A program made the position numbers and the translations under genes. From Paenibacillus sp. FSL H7-0331 (GTDB lineage Bacteria; Bacillota; Bacilli; Paenibacillales; NBRC-103111), in the NCBI RefSeq assembly GCF_001956045.1, contig NZ_MRTH01000023.1:59418-123417 (forward strand): DNA of 64,000 nucleotides, given 5' to 3'. The notes beneath the pieces were generated by a model that worked only from the letters and a program-made list of their open reading frames with translations, searched no databases and had not been told where the DNA came from. Positions 1 to 64,000 of the stretch are shown here, in pieces. Within the stretch, counting starts at the first letter, position 1. Every line of letters begins with the position of its first letter.

Positions 1-294
1 GTGATGGGAAAAGTTACTGGGCAAGCAGCAGCGTCACTGCTGAAGGTCGAGGCAACGAATGTCATTGTGGAAGCCATTAAGCCGGCGGAGGAAGACCATG
101 CTTACGTGGTCAGGCTGTATGAGGCGGAGTGTTCTGCCGTCCGAGGGATGAAGCTGCGTTTTGGAGCTCGTCCCAGTAAGGTTGCGCTCATCAATATGCT
201 GGAGGAGGAACAGGAGGAGCTTGTGCTAACTGATTCCGAGGTTTCTCTGGACTTTCATGCATTTGAGATCAAATCAATCAAGGTTTATTTGTAA
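1..294 (+). CDS. C-terminal end of alpha-mannosidase-like protein (GH38), partial
   Basis: Only the last ~97 codons are in the window; the gene begins upstream, and the GTG at base 1 need not be a start. The residues (NVIVEAIKPAEEDHAYVVRL, then a beta-rich stretch ending FEIKSIKVYL) resemble the C-terminal beta-sandwich of GH38 alpha-mannosidases, which usually carries a V(E)AIK-(A/P)AED pattern followed by RLYE. The catalytic domain is not visible, so the assignment rests on this tail alone. Such enzymes trim terminal alpha-mannose from oligosaccharides, usually in the cytoplasm. A hairpin with a T run follows the stop directly. Confidence 0.65.
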   Translation: MMGKVTGQAAASLLKVEATNVIVEAIKPAEEDHAYVVRLYEAECSAVRGMKLRFGARPSKVALINMLEEEQEELVLTDSEVSLDFHAFEIKSIKVYL

Positions 295-305
295 TAGAGA
301 TCGGA

Positions 306-337
306 GAGGTGGCTTCCTGGAAGTCGCCTCTTTTTTT
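306..337 (+). terminator. Rho-independent terminator after the mannosidase-like gene
   Basis: A stem of GAGGTGGCTTCC with GGAAGTCGCCTC (two G-U wobbles) is followed by seven T. Confidence 0.85.
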
Positions 338-380
338 GAATTCAGACATTGGTTGCCCGGGAATCTGGGTGAGGGCTGAT

Positions 381-815
381 TTAGAGTAAAATCCTGTTTT
401 CAAATATGTTTTTCATACTAATATGAGATTTGGAAGGTCCGAGCTCTACAAGTGAGTCTTGGAATTCGGCAAGCTCCTCAATGGATGCTGTTTGTACCTG
501 GATAAGATAATTGAACTCCCCGCTGATGCGAAATAAATCCGTTACTTCCCTGGCCTCTTTACAAAAGTCCACTAGCTCTTGGCAGCGTTCTGTCTTGATT
601 AGAATAAAAGTGGTCGTACCTCGATTCATCTCCCGCAAATTAAATATGGTACCATACCCGGAAATGATTTTTTTCTCTTCGAGCTTCAAGATTCTTTCTT
701 TAACCGATGGTTGAGACATGGAGATTTCCTTACTGATTTGGGAAATGGACATTCGCGCATGATGCTGCAGTAATTGCATAATCTTTTTATCAATATCATC
801 GATCAGATGATCCAT
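381..815 (-). CDS. Lrp/AsnC family transcriptional regulator
   Basis: The 144-residue protein has the family's usual length. Residues ~5-60 form the AsnC-type winged helix-turn-helix (DDIDKKIMQLLQ, then ISQISKEISMSQPSVKERI with the recognition helix). Residues ~65-140 form the ligand-binding RAM domain (FRISGEFNYLIQVQT). The start is supported by GGAGG about ten bases upstream of ATG. It is divergent from the VOC-family gene at 976, with ~160 bp between the starts, so that neighbour is its likely target together with its own promoter. The effector cannot be told from sequence. Confidence 0.9.
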   Translation of the reverse strand: MDHLIDDIDKKIMQLLQHHARMSISQISKEISMSQPSVKERILKLEEKKIISGYGTIFNLREMNRGTTTFILIKTERCQELVDFCKEAREVTDLFRISGEFNYLIQVQTASIEELAEFQDSLVELGPSKSHISMKNIFENRILL

Positions 816-975
816 ATTCGGTGGCCTCCAAATCTATTTTATAAAGTAAGGTATTTAAGTGAAATTAACTTATGTTTAATAACTATTCTAATATAAAACC
901 CTCGCTTTTAGTATATATTCTACAGAAAAATATGACTATAATAAAAACAACTTATAGATCGAGGAGAGATTAGTG

Positions 976-1437
976 ATGAGTGTAAAGGGACTCGCGCATG
1001 TGGCGATACAAGCCAAAGATTATCAAGCAACCATTTTATTTTATACTGAAGTTTTAGGATTTAAAGTAGGTCATTATTGGAGTCTGCCGTCTTTCCAGAT
1101 CAAAGAAGCTTCGATGCTGGTTTCACCTGACCAAAGAACGTGTATTGAAATCTTTGATAACGAAGCGGTCATTCCGGCACAAGGAAAAAAAGCTGCATCC
1201 GAAGCGGAAATAGCTCACGGAGCGTTATTACATTTGGCCTTTTATGTTGATAATGTAGACGATATGTATCATAAAGCCTTGGCTCATGGGGCAAGCACAT
1301 ATATAGAACCGGGTCAGCTGTCTCTTGGCGAACCCCCACTCGTTGTCAAAAACGCTGTTATTTACAGTCCGAATGGTGAGGTTATTGAATTTATTGAGGA
1401 AGTTGATTTTGATCTAAGACCGGTTATTGTCCCGTAG
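976..1437 (+). CDS. VOC family (glyoxalase/bleomycin-resistance-like) protein
   Basis: The protein has 153 residues with two beta-alpha-beta-beta-beta modules. The expected metal-ligand positions are present: His8 (LAHVAI), Glu58 (CIEIF), His86 (LLHLAFYV) and Glu138 (EVIEFIE), so a metal-dependent lyase or dioxygenase-type activity is possible; the substrate is unknown. ATG at 976 is preferred to GTG at 973 because GGAGAG ends about seven bases before it. It is divergent from the Lrp/AsnC gene, a common pairing of a regulator with a small enzyme. Its 3' end overlaps the convergent small membrane protein gene by 24 bases. Confidence 0.85.
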   Translation: MSVKGLAHVAIQAKDYQATILFYTEVLGFKVGHYWSLPSFQIKEASMLVSPDQRTCIEIFDNEAVIPAQGKKAASEAEIAHGALLHLAFYVDNVDDMYHKALAHGASTYIEPGQLSLGEPPLVVKNAVIYSPNGEVIEFIEEVDFDLRPVIVP

Positions 1438-1851
1438 GGGCTCGTGGTGTTGTCCAGCCTCGGGGCTTGTACCATCGGGCACACTGTAACCATTTTGTGA
1501 AATTGTTTGGTTGTCCCTTACCAGATAAGAGTAAGTCCAATCCTTTTCATTCTCAAACGTCACATCCAGGGAATAAGGATTATATTGTCTTCCTACTTTT
1601 CGATCGATCTTCCACTCTTGGTTTGGATATTTCTGTTTCAGATACAGGTTGAGCTGTTCTGTTTTTATGGAAACTTTGTAATCTATCCAATAGGGACGAA
1701 CGGCAAAGAATGAAATCAATACCAGCGTTATAGATAGAACAAGGAATAGACTGATTTTTCTTGCCTTTTTCGGAATAAGCATAGCAATTATAAAAAGTAA
1801 GACTGCAAAAATAACGGATGCGGTTATTTCGATGACGGTTATGGGATGCAT
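1414..1851 (-). CDS. Small membrane-anchored hypothetical protein
   Basis: From ATG at 1851 the protein has 145 residues. There are two N-terminal hydrophobic segments (about residues 3-26 and 32-53) and then a polar domain with KQKYPNQEWKIDRKVGRQYNP and a Tyr-rich beta stretch. The downstream part resembles small secreted domains of the DUF3139 type, but this is a weak recognition. A longer frame is open to 1920, but AGGAGG lies five bases before the ATG at 1851, so that start is chosen. The 3' end overlaps the convergent VOC gene. Function unknown; probably an envelope protein with its C-terminus outside. Confidence 0.65.
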   Translation of the reverse strand: MHPITVIEITASVIFAVLLFIIAMLIPKKARKISLFLVLSITLVLISFFAVRPYWIDYKVSIKTEQLNLYLKQKYPNQEWKIDRKVGRQYNPYSLDVTFENEKDWTYSYLVRDNQTISQNGYSVPDGTSPEAGQHHEPLRDNNRS

Positions 1852-1979
1852 ATTTTCCTCCTGCCCAACAATCGTATCTACGGGGTGTTCCTGCTCATGT
1901 AAGTGTATCATATCTGGCATTTTCCTTGCTGATTATCCTCTGTCGAGTGCGTTCATAAAAAGGCAGAACCGAATACAAA

Positions 1980-2120
1980 TCATTCTTGAATTTGTTCCCC
2001 TAATGAATCTGTGTTGGCTACGAACAAATTCAGGGTACCATTTGAAAAATCCAATGGAAGAGAAATATCGATCAATATTTTGCCCTGCAAATTATGTCTT
2101 CCCGTTTTTTTATTGCAAAC
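1980..2120 (-). pseudogene. Fragment of NADPH-dependent F420 reductase-like (COG2085) gene
   Basis: The minus strand encodes a stretch with LQGKILIDISLPLDFSNG and then LFVANTDSLGEQIQE before a stop. This matches the middle of the predicted dinucleotide-binding F420 reductase family, where GKvliDvtNPLDFS...NTDSLGEQIQ is a hallmark block. The N-terminal Rossmann GxGxxG half is not found upstream in any frame, and the C-terminal half is missing beyond the stop at 1980. It is therefore a decayed remnant, not a gene. The boundary near 2120 is approximate. Recognition is from memory of the motif and was not searched. Confidence 0.55.
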
Positions 2121-2196
2121 AGCCCTGAGACAGAAACCGATATTGTTAATGCGGCCATTACATTGATCCATGCACATCATCAATAAAACATGCGGA

Positions 2197-2236
2197 AAGA
2201 CTGGGACGTTACTTTTAACATTCCGGTCTTTTTTTA
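2197..2236 (+). terminator. Candidate Rho-independent terminator
   Basis: AAGACTGGGA pairs with TTCCGGTCTT (two wobbles) and is followed by a T run. No intact plus-strand gene ends just upstream, so it is probably left over from an eroded gene. Confidence 0.55.
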
Positions 2237-2356
2237 TATAATTTTATGGTTACAGGGTTCTTGTTAGCGTTCAAATTTCGTTTATTTTTACCATAAATTC
2301 CAATTTAAAGTTATAATATTACTTACATCAAATCATGGATGACTGGGAGGTATATG

Positions 2357-2836
2357 ATGACATATCCGATAAGAGTAAGGCCCACTGCGCTGATACTTAA
2401 TGAAGGAAAAGTGCTGCTGATTGAGTATTGCGAAAATGATCAATACCATTACAATTTGCCAGGTGGTGGGGTGGAGTCCGGAGAAACAATCATCGATACG
2501 TTAAGAAGAGAGTTACTTGAGGAAGCGGATGCTGCAATCCATGTTGTCCCCGTCGCTTTCCTATATGAATATTCACCACACAAGCAATCCGGTCAATATG
2601 AATCCAGTATTCCAGGGCTCAATATTATTTTTGACTGTAGTCTTCAAGAAGGATCTGTCCCTCAGCTGCCAGAGCATCCCGATCCCCACCAAGTCGGTGT
2701 CAAATGGGTGCCCTTAGAAGAATTGGAAGCCGTAGTTCTGTATCCCAATATAGCGAGCCATATTACCCAATATGCAAGGAATAAAAGACATATCGAATTG
2801 ATAGAAGATCACCAATTGCAGTGTTATGCAAAATAG
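2357..2836 (+). CDS. Nudix hydrolase
   Basis: The protein has 159 residues. The Nudix box GGVESGETIIDTLRRELLEE is present and complete except that the final small Gly is Asp (EEAD instead of EExG), so the metal-binding REUxEE core is kept. Members hydrolyse nucleoside diphosphates linked to another moiety; the substrate is not predictable here. ATG at 2357 is chosen because GGGAGG ends six bases before it; upstream ATGs at 2339 and 2354 are too far from or too close to a ribosome binding site. The stop lies ~60 bp before the start of the HD-domain gene, so the two are probably co-transcribed. Confidence 0.9.
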   Translation: MTYPIRVRPTALILNEGKVLLIEYCENDQYHYNLPGGGVESGETIIDTLRRELLEEADAAIHVVPVAFLYEYSPHKQSGQYESSIPGLNIIFDCSLQEGSVPQLPEHPDPHQVGVKWVPLEELEAVVLYPNIASHITQYARNKRHIELIEDHQLQCYAK

Positions 2837-2895
2837 CTGAGCCATTTAACCCGTTTGCTGACTATACAAATTATAAGGAAAAAGGTGGTGCCGCA

Positions 2896-3540
2896 ATGCA
2901 TTCCATTTTTAAAGATGTTACACAAAACATTCAATTTACGGGTGACTTAAAGCAGGACATCCACTTATTTCTATCGGCTAACAACTGCAGCAAGACGGCA
3001 GAGCATTGCATGGATGTGGGTACAGAAGCAAGAAGGATAGCCTTATTATTTAATGCCAATCCCGAAGCGGCCGAAATATCCGGTTGGTTACACGATATTA
3101 GTGCTGTGTTTCCAAATAATCAGCGAATCGCTGTGTCAAGAGAGCTGCAGATTGAAGTTTTGCCTGAAGAAGAATTTTTTCCAATGATTATTCACCAGAA
3201 GCTCTCTAAAGCTATGGCAACAGATATTTTCAAAATCACAGATACAGAAATATTGGATGCGGTGGGTTGTCATACTACTTTGAGAGCTCGATCCACGATA
3301 CTTGATCAAGTATTATTTGTAGCGGATAAGGTGGCTTGGGATCAACCGGGTGAACCGCCCTATAATCAAGAGCTTCAGAGGAGCTTGAAAATTTCATTAG
3401 CTCATGGGGCTTTTTCATATATCCAATTCTTATGGGAACGTAAGGAAACGCTTAAAGTTGTACATTCCTGGTTGAAAGAAGCATACGAGGAAATGAAGCA
3501 TTTAGAGAATATTAACCATTCACAGAAGCGATTCGAATGA
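2896..3540 (+). CDS. HD-domain phosphohydrolase, YqeK-like
   Basis: The protein has 214 residues. HD-superfamily ligands are visible in order: His37 (AEHCMDVG), His66-Asp67 (GWLHDIS), His100 (IIHQKL), His126 (GCHTTLRA) and Asp144 (FVADKVAW). The GCHTT and VADK blocks are characteristic of the YqeK family, whose characterised members hydrolyse diadenosine tetraphosphate symmetrically. ATG at 2896 follows AAAGGTGG by about seven bases; the frame is open further upstream into the Nudix gene, but that extension has no binding site. Co-directional with the Nudix gene, which fits joint turnover of nucleotide alarmones (inference). Confidence 0.8.
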   Translation: MHSIFKDVTQNIQFTGDLKQDIHLFLSANNCSKTAEHCMDVGTEARRIALLFNANPEAAEISGWLHDISAVFPNNQRIAVSRELQIEVLPEEEFFPMIIHQKLSKAMATDIFKITDTEILDAVGCHTTLRARSTILDQVLFVADKVAWDQPGEPPYNQELQRSLKISLAHGAFSYIQFLWERKETLKVVHSWLKEAYEEMKHLENINHSQKRFE

Positions 3541-3580
3541 ATAGCTATTATCTGTACCATTATTACGAGTCTAACGTATT

Positions 3581-3871
3581 TTATTGATTAATTACTACGT
3601 AACCGAGCCATGCAATAAGGAAATAAACTGGAAAAAGAAGAATTACGGATAACAACCTTGCCCTTTTATTAATCGAAAGTGCTGAGCCCATATACAACAA
3701 TGGGAACACAAGTCCCCAAATTGAAAATCTTGGTGTTGCAGAAAGATAAAGTGATAGCGGCAATATTAAACAAGCGGAAATGAACAATAAGCTGGAACGG
3801 CTGAATATGACTCCAAGCAAAGATGTGATCACCGAGCAAATCATTAATGGCCAAAATAATAATTGTATCAT
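3581..3871 (-). CDS. Small integral membrane protein, hypothetical
   Basis: The 96-residue protein is almost entirely hydrophobic, with about four predicted membrane segments separated by short turns (SRSS, SATPRFS, INKRAR). GGAGGTG stands seven bases before ATG on the minus strand, which supports real translation. It is convergent with the YqeK-like gene. No family is recognised. Function unknown. Confidence 0.65.
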   Translation of the reverse strand: MIQLLFWPLMICSVITSLLGVIFSRSSLLFISACLILPLSLYLSATPRFSIWGLVFPLLYMGSALSINKRARLLSVILLFPVYFLIAWLGYVVINQ

Positions 3872-3966
3872 GACTCACCTCCAGGCTGTGATTACTCTCA
3901 GAAATACACAAGGCTAGGCACCCTACCTTAACCATTATATACCATCCTATTGGAGGTATCGTAGAG

Positions 3967-4285
3967 ATGTTAACATTTATTACTGAAGTACCGACAGATA
4001 AGCCTGTTAGCGGTGTTCATTGCATACCGGTCCTGGATAACGGAAATGTGGTCATGGTTTGGGATACGGCTGAACAGGTATTAACCAGAATTTGACTCAT
4101 ACCGCATTTATTATTTAGCTAAAGTGAAGAGGTTCATTGGTATGTCTCAAGTGTACGAAAAAACAGGATATGTCATAACGAATTTTGATACCGCAATTGA
4201 AATCATTCAGAAGATTGAAGGGCGCGAAGAACGGATTGCTGATATAAGAAGAGCAGGGATCCTAGCTGGACAAATCAGGGAATAG
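3967..4285 (+). pseudogene. Nudix hydrolase pseudogene with internal deletion
   Basis: A good start (GGAGG, then ATG at 3967) opens 42 codons that read like a Nudix N-terminus (FITEVP, GVHCIPVLDNGNVVMVWD, EQVLT) and stop at 4093. In the next frame the sequence resumes with PEFDSYRIYYLAKVKRFIG, then YEKTGYVITNFDTAIEII and ends GILAGQIRE at 4285, the typical tail of the same family. The central part, including the whole Nudix box, is missing, so a deletion joined the two ends out of frame. The last 66 bases recur at 15791-15856 as part of the 134-bp direct repeat. Confidence 0.7.
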
Positions 4286-4353
4286 GGCAGCAGTAGATAG
4301 CATCCCCTTCCTGCGGCATGGTTAACGCCCATACAATCCTTTGATGTATAATG
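4220..4353 (+). repeat. Left copy of a 134-bp direct repeat
   Basis: Bases 4220-4353 match 15791-15924 without gaps (constant offset 11571) and with six mismatches that I count by eye, about 95% identity. The repeat contains the 3' end of the Nudix gene, its stop codon and the following intergenic sequence ending GATGTATAATG. The two copies face the same way and bracket the sugar transporter/SLH protein island. The sequence diverges sharply after the final ATG: here into a DNA ligase remnant, at the right copy into the leader of the aldo/keto reductase gene. Confidence 0.9.
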
Positions 4354-4541
4354 TTATTATCGAACATGGGCTGAATACCCAGATCGGAAAGACAATATTC
4401 CCATTTCTCCAAAAAGCAGTCACCCGAGAGATGAAGGACTTTGTATATGTAGAACCCTTTGTAAGGATTGGTGTTCGGTTTCGGCATTGGACAAAAGCGG
4501 GGAAGATGAGGCTGCCGGTATTGGAGAGAGTCATTTTTTAA
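4341..4541 (+). pseudogene. C-terminal fragment of ATP-dependent DNA ligase (OB-fold)
   Basis: About 66 codons read YNVIIEHGLN..., then REMKDFVYVEPFVRIGVRFR and HWTKAGKMRLPVLERVIF. This is the C-terminal OB-fold of small bacterial ATP-dependent DNA ligases of the LigB/LigD-ligase type, where a V(Y/W)V(E/K)P...V.(F/Y).(N/H)WT..G..R.P pattern is typical. The adenylation domain with the KxDG lysine is absent and an in-frame stop lies at 4323. The fragment starts right at the end of the direct repeat, so the break coincides with the repeat junction. A terminator follows, as expected for a true gene end. Confidence 0.6.
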
Positions 4542-4550
4542 GTGAAGAGG

Positions 4551-4585
4551 AGAGACGGAAGCCGGCGAGCTTTCCGTCTCTTTTT
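4551..4585 (+). terminator. Rho-independent terminator after the ligase fragment
   Basis: AGAGACGGAA pairs with TTTCCGTCTC across a short GC-rich loop and is followed by five T. Confidence 0.85.
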
Positions 4586-4936
4586 GTTGCAACAGCATGA
4601 TAATTGCATTTCAGGAAAATGGCATGACCATTTTTACAAACTGAATTCAAGCTACTTTTGCAGTTCTGGAGCATGCCCAAAATCATCTTACATCACAATT
4701 CCTTGAACTCCCTACCTACCTATTCAAGTGTGAATTGTTTCTCATCCATGTTGGTGGACTATTTACCCGTATCTTTATATTTGAAGGTATACTTTAAAAA
4801 TTGTATGCCCTTCAATGTTAAGAATCTTCTGCCTTTCTGAAAAATTCAATGTTTATAGCGGAGCATTCTTTCTATATTGTAAAGCTTATGATTCTTCAAA
4901 TCTTAACTAGGATTTTATTAAAAGGAGGCGTTAGTA
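4586..4936. other. Intergenic region upstream of the first sugar ABC operon
   Basis: About 350 bases of AT-rich sequence without a credible gene. It must hold the promoter and leader of the lipoprotein operon, but I see no -35/-10 pair better than chance; TTGAAG at 4782 with TATGCC 17 bases further on is weak. Confidence 0.6.
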
Positions 4937-6559
4937 TTGTTCAAGAAAAGACCTGTTAAATATGGCACTGCAGCGTTGACGTTAACATTAGCTCTATCCG
5001 TTGTATCAGGGTGTGTGCCGGGAAGTAATAAGGCCAGCCAAAAGGCAGAATCCAAAGAAAGTGAGGCATCGACTAAGCTGACTTCATTATCCTATTGGGC
5101 GGGATTTAACCCTGCTGCTGCGGCCACCATGAAAAGCTACAATGATATGGAAGCTTATAAGGAAATGGAGCGAATTACCGGGGTCAAGGTGGATTTCCAG
5201 CATCCTCCTCAGGGAGCGACAGCAGAAAAGGAGCAATTCAATCTTATGCTTACTTCCGGAAATCTCCCAGATGTGATCGAATACAATTGGAATGGCTACC
5301 CTGGCGGACCCGAGAAAGCGATCAAAGATAATCGGATCATCAAGCTGAATGACTATATTGACAAATACGCTCCCAATTACAAAAAAGTACTCGCAGCCAA
5401 TCCAGAATGGAAAAAGCAGGTCACTACAGATGATGGCAGCATTATCGGGTTTCACTTTATTCGCGGCGACCGTTCTTTGCAGGTATTTAAAGGACCGATC
5501 ATTCGGAAGGATTGGTTAGATAAATTGGGGCTGAAGCCGCCTACTACAATTGACGAGTGGTACAACGTACTGAAAGCATTTAAGGAGAAGGACCCGAATG
5601 GGAATGGCAAAGCGGATGAAATTCCACTCTTGCTAACGCTCTCTGAATTGAAGAATTCTCATGCGTTCATTGGAGCGTATGGCGTGCCTAATAGCTTTTA
5701 TAAAGAAGGAAATACAGTTAAATTCGGGCCGATTGAGCCGGGATATAAAGAATTCCTAACAACGATGAGCAAATGGTACAAAGAAGGACTGATCGACAAG
5801 GATTTTGCGGCAACCGACAATAAGCTTCTTGACGCCAAAGTCACCGGTAACCAACTCGGAGCCTTGATTGGAAATGCAGGCGGAGGTCTTGGAAAATATA
5901 TGAGCCTGATGTCCCCGAAGGATAAAAACTTTAAGCTGACTGGGGTGGCATACCCCGTGCTGAAGGCCGGCGACAAGCCGCAGTTCGGACATTTGGATCA
6001 ACCAGTACCGGGGAAATCCGCGGCGATCACGACAAGCAATAAGAATATTGTAGAAACTGTAAAATGGCTCGATATGGGCTACGGCGAGCAAGGACATATG
6101 CTCTTTAATTTCGGTAAAGAAGGCGTAAGCTACAAACTTGAGAACGGCTACCCGAAATATACGGATATCATTACGAAAAATCCAGAAGGCTTGCCGATGA
6201 GCCAAGCCTTAGCCAAGCATAATCGCGCTTCCTGGGACGGAATCATGGTACAGGATAAACGGTATTCTGAGCAGTTTCAAGGTCAAATTCCTGAGCAATT
6301 GGAATCCATTAATATATGGTCGACGCCAACCAACGAAAAGGAAATGCCGCCGGTTACTCCAAATAAAGATGAAAGCACCAAATACGCTGCAGTTATGACC
6401 GACATTAATACGTACAGGGATGAGATGTACAATAAGTTTGTTATGGGTGCCGAACCTATCGAAAATTTCGATAAATATGTAAAAACGTTAAAAAGCATGG
6501 GGATTGACGACGCCATTAAAATTCAACAGGCCGCACTCGAAAGATATAACAAGAGATAA
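4937..6559 (+). CDS. Extracellular sugar-binding lipoprotein (LplA-like ABC substrate-binding protein)
   Basis: The protein has 540 residues. The N-terminus is a lipoprotein signal: KKRPVKYG, a hydrophobic core, then lipobox SVVSGC with acylated Cys26, followed by a Lys/Ser/Glu-rich linker. The body (about residues 60-540) is a long type-1 solute-binding fold with the LplA-like pattern GVKVDFQHPP, LTSGNLPDVIEY, DDGSIIGF and RKDWLDKLGLKPPTTIDEWY. A TTG start is used, eight bases after AAAGGAGG. The protein delivers an oligosaccharide or glycoside to the two permeases encoded next. No ATPase gene is in the cluster, so a shared MsmX-type ATPase is expected (known for this class). The ligand is unknown. 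Confidence 0.93.
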   Translation: MFKKRPVKYGTAALTLTLALSVVSGCVPGSNKASQKAESKESEASTKLTSLSYWAGFNPAAAATMKSYNDMEAYKEMERITGVKVDFQHPPQGATAEKEQFNLMLTSGNLPDVIEYNWNGYPGGPEKAIKDNRIIKLNDYIDKYAPNYKKVLAANPEWKKQVTTDDGSIIGFHFIRGDRSLQVFKGPIIRKDWLDKLGLKPPTTIDEWYNVLKAFKEKDPNGNGKADEIPLLLTLSELKNSHAFIGAYGVPNSFYKEGNTVKFGPIEPGYKEFLTTMSKWYKEGLIDKDFAATDNKLLDAKVTGNQLGALIGNAGGGLGKYMSLMSPKDKNFKLTGVAYPVLKAGDKPQFGHLDQPVPGKSAAITTSNKNIVETVKWLDMGYGEQGHMLFNFGKEGVSYKLENGYPKYTDIITKNPEGLPMSQALAKHNRASWDGIMVQDKRYSEQFQGQIPEQLESINIWSTPTNEKEMPPVTPNKDESTKYAAVMTDINTYRDEMYNKFVMGAEPIENFDKYVKTLKSMGIDDAIKIQQAALERYNKR

Positions 6560-6579
6560 CAGCAGCACATGGAGTGAGT

Positions 6580-6602
6580 AGGGGATCATCTGTATGTCCC
6601 CT
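6580..6602 (+). promoter_or_regulatory. Intra-operon hairpin between lipoprotein and permease genes
   Basis: AGGGGA pairs with TCCCCT around an 11-base loop, without a T run. Such hairpins often keep binding-protein mRNA more abundant than permease mRNA (inference). Confidence 0.45.
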
Positions 6603-6645
6603 GATAAACCCTGGCGGTATTGGGATTAGGAAGGGAGTGGACAAA

Positions 6646-7614
6646 ATGGCGATGATGGAGAATGAGCTTACCGCCAATTCCGGGGGAAAGTCCCGAGAGC
6701 AGGAAAGCAAATTGGTGTTTATACTAAAGGACTTGAAGAAAAATAAGTATATTTATATTATGCTACTGCCGGTGTTAGCCTATTATGGGATTTTCCACTA
6801 TGGACCTATGTACGGTTTGCAGATTGCTTTTAAAGATTTCAGCCCGGGACTCGGAATCTGGGGGAGTGAATGGATCGGATTTCAACATTTTACCGAGTTT
6901 TTCAATGGATTTTACTTCTGGAGATTGATAAAAAATACACTGCTTATCAATATATATGAGCTCCTGTTTGCTTTCCCAGCGGCGATTATTCTGGCTTTAC
7001 TTTTAAATGAGATTCGCAGTAATATGTTCAAGAGGATTGTGCAGACGATTTCATATTTGCCGCATTTTATATCCATCGTTGTTGTTGTAGGGATGATGGT
7101 TGATTTTCTTTCCCGAGACGGTCTTATTAATCAATTGCTGGTCATATTCGGTTTTGAGTCCACCGCATTTCTGCGCGAGCCAGAATGGTTCCGATTCCTC
7201 TTCGTATCTTCAGGTGTCTGGCAAGGAATTGGATGGGGATCTATCATTTATTTGGCTGCTATGGCCAGTATAGATCCAACCTTGTACGAAGCCGCCAAGA
7301 TGGATGGAGCGGGCAGGTGGAAGCAGACCTTACACATTACTCTTCCCGGCATTATGCCGACCATTATCATTTTGCTAATCCTGAACATGGGCTCTATGCT
7401 GAGCGTAGGTAGTGAAAAAGTACTATTAATGTACAATCCGTCAACGTATTCTACCGCTGATGTTATTTCTACCTATGTTTACCGAAAAGGGATTTTGGAA
7501 GCAAGTTACAGCTATACCGCTGCGGTAGGCTTGTTTAACTCAGTGATCTCTTTCATCCTAATCGTTAGTGCGAACAGCATCAGCAAGCGTTTCAGTGAAA
7601 ATAAGCTATGGTAA
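6646..7614 (+). CDS. ABC transporter permease, LplB/UgpA-like
   Basis: The 322-residue protein has six predicted membrane helices, the first at KYIYIMLLPVLAYYGIFHYG. The cytoplasmic EAA loop is clear: EAAKMDGAGRWKQTLHITLP. ATG at 6646 follows GGGAG by eight bases; the frame is open ~24 codons further upstream, but that extension overlaps the hairpin region and lacks a binding site. It is the first of two permeases in a lipoprotein-permease-permease operon and pairs with the protein at 7627 to form the translocation channel. Confidence 0.93.
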   Translation: MAMMENELTANSGGKSREQESKLVFILKDLKKNKYIYIMLLPVLAYYGIFHYGPMYGLQIAFKDFSPGLGIWGSEWIGFQHFTEFFNGFYFWRLIKNTLLINIYELLFAFPAAIILALLLNEIRSNMFKRIVQTISYLPHFISIVVVVGMMVDFLSRDGLINQLLVIFGFESTAFLREPEWFRFLFVSSGVWQGIGWGSIIYLAAMASIDPTLYEAAKMDGAGRWKQTLHITLPGIMPTIIILLILNMGSMLSVGSEKVLLMYNPSTYSTADVISTYVYRKGILEASYSYTAAVGLFNSVISFILIVSANSISKRFSENKLW

Positions 7615-7626
7615 GGGGGAGCCATC

Positions 7627-8502
7627 ATGAGACTTAGCTCAAGTGAAAGGGTTTTCGGGGTTTTCAATTCCACTATGTTGTTATTTCTTTGTTTTATTAC
7701 TATGTATCCATTTCTCTATGTCCTGTTCGCTTCGGTAAGTGATCCCGCGAGAGCTGCTATGCACAGGGGATTGCTGCTCTACCCACTCGGATTCACATTG
7801 GATGCGTATAAAGCGGTTTTAGATAATCCGATGATTAGCACAGGCTATCAAAATACTATATTTTATGTAGTCGCTGGAACGGCGGTCAACTTGTTTATGA
7901 CTGCACTAGGCGCTTACGCGCTTTCTAGAAAGAACGTATATTTCAAGGATTTCTTCATGTTTGCTATCGTTTTTACGATGGTGTTTCATGGGGGGCTGAT
8001 CCCAACATACCTTGTCGTAGGTAACTTGGGTTTGCTGAACACGCCGTGGGCGTTAATTATCCCGGGTGCTATCAGCACGTTTAACCTGATTATTATGCGT
8101 ACTGCCTTTCAGCAGGTGCCGATCAGCCTTGAGGAATCAGCTCGAATGGACGGTGCGAATGATTTTACGATTTTATTTCGTGTCATCATTCCGCTGTCGA
8201 TGCCTGTTATCGCCGTTATGGTTCTGTGGTATGCGGTAGGGCACTGGAATTCCTATTTCAGTGCGTTAATTTACTTGCGTGATAGGGAGCTCTATCCGCT
8301 CCAGCTGATTCTGCGGGAGATCCTGGTCAACAATAACACGGACAGCATGATGACCGGTGCTTCTACCTTAGACAAAATTGATGTAGGGGAAACGATTAAG
8401 TACGCTACAATCATCGTCTCCACCTTACCCATTCTAGTCCTCTACCCATTCCTGCAAAAGTATTTCGTTAAAGGAATTATGATTGGTGCCATTAAGGAAT
8501 GA
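7627..8502 (+). CDS. ABC transporter permease, LplC/YtcP-like
   Basis: The 291-residue protein has six predicted helices and the EAA loop EESARMDGANDFTILFRVII. It begins 12 bases after the previous stop, with GGGGGA before its ATG, so it is translated from the same mRNA. It forms the second half of the heterodimeric sugar channel. The family consistently sits with LplA-type lipoproteins and AraC regulators, as here. Confidence 0.93.
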   Translation: MRLSSSERVFGVFNSTMLLFLCFITMYPFLYVLFASVSDPARAAMHRGLLLYPLGFTLDAYKAVLDNPMISTGYQNTIFYVVAGTAVNLFMTALGAYALSRKNVYFKDFFMFAIVFTMVFHGGLIPTYLVVGNLGLLNTPWALIIPGAISTFNLIIMRTAFQQVPISLEESARMDGANDFTILFRVIIPLSMPVIAVMVLWYAVGHWNSYFSALIYLRDRELYPLQLILREILVNNNTDSMMTGASTLDKIDVGETIKYATIIVSTLPILVLYPFLQKYFVKGIMIGAIKE

Positions 8503-8617
8503 ATTCACAAAACGTTAGGGAAATGTGAGGGCTTGCACGACGAGTGAATGTTCAAAAGGAGACTTTTTGAACTTCCTCAATAAGGTTGGAGCCCTATTTC
8601 GAGGAGGTTATCTTACT

Positions 8618-11020
8618 ATGCTGCCTTATGTTAGAAATCTCCTTACCAATAAGAGGCTCAATAACCGCAGTGTGTTTATAAGCATGTTAATTTCCAATAT
8701 CGTGATTTTGTTGCTGCCCTTGGTGATCGGATTCGTTCTGTACACCAAGGTGGAGAATATCATGATTGCCAACGCAAGCCGCTCCAATTTGGCCATGCTG
8801 GATCAACTTCGACTGACGATGGACAATCACTTTAAAGAGGTTCATCAATTAGCTCAGCAAATCGTATTTAACCCGAAGATCAATCTGCTGTTAAATAAGG
8901 ACAGTTCAGGGGATCGGTACGATGAAATCGAATTTATACGGTATCTAAAGTCCTACCAAAAAATAGACAGCGGCTTTATTAAGGACTTTTATGTTTATTT
9001 TCAAGGTAGCGACACTATCCTCTCGCCTTCCATGAGAACGGATACGAAAACCTTTTATGAACGTTATTACAAATACGAGGATATGAGTTACGAGCAGTGG
9101 AAAAAGGAACTGCTGCAAACCTATCAGGACATGCATTACCTCCCAACCGCAATGCTGCAGCGAGATGGAGGCATGGGTATGATGAATAATCAAGACAGAA
9201 CGTCGATCAACGTTATCACTTATGTTCAGTCGTTGCCCGTCCTCGAAATTTCGGACATTCGCGGCAGTTTAGTCATTCTTCTTGACGAACAGCAGATTAA
9301 AGACAGGTTGAAACAGATTGAGGTGGCGAATCAAAGCTTTCTTTATATTATTAATGATAAACAAAAAGTGATCTTGAGCACTTCTGACGAATATACGCTG
9401 TCTGATGATTTCTATGCCCAAATGACGAGCGGGATGGGTTTATTCAACTATTCCTTGAATGGGAAGGACATGACGATTTCCTATACAAGCACAGGTCAGG
9501 CAGGATGGAAATATATCTCTGTGATGCCAAAGGATCTCTATATGAAACCGGTTACTGCCATTAAAATGACTGCATTCTGGCTATTTATACTATGCCTTGT
9601 TGCAGGAGCCGGATTCGCTTATCTGGCTGCCTACCGAAATTATAGTCCAATCAAAAATATGGTTAATGCTATTATGCAAGGAAAACGGACTCTGAAGCGC
9701 CCTTCGGGGGACGAATATGAATTTATTAGGGAATCCATCGAAGGCTCACTTGTCGAGGAGAAACAACTGCGGGGCATGCTCTCCCAGCAGGCTCCTGTAA
9801 TGAGGGCGAATTTCTTGTCCCGCTTGATTCGAGGACATGTCGATTTAAGCCAGAATAACTCGGAGGAATCGCTCGGATTCATGGACATACCACCGTTTGC
9901 CTACAGATCTTATGCTGTTCTGGTGATCCAGGTGGACGATGTGTCCGGCTTTACTCATGACCAATCGGAAAAACAATGGGCTCTGGTCCGGTTCATTATT
10001 TCTAATATCGGTATGGATCTAGTCAATGAAAGTCACGTCGGGTACATTGTCGATCTGGACCGCGATCGTCTAGCGATGCTGATTAACCTGGACAACGAGG
10101 GGGCCGGGAAAGCTGCCGATGAACTCAAATCGATAGCCAGTTTACTCAAGCATATGATCGAAACCCGATTCAAGCTGATCCTTACTGTGGCCATTAGCAA
10201 GGTTCATGAAAGTCTTGAGGAGATCGGTGAAGGTTATGAAGAAGCTCTTGCAGCACTAGATTACAAAATGCTCATGGGACAAAGCGTAATTATTTGCTTC
10301 GATGACATCAACGAGGCAGAGCTGCACTATCATTATCCGATCGAAACCGAGGCACAGCTGATGAACCTGGTGAAAAGCGGAGATTTTGAAAGCGTTGAGA
10401 AGCTGCTCGACACTATTTATGAGCTTAATTTCACTTCAAATCAATTAACGCCTGAACTCGGAACCTGTATTTTTTTCAATATGGTGAGCACATTGCTTAA
10501 AATTATGAATGCCACGAATACCGGCTACCTTGGGATGGAAGAGGCAGGCATATTTGATCCAATTAAGCAGCTTCAGGGTTGTCATACAGCACAAGAGATG
10601 CATGTAAAAACGAAACGGTTTTACGAGCAGCTTACTAGACTGTTGCAGTCTGAGCGAAGTGATCATAGTGATCAACTGCTTGCCGACATCAAGCGGTTTA
10701 TCGACGGTCAATGCACGGATCCGAATCTCGGCCTCGCCATGATTTCCAATCATTGCGGGAAGACGCCGCAGTACCTATCTACCTTTTTCAAAAAAGCGAG
10801 TGGGCAAAATATAACGGACTATATTTCTAAAACACGTATCGATCAGGCAAAGATGCTTATGGAAAACAAGGCTTTGACTAATTTGCAAATTGCACAAATG
10901 GTTGGTTACACGAACGATTTGGCTTTTATACGCGTATTTAAAAAAATCGAAGGCATCACTCCAGGCAAGTACCGTGAAAGTCTATCCAATATTACTGTTT
11001 ATGAAGCTGAAACAAAATAG
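8618..11020 (+). CDS. Membrane-bound AraC-family regulator with extracytoplasmic sensor domain
   Basis: The protein has 800 residues from ATG 8618, which follows GAGGAGG; an open extension back to 8525 lacks a better site. TM1 lies at about residues 17-45 (SVFISMLISNIVILLLPLVI) and TM2 near residue 325 (AFWLFILCLVAGAGFAYLAA), enclosing a ~270-residue outside domain of dCache type. A cytoplasmic linker follows, and the C-terminal ~100 residues carry two AraC helix-turn-helix motifs (LAMISNHCGKTPQYLSTFF and LTNLQIAQMVGYTNDLAFIR). Sensing and DNA binding are in one chain, without a histidine kinase. It likely senses the sugar handled by the preceding transporter and activates this operon and the SLH protein gene downstream. 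Confidence 0.9.
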   Translation: MLPYVRNLLTNKRLNNRSVFISMLISNIVILLLPLVIGFVLYTKVENIMIANASRSNLAMLDQLRLTMDNHFKEVHQLAQQIVFNPKINLLLNKDSSGDRYDEIEFIRYLKSYQKIDSGFIKDFYVYFQGSDTILSPSMRTDTKTFYERYYKYEDMSYEQWKKELLQTYQDMHYLPTAMLQRDGGMGMMNNQDRTSINVITYVQSLPVLEISDIRGSLVILLDEQQIKDRLKQIEVANQSFLYIINDKQKVILSTSDEYTLSDDFYAQMTSGMGLFNYSLNGKDMTISYTSTGQAGWKYISVMPKDLYMKPVTAIKMTAFWLFILCLVAGAGFAYLAAYRNYSPIKNMVNAIMQGKRTLKRPSGDEYEFIRESIEGSLVEEKQLRGMLSQQAPVMRANFLSRLIRGHVDLSQNNSEESLGFMDIPPFAYRSYAVLVIQVDDVSGFTHDQSEKQWALVRFIISNIGMDLVNESHVGYIVDLDRDRLAMLINLDNEGAGKAADELKSIASLLKHMIETRFKLILTVAISKVHESLEEIGEGYEEALAALDYKMLMGQSVIICFDDINEAELHYHYPIETEAQLMNLVKSGDFESVEKLLDTIYELNFTSNQLTPELGTCIFFNMVSTLLKIMNATNTGYLGMEEAGIFDPIKQLQGCHTAQEMHVKTKRFYEQLTRLLQSERSDHSDQLLADIKRFIDGQCTDPNLGLAMISNHCGKTPQYLSTFFKKASGQNITDYISKTRIDQAKMLMENKALTNLQIAQMVGYTNDLAFIRVFKKIEGITPGKYRESLSNITVYEAETK

Positions 11021-11063
11021 AACATCGTAGAATCAAAATCAAGCTTTAGAGGAGTGAGCACAA

Positions 11064-14000
11064 TTGAACAAAACTTTTAATAAGACGCTATCTATCTTAT
11101 TGGTATTCACTTTTATTATGGGTCTAGGCTTTGTACCGCCACAGGATGCCCGAGCAGCATCAAGCAAAATTGACATTGCTCCGAGTAGGTCAAGTGTTGC
11201 AAGCTTTAAGGCAAGTTCAGCAAGTAGTGCTAGCACCAAAAAAGCGCCATATGCGGTTGATCATGCCGATCATAACCTCACCGCCAACGTCAATAATTTC
11301 TGGCAATGGGGCGGGACAGGTGGGCTCATTTTTCCTAAAACCGGCACTAGCCCCTTGTGGCTAGCGTTAGATTTGGGGTCGGCTCAAACTTTTGACGAAG
11401 TCAGCTTTGACATCCCGACAAACTTTGCCGGTGTGAACTTGCGCATGTCGGACTATGAAGTGTTATACACTTCAGATGCTAGTACTTGGACTAATCTGCC
11501 AGCGGCAAGAAACTCAGCTCCAAGTGAATATATCCGTAGCGCAAACAATTGGACTTTAGCGAAAAAGGTTACTGTTCCGTCGAGCGTTGATGCAAGTGAC
11601 CCGAATTGGGGCTCGCTAATGCCCAGCAATACCGATTGGACTGCCACAACCAATGGAACATTCGCGACACCTGTAACGGCGCGCTATGTGATGATCCATT
11701 TTACTCTGATGCCAAGCACTAGTTATTCGCTTGGGATATCAAATCTTAAAATTTTAAATACCCTAACCAGCCCCACAATTTTGCCTGCGTCCAGCTCATA
11801 TGTAAAGGGGAACGGAAACACGCCTTTGACAACGATTACACTTAACCGCGAGACACTTTCGAGCATAACGATGACAAACTCGGTTACAAACGCCGTGTAT
11901 CTTAAACCGCAAGATTATAACCTTGGTGTTATTTCTGGAGACACACAAACGGTCGCGTTTACAAATGCTTTTCTTGATTCCCTTCCGAATGGTGGCACAT
12001 CGCTGACATTTTATTTTTCCGGCGGCTTTACGCAACAATATAATTTAAATGTCAGGGTGCCTACGTATGCCGATACCTACTTAAATAACCCCGGCAGCGG
12101 CTATGCGATAATCACGCCCAACTATTCGGGAATGAGCCTTACAATCGGCCACCCGGCTGTTGTAGATGCAAATGCAGCAATCAGTAAGTTCCCTGTTTTC
12201 AATATTTCGAGAGCGCTTTCTGGTACTTCGGTTACCGGAACACTCATTGCGCCTGACGGTACGACGGCATATAGCTTCCCGGCAACTAGTGTTGATGCTG
12301 GCGGTAACGCTGTAGTATCTATCCCCGATTCTACAACGCTGACTAAAGGAACCTATAAGGCGGCTTTCACGCTCACAAACAATGGAAATACGTTTTATGA
12401 TAATTACTACTTTACCGTGATTGATAATTTCACAAATTACAGATCAACTCCCAATGCGAATAATTCAAATAATGCAAACGTCGCAAATGTGAATCCGGAT
12501 TCATGGGTGAATATCGCATATCCCGCTATACAGATGGACGCATCTGGTAAAATAACCTATGCACCGGATTACAAAGGCAATCAAATCATGGATTATTCGT
12601 CTGTCGGATATAAAGGCGGCGGTGTAGCTATTCCCAATGCACCTGTTCGCGCAAGGATATCGCCTCTTGCCGACAATACCCAAGATGCGTGGCAGACCAT
12701 TCAGGATGCTATCGACTACGTTTCAAGTTATCCCATTCAGGCAGACGGTATCCGCGGCGCTGTTTATTTGGAGCCGGGAGTGTTCCGAATAAGCAAGCCG
12801 CTTAATGTGACTACATCGGGAGTCGTTATACGGGGAGCAGGCGCGGGAACTGTCACTCCAGTTGTTGGAGATGGTTCGGTTGCCAATCCATACGACGAAC
12901 AAATAGCAAGTGAAAACGCTGAGTCGGGAGTTACAAAGCTTATTTCAACATGGAAGATAACAACTTCTTCTTATACTCCACCGTCAGACCATGCTTCGAC
13001 GGCAGGTAGTCCTTACACAAAGGGTTCAAACAGTACATTAATAAACTTTAACGGACAAGGCGCAACCACATCCGCCTCCTCATTTACTACCATTACGGAT
13101 CAATATGTGGGTGCCGGGCAATCTTCCGTGCATGTTGCAAGTGTATCCGATCTTTCAGTAGGCGATATCGTAACCGTACAAAAAGCGGTCAATGCGAACT
13201 GGGTGAAGGCAATGTATATGGATAAAGTTGACGGTGCGAGCAACTGGTTGCCTAATGGCAATCTGGAAAAGGGGTTTGCCGGCATACCTTTCACCGCTGA
13301 ACGTACCATCAAGAAAATCGATACGGCCACAAAAATGATAACGTTTGCTGAGCCGCTCTCTGATAATCTCGATATGCGTTGGGGCGTTTCTAGAGTACTA
13401 AAAACAACAGATGGCGGACGTATAAGTAATGTAGGCGTTGAAAATATTCAAGGAATTTCGCATTTTTACAATACAACCAAGCCTCTTCTGTCAAATAGAT
13501 ACGGCAAGAGTTTCCGGTCATATAATGACGAAAATCACGCGGAAGTGTTTGTTGCGATGGTTAACGTTCGTGATGGATGGATGCGCAACTTTACTACATA
13601 CCACATAGACAGCGCATTTGTTACAGAGGGCAATTCTCGAAATATAACCGTACAGGACGGTAATGTTTTAGATCCTGTCAGCCTCATGGATGCGGGAGAG
13701 CGCCGTTATTCCATTTATTATAAAGATTCAGAACATATGTTTACACAACGCGTATACTCAAGATTTATGCGTCATGCATTTATCGTTGATTCGTATACTT
13801 CCGGTCCCAATGTGTTCTACAACAGCTCAAGCGAGTACACGTCCAATGCAACTGAGCCGCATTTCCGCTGGTCGTCCGGTGGACTGTATGATAATGTTAT
13901 CGCACGCATATACCTGCAAAACAGATGGAACATGGGGACGTCCCACGGTTGGGCAGGGGTAAATTATCTGCTTTATAACTTCACCGGTCCGTTTATAGCA

Positions 14001-15638
14001 ACGCAACCTCAGATTTCACCAAACTACGTAATCGGGCATTCATTTGACAGCACCACCAATCGTTTGGGATCTGCTACCAACCCGGATACTGGGCGTCAGA
14101 AGCCGGACAGAGATTTATCTGATAATATGACCAGCGCCGGACTTAATGGCGGCAAGGTACCCAACTTTGAGGCATACGAATACAGCGTATTACAGAAGGT
14201 GACGCCAGCGGCTAACAATATGCCGGACAGCCTTTATGTCCAGCAGCTTATAAACAGCCATGGTTCGCAAGCGTCTGCGATGATCGCGGTCGATACCGTT
14301 CCGCCGATGGTTGACCTATCTGGCAGAAACGCAGACTTGAGTTCTTTGACATTGTCGAGCGGTACCCTAAGTCCTGCATTTGAGTCTGGCACAACAGCTT
14401 ACACTTCGAGTGTGGCTAGAGGCGTATCGAGCCTTACCGTAACGGCAGGTGTATATGATAGTAATGCTGCGATGACTGTGAATGGAATTCCGGTTATAAA
14501 CGGTCAAGTAAGCGGAGCTATTAGTCTGAATACGGGAAACAATACCATCACCATCGTGGTGACAGCAGGAAATGGTACGACGAAGACCTACAGTGTAATA
14601 GTTTACCGAGCAACCAGCAGTGGTAGTTCAAGTTCTGGTGGTGGCAGTTCAACGCCAAGCGACACCAAAGTGACAGCAACGGATGGTAAACTAACACTTG
14701 CCGCAGGCAAGTCAGGCGAAGTTAGTTTAAGCGATGCAATCGTTGTCTCAATTCCGTCCAATGCTACAGACAAAGAACTGAAATTAACGATTGAGAAAGT
14801 AGTGGATACTCAAAACCTTCTTACGAATAAAGAGGGTCTGGCTAGTTCGGTATTTGAGATTCTGAAAAACTTCCCAGAGAATTTCAATAATCCGATCACA
14901 CTGACCTTCGTTTTCGATCCAGTCAGCTTGAACCATAACCAAACGGCGGGTGTCTTCTACTATGATGAAGTGAAGAAAGTATGGGTAGAAGTCCCAGGAA
15001 GCAAAATTAACGGGAATCAGATTTCCGTAGAGGTAAATCACTTTACGAAATATGCGGTATTCGCCGTAGACCTTGTGGCGGAGAAGCCAATTCCAGACGT
15101 TAACTTAAGCGATATCACTCTACACTGGGCAGAGGCTAACATCAAGCAAGCGATAAGCAATGGAATCGTCACTGGTTATCCAGACGGCACATTTAAGCCG
15201 AACAATACGGTGACACGGGCGGAATTTGCTGTAATGCTGATGAATACACTGAAGCCGCAAGGAGAAGGAGCGGCGCTGACCTTCACAGACACAGTGGAGA
15301 TTGGAACATGGGCGCAGAAAGCAGTCGCTCAAGCGTTCAAATCAGGTATTGTTCAAGGATATGAGGATGGAAGCTACCGTCCAAATGCAGAAATTACACG
15401 CGCAGAGATGGCCGTGATGCTCGCCAACGCTTTGGGTCTGGCTATCGAAGCTGATTCTGCAACCGGCTTCGCGGACGACAAGAATGTTCCTGCGTGGTCG
15501 AAAAGTGCAGTAGCGGCGATGAAGAAACAAAGACTTGTTGAAGGTAAAGGTGACAACGAATTCGCTCCTATGACCCCAACAACGAGAGCCGAGGCTGTAA
15601 CGGTACTGCTGAACATGCTGACCCAAAAGGGCAAGTAA
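11064..15638 (+). CDS. Secreted SLH-anchored multidomain beta-helix protein (putative polysaccharide lyase/hydrolase)
   Basis: The protein has 1524 residues and a TTG start nine bases after GGAG. Order of parts: signal peptide (residues 1-31, cleavage near DARA-A); discoidin/CBM32-like module (~40-235; WLALDLGSAQTFDEVSFD, RYVMIHFT); X2-type Ig module (~240-335); a second Ig-like stretch (~340-455); right-handed beta-helix of pectate-lyase-superfamily type (~470-1070; DAWQTIQDAIDYVSSYP, GAVYLEPGVFRISKPL, GVVIRGAG); cadherin-like module (~1085-1180); Ser/Gly linker; a beta domain (~1205-1340); three SLH repeats (~1345-1520; TGYPDGTFKPNNTVTRAEFA). It is expected on the cell surface, bound through SLH to pyruvylated secondary cell-wall polymer. 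Catalytic residues cannot be assigned, so the substrate is unknown. Confidence 0.88.
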   Translation: MNKTFNKTLSILLVFTFIMGLGFVPPQDARAASSKIDIAPSRSSVASFKASSASSASTKKAPYAVDHADHNLTANVNNFWQWGGTGGLIFPKTGTSPLWLALDLGSAQTFDEVSFDIPTNFAGVNLRMSDYEVLYTSDASTWTNLPAARNSAPSEYIRSANNWTLAKKVTVPSSVDASDPNWGSLMPSNTDWTATTNGTFATPVTARYVMIHFTLMPSTSYSLGISNLKILNTLTSPTILPASSSYVKGNGNTPLTTITLNRETLSSITMTNSVTNAVYLKPQDYNLGVISGDTQTVAFTNAFLDSLPNGGTSLTFYFSGGFTQQYNLNVRVPTYADTYLNNPGSGYAIITPNYSGMSLTIGHPAVVDANAAISKFPVFNISRALSGTSVTGTLIAPDGTTAYSFPATSVDAGGNAVVSIPDSTTLTKGTYKAAFTLTNNGNTFYDNYYFTVIDNFTNYRSTPNANNSNNANVANVNPDSWVNIAYPAIQMDASGKITYAPDYKGNQIMDYSSVGYKGGGVAIPNAPVRARISPLADNTQDAWQTIQDAIDYVSSYPIQADGIRGAVYLEPGVFRISKPLNVTTSGVVIRGAGAGTVTPVVGDGSVANPYDEQIASENAESGVTKLISTWKITTSSYTPPSDHASTAGSPYTKGSNSTLINFNGQGATTSASSFTTITDQYVGAGQSSVHVASVSDLSVGDIVTVQKAVNANWVKAMYMDKVDGASNWLPNGNLEKGFAGIPFTAERTIKKIDTATKMITFAEPLSDNLDMRWGVSRVLKTTDGGRISNVGVENIQGISHFYNTTKPLLSNRYGKSFRSYNDENHAEVFVAMVNVRDGWMRNFTTYHIDSAFVTEGNSRNITVQDGNVLDPVSLMDAGERRYSIYYKDSEHMFTQRVYSRFMRHAFIVDSYTSGPNVFYNSSSEYTSNATEPHFRWSSGGLYDNVIARIYLQNRWNMGTSHGWAGVNYLLYNFTGPFIATQPQISPNYVIGHSFDSTTNRLGSATNPDTGRQKPDRDLSDNMTSAGLNGGKVPNFEAYEYSVLQKVTPAANNMPDSLYVQQLINSHGSQASAMIAVDTVPPMVDLSGRNADLSSLTLSSGTLSPAFESGTTAYTSSVARGVSSLTVTAGVYDSNAAMTVNGIPVINGQVSGAISLNTGNNTITIVVTAGNGTTKTYSVIVYRATSSGSSSSGGGSSTPSDTKVTATDGKLTLAAGKSGEVSLSDAIVVSIPSNATDKELKLTIEKVVDTQNLLTNKEGLASSVFEILKNFPENFNNPITLTFVFDPVSLNHNQTAGVFYYDEVKKVWVEVPGSKINGNQISVEVNHFTKYAVFAVDLVAEKPIPDVNLSDITLHWAEANIKQAISNGIVTGYPDGTFKPNNTVTRAEFAVMLMNTLKPQGEGAALTFTDTVEIGTWAQKAVAQAFKSGIVQGYEDGSYRPNAEITRAEMAVMLANALGLAIEADSATGFADDKNVPAWSKSAVAAMKKQRLVEGKGDNEFAPMTPTTRAEAVTVLLNMLTQKGK

Positions 15639-15665
15639 CATATAAATCAATTGGATAGCGAATTG

Positions 15666-15715
15666 AGGGTTTTTCTGCAAGTAGGCGAACAGTCTGCTTG
15701 CAGATAACCCTTTTT
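15666..15715 (+). terminator. Terminator after the SLH protein gene
   Basis: AGGGTT and CTGCAAG pair with CTTGCAG and AACCCT respectively across a 12-base loop; five T follow. Confidence 0.8.
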
Positions 15716-15790
15716 ACATTTTGATCATGTAGAGCGTTCTCATAATTTCTAAAGTTGTAAGATAAAATATACAGAAGCTGGATGATCCCA

Positions 15791-15856
15791 GGACGCGAAG
15801 AACGGATTGCTGTCATAAGAAGAGCAGGAATCCTAGCTGGACAAATCAGGGAATAA
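15791..15856 (+). pseudogene. 3' fragment of Nudix hydrolase gene (second copy)
   Basis: The last ~21 codons of the Nudix gene (GREERIAVIRRAGILAGQIR, stop TAA at 15854) stand here without the rest of the gene. They duplicate the end of the pseudogene at 3967-4285. The break upstream lies at the repeat boundary. Confidence 0.7.
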
Positions 15857-15924
15857 GGCAGCAGTAGATAGCATCCCCTTCCTGCGGCATGGTTAACGCC
15901 CAAACAATCCTTTGATGTATAATG
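15791..15924 (+). repeat. Right copy of the 134-bp direct repeat
   Basis: This is the partner of 4220-4353, same orientation, six mismatches. Its end includes TATAAT at 15918-15923, which may act as the -10 of the aldo/keto reductase promoter here (a TTAACG lies 19 bases upstream, a weak pairing). Confidence 0.9.
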
Positions 15925-15969
15925 GTACTTATGGAAAAGATCCAAATCGAAACTCTAGGAGGATATCAG

Positions 15970-16950
15970 ATGAAATATCGTAAACTGGGCAATAGTGGAT
16001 TAAAGGTCTCATTACTGGGATTGGGTACCAATGCATTAGGAGGGAGGGCCGACCAGGAGGAGTCGATCCGGATTATTGGGCAGGCGATAGACAAAGGCAT
16101 CAATTTCATCGATACCGCTAATATATATACCAAATCCGAGTCGGAGCGTATTATCGGGCTGACTTTGGAAGGCAAGAGACATGAGGTTGTATTAGCGACG
16201 AAGGCTGGACTAGTCCGCGGCAGTGGCCCTAACGAACGGGGATCTTCGCGATTTCATCTTCAGCAGGAGCTCGAAGGTAGTCTGCGTCGGCTAAAAACGG
16301 ATTATGTGGACTTATACCAAATACATACATTTGATCCAGAGACTCCGCTCGAAGAAACACTTAGAACGCTGGAAGACATGGTTAGCTCAGGCAAGGTGCG
16401 CTATATTGGTGCGTCCAACTACGCTGCATGGGAGCTGATGAAAGCACTTGGGATCAGCGAGCGTCGGGGCTGGAACCGTTTTGTTTCTCATCAAATTTGT
16501 TATTCGCTGGCTGATCGGACCCCTGAACAGGAGCTTGTTCCCATTTCTCTGGATCAAGGAGTGGGCATCATTCCGTATTTCCCGCTGGCAGGTGGCATTC
16601 TGACAGGGAAATATACATCCGTAGGTGCAGCACCTGAAGGATCGCGGGCCGATAAAGATCCTAACTTTGGCAAGTTTTTGACGGATGAAAGATTGCAGAT
16701 GAGTCAAAGTGTCAGTGAATTGGCTGCCAAGTGGGATTGTACTCCCGGCAATCTGTCACTATCCTGGCTGATGCACAATCCTGTCGTATCGACCGTTATT
16801 GTTGGAGCTTCAGGTGCTGCGCAGCTTGAGGAAAATTACAAAAGCTTATCGATTGAGCTGAATGCCGATCAACTGCAGGAGCTTGACCGGGTCAGTGAAT
16901 ATTCGCGTTATGGCAAGCCGTTCGCACATTTTCGACTGCCGCAAGCCTAA
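15970..16950 (+). CDS. Aldo/keto reductase
   Basis: The 326-residue protein has the complete AKR tetrad: Asp48 and Tyr53 (FIDTANIYTKSESE), Lys78 (LATKAG) and His119 (LYQIHTFDP). The C-terminal NADPH-binding segment has VVSTVIVGASGAAQLEEN. It reduces carbonyls with NAD(P)H in the cytoplasm; the subfamily resembles YghZ/YajO-type enzymes. ATG at 15970 follows AGGAGG by seven bases. The gene lies just right of the direct repeat and is thus the first intact gene outside the island. It is convergent with the EamA exporter, and no terminator is evident between them. Confidence 0.93.
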   Translation: MKYRKLGNSGLKVSLLGLGTNALGGRADQEESIRIIGQAIDKGINFIDTANIYTKSESERIIGLTLEGKRHEVVLATKAGLVRGSGPNERGSSRFHLQQELEGSLRRLKTDYVDLYQIHTFDPETPLEETLRTLEDMVSSGKVRYIGASNYAAWELMKALGISERRGWNRFVSHQICYSLADRTPEQELVPISLDQGVGIIPYFPLAGGILTGKYTSVGAAPEGSRADKDPNFGKFLTDERLQMSQSVSELAAKWDCTPGNLSLSWLMHNPVVSTVIVGASGAAQLEENYKSLSIELNADQLQELDRVSEYSRYGKPFAHFRLPQA

Positions 16951-17002
16951 AGGGTAGGAATGGCAATAGTATCGCTTGTTATTCACTGGACTTCTAATTT
17001 AG

Positions 17003-18019
17003 TTATTGTTTATGCTTTTTCAACAACGGCGCAAGCTGAACAGCAACAATGGCCGTTCCGGCGATACACAACGAGCCTGCTTGTAAATAGGTGATACTGC
17101 GTCCGAGAAACAAGATATCCATCAGGGCAACTTCCAGCAGCATTAAATTATTGATAAGGCTGCTTTCATAGGCGCGCAGCTGCTTTTGCGACCAAGCCCA
17201 AAGTGTAAAGGCCAACGCTCCGTTGATGGGTCCAAGCCATAACAGAATGAGGATCAGCTTTAAAGAGTAAGGCGGAATACCCTCTAGTATAAATCCAGTT
17301 AACAGCATACCTGCAGCCCCGATCAGCATTGGTGTAAGAACGAGTGCCGAAGGGGCTGTTTGTTTTCGGGTAAGCAAATAACGGGAATAGGTCAAGTGCA
17401 CAGCATTGCCAACACAGGATAGCAGGATCAAGCTGATGCCGATCAAACTGCTTTGGGCAAAATGCCACGGATAATAGTAAATGACGATGCCAGCCATAGC
17501 TGCGAGAACAGCCAGGAAGGTGGCGCGGCCCTTTAACTCACGCAGCCAAAGCGCGTCAATAACGAGCAGGAACAGCATATTTCCCACCGATAGGAACATG
17601 TTGGACTGCATAGGGGTCAAATAAAATTGGCCTGCATACTGAAGTCCTTGAGCCAGAATAAACCCGGTAATTCCAAGAAATAAATAGTTTTTCCAGGTCA
17701 GCTTCCATTTCCCCTGTGAAACTTCTGTATGAACGCTGTGATCCTCATGTACTCCATTTCCCTGAGCGTGCTTTCGATCACGAAGCCGCAGCACCACCCA
17801 TAAGGTCAACGCCGCTGCGCTGTAGCGCATGCCTGCAAGGGTAAAGGGGCCTACGCCCTCAGCAAACGCATATTGATTCAAAATGTAAGAGGAGGACCAC
17901 AGTAGCGTTACGAAGACGGCCGCTGCAATAGAAAGCGCACGAATCATCGAAAGCCCCCCGTTCGGACGCTGCCACACCCCTATGTTGCTATTGTTTTTAA
18001 CTTTCCTTTCTGCATCCAT
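17003..18019 (-). CDS. EamA/DMT family transporter
   Basis: The protein has ten predicted helices in two EamA repeats (LLWSSSYILNQYAFAEGVGP in the first; LILLWLGPINGALAFTLWAW in the second). A hydrophilic loop after TM2 (about residues 85-105) is rich in His and charged residues. The start at 18019 gives 338 residues, but ATG at 17947 (MIRALSIAAAV) has GGGGGG seven bases upstream and gives a start close to TM1; I cannot decide between them. The family exports metabolites, often amino acids. It is divergent from the SgrR-like regulator, whose target it probably is. Confidence 0.88.
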   Translation of the reverse strand: MDAERKVKNNSNIGVWQRPNGGLSMIRALSIAAAVFVTLLWSSSYILNQYAFAEGVGPFTLAGMRYSAAALTLWVVLRLRDRKHAQGNGVHEDHSVHTEVSQGKWKLTWKNYLFLGITGFILAQGLQYAGQFYLTPMQSNMFLSVGNMLFLLVIDALWLRELKGRATFLAVLAAMAGIVIYYYPWHFAQSSLIGISLILLSCVGNAVHLTYSRYLLTRKQTAPSALVLTPMLIGAAGMLLTGFILEGIPPYSLKLILILLWLGPINGALAFTLWAWSQKQLRAYESSLINNLMLLEVALMDILFLGRSITYLQAGSLCIAGTAIVAVQLAPLLKKHKQ

Positions 18020-18073
18020 AATAAGCTACTTCCCTTCTCACAAGGCTGTTTGGTAACTCCATAGTAAGCTTGT

Positions 18074-18123
18074 AAAAAGGGGATAAAAAGAGTAGACTTT
18101 CTTTAATTAATTTTCCCCTTTTT
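18074..18123. promoter_or_regulatory. Inverted repeat in the divergent promoter region
   Basis: AAAAAGGGGA and TCCCCTTTTT form a perfect 10-bp inverted repeat separated by 30 bases of AT-rich sequence, between the EamA and SgrR-like start codons. It is a candidate operator for the regulator at 18153. Confidence 0.4.
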
Positions 18124-18152
18124 GAATCATCACTCTGTTTAAGGAGATTTGT

Positions 18153-20027
18153 ATGCAAATTGCTTATCACTACTTGAAGCTAAGGGAATTTTGTGGCTAT
18201 GCAGAAAACGAGCCAGTAGAGATTTCACTGGAGCAGCTTGCAGAAGTGTTGTGCTGTACACCGCGCAACGTGAAGCTGATTGTGAAGCAATGTCAGGAGC
18301 TGGGGTGGATCGAGTGGCAGCCTGGGCGTGGTAGAGGGAATCGTTCCATAATTATATTTAACATGGAGTCGGAAAACGTAATCCGCTCTTGGGCCCAGAC
18401 CAAAATAGACAAAGGTCAGTATTCGCAAGCGATGGAGCTTATGCGTCGGTATGATCCGAGCTCGCCTCTTCAACAACAAATAACAGAATCGATCTATAAG
18501 CAATTTGGCATCCAATCCACGCCATATAAGAAGGGGCACATCGATTTGCTGCGGCTTCCTTTTTACCGGGAAATGCCTCTGCTGGATCCGATCAACGCCA
18601 CCCTCAGGACAGAGCTGCATATGATGGGTCAGCTTTTTGACACACTTGTTGAATGGGATTGTTCGAATGCAGTTTTTATACCCCGGCTTGCTGTGCACTG
18701 GGAGCAGAATAGGGATGGGACCGTATGGATGTTTTATTTGCGTAAAGGTGTCCTTTTTCATAATAAAAAAGAGCTGACGTCCGCAGATGTTCATCATACA
18801 CTCATGCGCCTTAGCCAGTTGGATTCGGATTGCGCAAATCTGGAACGGGATAGACTGTGCTCAGAATGGAAGGTACTTCATATTCGCGAGATAGAGGCCA
18901 CACATCGGTATGCGCTGCGTATTCAACTGGATTCACCCAGCTCTTTGCTGCTGCATTATCTGGCTGCACCCAAGGCATCCATTATTCCATGTCAGACAAA
19001 CGAAAATAATGAGCGTCTACCTATAGGAACTGGGCCGTTTAAGCTGTTACGGAATGACGCAGAGATGGTGGTTCTGGAGGCATTTGCGGACTATTATCGG
19101 GAGAGGGCACAGCTGGATAAGGTTGAAATTTGGATATTGAAGGAGCTGCTCACACAAAAAATGTCCGATGATGGTTTAGGCGGACAACCTATTCTCTACA
19201 CGCATCCGTTCCAAATTCATGCACATGCTCCAAAGGGGACCACGATTATGGAGCAGACGGAGGGAGGCTGCACGTTCATGATCATGAACGGCCGCAAGCA
19301 AGGACCATTACAGGACCCTGCTATGCGGCGCAGGCTGCGTAAGCTTTTGCAGCCCGAACAGTGTGTGGCGGAGCTTGCAGGTAATCGGATCGGAGCCGCT
19401 TACAGCTTTTTTCCGGATTGGAGTGCAGCTATAGCGGCTCAAATAGCGGTGGAGAGCAAGGTGGAGCATGGGACCGAGGACGCAGAGACAGAGCAGGAGG
19501 TGGCTACAGTTTCTTTACCAACCAGTGGTTATCAAAATTCGCTTCAGCTGTACACACACTCCATCTTGAACAATTCGCTTGAGCAGACGGCTCAGTGGAT
19601 TCAGCAGCGGTGTGCATCCGCAGGCATCCCTGTACACATTCACGTGCTTCCCTATGAACAATTCAGTCGACCTGGAGCGGTAGATCATGCGGATATCGTG
19701 CTGCTTAACGCTATTACAACGAATAATCGGGAGTGGTCGCTGCTGCATCTACTGCTCTATGAAAGCTATGGGGTCCATCGCTTCGTTGATCGGGGTTTGT
19801 TAGTCGAGCTTGATCAAAGGTATGCGACCATCGCTAATGAAACGGATGCTGCAGCCCGATCTGTACTTTTGCAGGAAGTGGAAACTTGGCTGCTGCATCA
19901 TGATGCGCTGCATTTTCTTTACCATTTGCGGCATGCTGCCTTTTACCATCCGAACCTGCTCGGAACTGAAAAAATCAACCCCTATGGCTGGGTTGATTTT
20001 CGTGAGCTGTCACTGCGGCCTGAATAG
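18153..20027 (+). CDS. SgrR-like transcriptional regulator (HTH plus solute-binding-protein domain)
   Basis: The 624-residue protein starts at ATG 18153 (AAGGAG upstream). Residues ~1-110 form the SgrR N-terminal winged HTH (LEQLAEVLCCTPRNVKLIVK, then GWIEWQPGRGRGNRS). Residues ~125-600 resemble a family-5 extracellular solute-binding protein (LDPINATLRTELHMMGQLFD, GTVWMFYLRKGVLFHN), here without a signal peptide, so it senses a small ligand in the cytoplasm. In E. coli SgrR responds to phosphosugar stress; Bacillota relatives usually control a neighbouring transporter. The divergent EamA exporter is the likely target. Confidence 0.9.
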   Translation: MQIAYHYLKLREFCGYAENEPVEISLEQLAEVLCCTPRNVKLIVKQCQELGWIEWQPGRGRGNRSIIIFNMESENVIRSWAQTKIDKGQYSQAMELMRRYDPSSPLQQQITESIYKQFGIQSTPYKKGHIDLLRLPFYREMPLLDPINATLRTELHMMGQLFDTLVEWDCSNAVFIPRLAVHWEQNRDGTVWMFYLRKGVLFHNKKELTSADVHHTLMRLSQLDSDCANLERDRLCSEWKVLHIREIEATHRYALRIQLDSPSSLLLHYLAAPKASIIPCQTNENNERLPIGTGPFKLLRNDAEMVVLEAFADYYRERAQLDKVEIWILKELLTQKMSDDGLGGQPILYTHPFQIHAHAPKGTTIMEQTEGGCTFMIMNGRKQGPLQDPAMRRRLRKLLQPEQCVAELAGNRIGAAYSFFPDWSAAIAAQIAVESKVEHGTEDAETEQEVATVSLPTSGYQNSLQLYTHSILNNSLEQTAQWIQQRCASAGIPVHIHVLPYEQFSRPGAVDHADIVLLNAITTNNREWSLLHLLLYESYGVHRFVDRGLLVELDQRYATIANETDAAARSVLLQEVETWLLHHDALHFLYHLRHAAFYHPNLLGTEKINPYGWVDFRELSLRPE

Positions 20028-20065
20028 CTTTAATAGCGTAAAGTATTATTGTTTGACCATAAGGA

Positions 20066-21529
20066 TTACACCAAACCAAGACGCTGAAACTGCTCAATGG
20101 GTGCATCGTTGTCTTTCATCATCCTTATCATATGATCGATCATAAGCTGTTCAACCGCTGCATCCTCCAATGGTTGGTTTTGCTGTGGATCATGGAGCTG
20201 ATCAAATAATAGTGTACCAAATGAATGATATTGCACCTGCGAATTTGCTTGTGTTTTCAGAGGTTTGACTCCCTTGGTAAAGGCAAAGGGTTCAGCCAGC
20301 GTAGCTGCTCTGAGTTCCTCCAAGCTGAACATAGTCCGCATATGGGTTGGCATCACCGTATAGTTGTATAGCGGCTCATTGGTCGCTGTTGCTGGTGCCC
20401 GCATATAGACATATCGCCCATCCGTGCAATTTATGTGCCCTCCGTGTATACCGAATAGGGCTGCCTCCCGTACAGACTGATCAGAAGCAATTGTCTCTTT
20501 GAGTGGCTTGCCCTGCATCCCTTCCGGAATAGCAGCACCGAAAAATTCAAGCAGGGTGGGCGCAAGATCAATGGTTTGTACCAAACTGCTTCTGCGGACT
20601 CCATGCATCCGGCTGCGCGGATCCCAAATAAATAACGGCATACGGGACACTTCATTATAAAAAGGCTGCACCATCTTTGCCCACCAATCATGCTCTCCAA
20701 GTAAAAATCCGTGGTCCGTATTGACGATAAGCAGCGTATCCTCCCACAAATTTAACTCGTCCATCATATCTAATACCTTCCCGAGATAAGCATCACACAT
20801 GCTGAGCAGAGCCGCATATTCATAACGCAGATGTGCAACTTCCTCCGGGGTTTGGGTCACACGACTATACGGTGGCCAGTCAAAATGCTTGCCTTCATAA
20901 TCATGCGGATACAACGCTCTATAATTCTCGGGTGCACGAAAGGGCTCGTGGGGATCAAAGGTCTCCAATTGCAAAAACCAGTTGTTCTGGTCTGCGTTGG
21001 TACGAATAAATTCCATACCGGCTGCGAATGTTTTGGCTTGTGGATATTCGGCTTCTTCCCGGATGTATTGGCGATTGACCCAGTCCTGACGGATCAGATT
21101 GCCAGCCCGATGTCCGCCCAGCATGTCGGGATGCTCGGGGTCCTTAACCTGACCCTTCCATGGATCGCCCTCCTGGCCACGGATAAGCTCGTAAGAATGA
21201 TAACGGTTATGATAGGTGCAACCGCCATCCTCCCAGTAATGCTGATGATCAGTAACCAGATGGGTATATACGCCATTATTGCGAAGAAGCTCTGCCACCG
21301 AATCGTCATAAGGCTCCAGAGGTCCCCAACTGCGATGAAGGAAATTATAACGCCCTGTCTGGAGCTCTCTTCTTGCAGGCATGCAGGGCATACTCCCGAC
21401 ATAAGCGTTGTCAAAAACAGCCGTTTGCTGTGCCAATCTTTTGAAATTGGGGGCATGAATCCAATCGCAACCATACGCCGGAAGCATATGCCGGTTTAAG
21501 CTGTCAAACATAACCATGATCGCTTTCAT
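20066..21529 (-). CDS. Sulfatase (formylglycine-dependent type)
   Basis: The protein has 487 residues. The active-site signature CMPAR (Cys49-x-Pro-x-Arg53) is followed by RELQTGR, as in type I sulfatases in which Cys49 is converted to formylglycine. The metal site starts with FDSLNRH and includes NTDHGFLLGEHDWW. No signal peptide is seen, so the enzyme is probably cytoplasmic and acts on an imported sulfated sugar. ATG at 21529 has AGGAG nine bases upstream; the frame extends to 21571 without support. It lies 28 bases after the upstream permease gene and ends the sulfatase-transporter operon. No sulfatase-maturing enzyme is in the window. Confidence 0.9.
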   Translation of the reverse strand: MKAIMVMFDSLNRHMLPAYGCDWIHAPNFKRLAQQTAVFDNAYVGSMPCMPARRELQTGRYNFLHRSWGPLEPYDDSVAELLRNNGVYTHLVTDHQHYWEDGGCTYHNRYHSYELIRGQEGDPWKGQVKDPEHPDMLGGHRAGNLIRQDWVNRQYIREEAEYPQAKTFAAGMEFIRTNADQNNWFLQLETFDPHEPFRAPENYRALYPHDYEGKHFDWPPYSRVTQTPEEVAHLRYEYAALLSMCDAYLGKVLDMMDELNLWEDTLLIVNTDHGFLLGEHDWWAKMVQPFYNEVSRMPLFIWDPRSRMHGVRRSSLVQTIDLAPTLLEFFGAAIPEGMQGKPLKETIASDQSVREAALFGIHGGHINCTDGRYVYMRAPATATNEPLYNYTVMPTHMRTMFSLEELRAATLAEPFAFTKGVKPLKTQANSQVQYHSFGTLLFDQLHDPQQNQPLEDAAVEQLMIDHMIRMMKDNDAPIEQFQRLGLV

Positions 21530-21557
21530 ATATCGATCTCCTCTCAATCCTATAACT

Positions 21558-22424
21558 TTATCCCTTAACACTGCTGGAAATTAAACTTTTAATAAACTGC
21601 TTTTGGAAAATAAAGAACATCACGACTAAAGGCAAGGAAACAACGACGGTTGCAGCCATTAGCAGATTATATTGAATCGTGTGCTCTCCATTGAATACCT
21701 GCAGACCCAATTGTACGGTTCGCATACTTTCACTTGTAGAATAAATTAATGGATGAAAAAAGTCGTTCCATACGGAAACGGTTTTGAATATACCCAAGGT
21801 AGCAATGAGCGGCCCGCTTTGTGGTAAATAGATCGATAGAAAGCTGCGTAAAAAGCCGGCCCCATCGATATATGCCGCATCATCCAGAGCCCGCGGAAAC
21901 TGCATATAAAACTGACGAGCCAGAAAAATCCCAAAGGAGCCCGACAGCTCTGGTATGATGAGAGCAAAGTAAGAGTTAATCCAACCATTCCCACCGCTGC
22001 CGAATAAGTCATTGCCGCCAAATAAAGGCATCGATTTCATAATCAGAAATTGTGGAATAATCGTGACCTGAGGCGGGACCATCAAACCGATAAGCAGCAT
22101 AATAAAAATGAAATCTCTGCCTTTAAAATGCAGACGGGCAAATGTGTAACCAGCCAGTGAATTAAAAAACATGCTTCCTCCAACGGCAACAAGTGTAACT
22201 ATCGTTGAATTTTTAAAATAGGTGGCCCAACTTGTCTTCGCCATCGCACGCACAAAATTTTCAGGGTGCCATTCCATCGGGAGAAGGGTATTCGCTCCAA
22301 GACTAAACTCATTATCTCCCTTAAAGGAAGTAAAGAGCATAACCAGGAAGGGAATAATCATAAGCAGTGAAAATAATATGAGCACGAAATATACGGATAG
22401 CTTTGGAAGTACCCCGCTTTTCAT
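21558..22424 (-). CDS. ABC transporter permease, UgpE/MalG-like
   Basis: The 288-residue protein has six predicted helices and the EAA loop DDAAYIDGAGFLRSFLSIYL. AAAAGGGG lies about eight bases before ATG. It is the second permease of the minus-strand lipoprotein-permease-permease-sulfatase operon and dimerises with the protein encoded at 22440-23312. The extended periplasm-side loop FGGNDLFGSGGNGWINSYFA is somewhat longer than usual. Confidence 0.93.
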   Translation of the reverse strand: MKSGVLPKLSVYFVLILFSLLMIIPFLVMLFTSFKGDNEFSLGANTLLPMEWHPENFVRAMAKTSWATYFKNSTIVTLVAVGGSMFFNSLAGYTFARLHFKGRDFIFIMLLIGLMVPPQVTIIPQFLIMKSMPLFGGNDLFGSGGNGWINSYFALIIPELSGSFGIFLARQFYMQFPRALDDAAYIDGAGFLRSFLSIYLPQSGPLIATLGIFKTVSVWNDFFHPLIYSTSESMRTVQLGLQVFNGEHTIQYNLLMAATVVVSLPLVVMFFIFQKQFIKSLISSSVKG

Positions 22425-22439
22425 GCAGCTGTCCCCTTT

Positions 22440-23312
22440 TTAGTCAATATCGTTATCTCTGGAACCAAATGTGTAGTTAATCAAAGTAATAATCAAGGTA
22501 ATGATGAGTAAAACCATTGCCATCGTAGACGCATACCCCATGCGATATTCCGAAAAGCTCATTTTTACAATCTCATTAACGAGCGTTGTTGTAGAATTCG
22601 CTGGTCCACCGCTTGTCAGGATATAGACAAGATCGAATATTTGAAAGGACCGAATCGTTGAGGTAATGAATAGAAAAAAGGTAATAGGACGAAGCAAAGG
22701 TAGTGTAATTGCTATAAACTGCTGCACGGTGTTCGCACCATCCATTTTGGCGGCTTCATATAAATGTTCGGGTATCCCCTGAAGTCCTGCCAAATAAATA
22801 ATCATCGCATAACCGATGCCTGTCCATATACCGATAATAATGATCGAGCCTAAAGCCGTCTTCGGATCTTGAAGCCAATTTTCACCTGTCATACCGATGC
22901 TCGTCAGAAAAACATTTACAGGTCCTTTCATTGGATCAAGAAGCCACAACCAAGTCATGGCGACGGCTACGGAGGAAATTACCCCAGGCAAGTAAATGGA
23001 AGCTCTGAAAGCCGCGATGAACCTGATTTTTAAATTCAAAAATTGAGCGATAAACATGCCAAGCGCCATAGTCGGGATGACCGTGCAGATCCAGAAAAAG
23101 AGCGTGTTGCGTATAGCCCGCAAAAATATAGAATCTTGTATAATGCGGCTGTAATTTTTAAGTCCAATCCATTCTCCGGGATTCATAAGCGTATAATTCG
23201 TAAAGCTTAAATACAGCACCCAGATGACTGGAATCAGAACGAATATTAAATAAATGAACACATTTGGGAAAATAAACAAATAGGGTAAATAGCGACTGGA
23301 CCGTGTCTGCAT
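22440..23312 (-). CDS. ABC transporter permease, UgpA/MalF-like
   Basis: The 290-residue protein has six predicted helices and the EAA loop EAAKMDGANTVQQFIAITLP. AAAGGAG precedes ATG by seven bases. It forms the channel with the UgpE-like partner, separated from it by 15 bases. As in the other two clusters, no ATP-binding subunit is encoded nearby. Confidence 0.93.
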   Translation of the reverse strand: MQTRSSRYLPYLFIFPNVFIYLIFVLIPVIWVLYLSFTNYTLMNPGEWIGLKNYSRIIQDSIFLRAIRNTLFFWICTVIPTMALGMFIAQFLNLKIRFIAAFRASIYLPGVISSVAVAMTWLWLLDPMKGPVNVFLTSIGMTGENWLQDPKTALGSIIIIGIWTGIGYAMIIYLAGLQGIPEHLYEAAKMDGANTVQQFIAITLPLLRPITFFLFITSTIRSFQIFDLVYILTSGGPANSTTTLVNEIVKMSFSEYRMGYASTMAMVLLIITLIITLINYTFGSRDNDID

Positions 23313-23325
23313 GTATAACTCCTTT

Positions 23326-23370
23326 CCGTCGGGGACCGTTTCCGGATATTCACCCGGAGGCGGCTGACGG
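23326..23370 (-). promoter_or_regulatory. Intra-operon hairpin after the lipoprotein gene
   Basis: CCGTC/GACGG and TCCGG/CCGGA arms form a GC-rich stem between the lipoprotein and permease genes, without a T run. It probably sets the ratio of lipoprotein to permease (inference). Confidence 0.45.
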
Positions 23371-23401
23371 TAATTAAACCATGTGTAGTGCGACAGCTCT
23401 T

Positions 23402-24688
23402 TTACTTGTTTTTGATCTCGTCTCTGGCTTTTTTAGCATTATCCTTTAACGCCTCTGCCACGGGTCTAATGCCGTTAAAACTTTCCTCAAGCGCAATCCG
23501 CAAATATTTGGTATGAATCGCCCAATCCGCGGAAGGTGCATAACCCTTCGTGTCATTCATTACTTTGAAAATAATTTCATTTTCCGGACTTACCTTCACG
23601 TATTCATCCTTCAATGATTTAAGCGGCGGAACAAAACCGGTTTTAAGAGTGAAGTCATATATATTCTTCTTGTCAAACCAGAATTTAATAAACTTCCAGC
23701 TTTCCTCGGGATGCTTGCTGCTCTTGGACATGGTCAAAAACGTTCCCAGCATTAACGCCGTTTGCTTGCCGGTCGGGCCTTTGGGTGGAAGCGCCCAGCC
23801 AATTTTATCAGCGCCTACAGCTTTTTGAAGCGTTGATAAGGAAGGTGAGCTTGCAAATGCCAGAGCGGCCTGACTATTCTGGAACGGAGTACCGCCCAGT
23901 GCTTGTTGATTGGCTGGAATAATGGCTCCTGATTTATAAAGAGCCACCATCTTTTCGACAAGAGCAATGGATTCCGGTGAATCGAATGTTGGATTGTTCT
24001 TGTCATCATAAATATCCTGGCCAAGTAAAAGCATAAGAGATAAATAGGATTGTTCCCCGTTGCTGGTTTGTAGGTCGATGCCGGCACGTGTTGTTTTGCC
24101 ATCTTTCATCACCTTGGCTTTCTCGGCAAACTCAAAAATTTCATCAATTGTAGCTGGCGGTTTGTTAGGGTCTAGACCTGACTCTGTGAAGAAATCCTTA
24201 CGCCAAACTAACGGGCGAATTTCCGGCATCAATATACCGTATTGTCCGCCTTTCCATTCTCCTGCTTTCAGGATGCTTGGAAACATATCCTCCGAGCCTG
24301 CCCATTGCTCCGCTTTAATAAATTTATTCAGGTCCATATATTTGTCCTGCTCCACTGTAGAGATCAACTGCCCGAAGCCAAGTCCGTGCACGTCAGGAGC
24401 GATTCCACCCGAATAAGCGACAGAAAGCTTTTGAAAATAATCTTTGAAAGGAATCGTCGTCAATTCGATTTTAATCTTGGGATTCGCTGCTTCGAATTTC
24501 GCGATAATGGACTTGACCTCTGCTATAACCAATTCATCACTGGCAGGGTACCAGTATTTCAAAGTTACGGCTTTCTCTTCTCCTCCTGGCTTATCCGTTC
24601 CTGTTTGTTCAACTGCTCCCGAACATGCTGATAATAATAGTGCGATCACGACAAGCAGACTTGTTACCATTGCTGCTAAACGCTTCAA
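23402..24688 (-). CDS. Sugar-binding lipoprotein (ABC substrate-binding protein)
   Basis: The 428-residue protein has a lipoprotein signal (KRLAAMVTSLLVVIALLLSA with Cys22 after LLSA), then a Gly/Glu linker, then a type-1 solute-binding fold (TLKYWYPASDELVIAEVKSI, FPKDYFQKLSVAYSGG-type block, SWKFIKFWFDKKN). The start is TTG, eight bases after GGGGGAG. A sigma-A promoter lies ~100 bases upstream. The following permeases and the sulfatase suggest that the ligand is a sulfated mono- or oligosaccharide (inference). Confidence 0.92.
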   Translation of the reverse strand: MKRLAAMVTSLLVVIALLLSACSGAVEQTGTDKPGGEEKAVTLKYWYPASDELVIAEVKSIIAKFEAANPKIKIELTTIPFKDYFQKLSVAYSGGIAPDVHGLGFGQLISTVEQDKYMDLNKFIKAEQWAGSEDMFPSILKAGEWKGGQYGILMPEIRPLVWRKDFFTESGLDPNKPPATIDEIFEFAEKAKVMKDGKTTRAGIDLQTSNGEQSYLSLMLLLGQDIYDDKNNPTFDSPESIALVEKMVALYKSGAIIPANQQALGGTPFQNSQAALAFASSPSLSTLQKAVGADKIGWALPPKGPTGKQTALMLGTFLTMSKSSKHPEESWKFIKFWFDKKNIYDFTLKTGFVPPLKSLKDEYVKVSPENEIIFKVMNDTKGYAPSADWAIHTKYLRIALEESFNGIRPVAEALKDNAKKARDEIKNK

Positions 24689-24789
24689 GATGCTTCTCCC
24701 CCTTCATATGGTAATTCCTTGTTCACAAATTCAATATAGTAAAAGCACGACACGAATAAAATAGTCCATTTCTGACCCCATTCGCCTAA

Positions 24790-24818
24790 TCTATACTAGC
24801 CAAAGGTTATGAAGTCAA
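24790..24818 (-). promoter_or_regulatory. Sigma-A-type promoter of the sulfatase/transporter operon
   Basis: On the minus strand TTGACT and TATAGA are 17 bases apart, about 100 bases before the lipoprotein start. This places the regulator at 24884-27205 immediately upstream of its probable target promoter. Confidence 0.6.
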
Positions 24819-24883
24819 TAATGGACTTTACAGGTAAACAATTGTACAAATCTGATATGATATGCGATTTATGTTGAGCTTTT

Positions 24884-27205
24884 TTAATATATTTCTTGGA
24901 TATCCAGCTTTTTATTCGTATTTTCTGTGCGATATTGGCCAGGAGGAACCCCTTCATGCTTTTTGAAAATGCGGATAAAGCTGGCTGTGTTATGATAACC
25001 TACCATTTGGCTAATTTCGGTCACACTGTGATCTGTGGTTACCAGGAGCATCTTGGCGTGCTTGACCCGCATGGACAGCAAATACTCCATGAAATTTAAC
25101 CCAACAGCTTGTTTGAATAATCGACTCAGATAGGACGGATCAAGTCCCAGTTGCTCGGCTATGCCGTTTAAGGAGATTTCTTTATCATGATTAGTTTGAA
25201 TATATTCAAGAATTTGCTCAACAGGTGTGCGATTTCTGATCGTTGGACCATGCGATGCACTAGAAATAATCCGGTTCGCTGTTTGTTCCATCCATTCGAT
25301 GATTTCATCTAACGTCTCCAGCTTCATTAAGGAGTCATGAAGGTCCTGCGGAACCTCAGGTGTGGGTATATTTGAATCCGCTGAATAATGTACCATCACC
25401 ATAACAAGCTCCTGAAAGGTATGGCGGATGAGGGTCATAGGGCAGCCATCCAGCTTTTTGATCATCTTCTTCAATTGATCCAGGCACCATTTAACCTTAT
25501 TCAAATCAGCTTCCTTAATGGCAGCAGAAAGTGAGGTTTCTATTTCCTTGCGTTCGTTATACATGAGCATAATGTAGGGTTGATTACTTTGAACATGCCA
25601 GATAGGAATCAAAGCTTTATGTCCCTTAAATATCCGAAATTCCAACGCCTGAAGCGCCTGGTTATAAGATTCAGAGATGTAGCCCAGATCACTATGGATA
25701 TCGCCAATACCAGCGCTTATGGTCAGCTCCAGGTAGCTATGGATATATTGACAAATCGTATTCACAACATGCAATACATTGGAACGGGCTAGCGAGATTG
25801 GGGTTTCGGACGTTAAATTACATAAAATCACCACATCCCGACCTTTGAAAAGCGTAAATAGCACATTAAATTTACCGTGAAGCTGCTCCTCAGCCAGCTT
25901 GCCGATGAAATATCCTAACAGACTTTGATCAGATGGCTTATATTTGTCCTTGAATCCAAGATAGTCGTCAATCCTTACAACCATTACGAAAATCCCGTGG
26001 CCGCTCACTTCGATTCCAAGCTCTTGCAGCTTCATCAGTCGATCCTCAGTGAAAACTGTAGGTTCGATCAGCATTTGCTGTAAAAAGTTTTGTCGCAGCA
26101 TCATCTCGCTTTGCTCCAGCCGCTGCTGTAAAATCGTGTCCTGCTCCATAATCGTATTGAATTCGGAAATCAAATATAAAAACTCGTCCTGCTGCTTTTC
26201 TTGGCGATTGCTCTTATTACGGCCAACCATAATGGTTAAAGTGGCTATATAGCTTTGGATTTGTCTGACCTTTCTAAATACATAGTACATCAGACCGAGA
26301 GTTGCAAGCAGGACTGAGATGACAACCAGATTATAAACCTTACTGGATTCTGTATGAAAAGGCATCGCATAAACATATTTCCAATGGGACAACGAGGAGG
26401 GGTTAACCCTGAAGCCATATACGGAATCTTCAAGTCTTCCTTGAAACGAAGTAATGTTTGATAGCGCTTTCGTTCGAGCTGGGTCAAAAACATCAGATGG
26501 CACGATCGTACCGTTTTTTGTTTCAAACGCGTGTTGTCCGTCCGGGAGAATAATCCAGATTCGTTCTTGATCTCTCTGGACGAAGGGGCTTTTAAATAAC
26601 TCGGCAGGGTCAAAGCTGACTATGATAGCTCCGTTAATGTCGGTACCCAGCAGGGGGATCGGACGTATCAAAATAATCAGTGTATGGTTATCAGGTAAGG
26701 TCTGCACGATCCATTTTTCATCTTTGCCCATATGGTTGATCTCTTGCGTGATTTGTGCAAAATCAAACTTCCGAACGGCTTGCCCGCCTGTGATCGGGAC
26801 TTGTACGATTCCCTCTCCCTTGATATAAATAAAAGCGGAATTTACCGAATAGGAAGAGATAAAGCTTTCGCGAAAATTATTGCCGAATTTCTTAATGGCT
26901 GGTGAAATGATAGTAAGGTCCTCGGCTTCGAGCCTATTGGAAAGCTCAGTAGTATTGGCTAACTGCAGCGTCATCGAATTAATATTTCGCAATAAAGCAT
27001 CCATAAATAGCTTTGTTTCTTCTAATCGTTGGAAGCTGGATTTATCGATTTCATTCTCAGCGATAGAAATCTGAAACCGGTATTGCAAAAAAGAAGTAAC
27101 AAGAAAGATGATAAGCAGCAGTAGTATTGTCAAGGAAAGCAAGAGTTTAATAAACAGGCTGCGGAACTGTAGACTGTGCAGTGCTCTACGGATGATAGTA
27201 ATCAT
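24884..27205 (-). CDS. Membrane-bound AraC-family regulator with extracytoplasmic sensor domain
   Basis: The protein has 773 residues from ATG 27205 (GGAG eight bases upstream); an open extension to 27271 has no binding site. TM1 is near residues 20-45 (LFIKLLLSLTILLLLIIFLV) and TM2 near residues 280-300 (LVVISVLLATLGLMYYVF), enclosing a sensor domain of about 235 residues. A long linker with repeated Gln-rich helices follows. The C-terminus carries two AraC HTH motifs (SLNGIAEQLGLDPSYLSRLF and VTEISQMVGYHNTASFIRIF). Same architecture as the protein at 8618 but a separate family member. It lies immediately upstream of the sulfatase transporter operon on the same strand and likely activates it. 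Confidence 0.9.
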   Translation of the reverse strand: MITIIRRALHSLQFRSLFIKLLLSLTILLLLIIFLVTSFLQYRFQISIAENEIDKSSFQRLEETKLFMDALLRNINSMTLQLANTTELSNRLEAEDLTIISPAIKKFGNNFRESFISSYSVNSAFIYIKGEGIVQVPITGGQAVRKFDFAQITQEINHMGKDEKWIVQTLPDNHTLIILIRPIPLLGTDINGAIIVSFDPAELFKSPFVQRDQERIWIILPDGQHAFETKNGTIVPSDVFDPARTKALSNITSFQGRLEDSVYGFRVNPSSLSHWKYVYAMPFHTESSKVYNLVVISVLLATLGLMYYVFRKVRQIQSYIATLTIMVGRNKSNRQEKQQDEFLYLISEFNTIMEQDTILQQRLEQSEMMLRQNFLQQMLIEPTVFTEDRLMKLQELGIEVSGHGIFVMVVRIDDYLGFKDKYKPSDQSLLGYFIGKLAEEQLHGKFNVLFTLFKGRDVVILCNLTSETPISLARSNVLHVVNTICQYIHSYLELTISAGIGDIHSDLGYISESYNQALQALEFRIFKGHKALIPIWHVQSNQPYIMLMYNERKEIETSLSAAIKEADLNKVKWCLDQLKKMIKKLDGCPMTLIRHTFQELVMVMVHYSADSNIPTPEVPQDLHDSLMKLETLDEIIEWMEQTANRIISSASHGPTIRNRTPVEQILEYIQTNHDKEISLNGIAEQLGLDPSYLSRLFKQAVGLNFMEYLLSMRVKHAKMLLVTTDHSVTEISQMVGYHNTASFIRIFKKHEGVPPGQYRTENTNKKLDIQEIY

Positions 27206-27349
27206 TGATTCAACTCCATGCAATAAGGATTGTGTAATTGAAGTGCAGAGCTTTTCTATAATGTAACACATTTCATAGAATAATAGGGCTGACTTTCATG
27301 CGGAACAGCAGGTTGTTGATACGGGCTGCTCTATGTAATAACTTTATAA

Positions 27350-27378
27350 TTGACGCGCAATTTAATTTGTCTTACAAT
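27350..27378 (+). promoter_or_regulatory. Sigma-A promoter of the glucarate operon
   Basis: TTGACG (27350-27355) and TACAAT (27373-27378) are separated by exactly 17 bases, 45 bases upstream of the FadR-type regulator start. Confidence 0.75.
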
Positions 27379-27422
27379 ATGACTAATGAATCTTGCATGC
27401 ATAATGAAAAGGGGGGATAGGG

Positions 27423-28121
27423 ATGGGAACCGGTCCAAAGGAAGTAACGATGAAATCGATCAAACGGGAAACGATGTCCAAGCAGGTGGTTGATCAGATT
27501 ATCGAGCTGCTGACGAGTGGACAGCTTCATCCTGGAGATAAGCTGCCGACGGAGGCCGAGCTTACGGATAAGCTGTTTGTCAGCAGACCGGTTCTCCGCG
27601 AAGCGTTAAGCTCATTGGAGACGATGGGGATGATCCAGAGGAAGACACGCGAAGGCACTTTTTTTTCCAATAAGATTGGCAGTAAGCCTTTTTCGATTAT
27701 GCTGGCTTTGTCAGCAGGGGATATTCCTGCCGTGATGGAAGCAAGAATGTCCTTGGAGCTGGGCTTGGTCACGATGGCCGCGGAGAAAATTACCGATAGC
27801 CAGCTGGAGCAATTGGCTGAGATTCTGCGTGCGACAGCTCTAAGCAAACAAGGCTATGTGGGACTGGACAAGGAATTTCACCGAACGATTGCCTATAGCG
27901 CCAACAATCCGATTCTTGAAGGCAGTATCGACCCGCTGTTGAATATGTTTGATGAAATTGAGAAGCAAATTCCTACGGTGGATCGTGATCATAGGGCGAC
28001 CATGCAGGAGCACCAAGCGATATTTGAGGCGCTTCAGCAGCATAATCCGCTTGCAGCGCATTCAGCCATGTATCACCATCTCAACCATGTCCGATCAAAA
28101 GTGTTGAAGAGTCTGGGATAA
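27423..28121 (+). CDS. GntR/FadR-subfamily regulator of the glucarate operon
   Basis: The 232-residue protein has an N-terminal winged HTH (residues ~15-80; LPTEAELTDKLFVSRPVLRE) and an all-helical FCD effector domain (residues ~95-225) with metal-site residues in LDKEFHRTIAYS and EHQAIFEALQQH. GGGGGGA precedes ATG. It is the first gene of the operon leading to glucarate catabolism, an arrangement equivalent to B. subtilis YcbG. It is likely a repressor relieved by glucarate/galactarate or a pathway intermediate (inference). Confidence 0.9.
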   Translation: MGTGPKEVTMKSIKRETMSKQVVDQIIELLTSGQLHPGDKLPTEAELTDKLFVSRPVLREALSSLETMGMIQRKTREGTFFSNKIGSKPFSIMLALSAGDIPAVMEARMSLELGLVTMAAEKITDSQLEQLAEILRATALSKQGYVGLDKEFHRTIAYSANNPILEGSIDPLLNMFDEIEKQIPTVDRDHRATMQEHQAIFEALQQHNPLAAHSAMYHHLNHVRSKVLKSLG

Positions 28122-28193
28122 GCCGATGTGAATGGCATCTATGTAACCGAAACCGTATTAGTGAATGAAATCATGAAGGGTGGAGAAATGAAC

Positions 28194-29117
28194 ATGAATC
28201 AGGTCAGACAATCACCAACAGGAATTTTGGGATTTCCCGTAGCACCGATGGATCAACACGGCAAGCTGGACGAGAAAGCTTTGGAGGCGAATATTCAATT
28301 TTTGATCAAGGAGGGCTTGTCGTCCATATTCATAGCATGCGGATCTGGTGAGTTTCATGCGCTGTCTCACCGTGATTACAAGTCGATGGTTGAAGTGGCT
28401 GTTGCTACCGCCAAAGGCAAGGTGCCTGTCTATACCGGAGTTGGCGGTAATATAAGCCATGCTTTGGAATTAACGGAGCTGTCGGCTGAGCTTGGGGTTG
28501 ACGGGTATCTGATTTTGCCACCGTATTTGATAGAGCCGGAGCAGGAGGGGCTGTACCAATATTTGAATGCAATTATCCAAAGTACGGACTTGAATGCGAT
28601 CGTGTATCAGCGGGATAACTGTGTATGTTCTTTGGAAACGCTTCAACGGTTGCTGGAATCCCCTCAGCTTGTCGGTTTGAAGGACGGCTTGGGCAACATG
28701 GATTTGAATATTGAGATGACACAAACCATTGGTAAACGCCTGGAGTGGCTCAATGGGATGCCGATGGCTGAGGTCACAATGCCTGCTTATGTAAATCTGG
28801 GCTTCAGAACGTATTCTTCTGCGATTTCCAATTATATACCGCATATTTCGGCGCTGTTCTTCGATGCCTTGCTGAGCCACAATGACGACCTGCTCCATGA
28901 GCTGTATGAGCATGTAATCCTGCCGATTAACAAAATTCGCAAGCAAAGAAAAGGTTATGCCGTTGCTTTAATTAAAGCGGGTATGGAAATCGTCGGTCAT
29001 CCGGTTGGTACTACTGTTCGTGCACCGATCATTCAGGTGGAAAAAGATCATTACGATAAGCTGGCTCAAATTATCCAGGTTGCTTTCGAGAAGTTTCCAA
29101 AGGCAGCGAAATCATAA
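28194..29117 (+). CDS. kdgD: 5-dehydro-4-deoxyglucarate dehydratase
   Basis: The 307-residue protein belongs to the DapA/NAL TIM-barrel superfamily. The Schiff-base lysine is Lys163 in LVGLKDGLGNMDLN; the catalytic Tyr is in NAIVYQRDN. The GSGEFHALSHRDY and PVGTTVRAP blocks are typical of this subfamily. It converts 5-keto-4-deoxyglucarate to 2,5-dioxopentanoate (alpha-ketoglutaric semialdehyde), water and CO2. ATG at 28194 lies eight bases after GGAG; earlier in-frame ATGs at 28128 and 28188 have poor spacing. The length matches B. subtilis YcbC. It is followed by the dehydrogenase that uses its product. Confidence 0.93.
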   Translation: MNQVRQSPTGILGFPVAPMDQHGKLDEKALEANIQFLIKEGLSSIFIACGSGEFHALSHRDYKSMVEVAVATAKGKVPVYTGVGGNISHALELTELSAELGVDGYLILPPYLIEPEQEGLYQYLNAIIQSTDLNAIVYQRDNCVCSLETLQRLLESPQLVGLKDGLGNMDLNIEMTQTIGKRLEWLNGMPMAEVTMPAYVNLGFRTYSSAISNYIPHISALFFDALLSHNDDLLHELYEHVILPINKIRKQRKGYAVALIKAGMEIVGHPVGTTVRAPIIQVEKDHYDKLAQIIQVAFEKFPKAAKS

Positions 29118-29170
29118 ACGAAATCACATCCTATACAGCATCATAATTTGATAAGACAAGGAGACCGACC

Positions 29171-30637
29171 ATGAGCAGCCCGACTGAAATTCCGGCTTAT
29201 TTAAACTATATCAATGGACAATGGACACCGGCATCTACAGGTGAAGTGGAGGTTCGCAGCAATCCAGCCAACACCAGCGACAAGCTGGGGACGATCGCTA
29301 TGTCCTCTCTGGACGATTTGAACCTGGCGGTGTCGAGTGCCAAGCAGGCATCCCGAGCGTGGAAAAAGCTGTCAGGCAGCGCACGCGGTGATTACTTATT
29401 CAAGGCCGCCGCTATTCTGGAAAGCAGAGTGGATGAAATTGCCGAAACAATGACCAGAGAAATGGGCAAAACGTTTCCAGAGGCCAAGGGTGAAACCATG
29501 CGGGGTGTTGCCATATTACGCTATTATGCGGGAGAAGGCATGCGTTCAATCGGAGATGTGATCCCTTCCACAGACAGTGAAGCGCTGATGCTGACCACAC
29601 GGGTCCCGCTCGGCGTAGTAGGTGTGATCACGCCGTGGAATTTTCCGGTTGCGATTCCGATCTGGAAAATGGCTCCGGCCTTGATCTACGGCAATACCGT
29701 AGTCATCAAACCTGCGGCAGAAACGGGAATTACAGGCGCCAAGGTGATAGAGTGCTTTGCAGCAGCCGGTTTTCCAGCAGGAGTTGTGAATTTGATCAAC
29801 GGCTCGGGTCCCGTCATCGGTCAAGCATTGGTTGAGCACCCTGATGTCCATGGTATTACGTTTACCGGTTCAGGAGCAGTTGGCAAACGGATCGGACAGT
29901 GGGCCTTGGCTCGCGGCGCCAAGTACCAGCTGGAAATGGGCGGCAAAAATCCGGTGATCGTCACAGCCGATGCCAATCTGGATCTTGCCGTGGAAGCTAC
30001 CATTAGCGGGGGCCTGCGCTCCACAGGACAGAAATGTACAGCAACGAGCCGGGTTATTGTTCAGAGCGAGGTGTATGAGGTCTTTCAAGACAAGCTGCTG
30101 CAAAAGGTACAGCAAATCACTGTAGGCGACGGCATGAAGGACGGCATCTGGATGGGACCTTGTGCGAACGAGAATCAACTGAATAAAGTGCTTTCTTACA
30201 TAGAGAAGGCCAAGTCAGAAGGCGGGAAGCTGGTAGCTGGAGGAAATCGCCTGCAGGGAGAAGGCTATGATCAGGGGTATTTTGTCCAACCGACGGTTTT
30301 CTCAGATGTAACGACGGACATGACGATTGCCCAGGAGGAAATTTTTGGACCTGTGCTTGCACTGATGAAGGTGGATTCCGTAGAAGAAGCATTAGCGCTT
30401 GCCAATGATGTGGAGTATGGACTTAGTGCCTCGATATTTACTACGCGGATTGATCACATGCTGTCCTTTATCAACGAGATGGAAGCAGGTCTTGTGCGCA
30501 TTAATGCGGAAAGCGCTGGAGTTGAGCTGCAGGCACCGTTCGGCGGGATGAAGCAATCGAGTTCTCATTCTCGTGAGCAGGGACGCGCAGCTATAGAGTT
30601 TTATACATCGATTAAAACAGTTTTTATCAAATCCTAG
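29171..30637 (+). CDS. Alpha-ketoglutaric semialdehyde dehydrogenase (ALDH family)
   Basis: The 488-residue aldehyde dehydrogenase has catalytic Cys289 ([10 protein letters not shown]), general-base Glu255 ([10 protein letters not shown]), and the conserved [20 protein letters not shown] motif. The C-terminal [17 protein letters not shown] is characteristic of YcbD-type enzymes. It oxidises 2,5-dioxopentanoate to 2-oxoglutarate with NAD(P)+. The gene order dehydratase-dehydrogenase-GudD supports this specific role. GGAGACC precedes the start, 53 bases after the previous stop. Confidence 0.93.
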
Positions 30638-30686
30638 CTCGCGGGCTCACCGTTCTTCCAAACTTGAATAGGAGTGGAGTGACACT

Positions 30687-32042
30687 ATGAATGCTCAACT
30701 GACACAGGACAGCGCTCAGGGAACACCGATGATTACGGAAATGCGGGTTATTCCTGTTGCGGGCCATGACAGCATGCTGCTCAATCTGAGCGGCGCGCAT
30801 AGTCCTTATTTTACAAGAAATGTGGTTATTCTTAAGGATAATGCAGGGCGAACCGGGATTGGCGAGGTGCCTGGAGGCGAGCGGATTCGGCAAACGCTGG
30901 AGGATGCCAAGGCGCTCGTTATCGGTCAATCAATAGGGACGTATAACCAAATTCTCAGTAAGGTACGCAGGAGCTTTGCTGATAGGGATGCGGGCGGGCG
31001 GGGCTTGCAAACCTTTGACTCGCGGATTACGATTCATGCGGTTACAGCTCTTGAGGCTGCATTACTCGATCTACTGGGCCAATACCTCGGCGTACCTGCT
31101 GCTGCCCTACTGGGAGAGGGCCAGCAGCGCGAGTCCGTGGAAATGCTCGGTTATCTGTTCTACATTGGGGATCGCAGCAAGACGGATTTGCCATACCTGA
31201 GTGACCTGGAGGCTGAGGACGATTGGCTGCGTCTGCGTCATGAAGAAGCGCTTACGACAGCGTCCATTGTACGGCTGGCTGAAGCTGCGCATCAACGTTA
31301 CGGCTTCAACGATTTTAAGCTAAAAGGTGGTGTGCTGCGCGGCTCTGAGGAGCTGGAAGCCGTTACAGCGCTGGCTGAGCGTTTCCCACAGGCGAGAATT
31401 ACGCTTGATCCGAACGGCGCGTGGTCGCTAGAGGAAGCCATCCGGCTGTGCCGCGGACAACAGCATGTGCTAGCTTATGCCGAGGATCCATGTGGTGCTG
31501 AACAAGGGTATTCCGGCCGCGAAATCATGGCGGAGTTCAGACGGTCTACCGGACTGCTAACAGCTACGAATATGATTGCCTGCGATTGGCGGGAGATGGG
31601 TCACGCGATTCAATTAGGATCGGTCGATATTCCATTGGCTGATCCGCACTTTTGGACGATGCAGGGCTCGATCCGTGTAGCCCAAATGTGCCATGAATGG
31701 GGATTGACTTGGGGCTCGCACTCGAATAATCATTTTGATATCTCGCTGGCGATGTTTACGCATGTTGCTGCAGCCGCACCTGGACATATTACAGCGATCG
31801 ATACGCATTGGATTTGGCAGGATGGTCAACGACTGACCAAGGAGCCTTTGCGAATTAACGAAGGCAGGATCACGGTTCCGACGAAGCCAGGGCTTGGCAT
31901 TGACATCGATATGGAGCAGCTCGAAAGCGCTCATCGGCTCTACCTGGAGAAGGCACTCGGAGCTCGCGATGATGCAATCGCCATGCAGTATCTGAAGCCC
32001 GGTTGGAAGTTCAATAACAAGCGTCCATGCCTGGTTGACTAA
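30687..32042 (+). CDS. gudD: Glucarate dehydratase
   Basis: The 451-residue enolase-superfamily enzyme has the hallmark residues Lys211 and Lys213 ([10 protein letters not shown]), the metal ligands in ITLDPNGAW and YAEDPCGAE, and His345 in [11 protein letters not shown]. The N-terminal EVPGGERIR and C-terminal [14 protein letters not shown] are near-invariant in GudD. It converts D-glucarate (and L-idarate) to 5-keto-4-deoxyglucarate, the substrate of the kdgD product. GGAGTGGAG precedes ATG. A terminator follows. Confidence 0.97.
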
Positions 32043-32051
32043 TAAATCGTG

Positions 32052-32080
32052 AAAAGGAGGCCAACTGGCGCTCCTTTTTT
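32052..32080 (+). terminator. Terminator of the glucarate operon
   Basis: AAAAGGAG-GCCA pairs with TGGC-CTCCTTTT (one bulged G) and ends in six T. Confidence 0.8.
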
Positions 32081-32156
32081 GTCTTTATCCGTTTGTAGGC
32101 TTATACTGGAAAGGAAAACCATTGTTCCATTTTCCCTTATTTAGAAGGAGGACCTT

Positions 32157-34217
32157 ATGCAATCCATTGATAGAAAAGCTTTGGTAAGCCGGCATCATCC
32201 TATCATCAGAGAACTGAATCCCGTATCACCCCTTACCGTCGGAAATGGCGAGTTTGCTTTTACTGCCGATCTGACAGGCTTGCAAAGCTTTCCGGAATCG
32301 TATCAAATGCCGCTAGGTACGCAATCGCAGTGGGGCTGGCATCAAACGGGAGGCAGCCGGTATAAATTGGAGGATGCGCCCATGCAGTCCTTTGAGACTC
32401 ATGGACGTCAAGTGGAGTATCCATTTGCACCCGGAGATAAGCCGGATATTTTCCACTGGCTGAGACAAAATCCGCATCGTCTGCAGCTGGGGCAGATCGG
32501 GCTTGTGCTCATGACACCGGATGGCCAACGAGTCGGAATTGAACAGCTGGAGCAAACCGAGCAGCAGCTCAACCTGTGGGAGGGCATCCTGACAAGTCAA
32601 TTTACGGTATCAGGAGCTTCTGTCAAAGTGATCACCTGCTGTCATCCTGACTCCGATCAGCTTGGGATCCATATCGAATCCCCGTTAATAGAGGCAGGCT
32701 TGCTACAGCTGTCCATCCAATTCCCTTCGTCAACCATGACTGCGAAGGAATGGCGCAGCGCGCTTGACTTGGAATGGCAGCATGAAACGCATCGCACAGA
32801 GTGGGTGGAGGTATCGGCCAGCAGCGGCACGTTTGAACGGACATTGGACGAGGATCGCTATAAGGTAACCTGCCATTGGAATGAGGGTGACCTGGAGCAG
32901 GAAGGGCCTCATCAGTATCGGATTATTCCCGGGAAAAATGGCCATTCGTTCTCTATTGTGGTCGGATTTATGCCTCATGCAGTTAATCTGATAGCGCTTA
33001 CTTTTGATGAGATTCGGACTGCCAGTATGGAGCATTGGGAGCATTTTTGGCTGAGTGGCGGAGCTGTAGAGCTTGCCGGCAGTACAGATGTGGGTGCGCT
33101 TGAGCTGGAAAGACGTATCGTACTGTCTCAATTCGTAACGGCGATTCATTGCGCGGGATCCCTTCCTCCTCAGGAAACCGGATTATTATATAATTCCTGG
33201 TATGGCAAATTTCACTTGGAAATGCATTGGTGGCATGCGGTGCATTTTGCGTTGTGGGGCCGTACGCATTTGCTTAAAAAAAGTCTTGGATGGTACCGGG
33301 ATATACTGCCGGTAGCACAAAAGCTTGCTCGTGATCAAGGATATCCAGGAGCGAGATGGCCCAAAATGGTTGGACCGGATGGACGGCAAAGCCCTTCCCC
33401 AATCGGGAATTTACTCATCTGGCAGCAGCCGCATCCCATTGTGTATGCAGAGCTCTGTTATCGAGCGGAGCCTACACTGGATACACTGAATGCATTTGCT
33501 GACATCGTCTTGGAATCAGCGGAATTTATGGCTTCCTATGCACACTGGGATGAGCAGGGTGGGCGATATGTGCTCGGCCCGCCGCTGATTCCGGCACAGG
33601 AAAATTTTGCTGCGGAGGAAACATGGAATCCGACCTTTGAGCTGGAATATTGGATACAAGGACTGGAGATCGCTCAGGTGTGGCGTGCACGCCTCGGTAT
33701 GGAACCATCACCGGAATGGAACCGGATTATTGAATTGTTATCCGTGCTTCCTGTTCATAACGGTGTATATATAGCCCACGAAAATCGTCCTGATACTTTC
33801 CTGACGGATAATACCGATCACCCTTCGATGCTCGGTGCATTTGGCATATTGCCAGGCAAAAAGGCGGATCGTTCGATCATGAAAGCGACCCTGCTCAAGG
33901 TGATGCAGGAGTGGAATTGGCAGACCTCCTGGGGCTGGGATTTCCCTATGGCTGCGATGACAGCAGGGCGTCTGGAGGATGGGCGTTTAGCGGTAGACAT
34001 TTTATTGCGGGACGAAGTGAAAAATACATACCTACCTAATGGCCATAATTATCAGAATGCGTCTCTGATGGCTTATTTGCCTGGCAATGGCGGGTTATTG
34101 ACTGCGGTTGCGATGATGGCCTGCGGATGGGATAACGGACCAGCTATCCATGCACCAGGCTTTCCGACCGATGGCACGTGGGAGGTTCGGTTTGAAGGCT
34201 TGTCGAAATGGATGTAA
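32157..34217 (+). CDS. Putative glycosidase with (alpha/alpha)6-barrel (GH65/GH95-like, unclassified)
   Basis: The 686-residue cytoplasmic protein has an N-terminal beta-sandwich (about residues 1-290; LTVGNGEFAFTADLTGLQSF, a start typical of GH65 and GH95 N-domains) and a C-terminal helical barrel (about 300-680; GLLYNSWYGKFHLEMHWWHA, ARWPKMVGPDGRQSPSPIGN, NPTFELEYWIQGLEIA). Trp-Tyr-Gly-Lys-Phe-His-x-Glu-Met and FELEY hold acidic residues that could be catalytic. I cannot assign a named GH family with confidence. AAGGAGG lies five bases before ATG. It follows the glucarate operon terminator, so it has its own expression, perhaps releasing uronic acids or sugars that feed that pathway. Confidence 0.75.
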   Translation: MQSIDRKALVSRHHPIIRELNPVSPLTVGNGEFAFTADLTGLQSFPESYQMPLGTQSQWGWHQTGGSRYKLEDAPMQSFETHGRQVEYPFAPGDKPDIFHWLRQNPHRLQLGQIGLVLMTPDGQRVGIEQLEQTEQQLNLWEGILTSQFTVSGASVKVITCCHPDSDQLGIHIESPLIEAGLLQLSIQFPSSTMTAKEWRSALDLEWQHETHRTEWVEVSASSGTFERTLDEDRYKVTCHWNEGDLEQEGPHQYRIIPGKNGHSFSIVVGFMPHAVNLIALTFDEIRTASMEHWEHFWLSGGAVELAGSTDVGALELERRIVLSQFVTAIHCAGSLPPQETGLLYNSWYGKFHLEMHWWHAVHFALWGRTHLLKKSLGWYRDILPVAQKLARDQGYPGARWPKMVGPDGRQSPSPIGNLLIWQQPHPIVYAELCYRAEPTLDTLNAFADIVLESAEFMASYAHWDEQGGRYVLGPPLIPAQENFAAEETWNPTFELEYWIQGLEIAQVWRARLGMEPSPEWNRIIELLSVLPVHNGVYIAHENRPDTFLTDNTDHPSMLGAFGILPGKKADRSIMKATLLKVMQEWNWQTSWGWDFPMAAMTAGRLEDGRLAVDILLRDEVKNTYLPNGHNYQNASLMAYLPGNGGLLTAVAMMACGWDNGPAIHAPGFPTDGTWEVRFEGLSKWM

Positions 34218-34271
34218 ATGCTAAGTCGCAAGTAGGGCATTCACTATGATAATCGAAAAGAGGTGCCAGTC

Positions 34272-35450
34272 ATGAACACTTTTTCTACGTTCCAGCTACC
34301 GCAGCAAATCATCTATGGTCATCATGCTTTGACCCAGCTAGGACTCCAGACTACTAGACTGGGTAGAACAGCTTTGCTAATCAGTGATCGCATCATGGAG
34401 AAAATCGGGACCGTTCAACAATGCCAGCAGCATTTGGAGGAAGTCGGTATTGTGCCTGTTTGCTATTTGGATGTCAATTCAGAACCGACCGATTTTCATG
34501 TAACCGAAGCTCTTGCTGTTTGTCTGGAGCACCAATGTGATGTCATTATTGCGGTTGGTGGGGGGAGCTGTATAGATGCTGCCAAAGCCGTCTCCGTATT
34601 GGCCACAAATGGTGGACAGCTTGGAGATTATGTGGGTGGTAAAGCTGTGCTATCGGCACCGCCTATTCCGTTGATTGCCATTCCAACGACAGCAGGAACG
34701 GGGTCAGAAATGACTAATGTGACGGTCATCATCAACACACTTAACGATGTGAAAATGATGGTTAAGCACGCTGCCTTTCTTCCAAGCGTAGCCATTGTCG
34801 ATCCTATGCTTACTGTATCAACGCCGCAGAGCGTTACAGCTGCCACGGGAATAGATGCACTCTGTCATGCAATAGAAGCCTACATCTCCCGCAAAGCGCA
34901 GCCGATGACAGATCAATTTGCCCTGTCTGCGATAGCACTGATTTCCCAAAACTTACGTAAAGCCTACACGGATGGTTCAGACCTCGAAGCCAGAGAACAA
35001 ATGGCATTGGCTTCGATGCAGGCAGGGGCTGCTTTCTCTAATGCGTCCGTTACCTTGGTTCATGGGATGTCCCGCCCCATTGGAGCTATTTTTCATGTTC
35101 CACACGGTATCTCGAACGCCATGCTGCTTCCCGCGATATTGGAATTCAGTAAAGATCGTGCTATCGAGAGATTAGCTGTTGTCGGACGTTTATTCCGCCC
35201 CGATTTATCTCAGCTTTCCGATCAGGAAATGGTGGATGTAGCTATTCAAGAAGTGAAGGGGTTATGTAAGGACCTGCAAATAACGAATTTGGAAAGCTGG
35301 GGCATTGACAAGCTGAAATTTCAGGAAGCGGTTTCCAAAATGGCCGTGGATGCTTTGGCTAGTGGAAGCCCTGGTAACAACCCTCGTGTCCCTACGGTTG
35401 AAGAAATGATCGAGCTTTATCATACATGCTATAGATATTCATTCTCTTAA
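34272..35450 (+). CDS. Iron-containing alcohol dehydrogenase
   Basis: The 392-residue group III ADH has the NAD-binding GGGSCIDAAK, the family signature TTAGTGSEMTN, and metal ligands Asp195 and His199 (IDALCHAIE) plus the His residues in LVHGMSRP and HVPHGISNA. ATG at 34272 is preferred to GTG 34263 because AGAGG then has proper spacing. It lies 54 bases after the glycosidase gene and may be co-transcribed with it. It probably interconverts an aldehyde and alcohol with NAD(H); the substrate is unknown. Confidence 0.92.
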   Translation: MNTFSTFQLPQQIIYGHHALTQLGLQTTRLGRTALLISDRIMEKIGTVQQCQQHLEEVGIVPVCYLDVNSEPTDFHVTEALAVCLEHQCDVIIAVGGGSCIDAAKAVSVLATNGGQLGDYVGGKAVLSAPPIPLIAIPTTAGTGSEMTNVTVIINTLNDVKMMVKHAAFLPSVAIVDPMLTVSTPQSVTAATGIDALCHAIEAYISRKAQPMTDQFALSAIALISQNLRKAYTDGSDLEAREQMALASMQAGAAFSNASVTLVHGMSRPIGAIFHVPHGISNAMLLPAILEFSKDRAIERLAVVGRLFRPDLSQLSDQEMVDVAIQEVKGLCKDLQITNLESWGIDKLKFQEAVSKMAVDALASGSPGNNPRVPTVEEMIELYHTCYRYSFS

Positions 35451-35483
35451 CAGGAATGAAAGGAAAACAGATGTCATACAATG

Positions 35484-35509
35484 AAGCCAACTGTCACGAC
35501 AGTTGGCTT
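35484..35509. terminator. Perfect 12-bp hairpin after the alcohol dehydrogenase
   Basis: AAGCCAACTGTC and GACAGTTGGCTT pair perfectly around a 2-base loop. No strong T run follows, so termination may be Rho-independent but weak. Confidence 0.6.
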
Positions 35510-35538
35510 GTTCTGCATTCTATCGAAGCGAAAAATCA

Positions 35539-35566
35539 TTGCAAATTCGCAAAAACATGATATCAT
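35539..35566 (+). promoter_or_regulatory. Candidate promoter of the AT-hook/RHH-like gene
   Basis: TTGCAA and TATCAT are 16 bases apart, ~30 bases before the gene start at 35598. GCGAA and TTCGC arms overlap the -35 and could be an autoregulatory operator. Confidence 0.45.
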
Positions 35567-35597
35567 TTTTTGTAGAACAATAAATAAAGGAGGAGCT

Positions 35598-35987
35598 ATG
35601 AAGGAGCTCACTTTCGAATCATGGCAGCAGTACCTAGCATTTATACAGCATAAGTTTATGCAAAAGGGCCACAAGAAAGGTCTGGAAGGTGATGCGCTTG
35701 CGGAGTACGTGAATAAGCATGAGCAGAATGCCGCTGTAGTCTGGGCAGAAAATGATGGCGATACCTGCATCAAGCAGCAGGGTTATATAACGCTTCTGGT
35801 CTGGAAGGATGAACAGGGTCAACGAAGAATTGGTAGAGGAAGACCGAAAAAGTCGAGCTGCGAAAAGCTCAATCATTCGATCCATGTACGTCTGGATGAT
35901 GCAGCTTATGCGAAATTAAACAGCTATTGCCAGGAAAAAAAGCTCGATTTGTCTGAGGCAATACGATTTTTGATCGATACTTTATAG
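35598..35987 (+). CDS. Hypothetical protein with AT-hook-like and ribbon-helix-helix-like C-terminus
   Basis: The 129-residue protein starts at ATG 35598, five bases after AAAGGAGG; the frame is open back to 35481, but that part covers the hairpin and promoter. Residues ~1-75 are an unrecognised helical region (ESWQQYLAFIQHKFMQKGHK). A basic GRGRPKK motif at about 88 resembles an AT-hook. The C-terminal ~40 residues (HSIHVRLDDAAYAKLNSYCQ, then KKLDLSEAIRFLIDTL) have the beta-helix-helix pattern of CopG/RHH regulators. It is probably DNA-binding; no family is recognised. Confidence 0.7.
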   Translation: MKELTFESWQQYLAFIQHKFMQKGHKKGLEGDALAEYVNKHEQNAAVVWAENDGDTCIKQQGYITLLVWKDEQGQRRIGRGRPKKSSCEKLNHSIHVRLDDAAYAKLNSYCQEKKLDLSEAIRFLIDTL

Positions 35988-36086
35988 CATTGGAATGTAC
36001 ATGTGTTCAGTAGAGCTGAACGAATGCATCTTTGGTGGCAGACATCGTTCAGTTGTTATTCTTATAAAGGTGGTTAACGAATTAGC

Positions 36087-37319
36087 ATGAATAGTTCAAT
36101 TAATAGTACGAAGGCTGCGCCCCAGCCGGTCACTCGGGGGAATAAGCTGTGGATGGTGCTTGTGCTTGGTTCTTTGGCAGCCTTTGCCCCTCTGTCCATT
36201 GATATGTATTTACCAGCGCTGCCTGCAATAGCCGGGGAGTACAGCACCAGCGCGTCACTTGTTCAGCTTAGTCTTACTTTTTTTCTGCTCGGATCTGCAC
36301 TTGGCCAATTGTTTGCCGGGCCGATCAGTGATGTTCGCGGCCGTCGGATGCCACTTCTGGTTGGTCTTGCTCTGTATGCCGTTACTTCGTTGTTATGTGC
36401 ATTCAGCCCTTCGGTCGAAAGCCTGATCATACTCCGTTTTGTCCAGGGACTGGCTGGTTCTGCCGGAATTGTCATCTCTCGTGCAATTGTAAGGGACCTG
36501 TATTCGGGAACGGAGCTGACGAAGTTTTTTACACTTTTGATGCTGGTGAATGGGGTGGCGCCGATCCTTGCTCCGATCGCTGGAGGACAGCTCATGAGGG
36601 TAACCTCCTGGCATGGCGTATTTATCGTATTATGTGTATTGGGTATGGTGATGCTTGCAGCGGTGTTCTTCGGTTTGCGTGAAACGCTGCCGAATCAATT
36701 GCGTTCCAAGGGCGGCATTGGCAACACCTTGTCCACCTTTCGCGGCCTGCTTGTAGACCGTGTGTTCATGGGGTACGCGATTGCGCAAGGGTTAGTTTTT
36801 GCAGCCATGTTTGCTTATATATCGGGCTCACCGTTTGTGCTTCAGGAGATTTTTCATGTATCACCGCAAATGTTTGCCGTATTTTTTGGGATTAACGGTC
36901 TTGGCATCATTATTGCCGGTCAAATCACGGGTAGGCTGGTTGGCCGATTAGGTGAAACGAAGCTGCTGATCACAGGTCTCGGTATTTCATCTTGCGGTGG
37001 TGTACTGCTGCTCCTCATGACCGTAACAGGTGCGGGCTTGTATGCGATTCTGCCAGCTTTATTTATGGTCGTGTCGAGTGTAGGTATCGTATCTTCAACC
37101 GGATTCTCATTAGCGATGCAAAATCAAAGCAAATCCGCGGGCACGGCATCGGCGCTGCTTGGTGTACTCTCGCTCTTGCTGGGTGGCGTTGTAGCCCCGC
37201 TTGTTGGTTTGGGTGGAAGCCAATCTGCCTTACCGATGGGCCTCGTTATTGCCTGCACATCCGTAGGCGCTGTGATCGTATACGTATTGATGGTGCGCCG
37301 CAAAGCACCAGTATCATAA
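36087..37319 (+). CDS. Bcr/CflA-type multidrug efflux MFS transporter
   Basis: The 410-residue protein has 12 predicted membrane helices. Signature stretches are APLSIDMYLPALPAIA in TM1 and GPISDVRGRRMPLLVG after TM2, with the intact MFS motif A, and VQGLAGSAGIVISRAIVRDL in TM4-5, typical of Bcr/CflA drug:H+ antiporters. AAAGGTGG precedes the start. It ends 86 bases before the cNMP-domain ABC exporter in the same direction, so read-through is possible. A small GC-rich hairpin (37322-37336) without a T run lies between them. Confidence 0.92.
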   Translation: MNSSINSTKAAPQPVTRGNKLWMVLVLGSLAAFAPLSIDMYLPALPAIAGEYSTSASLVQLSLTFFLLGSALGQLFAGPISDVRGRRMPLLVGLALYAVTSLLCAFSPSVESLIILRFVQGLAGSAGIVISRAIVRDLYSGTELTKFFTLLMLVNGVAPILAPIAGGQLMRVTSWHGVFIVLCVLGMVMLAAVFFGLRETLPNQLRSKGGIGNTLSTFRGLLVDRVFMGYAIAQGLVFAAMFAYISGSPFVLQEIFHVSPQMFAVFFGINGLGIIIAGQITGRLVGRLGETKLLITGLGISSCGGVLLLLMTVTGAGLYAILPALFMVVSSVGIVSSTGFSLAMQNQSKSAGTASALLGVLSLLLGGVVAPLVGLGGSQSALPMGLVIACTSVGAVIVYVLMVRRKAPVS

Positions 37320-37405
37320 ATTCAGGCGCGGCCTGACCAAGCTATCGTTTACAGCTGTCATGAACTGCTGTAATCTATAGCTATTGGAAGGCGGGCGATA
37401 TTCTC

Positions 37406-39553
37406 ATGCAATTTTTTCGAACCTTGATGCCCTATTTGCTGCAAAATAAGCTATTGGGCATATTTTTTATATGCGGTGTCATAGTCGAAGTTATTTATTT
37501 GGTAGCAGCGCCGCTAAGTCTGAAGTATTTGGTAGATGAAGCGTTCGTACCAAAAAACTTCCAAGTTTTCGTTGTCATATTAAGCATTTTGATCATTGGT
37601 GGTGCGTTAAGCATCTGTGCCGGTACCGGCAGTGATTATGCCCTTAACAAGTTGAGCGGGAGGGTCATTCAGAGGCTCAGGACAGAACTATTTGCCCATA
37701 TGCAGAAGCAATCGCTTCCTTTTTTTGAAAAATATCGGGTAGGCGACCTTGTCTCCCGTTTTTCGTCTGATATGGCTTCTATTGAAAGAGTGATTTGTCA
37801 ATCGTTTCCCTTTCTCATTAAAGAAACGTTAAGTATTTTGATGGGGCTAGTCATGCTGTTGGTATTAGAATGGAAGCTTACTTTGGCGATGCTGATCGGT
37901 TCCATATTGATGTTTATCGGCCCTAAGCTGCTGCAGGGCAGGGCAGAAGCCAGTAATGCTAAGTATAAAGAAGCTCAAGAGCAATTTTCCAATATGATCG
38001 ATGAAACGGTCAAAGGCTATAAAATCGTTAAAGCTTTACATCAACAGGATAGGCTCCTGCGGCGTGCCCAGGGGCAAATTCGAGATCTGCTATCTCTTGG
38101 TTTAAACATGCACATCTTGAATTCACTGCTTGAACGGCTGCCGCTAACCGTACTACTGGTGCTGAACGGGACGATGATCGGCTTTGGAGGTTACCTGATC
38201 TTTCATGATCAGATGACAGTTGGTGACTTTATTGCCTTCTTTACTTTATTTATGAGTGTCGGTCAATCTGCATCGAACCTCTCCTATTTGATACCTAACC
38301 TTATTGATTCCAGCATCAGCTTCAAACGAATATCAGAAATATTGAATCATCAGCCAAGTGTGCCGGAAGCGTCTGATCCCGTTGCTCTGCCTCCCCTGGA
38401 CAAGTACATAGAAATGAATCAGGTAACCTTCGGTTTCACCGAGGGGACGGATCAGATCAAGGAGGTCAGCTTGCGTATTGCTGCCGGCAGCTATGCGGCG
38501 TTTGTAGGTCCAAGCGGCTCCGGTAAAAGCACAGCCTTACAGCTTTTATCGCGTTTTTACGATCCAAGGCAAGGCTCCGTTCGTATAGATGGTTATGATC
38601 TGAGAACCGTAAGTGAGGCTTCCTTAAGGAGGCAAATGGACATTGTGTTCCAGGACACGTTCCTGTTTAATACGACAATCAGGGATAATCTGCGGCTTGG
38701 CAGCGAACTGGTTACAGATGCCGAGATGATGGAAGCGGCCGAGCTGGCACGTATTCATGAAACCTTGATAGGCTGGCCAGAGGGCTACGATACGCTGATC
38801 AACAACGAAGGAGCATCGCTTTCGGGCGGGCAGCGCCAGCGAATTTCCATAGCAAGGGCGCTGCTGAGAAAGCCGAGGCTGCTGCTGCTGGATGAGGTTA
38901 CTTCAGCTCTGGACCCTGCCACTGAGGCTGACATCAATCAGACTATCCAACAGCTGAGACATCATACAACGATTATTTCCGTCACGCATCGATTGTCGTC
39001 AATCGTGAATGCAGATGTGATTTTTGTTTTTCAAGACGGCAGGATCGTCGAGTCTGGAACCCATCAGGAGCTACTGCAGCAGTCTGGACTCTACCATGAA
39101 ATGTGGGAAAAACAGCATGGCTTTATGCTGTCTCAGGACGGGCTTCATGCCACAATCGATGGACACCGACTAGCCAAGTTTCCATTTTTCGCTGGAGTTG
39201 ATTTGCTGCTCCTGCAGAACATTTCCACTCTGTTTTCTACGGAGACCTTCAAAGAAGGCGACACCGTCGTCCAGGAAGGGGAACAGGGAGACAAATTTTA
39301 CATCATCGTTCGAGGTAAGTTCGAAATTCTGAAAAGCTTTCAGAGTGGCAGCTTGCAGCGGGTTGCGACGCTGCAGGATGGGGATCATTTTGGCGAAATC
39401 GCCCTGCTGAGGGGGATTCCCCGGACTGCCACGGTGAGGGCAATGGGGCCTTCGGTATTACTATCTGTGAGACGGGAAGCTTTTCTGGAATTGACCGCGA
39501 AGTATCCGCAAATTTTTACCGTTGTGGAGCGAACCCTGAAGGAGCGAATCTAA
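37406..39553 (+). CDS. ABC exporter (TMD-NBD) fused to a cyclic-nucleotide-binding domain
   Basis: The 715-residue half-transporter has a six-helix exporter domain (residues ~1-310), then an ATPase domain with Walker A GPSGSGKST (368-376), signature LSGGQRQ (472-478), and Walker B LLLLDEVTSALD. Residues ~595-715 form a cNMP-binding (CAP-like) domain with the phosphate-binding cassette FGEIALLRGIPRTATV; Arg673 is the residue that contacts the cyclic phosphate in known members. No N-terminal C39 peptidase is present. It is followed 17 bases later by a GNAT-like gene, a peptide gene and a second GNAT-like gene, so it most likely exports the modified peptide or its product. The C-terminal sensor is an unusual addition to an exporter. 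Confidence 0.92.
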   Translation: MQFFRTLMPYLLQNKLLGIFFICGVIVEVIYLVAAPLSLKYLVDEAFVPKNFQVFVVILSILIIGGALSICAGTGSDYALNKLSGRVIQRLRTELFAHMQKQSLPFFEKYRVGDLVSRFSSDMASIERVICQSFPFLIKETLSILMGLVMLLVLEWKLTLAMLIGSILMFIGPKLLQGRAEASNAKYKEAQEQFSNMIDETVKGYKIVKALHQQDRLLRRAQGQIRDLLSLGLNMHILNSLLERLPLTVLLVLNGTMIGFGGYLIFHDQMTVGDFIAFFTLFMSVGQSASNLSYLIPNLIDSSISFKRISEILNHQPSVPEASDPVALPPLDKYIEMNQVTFGFTEGTDQIKEVSLRIAAGSYAAFVGPSGSGKSTALQLLSRFYDPRQGSVRIDGYDLRTVSEASLRRQMDIVFQDTFLFNTTIRDNLRLGSELVTDAEMMEAAELARIHETLIGWPEGYDTLINNEGASLSGGQRQRISIARALLRKPRLLLLDEVTSALDPATEADINQTIQQLRHHTTIISVTHRLSSIVNADVIFVFQDGRIVESGTHQELLQQSGLYHEMWEKQHGFMLSQDGLHATIDGHRLAKFPFFAGVDLLLLQNISTLFSTETFKEGDTVVQEGEQGDKFYIIVRGKFEILKSFQSGSLQRVATLQDGDHFGEIALLRGIPRTATVRAMGPSVLLSVRREAFLELTAKYPQIFTVVERTLKERI

Positions 39554-39570
39554 TCGAAAGGAGCGGAACG

Positions 39571-40095
39571 TTGTCCATGACTATTTATTGTAAACGCTGT
39601 GCGACCGATGATGATTATGCCAAAGCGAGTCTGTTTATGCTGCAGAATAAGAGAGAGCTGCATCCCAGCTTAAGCACCGTGGATATTATTACGCTGCTTT
39701 ACTATTATATGACTGCTGGCAACCTGATTATGGTTATGGATGCAGACGAACATATGTTGGCTGTAGGTGCATACTATATGGGTACGCCTGAACAGGAATT
39801 TGTGGATAAACAACGGGTTGTGTTGGTCGATAATGTGATCGTAGCCAGATCATATCGAAGCACTCGTGTATTTATCCGCGGTTTTCGATATTTGATGAGC
39901 CAGATTATCGAGGATAATCGGGAAGTACAAGAATTTCGCTTCGTCGCGCTTTCCGAGAATACGTATTTACAGAAGCTCTATCCCAAGTTTGCTAGTTTCA
40001 TAGGCAGTCGGGAAGGGACAATAGGTACCGAAGATATATACAGTGTTGAAATTCACAAATTAAGGACTTTTTTGGATCGATTCGCTAGGATATAA
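39571..40095 (+). CDS. GNAT-like acyltransferase homologue A
   Basis: The 174-residue protein starts at TTG 39571, seven bases after AAAGGAG (an in-frame ATG at 39577 is spaced less well). It shows a GNAT-like order: an N-terminal helical part, a central strand NLIMVMDADEHMLAVGAYYM, a strand VVLVDNVIVARSYRSTRVF and a helix GFRYLMSQIIEDNREVQEFR. The canonical (Q/R)xxGx(G/A) acetyl-CoA loop is not intact; YRSTRVFIRG stands in its place. It is clearly paralogous to the protein at 40239: both share YR-T-VF--G-R-L---I--DN--VQ. It may act as an acyltransferase on the encoded peptide or make a signal molecule (inference). Confidence 0.7.
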   Translation: MSMTIYCKRCATDDDYAKASLFMLQNKRELHPSLSTVDIITLLYYYMTAGNLIMVMDADEHMLAVGAYYMGTPEQEFVDKQRVVLVDNVIVARSYRSTRVFIRGFRYLMSQIIEDNREVQEFRFVALSENTYLQKLYPKFASFIGSREGTIGTEDIYSVEIHKLRTFLDRFARI

Positions 40096-40140
40096 TAAGG
40101 ATATAAGGAAATACACTTAGTGACAAAGGAGGCATATGCT

Positions 40141-40239
40141 ATGTTCCCAGTACCCCCCAACATAAAAGGTAACAGTAAGGGTGGTGGTTTTTCGAAAATC
40201 GTGAAAACCAATGATAACCTAAGAGTACAACCTCAATAA
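40141..40239 (+). CDS. Small peptide (32 residues), possible precursor or signal peptide
   Basis: ATG at 40141 lies eight bases after a perfect AAAGGAGG. The 32-codon frame begins MFPVPPNIKG, has a central KGGGFSKIVK and ends NDNLRVQPQ. The stop TAA (40237-40239) overlaps the start of the next gene (TAATG), so translation is coupled. The peptide is basic (five Lys/Arg against one Asp), has no Cys and no hydrophobic signal sequence, and is rich in Pro at its N-terminus. The triple Gly could be a processing or modification site. The setting, between two GNAT-like paralogues and beside an exporter, is that of a ribosomal peptide precursor. No known precursor family is recognised. Confidence 0.7.
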   Translation: MFPVPPNIKGNSKGGGFSKIVKTNDNLRVQPQ

Positions 40240-40760
40240 TGGCACTTCAATTTCGCCTTAGTCAGTTTGAAATGGATCTGGAGTTATATATATCTTTTTT
40301 GCTCGAACACCATGGTGAACTGAATTTACCTTATTCGTTTGCAATGAAGCTGAGTTTTATCGCCAGTCCCTTGGTCTTAGGTAAAGCATTGATGATTTTC
40401 AATGAAGAGCCATATGAGATGATCGGGACTGCAGGTTTTGTTTATGGAACAAGTACCCATGATTATGAAGATCAGCATATTTGTCAGGTGGAGGTAGCCT
40501 TTATTCAAAAGGCCTATCGTCATACTTCTGTATTTGCTCAGGGTTTAAGAGAATTGGTCCAAGCCATTAAAGCGGATAATGAAGCTGTGCAGCAGGTTCA
40601 GTTCTGGACGCCTGTTGATCAGCCCAAGCTGGACAGGCTTTTGGGCAGATTCACTTTACTGCCTCATGCAACGAAGTCCATCGTGAACAATATGGCTTTC
40701 TACACCATTCCATTCGATGAACTGGAATCCTATTGCAATCGATTGCGGGATTTTAGGTAA
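40239..40760 (+). CDS. GNAT-like acyltransferase homologue B
   Basis: The 173-residue protein is a paralogue of the protein at 39571. Shared positions include the strand ending VEVAFIQKAYRHTSVFAQGL and the helix LVQAIKADNEAVQQVQFW. An intact acetyl-CoA P-loop is not obvious, so catalysis is uncertain; it may be a divergent acyltransferase or a partner of homologue A. Its ATG overlaps the peptide stop codon by one base, so it is made in step with the peptide. A terminator follows 26 bases after the stop and closes the operon. Confidence 0.7.
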   Translation: MALQFRLSQFEMDLELYISFLLEHHGELNLPYSFAMKLSFIASPLVLGKALMIFNEEPYEMIGTAGFVYGTSTHDYEDQHICQVEVAFIQKAYRHTSVFAQGLRELVQAIKADNEAVQQVQFWTPVDQPKLDRLLGRFTLLPHATKSIVNNMAFYTIPFDELESYCNRLRDFR

Positions 40761-40786
40761 TTGGCTCAAGACATAGGTGAGGACTG

Positions 40787-40810
40787 AGGTACCCGTTGGG
40801 TGCCTTTTTT
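40787..40810 (+). terminator. Terminator of the ABC-GNAT-peptide operon
   Basis: AGGTACCC pairs with GGGTGCCT (one wobble) around a 3-base loop; six T follow. Confidence 0.85.
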
Positions 40811-40952
40811 ATAATATCGGAATTTATAAGTTTTCAACGAAGTTGAACATTCTGATATTTCAAGAAAAGCATCCTCTAAAACACGAATGTCTCTTCATCG
40901 AATAGGCTTCGATCAGAAGCTTTTCTTATATTCACTAAAGCGTCCAGGTGCA

Positions 40953-40981
40953 TTGCAAAATTGCAGTAATTCTCTTATATT
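40953..40981 (+). promoter_or_regulatory. Sigma-A promoter of the LacI-family gene
   Basis: TTGCAA (40953-40958) and TATATT (40976-40981) are 17 bases apart, 56 bases before the ATG at 41037. Confidence 0.6.
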
Positions 40982-40985
40982 TAGG

Positions 40986-40997
40986 TAAAGCGCTTAA
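40986..40997. promoter_or_regulatory. LacI-family operator-like palindrome
   Basis: TAAAGCGCTTAA contains the perfect palindrome AAGCGCTT with the central CG expected of LacI/CcpA-family sites. It lies directly after the -10, so it is a likely autorepression site. Confidence 0.5.
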
Positions 40998-41036
40998 TCG
41001 TCTGCTTTAATATGTTGGTGGAAAGTTGGGTATGGC

Positions 41037-42044
41037 ATGAAGGTTACGATCTACGATATTGCCAAGGAAGCGGGCGTCTCTATTGCTACCGTGTCCAAAG
41101 TCATTAACCGTGGAGGACGCATAAGCGAAAAGACCCGTAATAAAGTCATTAAAATTATGGATGAGCTGAATTATCAGCCAAGCGTCGTTGCATCGGCTTT
41201 GACCGGTAAGCAGACCTATACGCTGGGACTGCTGCTGCCGGATTTGGCGAATCCTTTTTTTGCGGAGATTGCGAGAAGTATAGAGGATCGTGCCCAGGAA
41301 ATGGGCTTTAACGTCGTCATTTGCAGTACGGATAACAGTCTGGATAAAGAAGAACGTTACATTTCATTGTTAAAGCAAAAAAGCGTCGATGGCATCATTA
41401 TCGCAACAGGGGTTCGCAATGATGCTTTATTAAAGGAATTGGTTCGGCAAAAGCTCCCCGTTGCACTCATCGCGCGAGATATGCCGGCTGTCGCTGTGGA
41501 TATCGTGCTGGTCGATGACTTTCAGGGCGGTTATTTGGCAACCTCTTATTTGATCCAAAATGGCCATAAGCAGATTGCCGTAATTGCCGAGGACACCGAA
41601 GTAATGAGCAGCAAGGAGCGGATTCGCGGCTATCAGCATGCCTTGGAGGAAGCGGGGATTCCATTTAATCCTGAGCTGGTGCGCATTAGTGATTTTAGTG
41701 TGAAAAGCGGCAAAATAGCTGCAGGTGAGCTGCTGCAGGGATTAAAAGCTTGTACGGCCGTGTTTGCCTGTAATGATTTGTTGGCTATCGGCACGATTCA
41801 AGCTGCACGCGAAATGAAGCTGTCTATCCCTGACGATTTATCGGTCGTAGGGTTCGATAATACGATTCTGGCCACGATCGTGGACCCGCCGCTCACGACG
41901 ATAGCCCAGCCGATTCAGGACATGGGGGCTCAGGTCGTCAATATGATTCTTCGCCATATTAATGGTGGTCATACGATGAATCAGAGAATGGTGCTGCCAC
42001 CAGAGCTCGTTATTCGCTCATCGGTATCCAGGCCGAGGAAATAA
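41037..42044 (+). CDS. LacI-family transcriptional regulator
   Basis: The 335-residue protein has the N-terminal LacI HTH and hinge (TIYDIAKEAGVSIATVSKVI, then YQPSVVASALTGKQ) and a periplasmic-binding-like core (residues ~60-330; LGLLLPDLANPFFAEIARSI, VFACNDLLAIGTIQA). It is convergent with the kinase-aldolase-SIS operon, whose regulation it is a candidate for, although the operon promoter carries a different palindrome. The effector is probably a sugar phosphate of that pathway (inference). Confidence 0.92.
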   Translation: MKVTIYDIAKEAGVSIATVSKVINRGGRISEKTRNKVIKIMDELNYQPSVVASALTGKQTYTLGLLLPDLANPFFAEIARSIEDRAQEMGFNVVICSTDNSLDKEERYISLLKQKSVDGIIIATGVRNDALLKELVRQKLPVALIARDMPAVAVDIVLVDDFQGGYLATSYLIQNGHKQIAVIAEDTEVMSSKERIRGYQHALEEAGIPFNPELVRISDFSVKSGKIAAGELLQGLKACTAVFACNDLLAIGTIQAAREMKLSIPDDLSVVGFDNTILATIVDPPLTTIAQPIQDMGAQVVNMILRHINGGHTMNQRMVLPPELVIRSSVSRPRK

Positions 42045-42049
42045 AAAAG

Positions 42050-42087
42050 CAGGAAAAAGCTTGTATAGTCGATTCGCTATACAAGCT
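42050..42087 (-). terminator. Terminator of the kinase-aldolase-SIS operon, overlapping the kinase stop codon
   Basis: AGCTTGTATAG and CTATACAAGCT form a perfect 11-bp stem (42058-42087). In minus-strand direction it is followed by TTTTT and later TTTTTT. The kinase stop codon lies within the stem. Confidence 0.75.
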
Positions 42088-43024
42088 CTACGGTAATTTC
42101 TGTTTGTAAACGTTCTACATCATGAAGCTGTACATAACCTGCCCGTTCCGTCAATGCATTCGCTGAAGCAACGGCAGAAGCGTACTGCAAGCAGGTGGGA
42201 AACCGGAGGTTTTGAGCCGTAGCCATTGCCATGCCAGCGACAAAGGAATCTCCGCAGCCAACGGTATTGACCACCTGAATAGGAGGACCCTGCACCCGAT
42301 ATAATGCTCCTTCATAAGCACTGATCGAACCCGCTGCTCCCAGAGAAACGGTCACACGCGGGATGCCCTGCTGCTGCAAGCGAAGCAAGCCCTCGGCTCG
42401 ATCTGTATCTGGTTGATCCTCGGCATTGCCCTCATTGAAAGCCCCAAGCAGCGTAGTGACCTCGTCTTCATTAGGCTTCACAAAATCAGGCTGCGCACCT
42501 ACCCCTTGCAGCAGAGCAGTACCACTCGTATCGAGAAAAGCAAGCGCTCCGGCTTGCTTCACAATACGGATCAGCTGTGCGTAGCCATCGGTGGGTACGC
42601 CCTGCGGTAAGCTTCCCGAGAAGCATACGATACGCGACTGTGCAGCGAGACCAGCCAGCTTGGCCTGGAAAAACTGCCAGGTTTCAGCCGAAATCCAGGG
42701 GCCTTGCTCCAGAACCTCAGTTGAAGAGCCGTTCGATTCATCAATCATGTTCAGGCATAGCCGTGATTCTTCCTCGATCTGTACAAAATCATGCTTGATT
42801 CCTTGCGCATCCAATTTTTGTTCAATGAACCGGCCATTATGACCGCCAATGATACCAGTGGCTAGAACCGGATAGCCCATCTGCTGAATAACACGGGCAA
42901 CATTGATCCCTTTGCCACCCGGCTCGGCGTACATCTGCCGTACCCGGGATACCTGTCCGAGTGGAAAACTGGATATATAGTAGGTTTTATCGATGGCTGC
43001 GTTCAGGGTTACGGTAGTAATCAT
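42077..43024 (-). CDS. PfkB-family sugar-phosphate kinase (1-phosphofructokinase/tagatose-6-phosphate kinase type)
   Basis: The 315-residue protein has the first PfkB signature GGKGINVARVIQQMG and the second NTVGCGDSFVAGMA, whose Asp is the catalytic base (GCGD in place of the usual GAGD). It begins with TVTLNAAIDKTYY, as in FruK/LacC enzymes. AAGGAGG stands before ATG 43024. With the class II aldolase just upstream it fits a route in which a ketose phosphate is phosphorylated to the 1,6-bisphosphate and then cleaved. Tagatose-6-P or fructose-1-P are both possible. Confidence 0.9.
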   Translation of the reverse strand: MITTVTLNAAIDKTYYISSFPLGQVSRVRQMYAEPGGKGINVARVIQQMGYPVLATGIIGGHNGRFIEQKLDAQGIKHDFVQIEEESRLCLNMIDESNGSSTEVLEQGPWISAETWQFFQAKLAGLAAQSRIVCFSGSLPQGVPTDGYAQLIRIVKQAGALAFLDTSGTALLQGVGAQPDFVKPNEDEVTTLLGAFNEGNAEDQPDTDRAEGLLRLQQQGIPRVTVSLGAAGSISAYEGALYRVQGPPIQVVNTVGCGDSFVAGMAMATAQNLRFPTCLQYASAVASANALTERAGYVQLHDVERLQTEITVELV

Positions 43025-43034
43025 GAGTGCCTCC

Positions 43035-43901
43035 TTAGCGAATACCGGACGCTTTACCGATGCTGCCAAGCATCCGCATTTTTTCCATTGCCGCTTCTTT
43101 TACGGCTTTTTTGGCAGGCATCATATATTTACGTGGATCGTTTTCATCCGGATTGTGCGCGAATACCTGCTTAATGGCATCGGAGAAGACGATGCGTATT
43201 TCGGTTGCGATATTCATTTTGGACATGCCCAGCGAGATACAGCGTTTGACCTGCTCCTCGGGAATACCTGAGCCACCATGCAGAACGAGTGGAACCGCTA
43301 CGCGATCAGCAACCTGACGGATTCGCTCAAAATCGATATTCGGGTCGCCCTTGTAAATGCCGTGCGCGGTTCCAATGGCAGGAGCCAATGTGGGAACTCC
43401 GGTAAGCTCAATAAAGCGGGCACATTCCTCTGGGTCAGCTAATAGCGCTTCGTGTTCAGCGACTACGATATCGTCCTCAACGCCCCCAACCTTCCCAAGC
43501 TCGGCTTCCACATTCACACCAGCAGCGCGGGCGATGTCCACGATCCGTTTGGTTTGAGCCACATTTTCCTCAAAAGCAAACATGGACGCATCAATCATTA
43601 CCGAGGTGTAGCCTGCGCGGATGCAGTGAATGATCATATCAAAATCGGTGCAATGGTCCAGATGAAGCGCAATGGGAACACCCGAACGATTGGCGGCAGT
43701 GGTCGCAGCTGCGACCAAATAGTCAGCTCCCAGATGCTTGACCGTTCCTACTGTCGATTGCAAAATGAGCGGGGAATTGGTTTCCTCCGCAGCGTCTACC
43801 ACGGCTTGCAGCATTTCTAGAGTGTGTACGTTAAATGCGCCAATCCCATAACCTTGGCTGCGGGCAACTTGCAATAAGGCTGTCGATGAAACTAACGGCA
43901 T
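43035..43901 (-). CDS. Class II fructose/tagatose-bisphosphate aldolase
   Basis: The 288-residue protein starts VSSTALLQVARSQGYGIGAF. The catalytic Asp and zinc His lie in ALHLDHCTDF; further zinc ligands are in GTAHGIYKG and VLHGGSGIP. The length and GAFNVHTLEM block fit the GatY/KbaY/FbaA family, which splits the ketose bisphosphate into DHAP and glyceraldehyde-3-phosphate. TAGGAGG precedes ATG. It lies 10 bases upstream of the kinase gene in the same operon. Confidence 0.92.
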   Translation of the reverse strand: MPLVSSTALLQVARSQGYGIGAFNVHTLEMLQAVVDAAEETNSPLILQSTVGTVKHLGADYLVAAATTAANRSGVPIALHLDHCTDFDMIIHCIRAGYTSVMIDASMFAFEENVAQTKRIVDIARAAGVNVEAELGKVGGVEDDIVVAEHEALLADPEECARFIELTGVPTLAPAIGTAHGIYKGDPNIDFERIRQVADRVAVPLVLHGGSGIPEEQVKRCISLGMSKMNIATEIRIVFSDAIKQVFAHNPDENDPRKYMMPAKKAVKEAAMEKMRMLGSIGKASGIR

Positions 43902-43918
43902 GAATGATTCCTCCTAAG

Positions 43919-43938
43919 AGTGTTCCTTTAGGAACACT
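43919..43938 (-). promoter_or_regulatory. Intercistronic hairpin before the aldolase gene
   Basis: AGTGTTCC and GGAACACT pair perfectly around TTTA/TAAA, just before the aldolase ribosome binding site. There is no T run; it may affect mRNA stability or translation. Confidence 0.45.
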
Positions 43939-43981
43939 GACATCGTAAGCATAAGCTGAGTTTTGCGTAACAAAGCTAACG

Positions 43982-45037
43982 TTAAATTTTCACAACCTGT
44001 GTCAAATTGCGCGGCGAATCCGGATCGGCATTACGGTTCAAGGCTGTGTAGTAGCCCAAAAATTGCAGGGCAGGTAAGTAAAGTACACTTCTGGCTTCGT
44101 CGGAGATGTCGCTGCCGCCTACTTCGAATACAGCATCAGCAAATGAGGTATCCTCACCTTTGTTGGCCGTTAACAGTAGTACAAATGCTCCGTACTCCTG
44201 CATTTCGCGTGCAACCTTCAATTCATAATCACGAGCCTGTTCTGACAGCAGCAGGCAGACGAGCGTACCTGGCTCAACGATCGATTTGGGACCATGACGG
44301 AACTCCAGCGTTCCATATGCTTCTGTCCATACATAGGACATTTCCTTGATTTTCAAACAAGCTTCCAATGAAAGACCGTAGAGTGCTCCCATACCCAAAT
44401 ATACATATTTAATGAAGGATTGCTCACGTACCAGGGTATCAATAAAAGGTTCGGCGGCCAGAACGGTAGCTCCATCCTGCTTCACGACTTTGGCAAGCTC
44501 CTCCAACAGGTCAAGGCGGCCTGCAGCTTTGGCGATCGCCGCTTGCATCATAAATGTCATGCTGCTGAGTGATTTCGTCATAACTGTGCTCGTTTCTTTC
44601 CCGAGTGGGGAGACGAGGCATTCCGCCAGCTTGGCCATCGAGCTACCCTCATAGCAGGTGATACCGGCAATCGTCCAGTTGGCAAGCGATTGTACGGACT
44701 CCAGCGCCAATACAACCTCAGTCGATTCACCAGAACGGGACACGCCAATTACCAGATAATTGCGATGAGAAGGAGCCGTTTGCTCACGGAACAGCAGCAA
44801 ATCTGACGATGGGTAAGCAACAGCGCTTCTTCCCAGCCAGGCTCTGCAGGTAGCGGCCATCGTAAGTGCCTGATAGTACGAGGAACCGGATCCGATAAAA
44901 ATGATCTCTTCAAAAGCAGCGTTATTCAAGTAACGTTCAATCCAGTCCTGCTGTAGCTCCAGTTGGTCCCATGCGGCTGAAATCGCCTCGGCTTGTGCGT
45001 TAATTTCTGAATAGGTGTGTTGTCCTAATGTCGTCAT
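43982..45037 (-). CDS. SIS-domain sugar isomerase/deaminase (AgaS/GlmS-C-like)
   Basis: The 351-residue protein has two SIS domains (IIFIGSGSSYYQALTMAATC, then VIGVSRSGESTEVVLALESV; FIKYVYLGMGALYGLSLEAC, then TEAYGTLEFRHGPKSIVE). The EFRHGP motif is typical of the isomerase half of GlmS and of AgaS/FrlB-type deaminases or deglycases. There is no glutaminase domain. It probably converts an amino or glycated sugar phosphate to the ketose phosphate used by the neighbouring kinase. ATG 45037 follows GGGAG; a longer frame to 45076 covers the promoter. Confidence 0.88.
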   Translation of the reverse strand: MTTLGQHTYSEINAQAEAISAAWDQLELQQDWIERYLNNAAFEEIIFIGSGSSYYQALTMAATCRAWLGRSAVAYPSSDLLLFREQTAPSHRNYLVIGVSRSGESTEVVLALESVQSLANWTIAGITCYEGSSMAKLAECLVSPLGKETSTVMTKSLSSMTFMMQAAIAKAAGRLDLLEELAKVVKQDGATVLAAEPFIDTLVREQSFIKYVYLGMGALYGLSLEACLKIKEMSYVWTEAYGTLEFRHGPKSIVEPGTLVCLLLSEQARDYELKVAREMQEYGAFVLLLTANKGEDTSFADAVFEVGGSDISDEARSVLYLPALQFLGYYTALNRNADPDSPRNLTQVVKI

Positions 45038-45064
45038 TTTCACAGCTCCCTTCGATATAATGAA

Positions 45065-45093
45065 ATTATAATTCATAATTATGATTTATTCAA
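45065..45093 (-). promoter_or_regulatory. Promoter of the SIS-aldolase-kinase operon with operator-like palindrome
   Basis: On the minus strand TTGAAT and TATAAT are exactly 17 bases apart. The spacer holds the perfect 12-bp palindrome TCATAATTATGA (45073-45084), a good candidate repressor site. It does not resemble the palindrome upstream of the LacI-family gene. Confidence 0.7.
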
Positions 45094-45114
45094 TCATTTA
45101 TTTGATCTAGTAAA

Positions 45115-45153
45115 CAAAAAAAGTCTTGAATCCTTCATCAAAGAATTCAAGAC
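45115..45153 (-). terminator. Terminator of gcvH
   Basis: GTCTTGAAT and ATTCAAGAC pair; in minus direction seven T follow. Confidence 0.85.
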
Positions 45154-45187
45154 CGTTTAAGGTCATCGGCTTATTTATGTAATCTTT

Positions 45188-45580
45188 TTATTCTGCTGTA
45201 TATTCGCGATACTGCTCCGCAGTTAACAGCTGGGTTAGCGCTTCCTTGGCATGATCATCAATTTCGAGCTCCACCATCCAACCTCCGCCAAAAGGATCAC
45301 TATTCACGTTTTCCGGTTGATCCAGCAAAGTGTTGTTGACTTGGGTTACGACACCCGATATCGGAGCGTATACATCAGAGACGGTTTTGACGGACTCGAT
45401 ATTTCCGAGACTGGTTTCGCTTAACACCTCGGTGCCAACTTCAGGCAGCTCAACAAACACGATATCACCCAATTGGGACTGTGCAAAATCTGTAATGCCA
45501 ATCCGGATTGTATGCTCGCCAATCACCTCTACCCATTCATGCTCCTTACTGTATAGCAATTGATCCTTAACCACCGACAT
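45188..45580 (-). CDS. gcvH: Glycine cleavage system H protein
   Basis: The 130-residue protein has the lipoyl-attachment lysine Lys65 in GNIESVKTVSDVYAPISG, and the typical start YSKEHEWV and DPFGGGWMVELE blocks. It shuttles the aminomethyl group between GcvP, GcvT and the lipoamide dehydrogenase. ATG 45580 is chosen (GGGG upstream); GTG at 45592 is in frame but less likely. In many bacteria gcvH is separate from gcvT-P, as here, but it lies only ~180 bp from the riboswitch, facing the other way, and is thus outside its control. It has its own promoter and terminator. Confidence 0.97.
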   Translation of the reverse strand: MSVVKDQLLYSKEHEWVEVIGEHTIRIGITDFAQSQLGDIVFVELPEVGTEVLSETSLGNIESVKTVSDVYAPISGVVTQVNNTLLDQPENVNSDPFGGGWMVELEIDDHAKEALTQLLTAEQYREYTAE

Positions 45581-45640
45581 GGCCAGCCCCACTTTCGAAT
45601 TGTTGTTATATCCGCCTACTTGCGAATAGGATGCTTTCAG

Positions 45641-45668
45641 ACTAAATCAGCGCTGTGGGTCATGTCAA
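45641..45668 (-). promoter_or_regulatory. Candidate gcvH promoter
   Basis: On the minus strand TTGACA (45663-45668) and TTTAGT (45641-45646) are 16 bases apart, ~60 bases before the gcvH start. Confidence 0.5.
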
Positions 45669-45707
45669 GTTAACTGCTAAAAAAGTGGCCATGCTGCCAA
45701 AATAAGG

Positions 45708-45737
45708 TTGACAATGAGATAAGCGGTAAGGTAATAA
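45708..45737 (+). promoter_or_regulatory. Promoter of the gcvT operon
   Basis: TTGACA (45708-45713) and TAATAA (45732-45737) are 18 bases apart, just upstream of the riboswitch. Confidence 0.65.
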
Positions 45738-45762
45738 TGAGTGTATGAAATGAATAAGCGGA

Positions 45763-45970
45763 TGAGAGCATAAGGAGAGACTGGCGCATCGACGGCAGCG
45801 CCGAAGGAGTAAACCCGAAAGGGTGAATCTCTCAGGCAAAAGGACTTTTGCAGGACGCAGCTCTGGAGAGACTTCGGCATCATAAGCCGTGGCACCGATG
45901 GGGAAACTATAGCCTTTCTTTGCAGGTCAGAAGAATAGGTGGTAGGTAACTCTCAGGTACAAAGGACAGA
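45763..45970 (+). ncRNA. Tandem glycine riboswitch
   Basis: Two consecutive aptamers of the gcvT class are visible. The first begins GGAGAGACTGGCGC and contains GCGCCGAAGGAG, then CTCTCAGGCAAAAGGAC. A short linker leads to the second, which begins GGAGAGACTTCGGC and contains GCACCGATGGGGAAAC and CTCTCAGGTACAAAGGAC. These conserved blocks are diagnostic. Glycine binding normally turns on gcvT expression by preventing terminator formation; the terminator at 45971-46031 is the expected expression platform. Confidence 0.97.
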
Positions 45971-46031
45971 GTGAGAAGCAGGTACGGTCGTTCAAGTAGG
46001 ATGAGCCTCTGCTTTTCACGCTGTCTTTTTT
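45971..46031 (+). terminator. Riboswitch-controlled terminator (expression platform)
   Basis: GTGAGAAGCAG pairs with CTGCTTTTCAC (one wobble) and a TTTTTT run follows at 46025. It starts inside the 3' border of the second aptamer, so the two structures can exclude each other. Confidence 0.8.
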
Positions 46032-46081
46032 GCTTTTCATAAAGGACGGGAACGATGTTTACATCCAATGGAGGTGAGGGT

Positions 46082-47185
46082 ATGTCAGATTTAAAACGAA
46101 CGCCGCTATTCCCGATTTACAAACAGTATGGGACTCCGAGGGTTATTGATTTTGGAGGCTGGGAGCTTCCCGTGCAGTTTACCGGTATCCAAAAGGAACA
46201 CGACGCTGTTCGACAGCAGGCGGGCTTGTTCGACGTATCTCATATGGGCGAGGTGATGATTACGGGACTGCATGCGGAAGCCTATGTGCAAAAGCTGACC
46301 ACCAACGATGTCACAAAGCTGATTAACGGCCAGGCTCAGTATAGCTTGATGTGTAATGAGGCTGGGGGCGTAGTGGATGACCTGCTGGTGTATCGTCTGG
46401 AGGCTGACCGATTCATGCTCGTCATCAATGCTTCCAATATAGATAAGGATATGGAATGGTTGCAAAGTCATCTGATTGAAGGGGTGCAGTTGAACAATAT
46501 TTCTGAGCAGACTGCATTGCTTGCCTTACAGGGACCTGCGGCCGAAGCGATATTGCGTAAAGTGACGTCGGTTCCGGTTCATGAGCTAAAAGCTTTTTCA
46601 TTCCTGCCCGATGTTGAGATCGGCGGGTTGAAGGCACTTGTGTCTAGGACGGGTTACACGGGTGAGGATGGCTTTGAGCTTTATGTAGCTGCTGAGCACG
46701 CCATAGAGGTCTGGACTCTGCTCATGGAGGCTGGCGAAGCATATGGTTTGCAGCCGGTGGGATTGGGAGCGCGTGATACACTGAGATTTGAAGCCAAGCT
46801 GCCGTTGTATGGGCAGGAGCTGTCGGCTTTGGTGAGTCCATTGGAGGCTTCGGTCGGATTTTTTGTGAAGCTGGATAAGGGGGATTTCATAGGTAGGGAA
46901 GCGTTAATTCGTCAAAAGGAAAGCGGCATTCCCCGCAAGCTGGTAGGTATTGAGATGGTCGACCGCGGCATTCCCCGCAGTCATTATCCGATATATGCTG
47001 ATGATCGTCTCATCGGCGAGGTTACCACAGGCACTCAGTCACCGACATTGAAGAGGAATCTCGGTCTGGCCTTAATCGAAGCTGGATACAGTGGATTGGG
47101 TACAGAGGTGTGGGTGGAGATTCGTGAAAAACGACTGAAAGCGATTGTTGTGAAGGCGCCATTTTATAAACGTGATCATAAATAA
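46082..47185 (+). CDS. gcvT: Glycine cleavage system aminomethyltransferase (T protein)
   Basis: The 367-residue protein begins KRTPLFPIYKQYG. The tetrahydrofolate-site blocks are FDVSHMGEVMITG, SRTGYTGEDGFELY, and GLGARDTLRFEAKLPLYGQE; the C-terminal barrel has GTQSPTLKRNLGLALIE. It transfers the one-carbon unit from H-protein-bound aminomethyl to tetrahydrofolate, releasing ammonia. ATG 46082 follows GGAGGTG; the frame is open to 46055 without support. First gene of the riboswitch-controlled operon. Confidence 0.97.
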   Translation: MSDLKRTPLFPIYKQYGTPRVIDFGGWELPVQFTGIQKEHDAVRQQAGLFDVSHMGEVMITGLHAEAYVQKLTTNDVTKLINGQAQYSLMCNEAGGVVDDLLVYRLEADRFMLVINASNIDKDMEWLQSHLIEGVQLNNISEQTALLALQGPAAEAILRKVTSVPVHELKAFSFLPDVEIGGLKALVSRTGYTGEDGFELYVAAEHAIEVWTLLMEAGEAYGLQPVGLGARDTLRFEAKLPLYGQELSALVSPLEASVGFFVKLDKGDFIGREALIRQKESGIPRKLVGIEMVDRGIPRSHYPIYADDRLIGEVTTGTQSPTLKRNLGLALIEAGYSGLGTEVWVEIREKRLKAIVVKAPFYKRDHK

Positions 47186-47197
47186 GGAGTGGATCAA

Positions 47198-48559
47198 GTG
47201 AAGCACCGCTATTTGCCAATGACCGAGCAGGATCAGACGGAGATGCTGGAGACGATTGGCATGACTACCGTAGAAGAATTGTTCAGTGATATACCAGCTT
47301 CCGTGCGCTTTCGGGGACGTCTTGAAGTATCGGAAGCTTTGAATGAGCGTGAGCTCTTAAAGCATATGCGGCAATTATCCGGGAAAAATGCCGATTTTGA
47401 CCGTTATACCAGCTTCTTGGGCGCCGGCATTTACGATCACCATATTCCGGTTGTTATTAATCATGTAATCTCCAGATCTGAATTTTATACAGCGTACACG
47501 CCTTATCAGCCGGAAATCAGCCAAGGCGAGCTGCAGGCGATTTTTGAATTTCAATCGTATATTTGTGAGCTGACCGGCATGTCGGTAGCCAATGCGAGTA
47601 TGTATGACGGTTCCACCGCATTGGCGGAGGCCGGTGCGTTGGCATCGGGAGCAACCAAACGCAAGCAGCTTGTGGTTTCCCGCGCTATTCATCCGGAAGC
47701 GAGACAAATTGTGGCGGCGACGGCCAAAGGCTTGAATCTGGACATCGTTGAGGTGGGCATACGTGATGGGGTCACGGATCTGGACGAGCTGTCTGCATGT
47801 GTGACCACGGATACAGCAGCTGTATTGATCCAATCGCCCAATTTCTTTGGCTGTATTGAGGACTTGCGAGCTATCGAGCCTGTGACACATGGAGCGGGTG
47901 CTCTATTCGTAGTCAGCGCCAATCCGCTTTCTCTGGGGCTGCTGGAATCTCCAGGTGAGCTTGGTGCGGACATTGTGGTTGGCGATGCGCAGCCTTTTGG
48001 CATTCCGGCCTCGCTCGGAGGACCGACCTGCGGTTACTTTGCAGTATCAACTGCCTGGATGCGCCGGATGCCCGGCCGTATTGTCGGACAAACCGTGGAT
48101 CGGGACGGAAAACGCGGCTTTGTGCTAACCTTGCAAACGAGAGAGCAGCATATTCGCCGTGAGAAGGCGACCTCCAATATATGCTCCAATCAGGCATTGC
48201 TCGCGCTGTGTGCTTCTGTCTATATTTCAACCCTGGGTAAGCAGGGAATTCAAGAGGTAGCTGATCTGAATATACAAAAGGCTCATTATGCCGCTGATGT
48301 ATTAAGCCGTATATCCGGTGTATCGGTTCCATTTGGACGGACGCCATTTTTTAATGAGTTTGTGATTAAACTGCCCGAATCATCTTCCATTTCCATTACA
48401 GCATTGAATGAAAAGCTGCTTGAAGCCGGATTTATTGGCGGCTATGACTTAGGCAGAGATGACGCGGCGCTTGCAGGCCATATGCTGATTGCTGTGACGG
48501 AAAGCCGAACGAAAGCCGAAATCGACGAATTTGCCCTACAATTGGAGGCTGCCCTATGA
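47198..48559 (+). CDS. gcvPA: Glycine dehydrogenase (decarboxylating) subunit 1
   Basis: The 453-residue N-terminal-type subunit of the split P protein starts at GTG 47198 ([12 protein letters not shown]), eight bases after AAGGAG; a GTG at 47189 lies too close. Blocks include [34 protein letters not shown] and [11 protein letters not shown]. The split form is typical of Bacillota. It pairs with GcvPB to form the PLP-dependent decarboxylase, but has no PLP lysine itself. Confidence 0.97.
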
Positions 48560-50031
48560 GCGAAACATTGGAAATAAAGCACGATAAGGCGCTCATATTT
48601 GAAATGAGCAAACAGGGGCGCGTCGGCTATTCCTTGCCAGAATGTGATGTACCGAGAACAGACACAGACAAGCTGATCCCTGGGAACCTGCTTCGTACAA
48701 AGCCGGCGGAATTGCCTGAGGTATACGAGGTAGACGTGATTCGGCATTATACGGCGCTATCTCGGAGAAACTTCGGCATCGACAACGGTTTTTATCCGCT
48801 TGGCTCCTGCACGATGAAATATAATCCAAAAATTAACGAGGATGTCGCCCGTTTTTCCGGCTTCGCCAAGATTCACCCGTATCAGCCGGAAAGCTCTATT
48901 CAAGGTGCAATGGAGCTCTTATACCAGCTGCAAAACGATCTGGCTGCGATTACAGGCATGGATCAGGTGACGCTCCAGCCCGCAGCAGGTGCGCATGGTG
49001 AGTGGACCGGACTGATGATGATCCGTGCTTACCATGAGAGCCGCGGCGATCATCGGACCAAGGTTATTGTGCCGGACTCCTCGCATGGCACGAATCCAGC
49101 TAGTGCGACTGTCGCAGGCTTTGATACGATCACCATCCCGTCGAATGCGAAAGGGCTTGTTGATCTGGATGCGCTGCGCAAGGCTGTAGGGCCGGATACA
49201 GCAGCGCTGATGCTGACCAATCCGAATACGCTTGGTTTATTCGAGGAACAGATTGTCGAGGTTGCGGCGATTGTGCATGAGGCAGGGGGGTTACTCTATT
49301 ATGATGGAGCCAATTCCAATGCGATTATGGGTATCACGCGTCCGGGTGATATGGGCTTCGATGTCGTCCATTTGAATTTGCACAAAACGATGAGCACACC
49401 GCACGGCGGCGGAGGTCCGGGTGCAGGTCCGGTTGGCGTGAAGCAGCGACTGATACCCTTCCTGCCTAAGCCGCTTGTGGCTAAAGCTGAGGATGGGACG
49501 TATTATTTTGATTACGACAAGCCGGAATCGATTGGTAGGGTCAAAGCCTTTTACGGCAACTTCGGTATTCTGGTTCGTGCCTACACGTATATTCGTACAT
49601 ACGGTCCGGAGGGCTTACGTCGGGTATCGGAGTGTGCGGTGCTGAATGCCAACTATATGCTGCGCCGCTTGGCGCCTTATTACGAGGCTCCTTTTGATCG
49701 TGTCTGTAAACATGAGTTTGTATTGTCGGGTCGGGGTTTAAAGAAATTCAACGTTCGTACACTCGATGTCGCGAAGAGGCTGCTTGATTTTGGCTACCAC
49801 CCGCCGACGATTTATTTTCCACTGAATGTTGAGGAGTGCATTATGATTGAGCCGACGGAAACCGAAAGCAAGGAAACGTTGGATGCTTTTATCGACACGA
49901 TGATCAGGATTGCCAAGGAAGCGGAAGAGACGCCAGAGCTGCTTCATAATGCTCCTTACACAACAGATGTTCGCCGTCTTGATGAAACCTTGGCTGCACG
50001 CAAGCCGGTGCTGAATTGTACCTGCGGTTAA
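48556..50031 (+). CDS. gcvPB: Glycine dehydrogenase (decarboxylating) subunit 2
   Basis: The 491-residue C-terminal-type subunit has the PLP lysine in [20 protein letters not shown] and the substrate-site block [16 protein letters not shown]. Its ATG overlaps the gcvPA stop (ATGA), so the subunits are translationally coupled. With GcvPA it decarboxylates glycine and loads the H protein. It ends the gcv operon; a long hairpin at 50080-50153 follows. Confidence 0.97.
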
Positions 50032-50079
50032 ATTCTATGTGGTCATGTGAGACCCCTCCAAATTAGTTGGTAAGATCCC

Positions 50080-50153
50080 ATATCCCCTTTAAGTAGACAC
50101 TCAAATAAACCTTCATTTTACGATGAAGGAATGAGTGGACTTGAAGGGGATAT
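50080..50153. repeat. Long imperfect inverted repeat after gcvPB
   Basis: Left arm 50080-50103 (ATATCCCCTTTAAGT...CACTCA) pairs with right arm 50132-50153 (TGAGTG...ACTTGAAGGGGATAT), and an inner CCTTCAT/ATGAAGG stem lies between them. It may work as the operon terminator although no T run follows. Because transposase-like codons come next (50190-50294), it may instead be the end of a decayed insertion sequence or a MITE-like element. Confidence 0.7.
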
Positions 50154-50189
50154 TTATTATGTGAAGAGGTGTGAAAGGCAGCTGAACAG

Positions 50190-50294
50190 GTAGAAATCAG
50201 TAATTGCATCCAATTAAAGGTATGGTTAGGAAATGGCATGATGGGAAAAAATTGATTTACATAAAGGATTTAAAGAGCCAGCGAGAAAACTGAA
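50190..50294 (+). pseudogene. Remnant of IS3-family transposase OrfA
   Basis: Two overlapping frames read VEISNCIQLKVWLGNG and then RKWHDGKKLIYIKDLK, which join by one frameshift into the HTH-end block of IS3-family OrfA (N..QLKVWVKKWHDGKEF..LRG). No start, no full OrfA and no OrfB are present. Only this short piece is recognisable, so it is a decayed insertion sequence. Confidence 0.5.
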
Positions 50295-50388
50295 TGTCAA
50301 AACTTTACCTGAAAGGGTTAATATTATTTCTTACATTCACAGTATCAGGAAGGTAGAATGATTAAAAACAAGACTTGGGGTGAACTTC

Positions 50389-51333
50389 ATGGCAACTGAA
50401 TCACAAACGCACTCAAACGATCTACAAAAGGCACAAAAAAAACGGAAAAGCTCCAAAGAACAATGGCGTGAGGATTTGGCTGGATATTTATTTATTGGTC
50501 CGCTGCTAATTGGCCTGTTTATATTGACGCTTTTTCCAATTATAGCTTCATTTCTGCTTAGCTTTACGAACTGGAATTTTGTCGCCGGCTTTTCCAAAAT
50601 GAAGTTCTTAGGCTTTGACAACTTCATCAAGCTTGCGCACGATAGTATATTTCTACTATCCATCAAAAACAACCTGATTTTATTGTTTGTCGTACCTATC
50701 ACCTTGATTCTGTCACTGGTGTTGGCGGTCGTCATTGATAAAAAGATTTATTTTAAGGATATATTTAAGCTTGTTTATTTCATTCCGTACATCTCAAGTA
50801 TTGTCGCTGTAGCGATTGTGTTTCAGGTGCTGTTCCACCCAAGCTTCGGACCGATTAACCAGATGCTGATGTCATTTGGAGTAACCAACCCACCTAAATG
50901 GATGGCCGATCCCGATGTGGCTTTATATTGTGTGATGGGGCTGATGGTGTGGGTGAATATCGGTTATAACATGATTGTATTCATGGCCGGCTTGCAATCC
51001 ATACCGAATGATCTTTATGAAGCTGCGGATATTGATGGCGCTTCGAAGATTAAACAGTTTTTCAACATCACCGTGCCGCTGTTGTCGCCAACTACATTCT
51101 TTTTGCTCGTCACGGGCATCATCGGATCATTTAAGGTGTTCGATGTGATAGCCGTTCTGACCGGCGGTGGACCCGCCAATTCTACAACCGTGGTCGTGTA
51201 TCGTTTATATGAAACAGCATTCATTAATTTGCAGTCGGGTTATGCGTCCGCCATGGCTATTGTTCTCTTGATATTCGTTCTGATCATTACACTTATACAG
51301 TGGTATGGCCAACGCAAATGGGTTAATTATTAA
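50389..51333 (+). CDS. ABC transporter permease, UgpA/MalF-like
   Basis: The 314-residue protein has a charged Gln/Lys-rich N-terminal tail, six predicted helices and the EAA loop EAADIDGASKIKQFFNITVP. ATG at 50389 follows GGGG by eight bases; GTG at 50380 is in frame but overlaps this site. It is the first gene of the third sugar transporter, in which permeases precede the binding protein. It pairs with the UgpE-like protein at 51354. Confidence 0.93.
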   Translation: MATESQTHSNDLQKAQKKRKSSKEQWREDLAGYLFIGPLLIGLFILTLFPIIASFLLSFTNWNFVAGFSKMKFLGFDNFIKLAHDSIFLLSIKNNLILLFVVPITLILSLVLAVVIDKKIYFKDIFKLVYFIPYISSIVAVAIVFQVLFHPSFGPINQMLMSFGVTNPPKWMADPDVALYCVMGLMVWVNIGYNMIVFMAGLQSIPNDLYEAADIDGASKIKQFFNITVPLLSPTTFFLLVTGIIGSFKVFDVIAVLTGGGPANSTTVVVYRLYETAFINLQSGYASAMAIVLLIFVLIITLIQWYGQRKWVNY

Positions 51334-51353
51334 TTGGGGAAAGGATGAATCTG

Positions 51354-52184
51354 ATGAATAAGTGGAATGTTATAAAAAAAGTGATTTTGACTGCGATTAT
51401 GTGTGTGCTCGGCTTCGTATTCATGTCTCCCTTTCTATGGATGATTTCCGCATCGATGAAGCCGGAAGTCGACGTGTTTACTTTTCCGATCGAATGGATT
51501 CCGAAGCATTGGAATTTGATTGAGAATTATACGACGGTGTGGACTACAACGCAGTTTCCGCTCTTTTACTGGAACTCGATCAAGGTTACAGTGGGAACGA
51601 CTTTATTGTCTGTCACACTTGCTTGTATGTCGGCATACGCCTTTGCGAAGATCAAGTTCCGCGGCAGTGGTTTGTTTTTCATGATCATATTGGCGATCTA
51701 TCTGATTCCGAGCCAAGCGATATTGGTTCCTCAGTTTTTAATATTTCGCTGGATCGGACTGTTCGACAGTCACCTTGGTTTGATTTTGCTGGGCTCGTTC
51801 AGCGTACTCGGGACGTTCATGCTTCGGCAATTTTACCTGGGGATTCATGATGAATACATTGAATCGGCCAAAATGGATGGGGCAGGACATATACGAATTT
51901 TCTTCTCAGTCTGTACGCCTTTAGTTCGTCCAGCGATCGCGACGTATGCAATCCTGCGTTTTATCTGGACGTGGAATGACTATCAAGGTCCGCTTATTTT
52001 CCTGAAAACAAAAGAATTGTTTACGATCCAACTCGGTATTCAGTCTTTTGCGACTTTGAACGGTGCGCTATACTCCTTGATCATGGCGGGAGCAGTGTCT
52101 GCCATATTGCCTCTGTTGATCATTTTTATCATCGGTCAAAAACATGTTATCGAGGGTATTTCGGTCGGTGGGGTCAAAGGATAA
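51354..52184 (+). CDS. ABC transporter permease, UgpE/MalG-like
   Basis: The 276-residue protein has six predicted helices and the EAA loop ESAKMDGAGHIRIFFSVCTP. ATG 51354 lies eight bases after AAGGA; ATG 51345 overlaps that site. It follows the UgpA-like gene by 20 bases. The ATPase is again missing from the cluster. Confidence 0.93.
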   Translation: MNKWNVIKKVILTAIMCVLGFVFMSPFLWMISASMKPEVDVFTFPIEWIPKHWNLIENYTTVWTTTQFPLFYWNSIKVTVGTTLLSVTLACMSAYAFAKIKFRGSGLFFMIILAIYLIPSQAILVPQFLIFRWIGLFDSHLGLILLGSFSVLGTFMLRQFYLGIHDEYIESAKMDGAGHIRIFFSVCTPLVRPAIATYAILRFIWTWNDYQGPLIFLKTKELFTIQLGIQSFATLNGALYSLIMAGAVSAILPLLIIFIIGQKHVIEGISVGGVKG

Positions 52185-52275
52185 AGAATTCAAGCGATTG
52201 GAAAAGGTCAAAATAAGAGTGGAATAGGTTAAAAAATTGACTTCTGCTCGAATAAAGCGTCTGTTATATTCGGAA

Positions 52276-52289
52276 TGTAACGGTTTTCA
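52276..52289. promoter_or_regulatory. cre-like site before the third lipoprotein gene
   Basis: TGTAACGGTTTTCA matches the CcpA cre consensus TGWNANCGNTNWCA with one mismatch (G for the central C). It lies 30 bases before the lipoprotein ATG, a position suited to carbon catabolite repression. Confidence 0.35.
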
Positions 52290-52320
52290 AAATAAATAGT
52301 TCGTATATGGAGGGGTTTAT

Positions 52321-53661
52321 ATGAAAAAGAGTTTATTAACGCTTAGCGGTTTACTATTAACCACAACCGCACTTGCTGGATGCGGTGCCACAAATAATAA
52401 TGCAGGATCATCGACGAATGCCGGTAATGAAGGTTCCAAGGAGCCTGTAACGATCAAGGTTCAGGCTTGGTATACCGAAGCTCAAGGGAATTGGAATGCT
52501 ACGGTTGATGCTTATAACAAAACGCATCCAAACGTTAAAGTGGTATATGAGGGGATGTCCGAGAAGGGTGATTCCCAGGAAGGTATGAAAAAGATGGACC
52601 TTCTGGCCGCTTCTGGTGATCAAATGGACGTAGTGATGTATTCCAGTGCATCTGATTTTGCCCAACGTGTAGGTGCAGGGATTTTGGAGCCTCTAGATGA
52701 TTATTTGAAGAAAGACAACATTGTCGTTAAGGACGAATACAAAATCGATCCTATCGTGAACGGCAAATATTATGCTTTACCTGGTAAAATGATCGAATGG
52801 TTCGTTATGCTGAACAAGGACAAGCTGGATGAAGCGAAGCTTCCAGTTCCGACCGAATGGACTTGGAACGATTATGCCGAATACGCGAAGAAAATGACCA
52901 AGGGTGAAGGAGCCTCCAAGACATATGGTTCATATTTCCACAATTGGAAAGATTACTCGCTTCTTGCGTTAAATAATGATATGGAAAATCCGTACCTCGT
53001 TAAGTCAGATGGCTCAGCGAATATCGATAATCCGAAAGTTCGTTACTCTCTAGATCTGCGCAACAAAATGGAAAATGTAGACAAGACTTCTGTACCTTAC
53101 TTTGAAGTTGTATCCCAAAAAATGAATTACCGCGATGTGTTTTATGCGGGTAAAACAGCCATGCTTGCAACTGGAAACTGGATGGTTGGGGAGCTTTCAC
53201 TGAACGGTAAATTTAACACCGTATTTGCACCTTATCCAAAATATGACGCCAAAGATACAAACGGTTTAACAGAAATTGGCGCAGACTTCATGGGTATCGC
53301 AGCATCCTCCAAGCATAAGCAGGAAGCTTATGATTTTGTAAAGTGGTATACAACGGAAGGTATCACAACACAAGGCTTGTTCTTCTCCGGTTGGAAAAAA
53401 GCTGATATTAACCAAAACGTTGATGCCATTCTAAAAAGCGGCAAACCAGAGAATGTTAAGTTTATTGATAAAGAATCATTGTTGAGCACACTGAAGGTGA
53501 ACAAAGCAACGAAGCTGGTAGTACCTCCAACGTATGCCTTGCAGCAAGAAAAGGAATATATGAATCAAGTGGAGCTGTACTTGGTTGGTAAGCAGGATCT
53601 GGATAAAACGATTCAAACGGCAACAACTAAAATAGAAGAAATCAAGAAAAGCAACAAATAA
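52321..53661 (+). CDS. Sugar-binding lipoprotein (ABC substrate-binding protein)
   Basis: The 446-residue protein has a lipoprotein signal (KKSLLTLSGLLLTTTALAG with Cys21), an Asn/Gly/Ser linker, then a type-1 solute-binding fold (VKVQAWYTEAQGNWNATVDA, LAASGDQMDVVMYSSASDF, KYYALPGKMIEWFVMLNKDK). GGAGGGG precedes ATG. It serves the two permeases just upstream, and its own 136-bp leader may carry an extra promoter. A strong terminator at 53724 separates it from the sensor kinase gene. Confidence 0.93.
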   Translation: MKKSLLTLSGLLLTTTALAGCGATNNNAGSSTNAGNEGSKEPVTIKVQAWYTEAQGNWNATVDAYNKTHPNVKVVYEGMSEKGDSQEGMKKMDLLAASGDQMDVVMYSSASDFAQRVGAGILEPLDDYLKKDNIVVKDEYKIDPIVNGKYYALPGKMIEWFVMLNKDKLDEAKLPVPTEWTWNDYAEYAKKMTKGEGASKTYGSYFHNWKDYSLLALNNDMENPYLVKSDGSANIDNPKVRYSLDLRNKMENVDKTSVPYFEVVSQKMNYRDVFYAGKTAMLATGNWMVGELSLNGKFNTVFAPYPKYDAKDTNGLTEIGADFMGIAASSKHKQEAYDFVKWYTTEGITTQGLFFSGWKKADINQNVDAILKSGKPENVKFIDKESLLSTLKVNKATKLVVPPTYALQQEKEYMNQVELYLVGKQDLDKTIQTATTKIEEIKKSNK

Positions 53662-53723
53662 ACATTTCTGTAACATTAGTAGGTATCAGCCATGCGATAA
53701 CTCATGCATTCTAATGTTATACT

Positions 53724-53753
53724 AAAAGAGGAGGCGATAAGCCTCCTCTTTTT
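53724..53753 (+). terminator. Terminator after the third transporter operon
   Basis: AAAGAGGAGGC and GCCTCCTCTTT form a perfect 11-bp stem around GATAA, followed by T. It lies inside an open frame that extends upstream of the kinase gene, which shows that the kinase must start downstream. Confidence 0.9.
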
Positions 53754-53784
53754 CTCATACGAAAGGAAAGGCAGGCGGTTTGTA

Positions 53785-55602
53785 GTGCCAGAATGGCTTC
53801 GTACCTTATCGCTTCGCAATAAACTCATGTTGACGATTCTGATTTGTCTTGTTCTACCGTCAATCGTTTCATTATATGTATCCAATCTGTTGACGAGAGA
53901 TGTTGTTCGTTCTCAAGTGACGGAGAACTCTCAAGAAGCCATGAGAATCGTTAACCAGTTTGCAGCGGGACAAATCAAAAATATGGTTTATGTGATGAAT
54001 TTTGTTCAATTCGATGAGGAATTGCAGCTTTCGATCCTGGAGCTGGGGCGAATCAATGAGTCGACGAGCCAGGGTGATGTTTTGTCTCACAAACAAAAAA
54101 TTTCTAAAAGGTTGGAAACGGTCATCAACTCACTCGGACATCTGAACGTAACTATACTGCTGCCTAACAGGGAGTATGTCGCGTCTTACTCAACGTTCAG
54201 CAAAGATCCGCGGAATATTTTCGATAAAAGCTGGTTTCAGGATGTTGATAAGGTATCCGGTTATAATGTGAAGTGGGTTGGGGCGGAACCTAATGATGAT
54301 ATACAAACATTAAATAAACCTTATGTGCTCACGGCAGCCAAGCCTCTACGCACCAACTCATCCACCTACGGCTATGTTATAGTCAGTTCGGAGATGGATA
54401 ATTTCCAGCAGTTATTCGATCAATATAAAGCTGATGAAGTCATGGTGATTATCGACCGCCAAGGCCATGTAGTGGTAGATAAGGATTATAGCTCCATCGG
54501 GACAACTTTTCCCTACTATGATCAATTGCCGACGAGTAATAGTTTTTCATTCCTGAAGGTAGCGGGAGAAGAATATATAATGCTTAGCGAGCAAATAACC
54601 CCGGAGTGGCGGCTTGTGAGTATGAGTCCTTACAAGAAGGCAGCTCAAAAAATTGAATCGTTCCGTCAGACTGATTTTCTGATTCAACTGCTATTTTTGA
54701 TTGTATTCGTTGGCATTCTTCTTTATATGGTGCGCGCCTTGACGAAACCGATTGCGAAGCTTGTCCAGACTGTCGTCCAAATTGAGTCCGGGCAGCTCAG
54801 TGAGCGTTCCAATATAACCGGCGGTGATGAGGTTGGACGCCTCGGCTATGTATTTGACCGGATGATTGGCCGTATTGAACGAATGATTAAAGAAAACCGC
54901 CGAGAGCAGGAGTTAAAGCGTAAGGCAGAGCTTGCAATGCTGCAGGCGCAGATCAATCCGCACTTCTTGTTCAATGTACTGAATTCGATCAGGCTGAAAA
55001 TCATCATGAAGGGCGATGAGGAGAATGCTGAACTAATCAGCTCGTTATCCTCGGTATTGCGGATGACGATCAACCGTAACAATGAGTTCATCATGCTGCA
55101 TGAGGAAATTGATATTAATGAACACTATGTCCGGTTATTGAACTCCCGCCATGGGGATCGTGTGGTGCTGCGTATTGAGGCTGCTTCCGATACGCTAATG
55201 CTCAAAGTACCCAGATTTATACTCCAGCCGCTAATCGAGAATGCTTATATTCACGGATTGAAAAGCAAACCTGGGGAAATTATTATTTCTTCATGCAAGT
55301 GTGAGGACGGACGACTACAGGTGGAGATCCGTGACTCAGGCATTGGTATGACTTCGGAGAAACTCTCCGCGCTGCGTGCTCACCTCGAAGCTAAATTGCG
55401 GGATCATACAGAAGAGAGCCATAAAGATTTATTATCGGGTATCGGAATTAATAATGTATTTGAACGATTAAAGTTGATTTACGGTGATAGGTTCGACTAT
55501 GACATCGACAGCATACCAGATCGGGGAACGTGTATCGTGCTGCGTTTTCCCGAGAATGCGGACAAGGGGGAGAACGATGTATTCAGTTATGATCGTGGAT
55601 GA
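53785..55602 (+). CDS. Sensor histidine kinase, YesM-like
   Basis: The 605-residue protein starts at GTG 53785 (PEWLRTLSLRNKL), six bases after AGGCGG; starts further upstream would include the terminator. TM1 is at residues ~14-36 (LMLTILICLVLPSIVSLYVS) and TM2 at ~295-318 (LIQLLFLIVFVGILLYMVRA), enclosing a dCache-type outside domain. A HAMP domain follows (KPIAKLVQTVVQIESGQLSE). The phosphoacceptor is His393 in INPHFLFNVLNSIR, and the HATPase_c domain has RFILQPLIENAYIHGLK and GIGINNVFERL. It senses an extracellular sugar-related signal and phosphorylates the YesN-like regulator that overlaps it. Confidence 0.92.
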   Translation: MPEWLRTLSLRNKLMLTILICLVLPSIVSLYVSNLLTRDVVRSQVTENSQEAMRIVNQFAAGQIKNMVYVMNFVQFDEELQLSILELGRINESTSQGDVLSHKQKISKRLETVINSLGHLNVTILLPNREYVASYSTFSKDPRNIFDKSWFQDVDKVSGYNVKWVGAEPNDDIQTLNKPYVLTAAKPLRTNSSTYGYVIVSSEMDNFQQLFDQYKADEVMVIIDRQGHVVVDKDYSSIGTTFPYYDQLPTSNSFSFLKVAGEEYIMLSEQITPEWRLVSMSPYKKAAQKIESFRQTDFLIQLLFLIVFVGILLYMVRALTKPIAKLVQTVVQIESGQLSERSNITGGDEVGRLGYVFDRMIGRIERMIKENRREQELKRKAELAMLQAQINPHFLFNVLNSIRLKIIMKGDEENAELISSLSSVLRMTINRNNEFIMLHEEIDINEHYVRLLNSRHGDRVVLRIEAASDTLMLKVPRFILQPLIENAYIHGLKSKPGEIIISSCKCEDGRLQVEIRDSGIGMTSEKLSALRAHLEAKLRDHTEESHKDLLSGIGINNVFERLKLIYGDRFDYDIDSIPDRGTCIVLRFPENADKGENDVFSYDRG

Positions 55603-57199
55603 TGATTTGCCTGTACTTGAATTTTTGGAGACATCCATCAAATGGAGCGAGCTAGGATTTCGCTTAGCGGGAACTTATGACGATCCTTTAGAAGCACTTG
55701 AGGCTGGACGTAAGGACAAGACGGATGTACTGATCAGTGACATTGGTATGCCCGGTCTGAACGGACTTGAATTGATCCGATCCTTGCGAGAGAATCATTC
55801 CATGCTGAAGGTCGTAATCTTATCCTGCCATGATGATTTTCAGTATGCCCAAGCAGCTGTGAAGCTATCAGTGAGTGAATATGTGTTAAAGGAAACGATG
55901 AATGCACGCCTCATTACTGAGGTGCTCCTACAGTTAAAGGAGCAGTTGGATATGGAAGCCGGTGTTTTGTCGAAGAGCTTAAAGCTGGAGAGGGAGGTTG
56001 AGCTGAACCGAAGCGCGTCAAAGCGTCATTTTATCCGGAGTACGGTGAATGAGCCTCTTCTCGATACCGTAGAGTGGAATCGCAAGGCTGAAGAGTTCGG
56101 TATCAAATGGGGAGAACATGCTGTATTGCCGGTTTTCGGTTATGCGAATCAGCTTAAAGAGGCTGTGAATCGATTTCAGTCAAAAGATTTGTTCGTATAT
56201 ACCATCGAAAATATTATGGAGGAGCTTCTAGTCGATCACCTAGAAACGGTGTTTTTTACGTACGATACAGGGGAAATTGTTCTGCTATTTCCTCACTATT
56301 CGCAGCTTCATATCAATAACAGTCAGAAGGTAGCTCAGACGCTGAGAGAAATCCAGAGCTGCCTGCTTCAATATACAAAAATTCCCTTCTCATTTCTTAC
56401 AGGAAATCCGGTGAAAGATGCTCGGTCTCTCAAGGATCAATTGTTCCATATGGTGGATACCAAAAATCCCCGCTTTTACTTGCCGGAATCCTCAGTGATG
56501 AAGCTGGAGCATGTGAGAGAAAGCTTTGGGGAAGGCGATCTGCTGCTGGAGCAGTACATGCCGGCACTGGAGGAATTTCGCCGCGCGATATTCGAGGAGC
56601 GGAATGAGATGATTGACGACTATGTCTCAAAATGGATGGAATTCATACAATATCATCGATTCCGCCCAATGGAGGTAAAGGAATGGCTGCTGAAAATGAT
56701 TCTTGATGTACGTCTGCGTCTCAAATCGCTGCAGCACTACAATTCAACGTTCTCCTCGGAGCTGCTGCACCATGATTTACTCGAGTTGTCGTCCGTTCGT
56801 GAGCTTGAGCTGTGGCTAAAGGGTTATCTTTGGGAGGCAATTCAATGGGCTGGACAAGTATACCGTGAATCTCATAACCGCGAGATTGTGGAATGCCAGC
56901 GTTTTGTTTACAATCATCTGGACAAGAAAATTTCGCTTGAGGACGCGGCAGCTCATCTCCATCTTCATCCGAGTTATTTAAGTCGGCTGTTTAAAAGGGA
57001 AACAGGGGAGAACTTCGTCGAATATGTAACCCGGATAAAAATGGGAAAAGCGAAGGAACTCCTGGAGATCACCGATAAGTCGATCGAGGAAATTGCCGAA
57101 ATGCTTGGTTACGACAACAAAAATTATTTTGGCAAACTGTTTAAAGCACACACAGGTACTGTGCCGAATGGGTACCGCGCTGCACACATAAAAAGGTAG
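55577..57199 (+). CDS. Response regulator, YesN-like (receiver plus AraC HTH)
   Basis: The 540-residue protein starts at ATG 55577, after GGGGGAG, and overlaps the kinase gene by 26 bases. The receiver domain (1-120) has acidic residues Asp8-Asp10, phosphoacceptor Asp55 (LISDIGMPGLNG) and Lys near 105 (YVLKETMN). A ~300-residue linker follows, then two AraC HTH motifs (SLEDAAAHLHLHPSYLSRLF and SIEEIAEMLGYDNKNYFGKL). It likely activates the lipoprotein/permease genes at 50389-53661. Confidence 0.92.
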   Translation: MYSVMIVDDDLPVLEFLETSIKWSELGFRLAGTYDDPLEALEAGRKDKTDVLISDIGMPGLNGLELIRSLRENHSMLKVVILSCHDDFQYAQAAVKLSVSEYVLKETMNARLITEVLLQLKEQLDMEAGVLSKSLKLEREVELNRSASKRHFIRSTVNEPLLDTVEWNRKAEEFGIKWGEHAVLPVFGYANQLKEAVNRFQSKDLFVYTIENIMEELLVDHLETVFFTYDTGEIVLLFPHYSQLHINNSQKVAQTLREIQSCLLQYTKIPFSFLTGNPVKDARSLKDQLFHMVDTKNPRFYLPESSVMKLEHVRESFGEGDLLLEQYMPALEEFRRAIFEERNEMIDDYVSKWMEFIQYHRFRPMEVKEWLLKMILDVRLRLKSLQHYNSTFSSELLHHDLLELSSVRELELWLKGYLWEAIQWAGQVYRESHNREIVECQRFVYNHLDKKISLEDAAAHLHLHPSYLSRLFKRETGENFVEYVTRIKMGKAKELLEITDKSIEEIAEMLGYDNKNYFGKLFKAHTGTVPNGYRAAHIKR

Positions 57200-57307
57200 C
57201 TACTGGATCTGAGTACAACTTCTATGTAGCAACCGTTCACTTTATGCCCGTTAATCTGGTACAATAGGAAGCAATAGTTCAGATTGCCAGGGAGTGGAGT
57301 GTACAGA

Positions 57308-58195
57308 GTGGAAACGAATTCTGATTTATCAACCGAACCTAAAGTGTTAATTGTCGACGGTATGGCCTTATTATTCAGAGCCTTTTATGCAACCTCGTAT
57401 AGTGGATATATTCGAAAAACAAGCGCAGGACTGCCGACCAATGCGGTCTACGGCTTTATTCAATATTTGTTCGATGCGGTCAAAACATTCAAGCCTACTC
57501 ATGTGGTGTGTTGTTGGGATTTGGGGGGGACGACGATTCGCGCGGAGCTGTTCGATTCCTATAAAGCCAATCGGAAGGCTCCGCCTGAAGAGCTGATTCC
57601 CCAATTCGAGCTGGTGAAGGAAGTTGTCGCAGAAATGGGCATACTCAATCTCGGCGTGCAAGGCTACGAAGCAGATGATTGTATCGGTACGGTAGCCAAG
57701 ACGATCAGCGAGGAAGCGCATGTCTATATTTTGACCGGGGACCATGACATGCTGCAGCTGATTTCGGAGCGAATCCATGTCATTATTATGAAAAAAGGCA
57801 AGCTGAACTACTTGACCTATGATCTGCAGGTTTTGTGGGAAGAAAAGCAGCTGCACCCCTATCAGATTATTGAGTTAAAAAGCTTTATGGGCGATACCAG
57901 CGACAATTATCCCGGTGTTCGGGGAATCGGTGAAAAAACTGCTTTAAAATTAGTCCAGGAATATCAAACCGTTGAAGGGGTATTGGATGCTCTGGAATCG
58001 CTGCCTAAAGGCGTTCGAACCAAGATCGAGTCTGACAGGGACATGCTTATGCTGTCCAAGGACTTGGCTACGATCCGACTGGATGTGCCACTAACGTGCA
58101 GTCTGGAGCAATGTATTTGGAGTATTCAGAAGGAAGCTACGATTCGCAAATTTGATGAGCTTGAATTTGGTGGTCTGATCAAAATCGTCATCTAG
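57308..58195 (+). CDS. 5'-3' exonuclease (stand-alone PolI N-domain/FEN-like, YpcP type)
   Basis: The 295-residue protein starts at GTG 57308, eight bases after GGAG. The FEN active-site acids are visible: VLIVDGMALLFRAFYA, CCWDLGGTTIRAELF, GYEADDCIGTV, LTGDHDMLQL and FMGDTSDNYPGVRGIGEKTA, the last being the helix-hairpin-helix DNA-binding motif. The length is that of B. subtilis YpcP, a flap/RNA-primer nuclease backing up PolI. It has no polymerase domain. A bidirectional terminator follows. Confidence 0.93.
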   Translation: METNSDLSTEPKVLIVDGMALLFRAFYATSYSGYIRKTSAGLPTNAVYGFIQYLFDAVKTFKPTHVVCCWDLGGTTIRAELFDSYKANRKAPPEELIPQFELVKEVVAEMGILNLGVQGYEADDCIGTVAKTISEEAHVYILTGDHDMLQLISERIHVIIMKKGKLNYLTYDLQVLWEEKQLHPYQIIELKSFMGDTSDNYPGVRGIGEKTALKLVQEYQTVEGVLDALESLPKGVRTKIESDRDMLMLSKDLATIRLDVPLTCSLEQCIWSIQKEATIRKFDELEFGGLIKIVI

Positions 58196-58246
58196 CGTCT
58201 GGGAGCAGTATCTGGAAGCCCGTACATACTAAATCGGAGAACCAAA

Positions 58247-58299
58247 AGAAAAAGCTCGCCACTTTAGAGCATGAATCTAAAGGGAGGTGAGCTTTTTTT
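58247..58299. terminator. Bidirectional terminator
   Basis: AAAAAGCTCGCC pairs with GGTGAGCTTTTT (one wobble), and an inner CTTTAGA/TCTAAAG extends the stem. T runs occur in both directions, serving the exonuclease gene (+) and the DUF3951-like gene (-). Confidence 0.85.
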
Positions 58300-58342
58300 G
58301 TGTTTTATTGTGCTTTATAACAGCAACGAAAGTGTCGGGTTA

Positions 58343-58576
58343 TTATTCCTTCACAGGGTTGTGCTTGTCTTTATCATCACCTTGGTCATCCTTGTGTTCC
58401 TTTTCTTTTTTCTCTTCGTGGAATTCGATAGGAGTTTGTCCAGTAATGTAATCCAATGGGGTGTAATCGCTGTTTGGAATTTGTTTACCTTTAATGATTT
58501 TCAAAGTAATGATCAGCAGCAGTACGATAATTGGCACAATGAGTGAGAGAACGACATACAGTCCAAAATCCTCCAT
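58343..58576 (-). CDS. Small membrane protein, DUF3951-like
   Basis: The 77-residue protein has one N-terminal membrane helix (residues ~6-27, VVLSLIVPIIVLLLIITLKI), then IPNSDYTPLDYITGQTPIEF, which is the recognisable DUF3951 block, and an acidic/basic tail of Lys, Glu and Asp. AAAGGAG precedes ATG 58576; the frame is open to 58699 without a binding site. Function unknown. It is co-oriented with the DUF975 gene upstream. Confidence 0.75.
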   Translation of the reverse strand: MEDFGLYVVLSLIVPIIVLLLIITLKIIKGKQIPNSDYTPLDYITGQTPIEFHEEKKEKEHKDDQGDDKDKHNPVKE

Positions 58577-58619
58577 ATCTAAGCTCCTTTGATTGATAGA
58601 GTCAATATCATGATGACAA

Positions 58620-58660
58620 CGGGAAAAGCTTTTTCCATAAGACTGGAAAGGCTTCTCCCG
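58620..58660 (-). terminator. Hairpin after the DUF975 gene
   Basis: CGGGAAAAGCTTTTTCC pairs with GGAAAGGCTTCTCCCG with one bulge. The T run downstream is poor, so termination may be partial. Confidence 0.5.
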
Positions 58661-58720
58661 CTGTTGTCGGCATATTTTACATATCGAACCAGTGATCATA
58701 CCAGCGTATCTGACTGTGAC

Positions 58721-59536
58721 TTACTGCACGATCAGATCAAGCTCCTCGTAGCTGCATTCGTGGTTATCGAGCAGATTTTGCCGCAATACCAGATATAATT
58801 CCGCTTTTGTAGCATTTTCATAAGGCATAACAAACAGTACACCGACGAACAGCGCAATGCATCCGAGCAAATACCATCCGATAAAAGAAAGATCCAGAAC
58901 CCACATCTTGAACTTATGTCCGGCCGTCATCCGGTTACTCAATTCAACCGCACGTTTGTAACCAATATTGGCGTTGTCAGCCAAAATATAAGGCACCATA
59001 CGATACGCATACGATTTTACGATCCCAGGAATAATGAGCAGCAGGAACCAGAGGAAGTTAAGAAAATCTTTCCATAACATGGATTTTACGATAGCCAAAT
59101 ATTTATTTTTGCGAAAACCATATTCAATATGATTCAAATTATTATCGCCCTGTGCATTCCTTACAAAATACCGTCTGCCACCAACCTCAAGTGAATAACA
59201 TAAAAAAATTCGAAACGCCATCGCAAACAACATAATCCCAAGAAATATAACGACGAAGATGAGTATGATCAGTAAGGTCTCATTATCCATCATATCCCTG
59301 AATATTTCAGTGAAGCTGTCTCTGCCGCTGCTGGCATTATGACGATTGTACGAGCTGCCGCCGTCAAGGTTCCAGGTATCAGGATCAAGTCCATTAAAGA
59401 GATTGGATGGGATACTGCTGCCGCTGCCCCCGTTACCACCTACAAAGCCAATAATTAAACTCACCAAAAAGGCTTTCCAATAGGAGGTTCTTAACACGTC
59501 CTTTGCTCTCGACTTAAGTTCCTTACGCGTCCACAT
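58721..59536 (-). CDS. DUF975 family membrane protein
   Basis: The 271-residue protein begins MWTRKELKSRAKDVLRTSYW, the diagnostic DUF975 start (an amphipathic helix followed by a first membrane helix). A Gly/Ser/Asn-rich insert follows (~residues 38-80), then four further predicted helices, with LEVGGRRYFVRNAQGDNNLN between them. AAAGGA stands nine bases before ATG 59536. Family function is unknown; members are probably polytopic envelope proteins. Confidence 0.85.
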   Translation of the reverse strand: MWTRKELKSRAKDVLRTSYWKAFLVSLIIGFVGGNGGSGSSIPSNLFNGLDPDTWNLDGGSSYNRHNASSGRDSFTEIFRDMMDNETLLIILIFVVIFLGIMLFAMAFRIFLCYSLEVGGRRYFVRNAQGDNNLNHIEYGFRKNKYLAIVKSMLWKDFLNFLWFLLLIIPGIVKSYAYRMVPYILADNANIGYKRAVELSNRMTAGHKFKMWVLDLSFIGWYLLGCIALFVGVLFVMPYENATKAELYLVLRQNLLDNHECSYEELDLIVQ

Positions 59537-59705
59537 GTGAATCAATCCTTTACAATTTGATAAGGTCTTCATCTATATATACCCAACTGCTGCAGTTGAT
59601 TATGTGCGGAATACACTTTTTTGTCAAGTAATGGATAAGCTCAAAAAATTATGGTTGCATGATCTGTAGAATGGGTTATGATGTCATCATGCATGTAAGG
59701 CTGCT

Positions 59706-60959
59706 GTGCAATTTGCGCAAACTGAAGAGGCCTACTACGCCGAAATTTTACGAAGTCAAGAGCACAAATTTAAGGAGATGGACAACTTGCGCATCGCGGC
59801 CTCTATCCGCAAAGTGCTGATCATGAACGCAGCCTCAACGATTATTTTTAACTACATTGGTATTTTTGTAAATCTATTTATCTGGGAAAAGAATCATAGT
59901 ATTTTTGACGTTACCTGGTTTAATCTGATTATGTTCATCACGTGGAGTCTCGCTTTTGCAGGGGGATCACGATTGTTAACCAAATATACGACACGAGCGT
60001 TGATTCGAACGACAGCGACATGTGGTGCGATCACGTTTATTCTCTTGACCACGCTAACTCTGGACAACCGTCTGCTGTGGATTACCATTATTGCGATACC
60101 AGTCGGTATCATGTGGGGATTGTATGCCGCTTCGCAAAATATTACATTGACCGCTATCGGCAAGGGTGGTAATTTTGAAGATTATTTCTCATATGCGACG
60201 ATTATAGGACAGACGATCTCGATTGTGAACCCGATCGTATTTGCCTTCATTATCAAATGGATCGGTTACTATGGATCGTTTATTATGATGTTTATATTTA
60301 TAACGGTGCTAATGGTGGTTTCGTTCTTCATTTCTCCTGTGACCTTAGCGGAGGAAAAGAAGCCATTGTTCCAGCAGATGCGATTCTCGACGGTATTTTC
60401 TTATCCGGCTATTCGCTGGATGGTGCCTTCCTGTTTGGCTGCCGGTGTATTTTTGCAGTTTCAGGGTTTGTTTGCCTTAATATTTACGTTTTCCGTCTCG
60501 AATGACAAGTTGGTCATAGCTCTACTCAATGTCCTCTACGCAGTATCCTCGATCATTGCGATGGTGCTGCACAGAAAGCTAACGGTGAGCAGTGGGATTT
60601 GGTTAAAGGTAGGCATGGTGGCGATCTCGGTCGGGTTCTTGATCGCGCTGCTTCAGCATTCGGTATTCCTCGTGATTTCGAATATTTTAACGACAGTGGG
60701 ACTCTTTTATTTCAGTACGATCTGGAACAGCGGTCAATTCCGAATTATTAGCCGTCATACCTCCATTGAGCAGGCGCGAATTTTATTGTGGCGTGAATGG
60801 TTTCTTAATATATCGCGGATCGCGATGCTGGTTCTTATATTGTTTGTAAAGGATTTACAGGGTCTGACCTTCATCCTGCTGCTTGCTTTTTCACTTGGCT
60901 GCGCACTGCTGGTGCCGTTCTTCTCACAAAAGAGTGAGGAAGCTTTGGAAGCTGAATGA
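59706..60959 (+). CDS. MFS transporter
   Basis: The 417-residue protein has about 12 hydrophobic segments after a ~35-residue charged N-terminal part. Blocks include MNAASTIIFNYIGIFVNLFI in TM1 and GIMWGLYAASQNITLTAIGK in TM5. The second half has YSHAL-like helices and WREWFLNISRIAMLVLIL. A GTG start at 59706 follows AAGG by five bases; ATG 59778 or TTG 59787 after AAGGAG are alternatives. The substrate is unknown. A CAACTGCTGCAGTTG palindrome (59584-59598) lies in the divergent region with the DUF975 gene. Confidence 0.8.
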   Translation: MQFAQTEEAYYAEILRSQEHKFKEMDNLRIAASIRKVLIMNAASTIIFNYIGIFVNLFIWEKNHSIFDVTWFNLIMFITWSLAFAGGSRLLTKYTTRALIRTTATCGAITFILLTTLTLDNRLLWITIIAIPVGIMWGLYAASQNITLTAIGKGGNFEDYFSYATIIGQTISIVNPIVFAFIIKWIGYYGSFIMMFIFITVLMVVSFFISPVTLAEEKKPLFQQMRFSTVFSYPAIRWMVPSCLAAGVFLQFQGLFALIFTFSVSNDKLVIALLNVLYAVSSIIAMVLHRKLTVSSGIWLKVGMVAISVGFLIALLQHSVFLVISNILTTVGLFYFSTIWNSGQFRIISRHTSIEQARILLWREWFLNISRIAMLVLILFVKDLQGLTFILLLAFSLGCALLVPFFSQKSEEALEAE

Positions 60960-61059
60960 GGATTTGGACAAAAATGGTTGCAGAGAGCTGTCTCGTAAGG
61001 TCTGAGAGGATCTGAGGGTCGGCTTTTTGGTATGGCTGACTCAGGTCATTGGAATAGCG

Positions 61060-61088
61060 TGGATAAATGGTACGTACAAAAGTATAAT
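61060..61088 (+). promoter_or_regulatory. araR promoter with AraR operator in the spacer
   Basis: A perfect -10 TATAAT (61083-61088) follows a weak -35 TGGATA (61060-61065) by 17 bases. Between them lies AATGGTACGTACAAAA (61066-61081), nearly identical to the B. subtilis AraR operator consensus with its TACGTAC core. Bound AraR would block its own promoter. Confidence 0.8.
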
Positions 61089-61123
61089 AGAAATTAAAAG
61101 ATCACGAACGACAGAGGTGCATG

Positions 61124-62215
61124 ATGAGTAAAAAGCCTTTACCTAAATATATACAGCTAAAACAGGAAATTATGGGCTGGCTGCATGCTGCTAAGATTAT
61201 GCCCAATGAGCGGATGCCGACCGAGCATGAAATTGCCGATCAATTTGGCATGAGCAGGCAGACGGTCCGGCAAACATTAGGCGAGCTGGAGCAGGAGGGC
61301 TGGCTGTATCGTGTGCAGGGAAGCGGTACGTATGTGGCGCCAGCACCAAAGCCGAAACGGGAAATTCAAACAATCGGTGTGCTGACGACCTATATTTCCG
61401 ACTATATATTCCCTTCCATCGTACGAGGAGTAGAAAATGTGCTCCGGTCGAGAGGTTATCGGATGCTGCTTTCCAGCACGGACAACGATAAGGCCAGAGA
61501 GCGCGAAAGTCTGCAAATGCTGCTGACCCATCCGCTGGCCGGGATTATCATCGAGCCGACCAAAAGCGCGGAGGGAAACCCGAATCTCGATTTTTATTTA
61601 TCGTTGGAGTACAGAAGCATTCCATTCCTGATGATCAATGAGCGGTACATGGAGATGAACTGCCCTTGTATTAAAATGGACGACGAGGCCGGCGGGTACA
61701 CAGCGGCAGAGCATTTAATCAAACTCGGACATCGGCGCATTGCCGGATTTTTCAAAATGGATGATCTGCAGGGAGTGAACCGGATGAAGGGTTTTATTCG
61801 GGCGCACCATGAATTGAAGGTTCCGCTGCTGCCACACGCAGTGATACATTATGCAACGGAAGAAAAGAAAACGAAGCCCTACGCTGCAGCTTTATCCATG
61901 CTAAGTCAGGAGGATGAGCGGCCGACTGCCTTTGTCTGCTATAACGATGAGCTGGCTGTACAGCTGATTGGCGCGATTCGCGAGGCGGGATTGACCGTTC
62001 CCGGAGATGTTTCGGTAGTTGGCTACGATGATTCAACACTCGCTACCGCGATGGAGGTGAAGCTGACAACATTGGCACACCCGAAGCTTGATTTGGGTAT
62101 ACAGGCAGCAGAAACCTTGATTGATATGATTGAGCATAAACAATCGGATACCGCTGATCGTTCGAAGATCTGGAAGCCTGAGCTGATTGTCCGTGAATCG
62201 ACGAGACCTGTATGA
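61124..62215 (+). CDS. araR: Arabinose-responsive repressor AraR (GntR HTH plus LacI-type core)
   Basis: The 363-residue chimera has a GntR-type winged HTH (residues ~5-70; LPKYIQLKQEIMGWLHAAKI, MSRQTVRQTLGELEQEGWLY) followed by a LacI/periplasmic-binding core (~80-360; IGVLTTYISDYIFPSIVRGV, VGYDDSTLATAMEVKLTTLA). This two-part design is the hallmark of AraR, confirmed by the AraR-box in its promoter. L-arabinose relieves repression of arabinose genes. No arabinose catabolic gene is in the window, so AraR acts elsewhere in the genome as well as on itself. ATG 61124 fits GAGGTG better than ATG 61121. Confidence 0.92.
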   Translation: MSKKPLPKYIQLKQEIMGWLHAAKIMPNERMPTEHEIADQFGMSRQTVRQTLGELEQEGWLYRVQGSGTYVAPAPKPKREIQTIGVLTTYISDYIFPSIVRGVENVLRSRGYRMLLSSTDNDKARERESLQMLLTHPLAGIIIEPTKSAEGNPNLDFYLSLEYRSIPFLMINERYMEMNCPCIKMDDEAGGYTAAEHLIKLGHRRIAGFFKMDDLQGVNRMKGFIRAHHELKVPLLPHAVIHYATEEKKTKPYAAALSMLSQEDERPTAFVCYNDELAVQLIGAIREAGLTVPGDVSVVGYDDSTLATAMEVKLTTLAHPKLDLGIQAAETLIDMIEHKQSDTADRSKIWKPELIVRESTRPV

Positions 62216-62653
62216 GAGTACGAAGCATATTTAGAAGTTCGGTGAATAATGAGCGGAGTGGCCAAATGATCCTGGAGAAGCGTTAGCGTTCGCCTTTGTT
62301 TCCGTAAAGCAACATTCATCTATTACATAATTATCATTGTGAATCATAAAACAGGATTGCCTGAAATATGTGGGCAACCTAAAACTGGTTCTGCTCTTGC
62401 GATCCAGTTTTTTTGGCTATTGTACAATTATAAACAGCTTCAGATATAATGCTCATTTCAACAAGAAACATCTCCCAAAAATCTTGATCCGATTACAGAT
62501 CAGACAATTTACCACTAATATTCCCCCCTAAAAACCGTTGCATAAGCACAATATAATACGTCATGGATACCATTGGACTGGTACCGTTCCTTAATTAATC
62601 AAATCTAATATATATATTTATATTAGTTTTTTAATGAAAGGCGGTAATTAATT
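62216..62653. other. Intergenic region between araR and the collagen-like gene
   Basis: About 440 bases without a credible gene. It contains the terminator at 62381-62414 and an AT-rich hairpin at 62605-62632 (CTAATATA/TATATTAG then T run) in the collagen leader. No sporulation-type promoter could be assigned with confidence. Confidence 0.6.
62381..62414 (+). terminator. Rho-independent terminator downstream of araR
   Basis: AAAACTGG and CCAGTTTT pair around a 15-base loop and run into seven T. It lies 166 bases after the araR stop. Confidence 0.75.
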
Positions 62654-64000
62654 ATGTCTGATGGGCTATCAGGTCTGACAGGTCTGACAGGTCAAACAGG
62701 TCAGACGGGTCAAACAGGTCAAACGGGTCAAACAGGTCAAACGGGTCAAACGGGTCCAACCGGTCCGACAGGTAAACAAGGACCTAAAGGTGTACAAGGC
62801 TCCCAAGGCATACAAGGACCTCAGGGTGTTCAAGGGCCTCAAGGCACACAAGGAACTCAAGGTGTACAAGGACCTCAAAGCGTTCAAGGACCGCAAGGCA
62901 CACAAGGACCCCGGGGTGACCAAGGAACTGAAGGCGTTCAAGGACCTCAAGGTGCTCAAGGGCCGCAAGGCGTACAAGGATCGCAGGGTGTACAAGGGCC
63001 TCAAGGTGCTCAAGGGCCGCAAGGCATACAAGGATCACAAGGTGTACAAGGCCCTCAAGGTGTTCCAGGACCTCAAGGTGACCAAGGACCTCAAGGCGTA
63101 CAAGGACCTCAAGGTGTTCAAGGACCGCGGGGTGACCAAGGACTGCAAGGTGCTCAAGGGCCGCAAGGTGTTCAAGGACCGCGGGGTGACCAAGGACCGC
63201 AAGGTGCTCAAGGGCAGCAAGGCACCCAAGGACCGCAAGGCACACATGGACCTCAAGGTGCTCAAGGGCCGCAAGGCATACAAGGACCTCAAGGTGTTCA
63301 AGGACCTCAAGGCACCCAAGGACCGCAGGGTGATCAAGGACCGCAAGGTGCACAAGGGCCGCAAGGATCTCAAGGCGTTCAAGGACCTCAAGGCATACAA
63401 GGACCGCAAGGTACTCAAGGAACTCAAGGTGTACAAGGACCTCAAGGTGATCAAGGGTCGCAAGGCACACAAGGATCGCAGGGTGATCAAGGACCTCAAG
63501 GCATACAAGGAACTCAAGGTGATCAAGGACCGCAAGGTGTACAAGGACCTCAAGGTGATCAAGGGTCGCAAGGCACACAAGGATCGCAGGGTGTACAAGG
63601 ACCTCAAGGTGTCCAAGGGCCACAAGGCGCACAAGGACCGCAAGGCACCCAAGGACCGCAGGGTGATCAAGGACCGAAAGGTATACAAGGATCTCAGGGT
63701 GATCAAGGACCGCAAGGCACACAAGGGCCGCAAGGCGTACAAGGACCTCAAGGCACACAAGGGCCGCAAGGTGCTCAAGGACCTCAAGGTGAACAAGGAC
63801 CTCAAGGTGTACAAGGACCTCAAGGTGAACAAGGACCTCAAGGCGTACAAGGACCTCAAGGTGCTCAAGGACCGCAAGGTGCTCAAGGACCGCAGGGTGC
63901 TCAAGGGCCGCAGGGTGCTCTAGGGTCTCAAGGCGCTCAAGGACCGCAGGGTGATCAAGGAACGCAAGGTGTTCAAGGACCGCAAGGCACCCAAGGACCG
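62654..64000 (+). CDS. Collagen-like GXY-repeat protein (partial, runs off the window end)
   Basis: ATG 62654 follows AAAGGCGG by nine bases. The frame stays open for all 449 codons to base 64000. After a short start ([12 protein letters not shown]) comes GQTGQTG repeated, then [10 protein letters not shown], and from there GPQGxQG hexads to the end (x mostly V, T, A, D or I). Gly occupies every third position except one Ser (PQSVQG, near 62879). Such proteins form triple helices, and in Bacillaceae are exosporium or surface filaments of BclA type. The N-terminus has no classical signal peptide, as in exosporium collagen-like proteins. The C-terminal domain lies beyond the window. Confidence 0.92.
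62690..64000 (+). repeat. 9-/18-bp tandem repeat encoding the GXY array
   Basis: Units of the form CAAGGACCTCAAGGTGTA recur with changes mainly at the third codon of each hexad and at third codon positions. The low complexity makes the region prone to length variation by slippage and recombination. Confidence 0.9.

Follow-up and report, generated by a model that had tools for sequence, protein, structure and literature searches.

A conserved 32-residue peptide gene between two GNAT-fold paralogues and beside an ABC exporter in Paenibacillus and its relatives: an apparently undescribed small-peptide operon

Gene content of the operon

The window, the whole 64,000-nucleotide stretch of Paenibacillus sp. 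FSL H7-0331 DNA analysed here, holds an operon in which an ABC exporter gene is followed by two genes for GNAT-fold proteins, A and B, with a 32-codon frame between them. This is the arrangement described in the original prediction, and all four genes and the accompanying elements were found in the window sequence where it had placed them:

37406..39553, + strand: ABC exporter of 715 aa with a transmembrane domain and an ATPase (Pfam ABC_membrane at residues 18-285, ABC_tran at 352-500)
39242..39505, + strand: cNMP-binding domain at the exporter C-terminus, residues 613-700 (PF00027, E 1.1e-23)
39389..39433, + strand: phosphate-binding cassette FGEIALLRGIPRTAT of the exporter (FGE...R in 32/36 aligned exporters)
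39571..40095, + strand: GNAT-fold protein A, with a TTG start and an alternative ATG at 39577 (AF2 model, PDB matches, LYxK-helix Tyr)
40125..40132, + strand: AAAGGAGG, the ribosome-binding site that precedes the peptide gene
40141..40239, + strand: 32-residue peptide gene MFPVPPNIKGNSKGGGFSKIVKTNDNLRVQPQ, from a conserved family under purifying selection
40239..40760, + strand: GNAT-fold protein B, a Tyr-less paralogue of A (AF2 model, PDB matches)
40786..40806, + strand: terminator-like hairpin followed by a T-run (consensus match)

The exporter and A genes are 17 bases apart, and the TAA of the peptide gene overlaps the ATG of B. The hairpin had been called a strong terminator. A stem and T-run are present; the site is one of six such in the window against 3.6 expected and so is weak evidence when taken alone. 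None of A, B and the peptide has a Pfam match above cut-off. The window peptide is basic (pI 10.5), has no NCBIfam match either, and carries no long leader of the NHLP or Nif11 type.

A conserved peptide family and its neighbours

The short frame had been expected to persist even where its sequence drifts. This is what was found: a small ORF of the same kinds adjoins the A/B pair in 32 of the 34 loci found with B, and in each of another 22 non-duplicate loci reached through A (the latter search named 34 loci, of which 12 duplicated earlier ones and were dropped). Among the first set, a recognised peptide is missing from L045, which holds a lone B, and from L056, the one exception in which both enzyme genes are kept, beside an unsupported peptide candidate. 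A lone A-like gene (G103:C23) also has no recognised peptide. Searching with the peptide only, class 1 of the family was detected in 33 of 104 family genomes, each of which also holds an A-type gene (33/33).

Purifying selection acts on the peptide gene, with a pooled pN/pS of 0.255 over 23 pairs, a ratio biased low by greedy pairing from the lowest pN and by the skipping of pairs with fewer than three changes. One pair differs by 17 synonymous and no non-synonymous changes. Because the frame is conserved across drift and its selection ratio is not near one, the original prediction came through the two of its three refutation tests that could be run. Comparative evidence is decisive for the reality of the peptide gene; judged across genomes, the 32-residue gene is real and conserved.

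Class-1 properties were taken from 46 peptides, a set for which the regex collection missed some members, three were added by hand and later finds (e.g. L175-L178 and L181) were excluded. Residue 2 is F, I, Y, A or V. Conservation of the peptide body is unusually high for a RiPP core, with no visible border between leader and core. Class 2 is a sister class, gathered with an N-terminal pattern, although six members had already been found by a pattern-free scan. All class-2 peptides start with MG, partly by this selection pattern, and their N-terminal identity (0.60, against 0.22 elsewhere in the peptide) is likewise partly by construction, because the pattern was used in collection. Two of 15 loci with a class-2-type A (L147 and L150) have no class-2 peptide.

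In the genomes compared, the peptide gene, the two divergent GNAT-fold paralogues and the ABC exporter are one recurring module, which is found in Paenibacillus, Cohnella and some other genera; cultured carriers include P. periandrae PM10 and P. foliorum LMG 31456. An exporter piece scoring at least 700 bits occurs in 32 of 33 class-1 genomes, adjacent or not; it is in two reading frames in G009 and contains a stop in G078. Where the operon is split, in two species, A and B are still in one genome. Read by eye, every genome with the peptide (33) or with an exporter of at least 700 bits (36) is also among the 51 that the A profile matched, an overlap whose probabilities (2e-14 and 3e-16) ignore kinship and mean little. 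No other neighbour occurs in more than four of 56 loci, except one loose cluster in 10, and the recurrent neighbours include no lanthionine synthetase, single neighbours not all having been named by profile. In Gracilibacillus (G300), A, the peptide and B are present, with no cyclase and no exporter at 1e-130. Carriage as plasmid or phage cargo was also considered and rejected, as A had no tblastn match at 1e-5 in plasmid and phage collections.

The enzyme pair and the exporter

In the window, as in the loci read, two distinct genes encode A and B. Their AF2 models (pLDDT 93.6 and 93.4, respectively) have GNAT folds as their PDB matches. A single B query finds the neighbouring A of G001 (E 5.2e-8, 21% identity), and the A profile picks up B genes. 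Judged by these matches, A and B are paralogues; the starting HMM gives no evidence of this, since it was built from A and B sequences together. A general-acid Tyr is common, but not universal, in the GNAT superfamily. This Tyr, in the LYxK helix, is present in 30/30 A-type proteins and 0/30 B-type proteins. Thus, the prediction of two GNAT-like paralogues stands as to fold and kinship, while their equivalence is ruled out by a Tyr that is found only in A.

The CoA P-loop pattern [QR]xxGx[GA] was found at residues 81-112 in none of 30 A and none of 30 B proteins, and the label of canonical CoA-using GNAT is therefore withheld from both. Pfam GNAT models give no match above cut-off for the window A or B, and weak Acetyltransf_1 matches (E up to 0.1) were seen in 8/30 A and 5/30 B proteins. 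Against PDB sequences, the A profile returned only two matches (E 0.55 and 0.61), which are not meaningful.

The exporter has Walker A, signature and Walker B motifs. Above cut-off, Pfam recognises its membrane, ATPase and cNMP domains and a second AAA match on the ATPase, and no C39 peptidase. The four aligned exporters without the FGE...R cassette lack a whole cNMP domain. The claim of a cNMP-bearing exporter holds for the window. Across relatives the domain is not universal and tracks the presence of a class III cyclase in the host. It is present on 52 of 61 exporters and absent from nine, and a strong class III cyclase occurs in every genome of the 52 and in no genome of the nine; 'strong' status was entered by hand (weakest strong match 5.0e-26), and the cut between strong and weak was set post hoc for two of the nine. 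On the tree, this association corresponds to six parsimony changes but to only four independent pairs on supported branches (p 0.125). The 61 exporters carry 56 genome handles, some of which are the same genome by coordinates (G308/G126, G309/G114 and G128/G060); the table does not include L032, whose exporter is read in two frames, nor G066, G078, G306 and those named loci that have no genome handle. Class III cyclases are encoded by 88 of the 104 family genomes.

With nine exporters lacking it, the cNMP domain is ruled out as an obligatory part. A cNMP-bearing exporter is equally ruled out as a marker of the system, since A/B is missing from the stretch read around six relatives (482-647 bits). 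Among these six, a SET-like gene adjoins L210 and L213, and a long leucine-rich-like gene adjoins L208 and L209, both named by reading rather than by profile.

Proposed acylation and export of the peptide

From the conserved genes, we infer a chemistry, a route of secretion, its gating and a function. On balance, we favour a self-contained system in which A/B acylates the peptide, likely N-terminally, the exporter secretes it, and cAMP or cGMP gates this step. A may be the catalytic subunit, since it keeps the usual general-acid Tyr, and B would be a Tyr-less partner that helps hold the peptide; an active A and a peptide-holding B would make a split two-GNAT enzyme. Acylation would most likely fall on the N-terminal amine, with class 1 keeping its Met before F, I or Y and class 2 losing Met so that Gly is exposed. 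The acyl donor need not be acetyl-CoA, given the missing P-loop pattern. The whole peptide would be secreted by the exporter, no protease or leader being evident, and in hosts with a class III cyclase, cAMP (or cGMP) would gate export via the C-terminal cNMP domain. The operon product is probably a chemically capped, secreted peptide, and a cyclic-nucleotide signal perhaps controls its secretion. The N-termini of the two classes differ, and a single N-terminal specificity must fit both.

Alternatively, the peptide could be a small constitutive subunit or activator of A/B, with another substrate (a lipid, amine or amino acid) being acylated and exported. This is possible but rather unlikely, considering that L177 and L179 each encode two precursor copies, that in P. 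ginsengarvi and P. contaminans one copy adjoins A and another adjoins B, and that class-2 genes run on the opposite strand, each behind a ribosome-binding site of its own. Class-1 peptides also range from 30 to 42 residues, varying mostly in the tail, and in the L181 copy the otherwise invariant L is not kept.

Lys had been named as a possible acylation site, which would liken the secreted peptide to selidamides and nostolysamides. For instance, the two-GNAT-domain enzyme NpuN acylates Lys1 of nostolysamide (excerpt of PMC13060382), and class-1 peptides contain 2-7 Lys each. However, no Lys column exceeds 72% of the 46 class-1 peptides (column 23 has 24 K, 21 R and 1 Q), and no lanthionine synthetase recurs nearby. 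Lys is also absent from 5/15 class-2 peptides, which favours N-terminal acylation and leaves the Lys side chain a disfavoured and quite improbable site.

In another reading, the peptide is a toxin from which the GNAT-like pair protects the cell internally, and the exporter serves to release it or to confer self-immunity. This would suit a basic peptide that adjoins an exporter, and exporter-linked self-protection is common in bacteriocin systems. Nevertheless, the peptide is conserved, not diversifying, and no immunity-type gene recurs beside the module in the 56 loci, making this reading very improbable. That the frame is a chance ORF or attenuator, as its mere 32 codons might suggest, is ruled out by conservation and selection: its protein sequence is kept across synonymous divergence and across genera, and when the bases of the 144-base gap were shuffled 20,000 times, 5 of the shuffles gave a frame of at least 32 codons behind AGGAGG.

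A literature search found no description of this system, and the operon of peptide, A/B and exporter seems to represent a type of small-peptide system not described before. It resembles RiPPs in general in setting a conserved, encoded precursor beside a candidate enzyme and exporter, and selidamides and nostolysamides in having a ribosomal peptide beside a GNAT enzyme. As described in the excerpt of PMC13060382, one of the two GNAT domains of NpuN has a P-loop that is divergent or missing, NpuA carries a leader of 78 residues and is accompanied by a class II lanthionine synthetase, and microvionin, goadvionins and lipoavitides are class III lanthipeptides with GNAT N-terminal lipidation. Here, in contrast, the peptide has 32 residues in all, the GNAT-fold genes are two and separate, Lys is not obligatory, and neither a synthetase nor other lanthionine machinery was seen. 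The doubt first voiced about kinship with selidamides was thus well placed, as precursor, leader and lanthionine synthetase all differ.

Returning to the favoured N-terminal acylation, another parallel may be eukaryotic N-myristoyltransferase, with one GNAT domain for acyl-CoA, one for the peptide, and an N-terminal Gly substrate (excerpt of PMC4964394). That enzyme is one chain whereas A/B are two genes, class-1 peptides do not start with MG, and the parallel is drawn from domain layout and substrate. Class-2 peptides do begin with MG, partly through the way they were collected, and their residue 6 is C, S or T in 13/15 cases, so that these N-termini can be likened to the myristoylation motif. 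A further-reaching version is a peptide-hormone-like class, in which an N-myristoyltransferase-like A/B (active plus pseudo subunit) would N-acylate a leaderless peptide, and a cAMP-gated exporter would turn a class III cyclase signal into secretion of an acylated signal peptide with no protease needed; this we consider doubtful.

Ribosomal peptides of this class would be widespread in Paenibacillus and its relatives yet unannotated (class 1 by itself occurs in about a third of family genomes, 33/104), overlooked because the peptides are of about 32 residues and the enzymes have no Pfam or NCBIfam match above cut-off. Should A/B acylate N-termini, it would amount to a minimal counterpart of N-myristoyltransferase built from two subunits. 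Should the exporter respond to cAMP, the class III cyclases of the 88 genomes would have a concrete output in it, and second-messenger control would act on secretion itself.

Cyanobacterial HetC is an ABC exporter fused to a cNMP-type domain and thought to export a signalling peptide; this N-terminal domain binds ppGpp, and HetC has a C39 peptidase (excerpt of PMC10986499). In the window exporter, by contrast, the domain is C-terminal and has the FGE...R cassette, and the Pfam search revealed no peptidase domain. Among the fold matches of B is Rv0998, a cAMP-linked GNAT protein lysine acetyltransferase whose structures hold acetyl-CoA and cAMP. In Rv0998 the acetyltransferase itself carries the cNMP domain as a fusion, whereas here the domain sits on the exporter.

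The operon and its small frame

The layout in the original prediction was borne out in the window, with the exporter, two GNAT-fold paralogues (A and B), the 32-codon frame between them and a terminator-like stem all at their predicted places.

Features of the operon in the window
37406-39553: ABC exporter gene (C-terminal cNMP domain), first in the operon
39571-40095: A, GNAT-like gene after the exporter
40141-40239: peptide frame of 32 codons, behind AAAGGAGG
40239-40760: B, overlapping the peptide frame by one base
40786-40806: terminator-like stem after B

The exporter is recognised by Pfam and NCBIfam, while A, B and the peptide match no Pfam or NCBIfam family above cut-off. In a protein search the A profile matched 69 entries, none carrying a precomputed Pfam domain (0/69) and named by their source, where a name is given, as 'hypothetical protein' or 'GNAT family'.

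As judged from sequence, the peptide gene is real. In keeping with the original prediction, the small frame is under purifying selection: pooled pN/pS is 0.255 over 23 non-overlapping pairs of class-1 peptides, the class of the window's peptide (46 distinct sequences). One such pair has 17 synonymous changes and no others, and the window's peptide differs from its nearest relative by about 7.8 synonymous and 5.2 non-synonymous changes over 31 codons. Against purifying selection, however, stand the pair L082/L084 (0 synonymous, 3 non-synonymous) and the tandem copies of one genome, G121 (3 and 9; ratio 0.91).

The small frame is also kept beside the enzymes in relatives, as had been proposed. 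A search with B alone matched 25 of 59 relatives, giving 33 extended loci (34 with the window). In 32 of these 34 loci found by B, the A/B pair is adjoined by a small ORF belonging to a recurrent type, the exceptions being a lone B (L045), with no such ORF, and L056, with one unsupported candidate peptide. Class 1 accounts for 16 of the 32, lying directly before B in 15; L061 has A and a class-1 peptide without B, and the peptide of L042 was seen separately, in the peptide profile search of whole genomes. A class-1-like form lies downstream of the pair in five loci (L046-L050), a related KND/NN form occurs in three (L051-L053), class 2 is found on the opposite strand in six (L054, L055, L058, L059, L062, L063) and class 3 in two (L057, L060). 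The two class-3 peptides seen, MS[AS]GMKIN...FDPR...SETSRKA (L057 5960-6064; L060 8656-8754), are on the opposite strand, upstream of the pair.

Named genomes scanned with A gave 34 loci, and all 22 non-duplicates, which span Paenibacillus, Cohnella, Metabacillus, Gracilibacillus and Ammoniphilus, carry a class-1 peptide (consensus MxPxPPxIKxxKKGSGFGKIVKxNDSLRAQPx, n=24). The class-2 peptide is present at 13 of 15 loci with a class-2-type A, the others being L147 (the L056 locus) and L150. In the latter (contig G103:C23, also read as L186), A stands alone, and neither a peptide nor B nor a close exporter was seen next to the gene.

When whole genomes were searched with a class-1 profile, without regard to the enzymes, the peptide turned up in 15 of 59 and 33 of 104 genomes. 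An A-type match is present in all 33 of the latter, and any A-profile match in 51 of the 104. A single peptide match from the 59 genomes lies away from known A/B loci (L106, at a contig end); it follows what by eye is a damaged A-like stretch, where the A/B profile found nothing.

The enzyme pair and the likely acceptor

The AF2 models have mean pLDDT values of 93.6 (A) and 93.4 (B), and all of the best 50 fold matches listed for each are of GNAT type; those listed for A include PaiA, RimI, Naa50, NatC and FeeM. The LYxK-helix Tyr is present in 30/30 A and 0/30 B proteins, B having F (22), L (5), W (2) or I (1) at this position. The CoA P-loop pattern was found in 0 of these 60 proteins. A review gives Tyr as the commonest GNAT general acid and describes N-myristoyltransferase (NMT) as combining two GNAT units, one half for acyl-CoA and the other for the peptide (PMC4964394). 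The nostolysamide enzyme NpuN, like A/B, has two GNAT domains with one site divergent (PMC13060382). By analogy with NMT and NpuN, A and B can be read as a split two-GNAT enzyme, in which they would bind each other.

In its working, the A/B system resembles an exporter-linked RiPP modified by a GNAT, but the tested features of the known GNAT lanthipeptides are absent, and it is therefore rated as not a member of those known families. No description of the system was found in the literature searched, which lay mostly outside subscription journals.

At position 2, class-1 peptides have F (20), I (14), Y (9), A (2) or V (1) (n=46). Given how Met removal generally works, the initiator Met should mostly be retained. 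All 46 peptides share L31 and R32, although L181, a copy found later, has another residue in place of L. Lys reaches at most 72% in any column of these 46 and is absent from 5 of 15 distinct class-2 peptides; should a single type of enzyme acylate an amine in every peptide, the N-terminus would be the only amine always available. All 15 class-2 peptides begin MG, as the collecting pattern required, and 13 of them have C, S or T at residue 6. The eukaryotic myristoylation motif is MGxxx(S/T/C), which the class-2 N-terminus resembles, a likeness that may be chance.

The exporter's cNMP domain

The FGE...R cassette is kept in 32 of 36 aligned exporters; in the other 4 the domain is missing. A PF00211 cyclase is encoded by 88 of 104 family genomes and by 15 of 19 further genome handles (two repeating family genomes). 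Of 61 tabulated exporters, 52 have the domain, and all their host genomes have a strong cyclase (PF00211 match of 5.0e-26 or better). Seven of the nine without it are in genomes lacking any cyclase match, and the other two (G103, G115) accompany weak matches of 1.4e-11 and 2.8e-4. On the exporter tree, domain and cyclase each change six times; the independent pairs are all concordant (six on the best tree), with only four on supported branches (p 0.125).

The ligand may also be something other than cAMP or cGMP, since in HetC, a cyanobacterial peptidase-containing exporter, such a domain can matter and has ppGpp as ligand (PMC10986499). More distant cNMP-bearing ABC exporters in four loci (L208, L209, L210, L213) have no A/B nearby and adjoin a long leucine-rich-like or SET-like gene, which may point to other cargoes of the same exporter type.

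Cohesion of the module and its neighbours

An exporter of the window's type is within the stretch read in 37 of 56 loci, namely the 36 aligned and L032, whose exporter reads in two frames. In this locus (6216-8362, Paenibacillus sp. 1_12), the exporter forms two overlapping ORFs (397 and 334 aa), with A, peptide and B open. No other neighbour occurs in more than 4 of the 56, bar a single-linkage cluster of 12 ORFs in 10 loci.

The module's parts stay in the same genome even where the operon is broken. For example, P. contaminans (G029) has A and a peptide in one place and the exporter, a short A remnant, a peptide and B in another, and P. ginsengarvi has A and a peptide on one contig and a second peptide and B on another. 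In L184 and L185, an intact exporter adjoins partial A matches, with A, peptide and B elsewhere in the same genomes. Exporter matches of at least 700 bits are present in 32 of the 33 class-1 genomes, G066 reaching only 636; the exporter is split over two frames in G009 and bears a stop in G078. Three genomes run counter to this pattern: G021 and G068 show a single B-like match apiece with no exporter at 1e-140, and in Gracilibacillus (G300) the pair and its peptide are present with no exporter at 1e-130.

Two precursors occur in L179 (in tandem) and L177 (one each side of B). The locus read as L055 and L142 is a further multi-precursor case, with two different class-2 peptides (MGAPACN..., MGDAGCQ...).

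Just upstream of the window's operon, on the same strand, lies a Bcr/CflA-type MFS efflux gene (36087-37319; the TIGR00710 cut-off is passed, and TcaB, the model with the best score, falls short of its own), which clusters only with L031 and L032 among the 56 loci. These two loci also share the genes at 41037-45076, labelled by reading as a LacI-type regulator, found in L039 too, followed on the opposite strand by sugar kinase-, class II aldolase- and SIS-domain-like genes.
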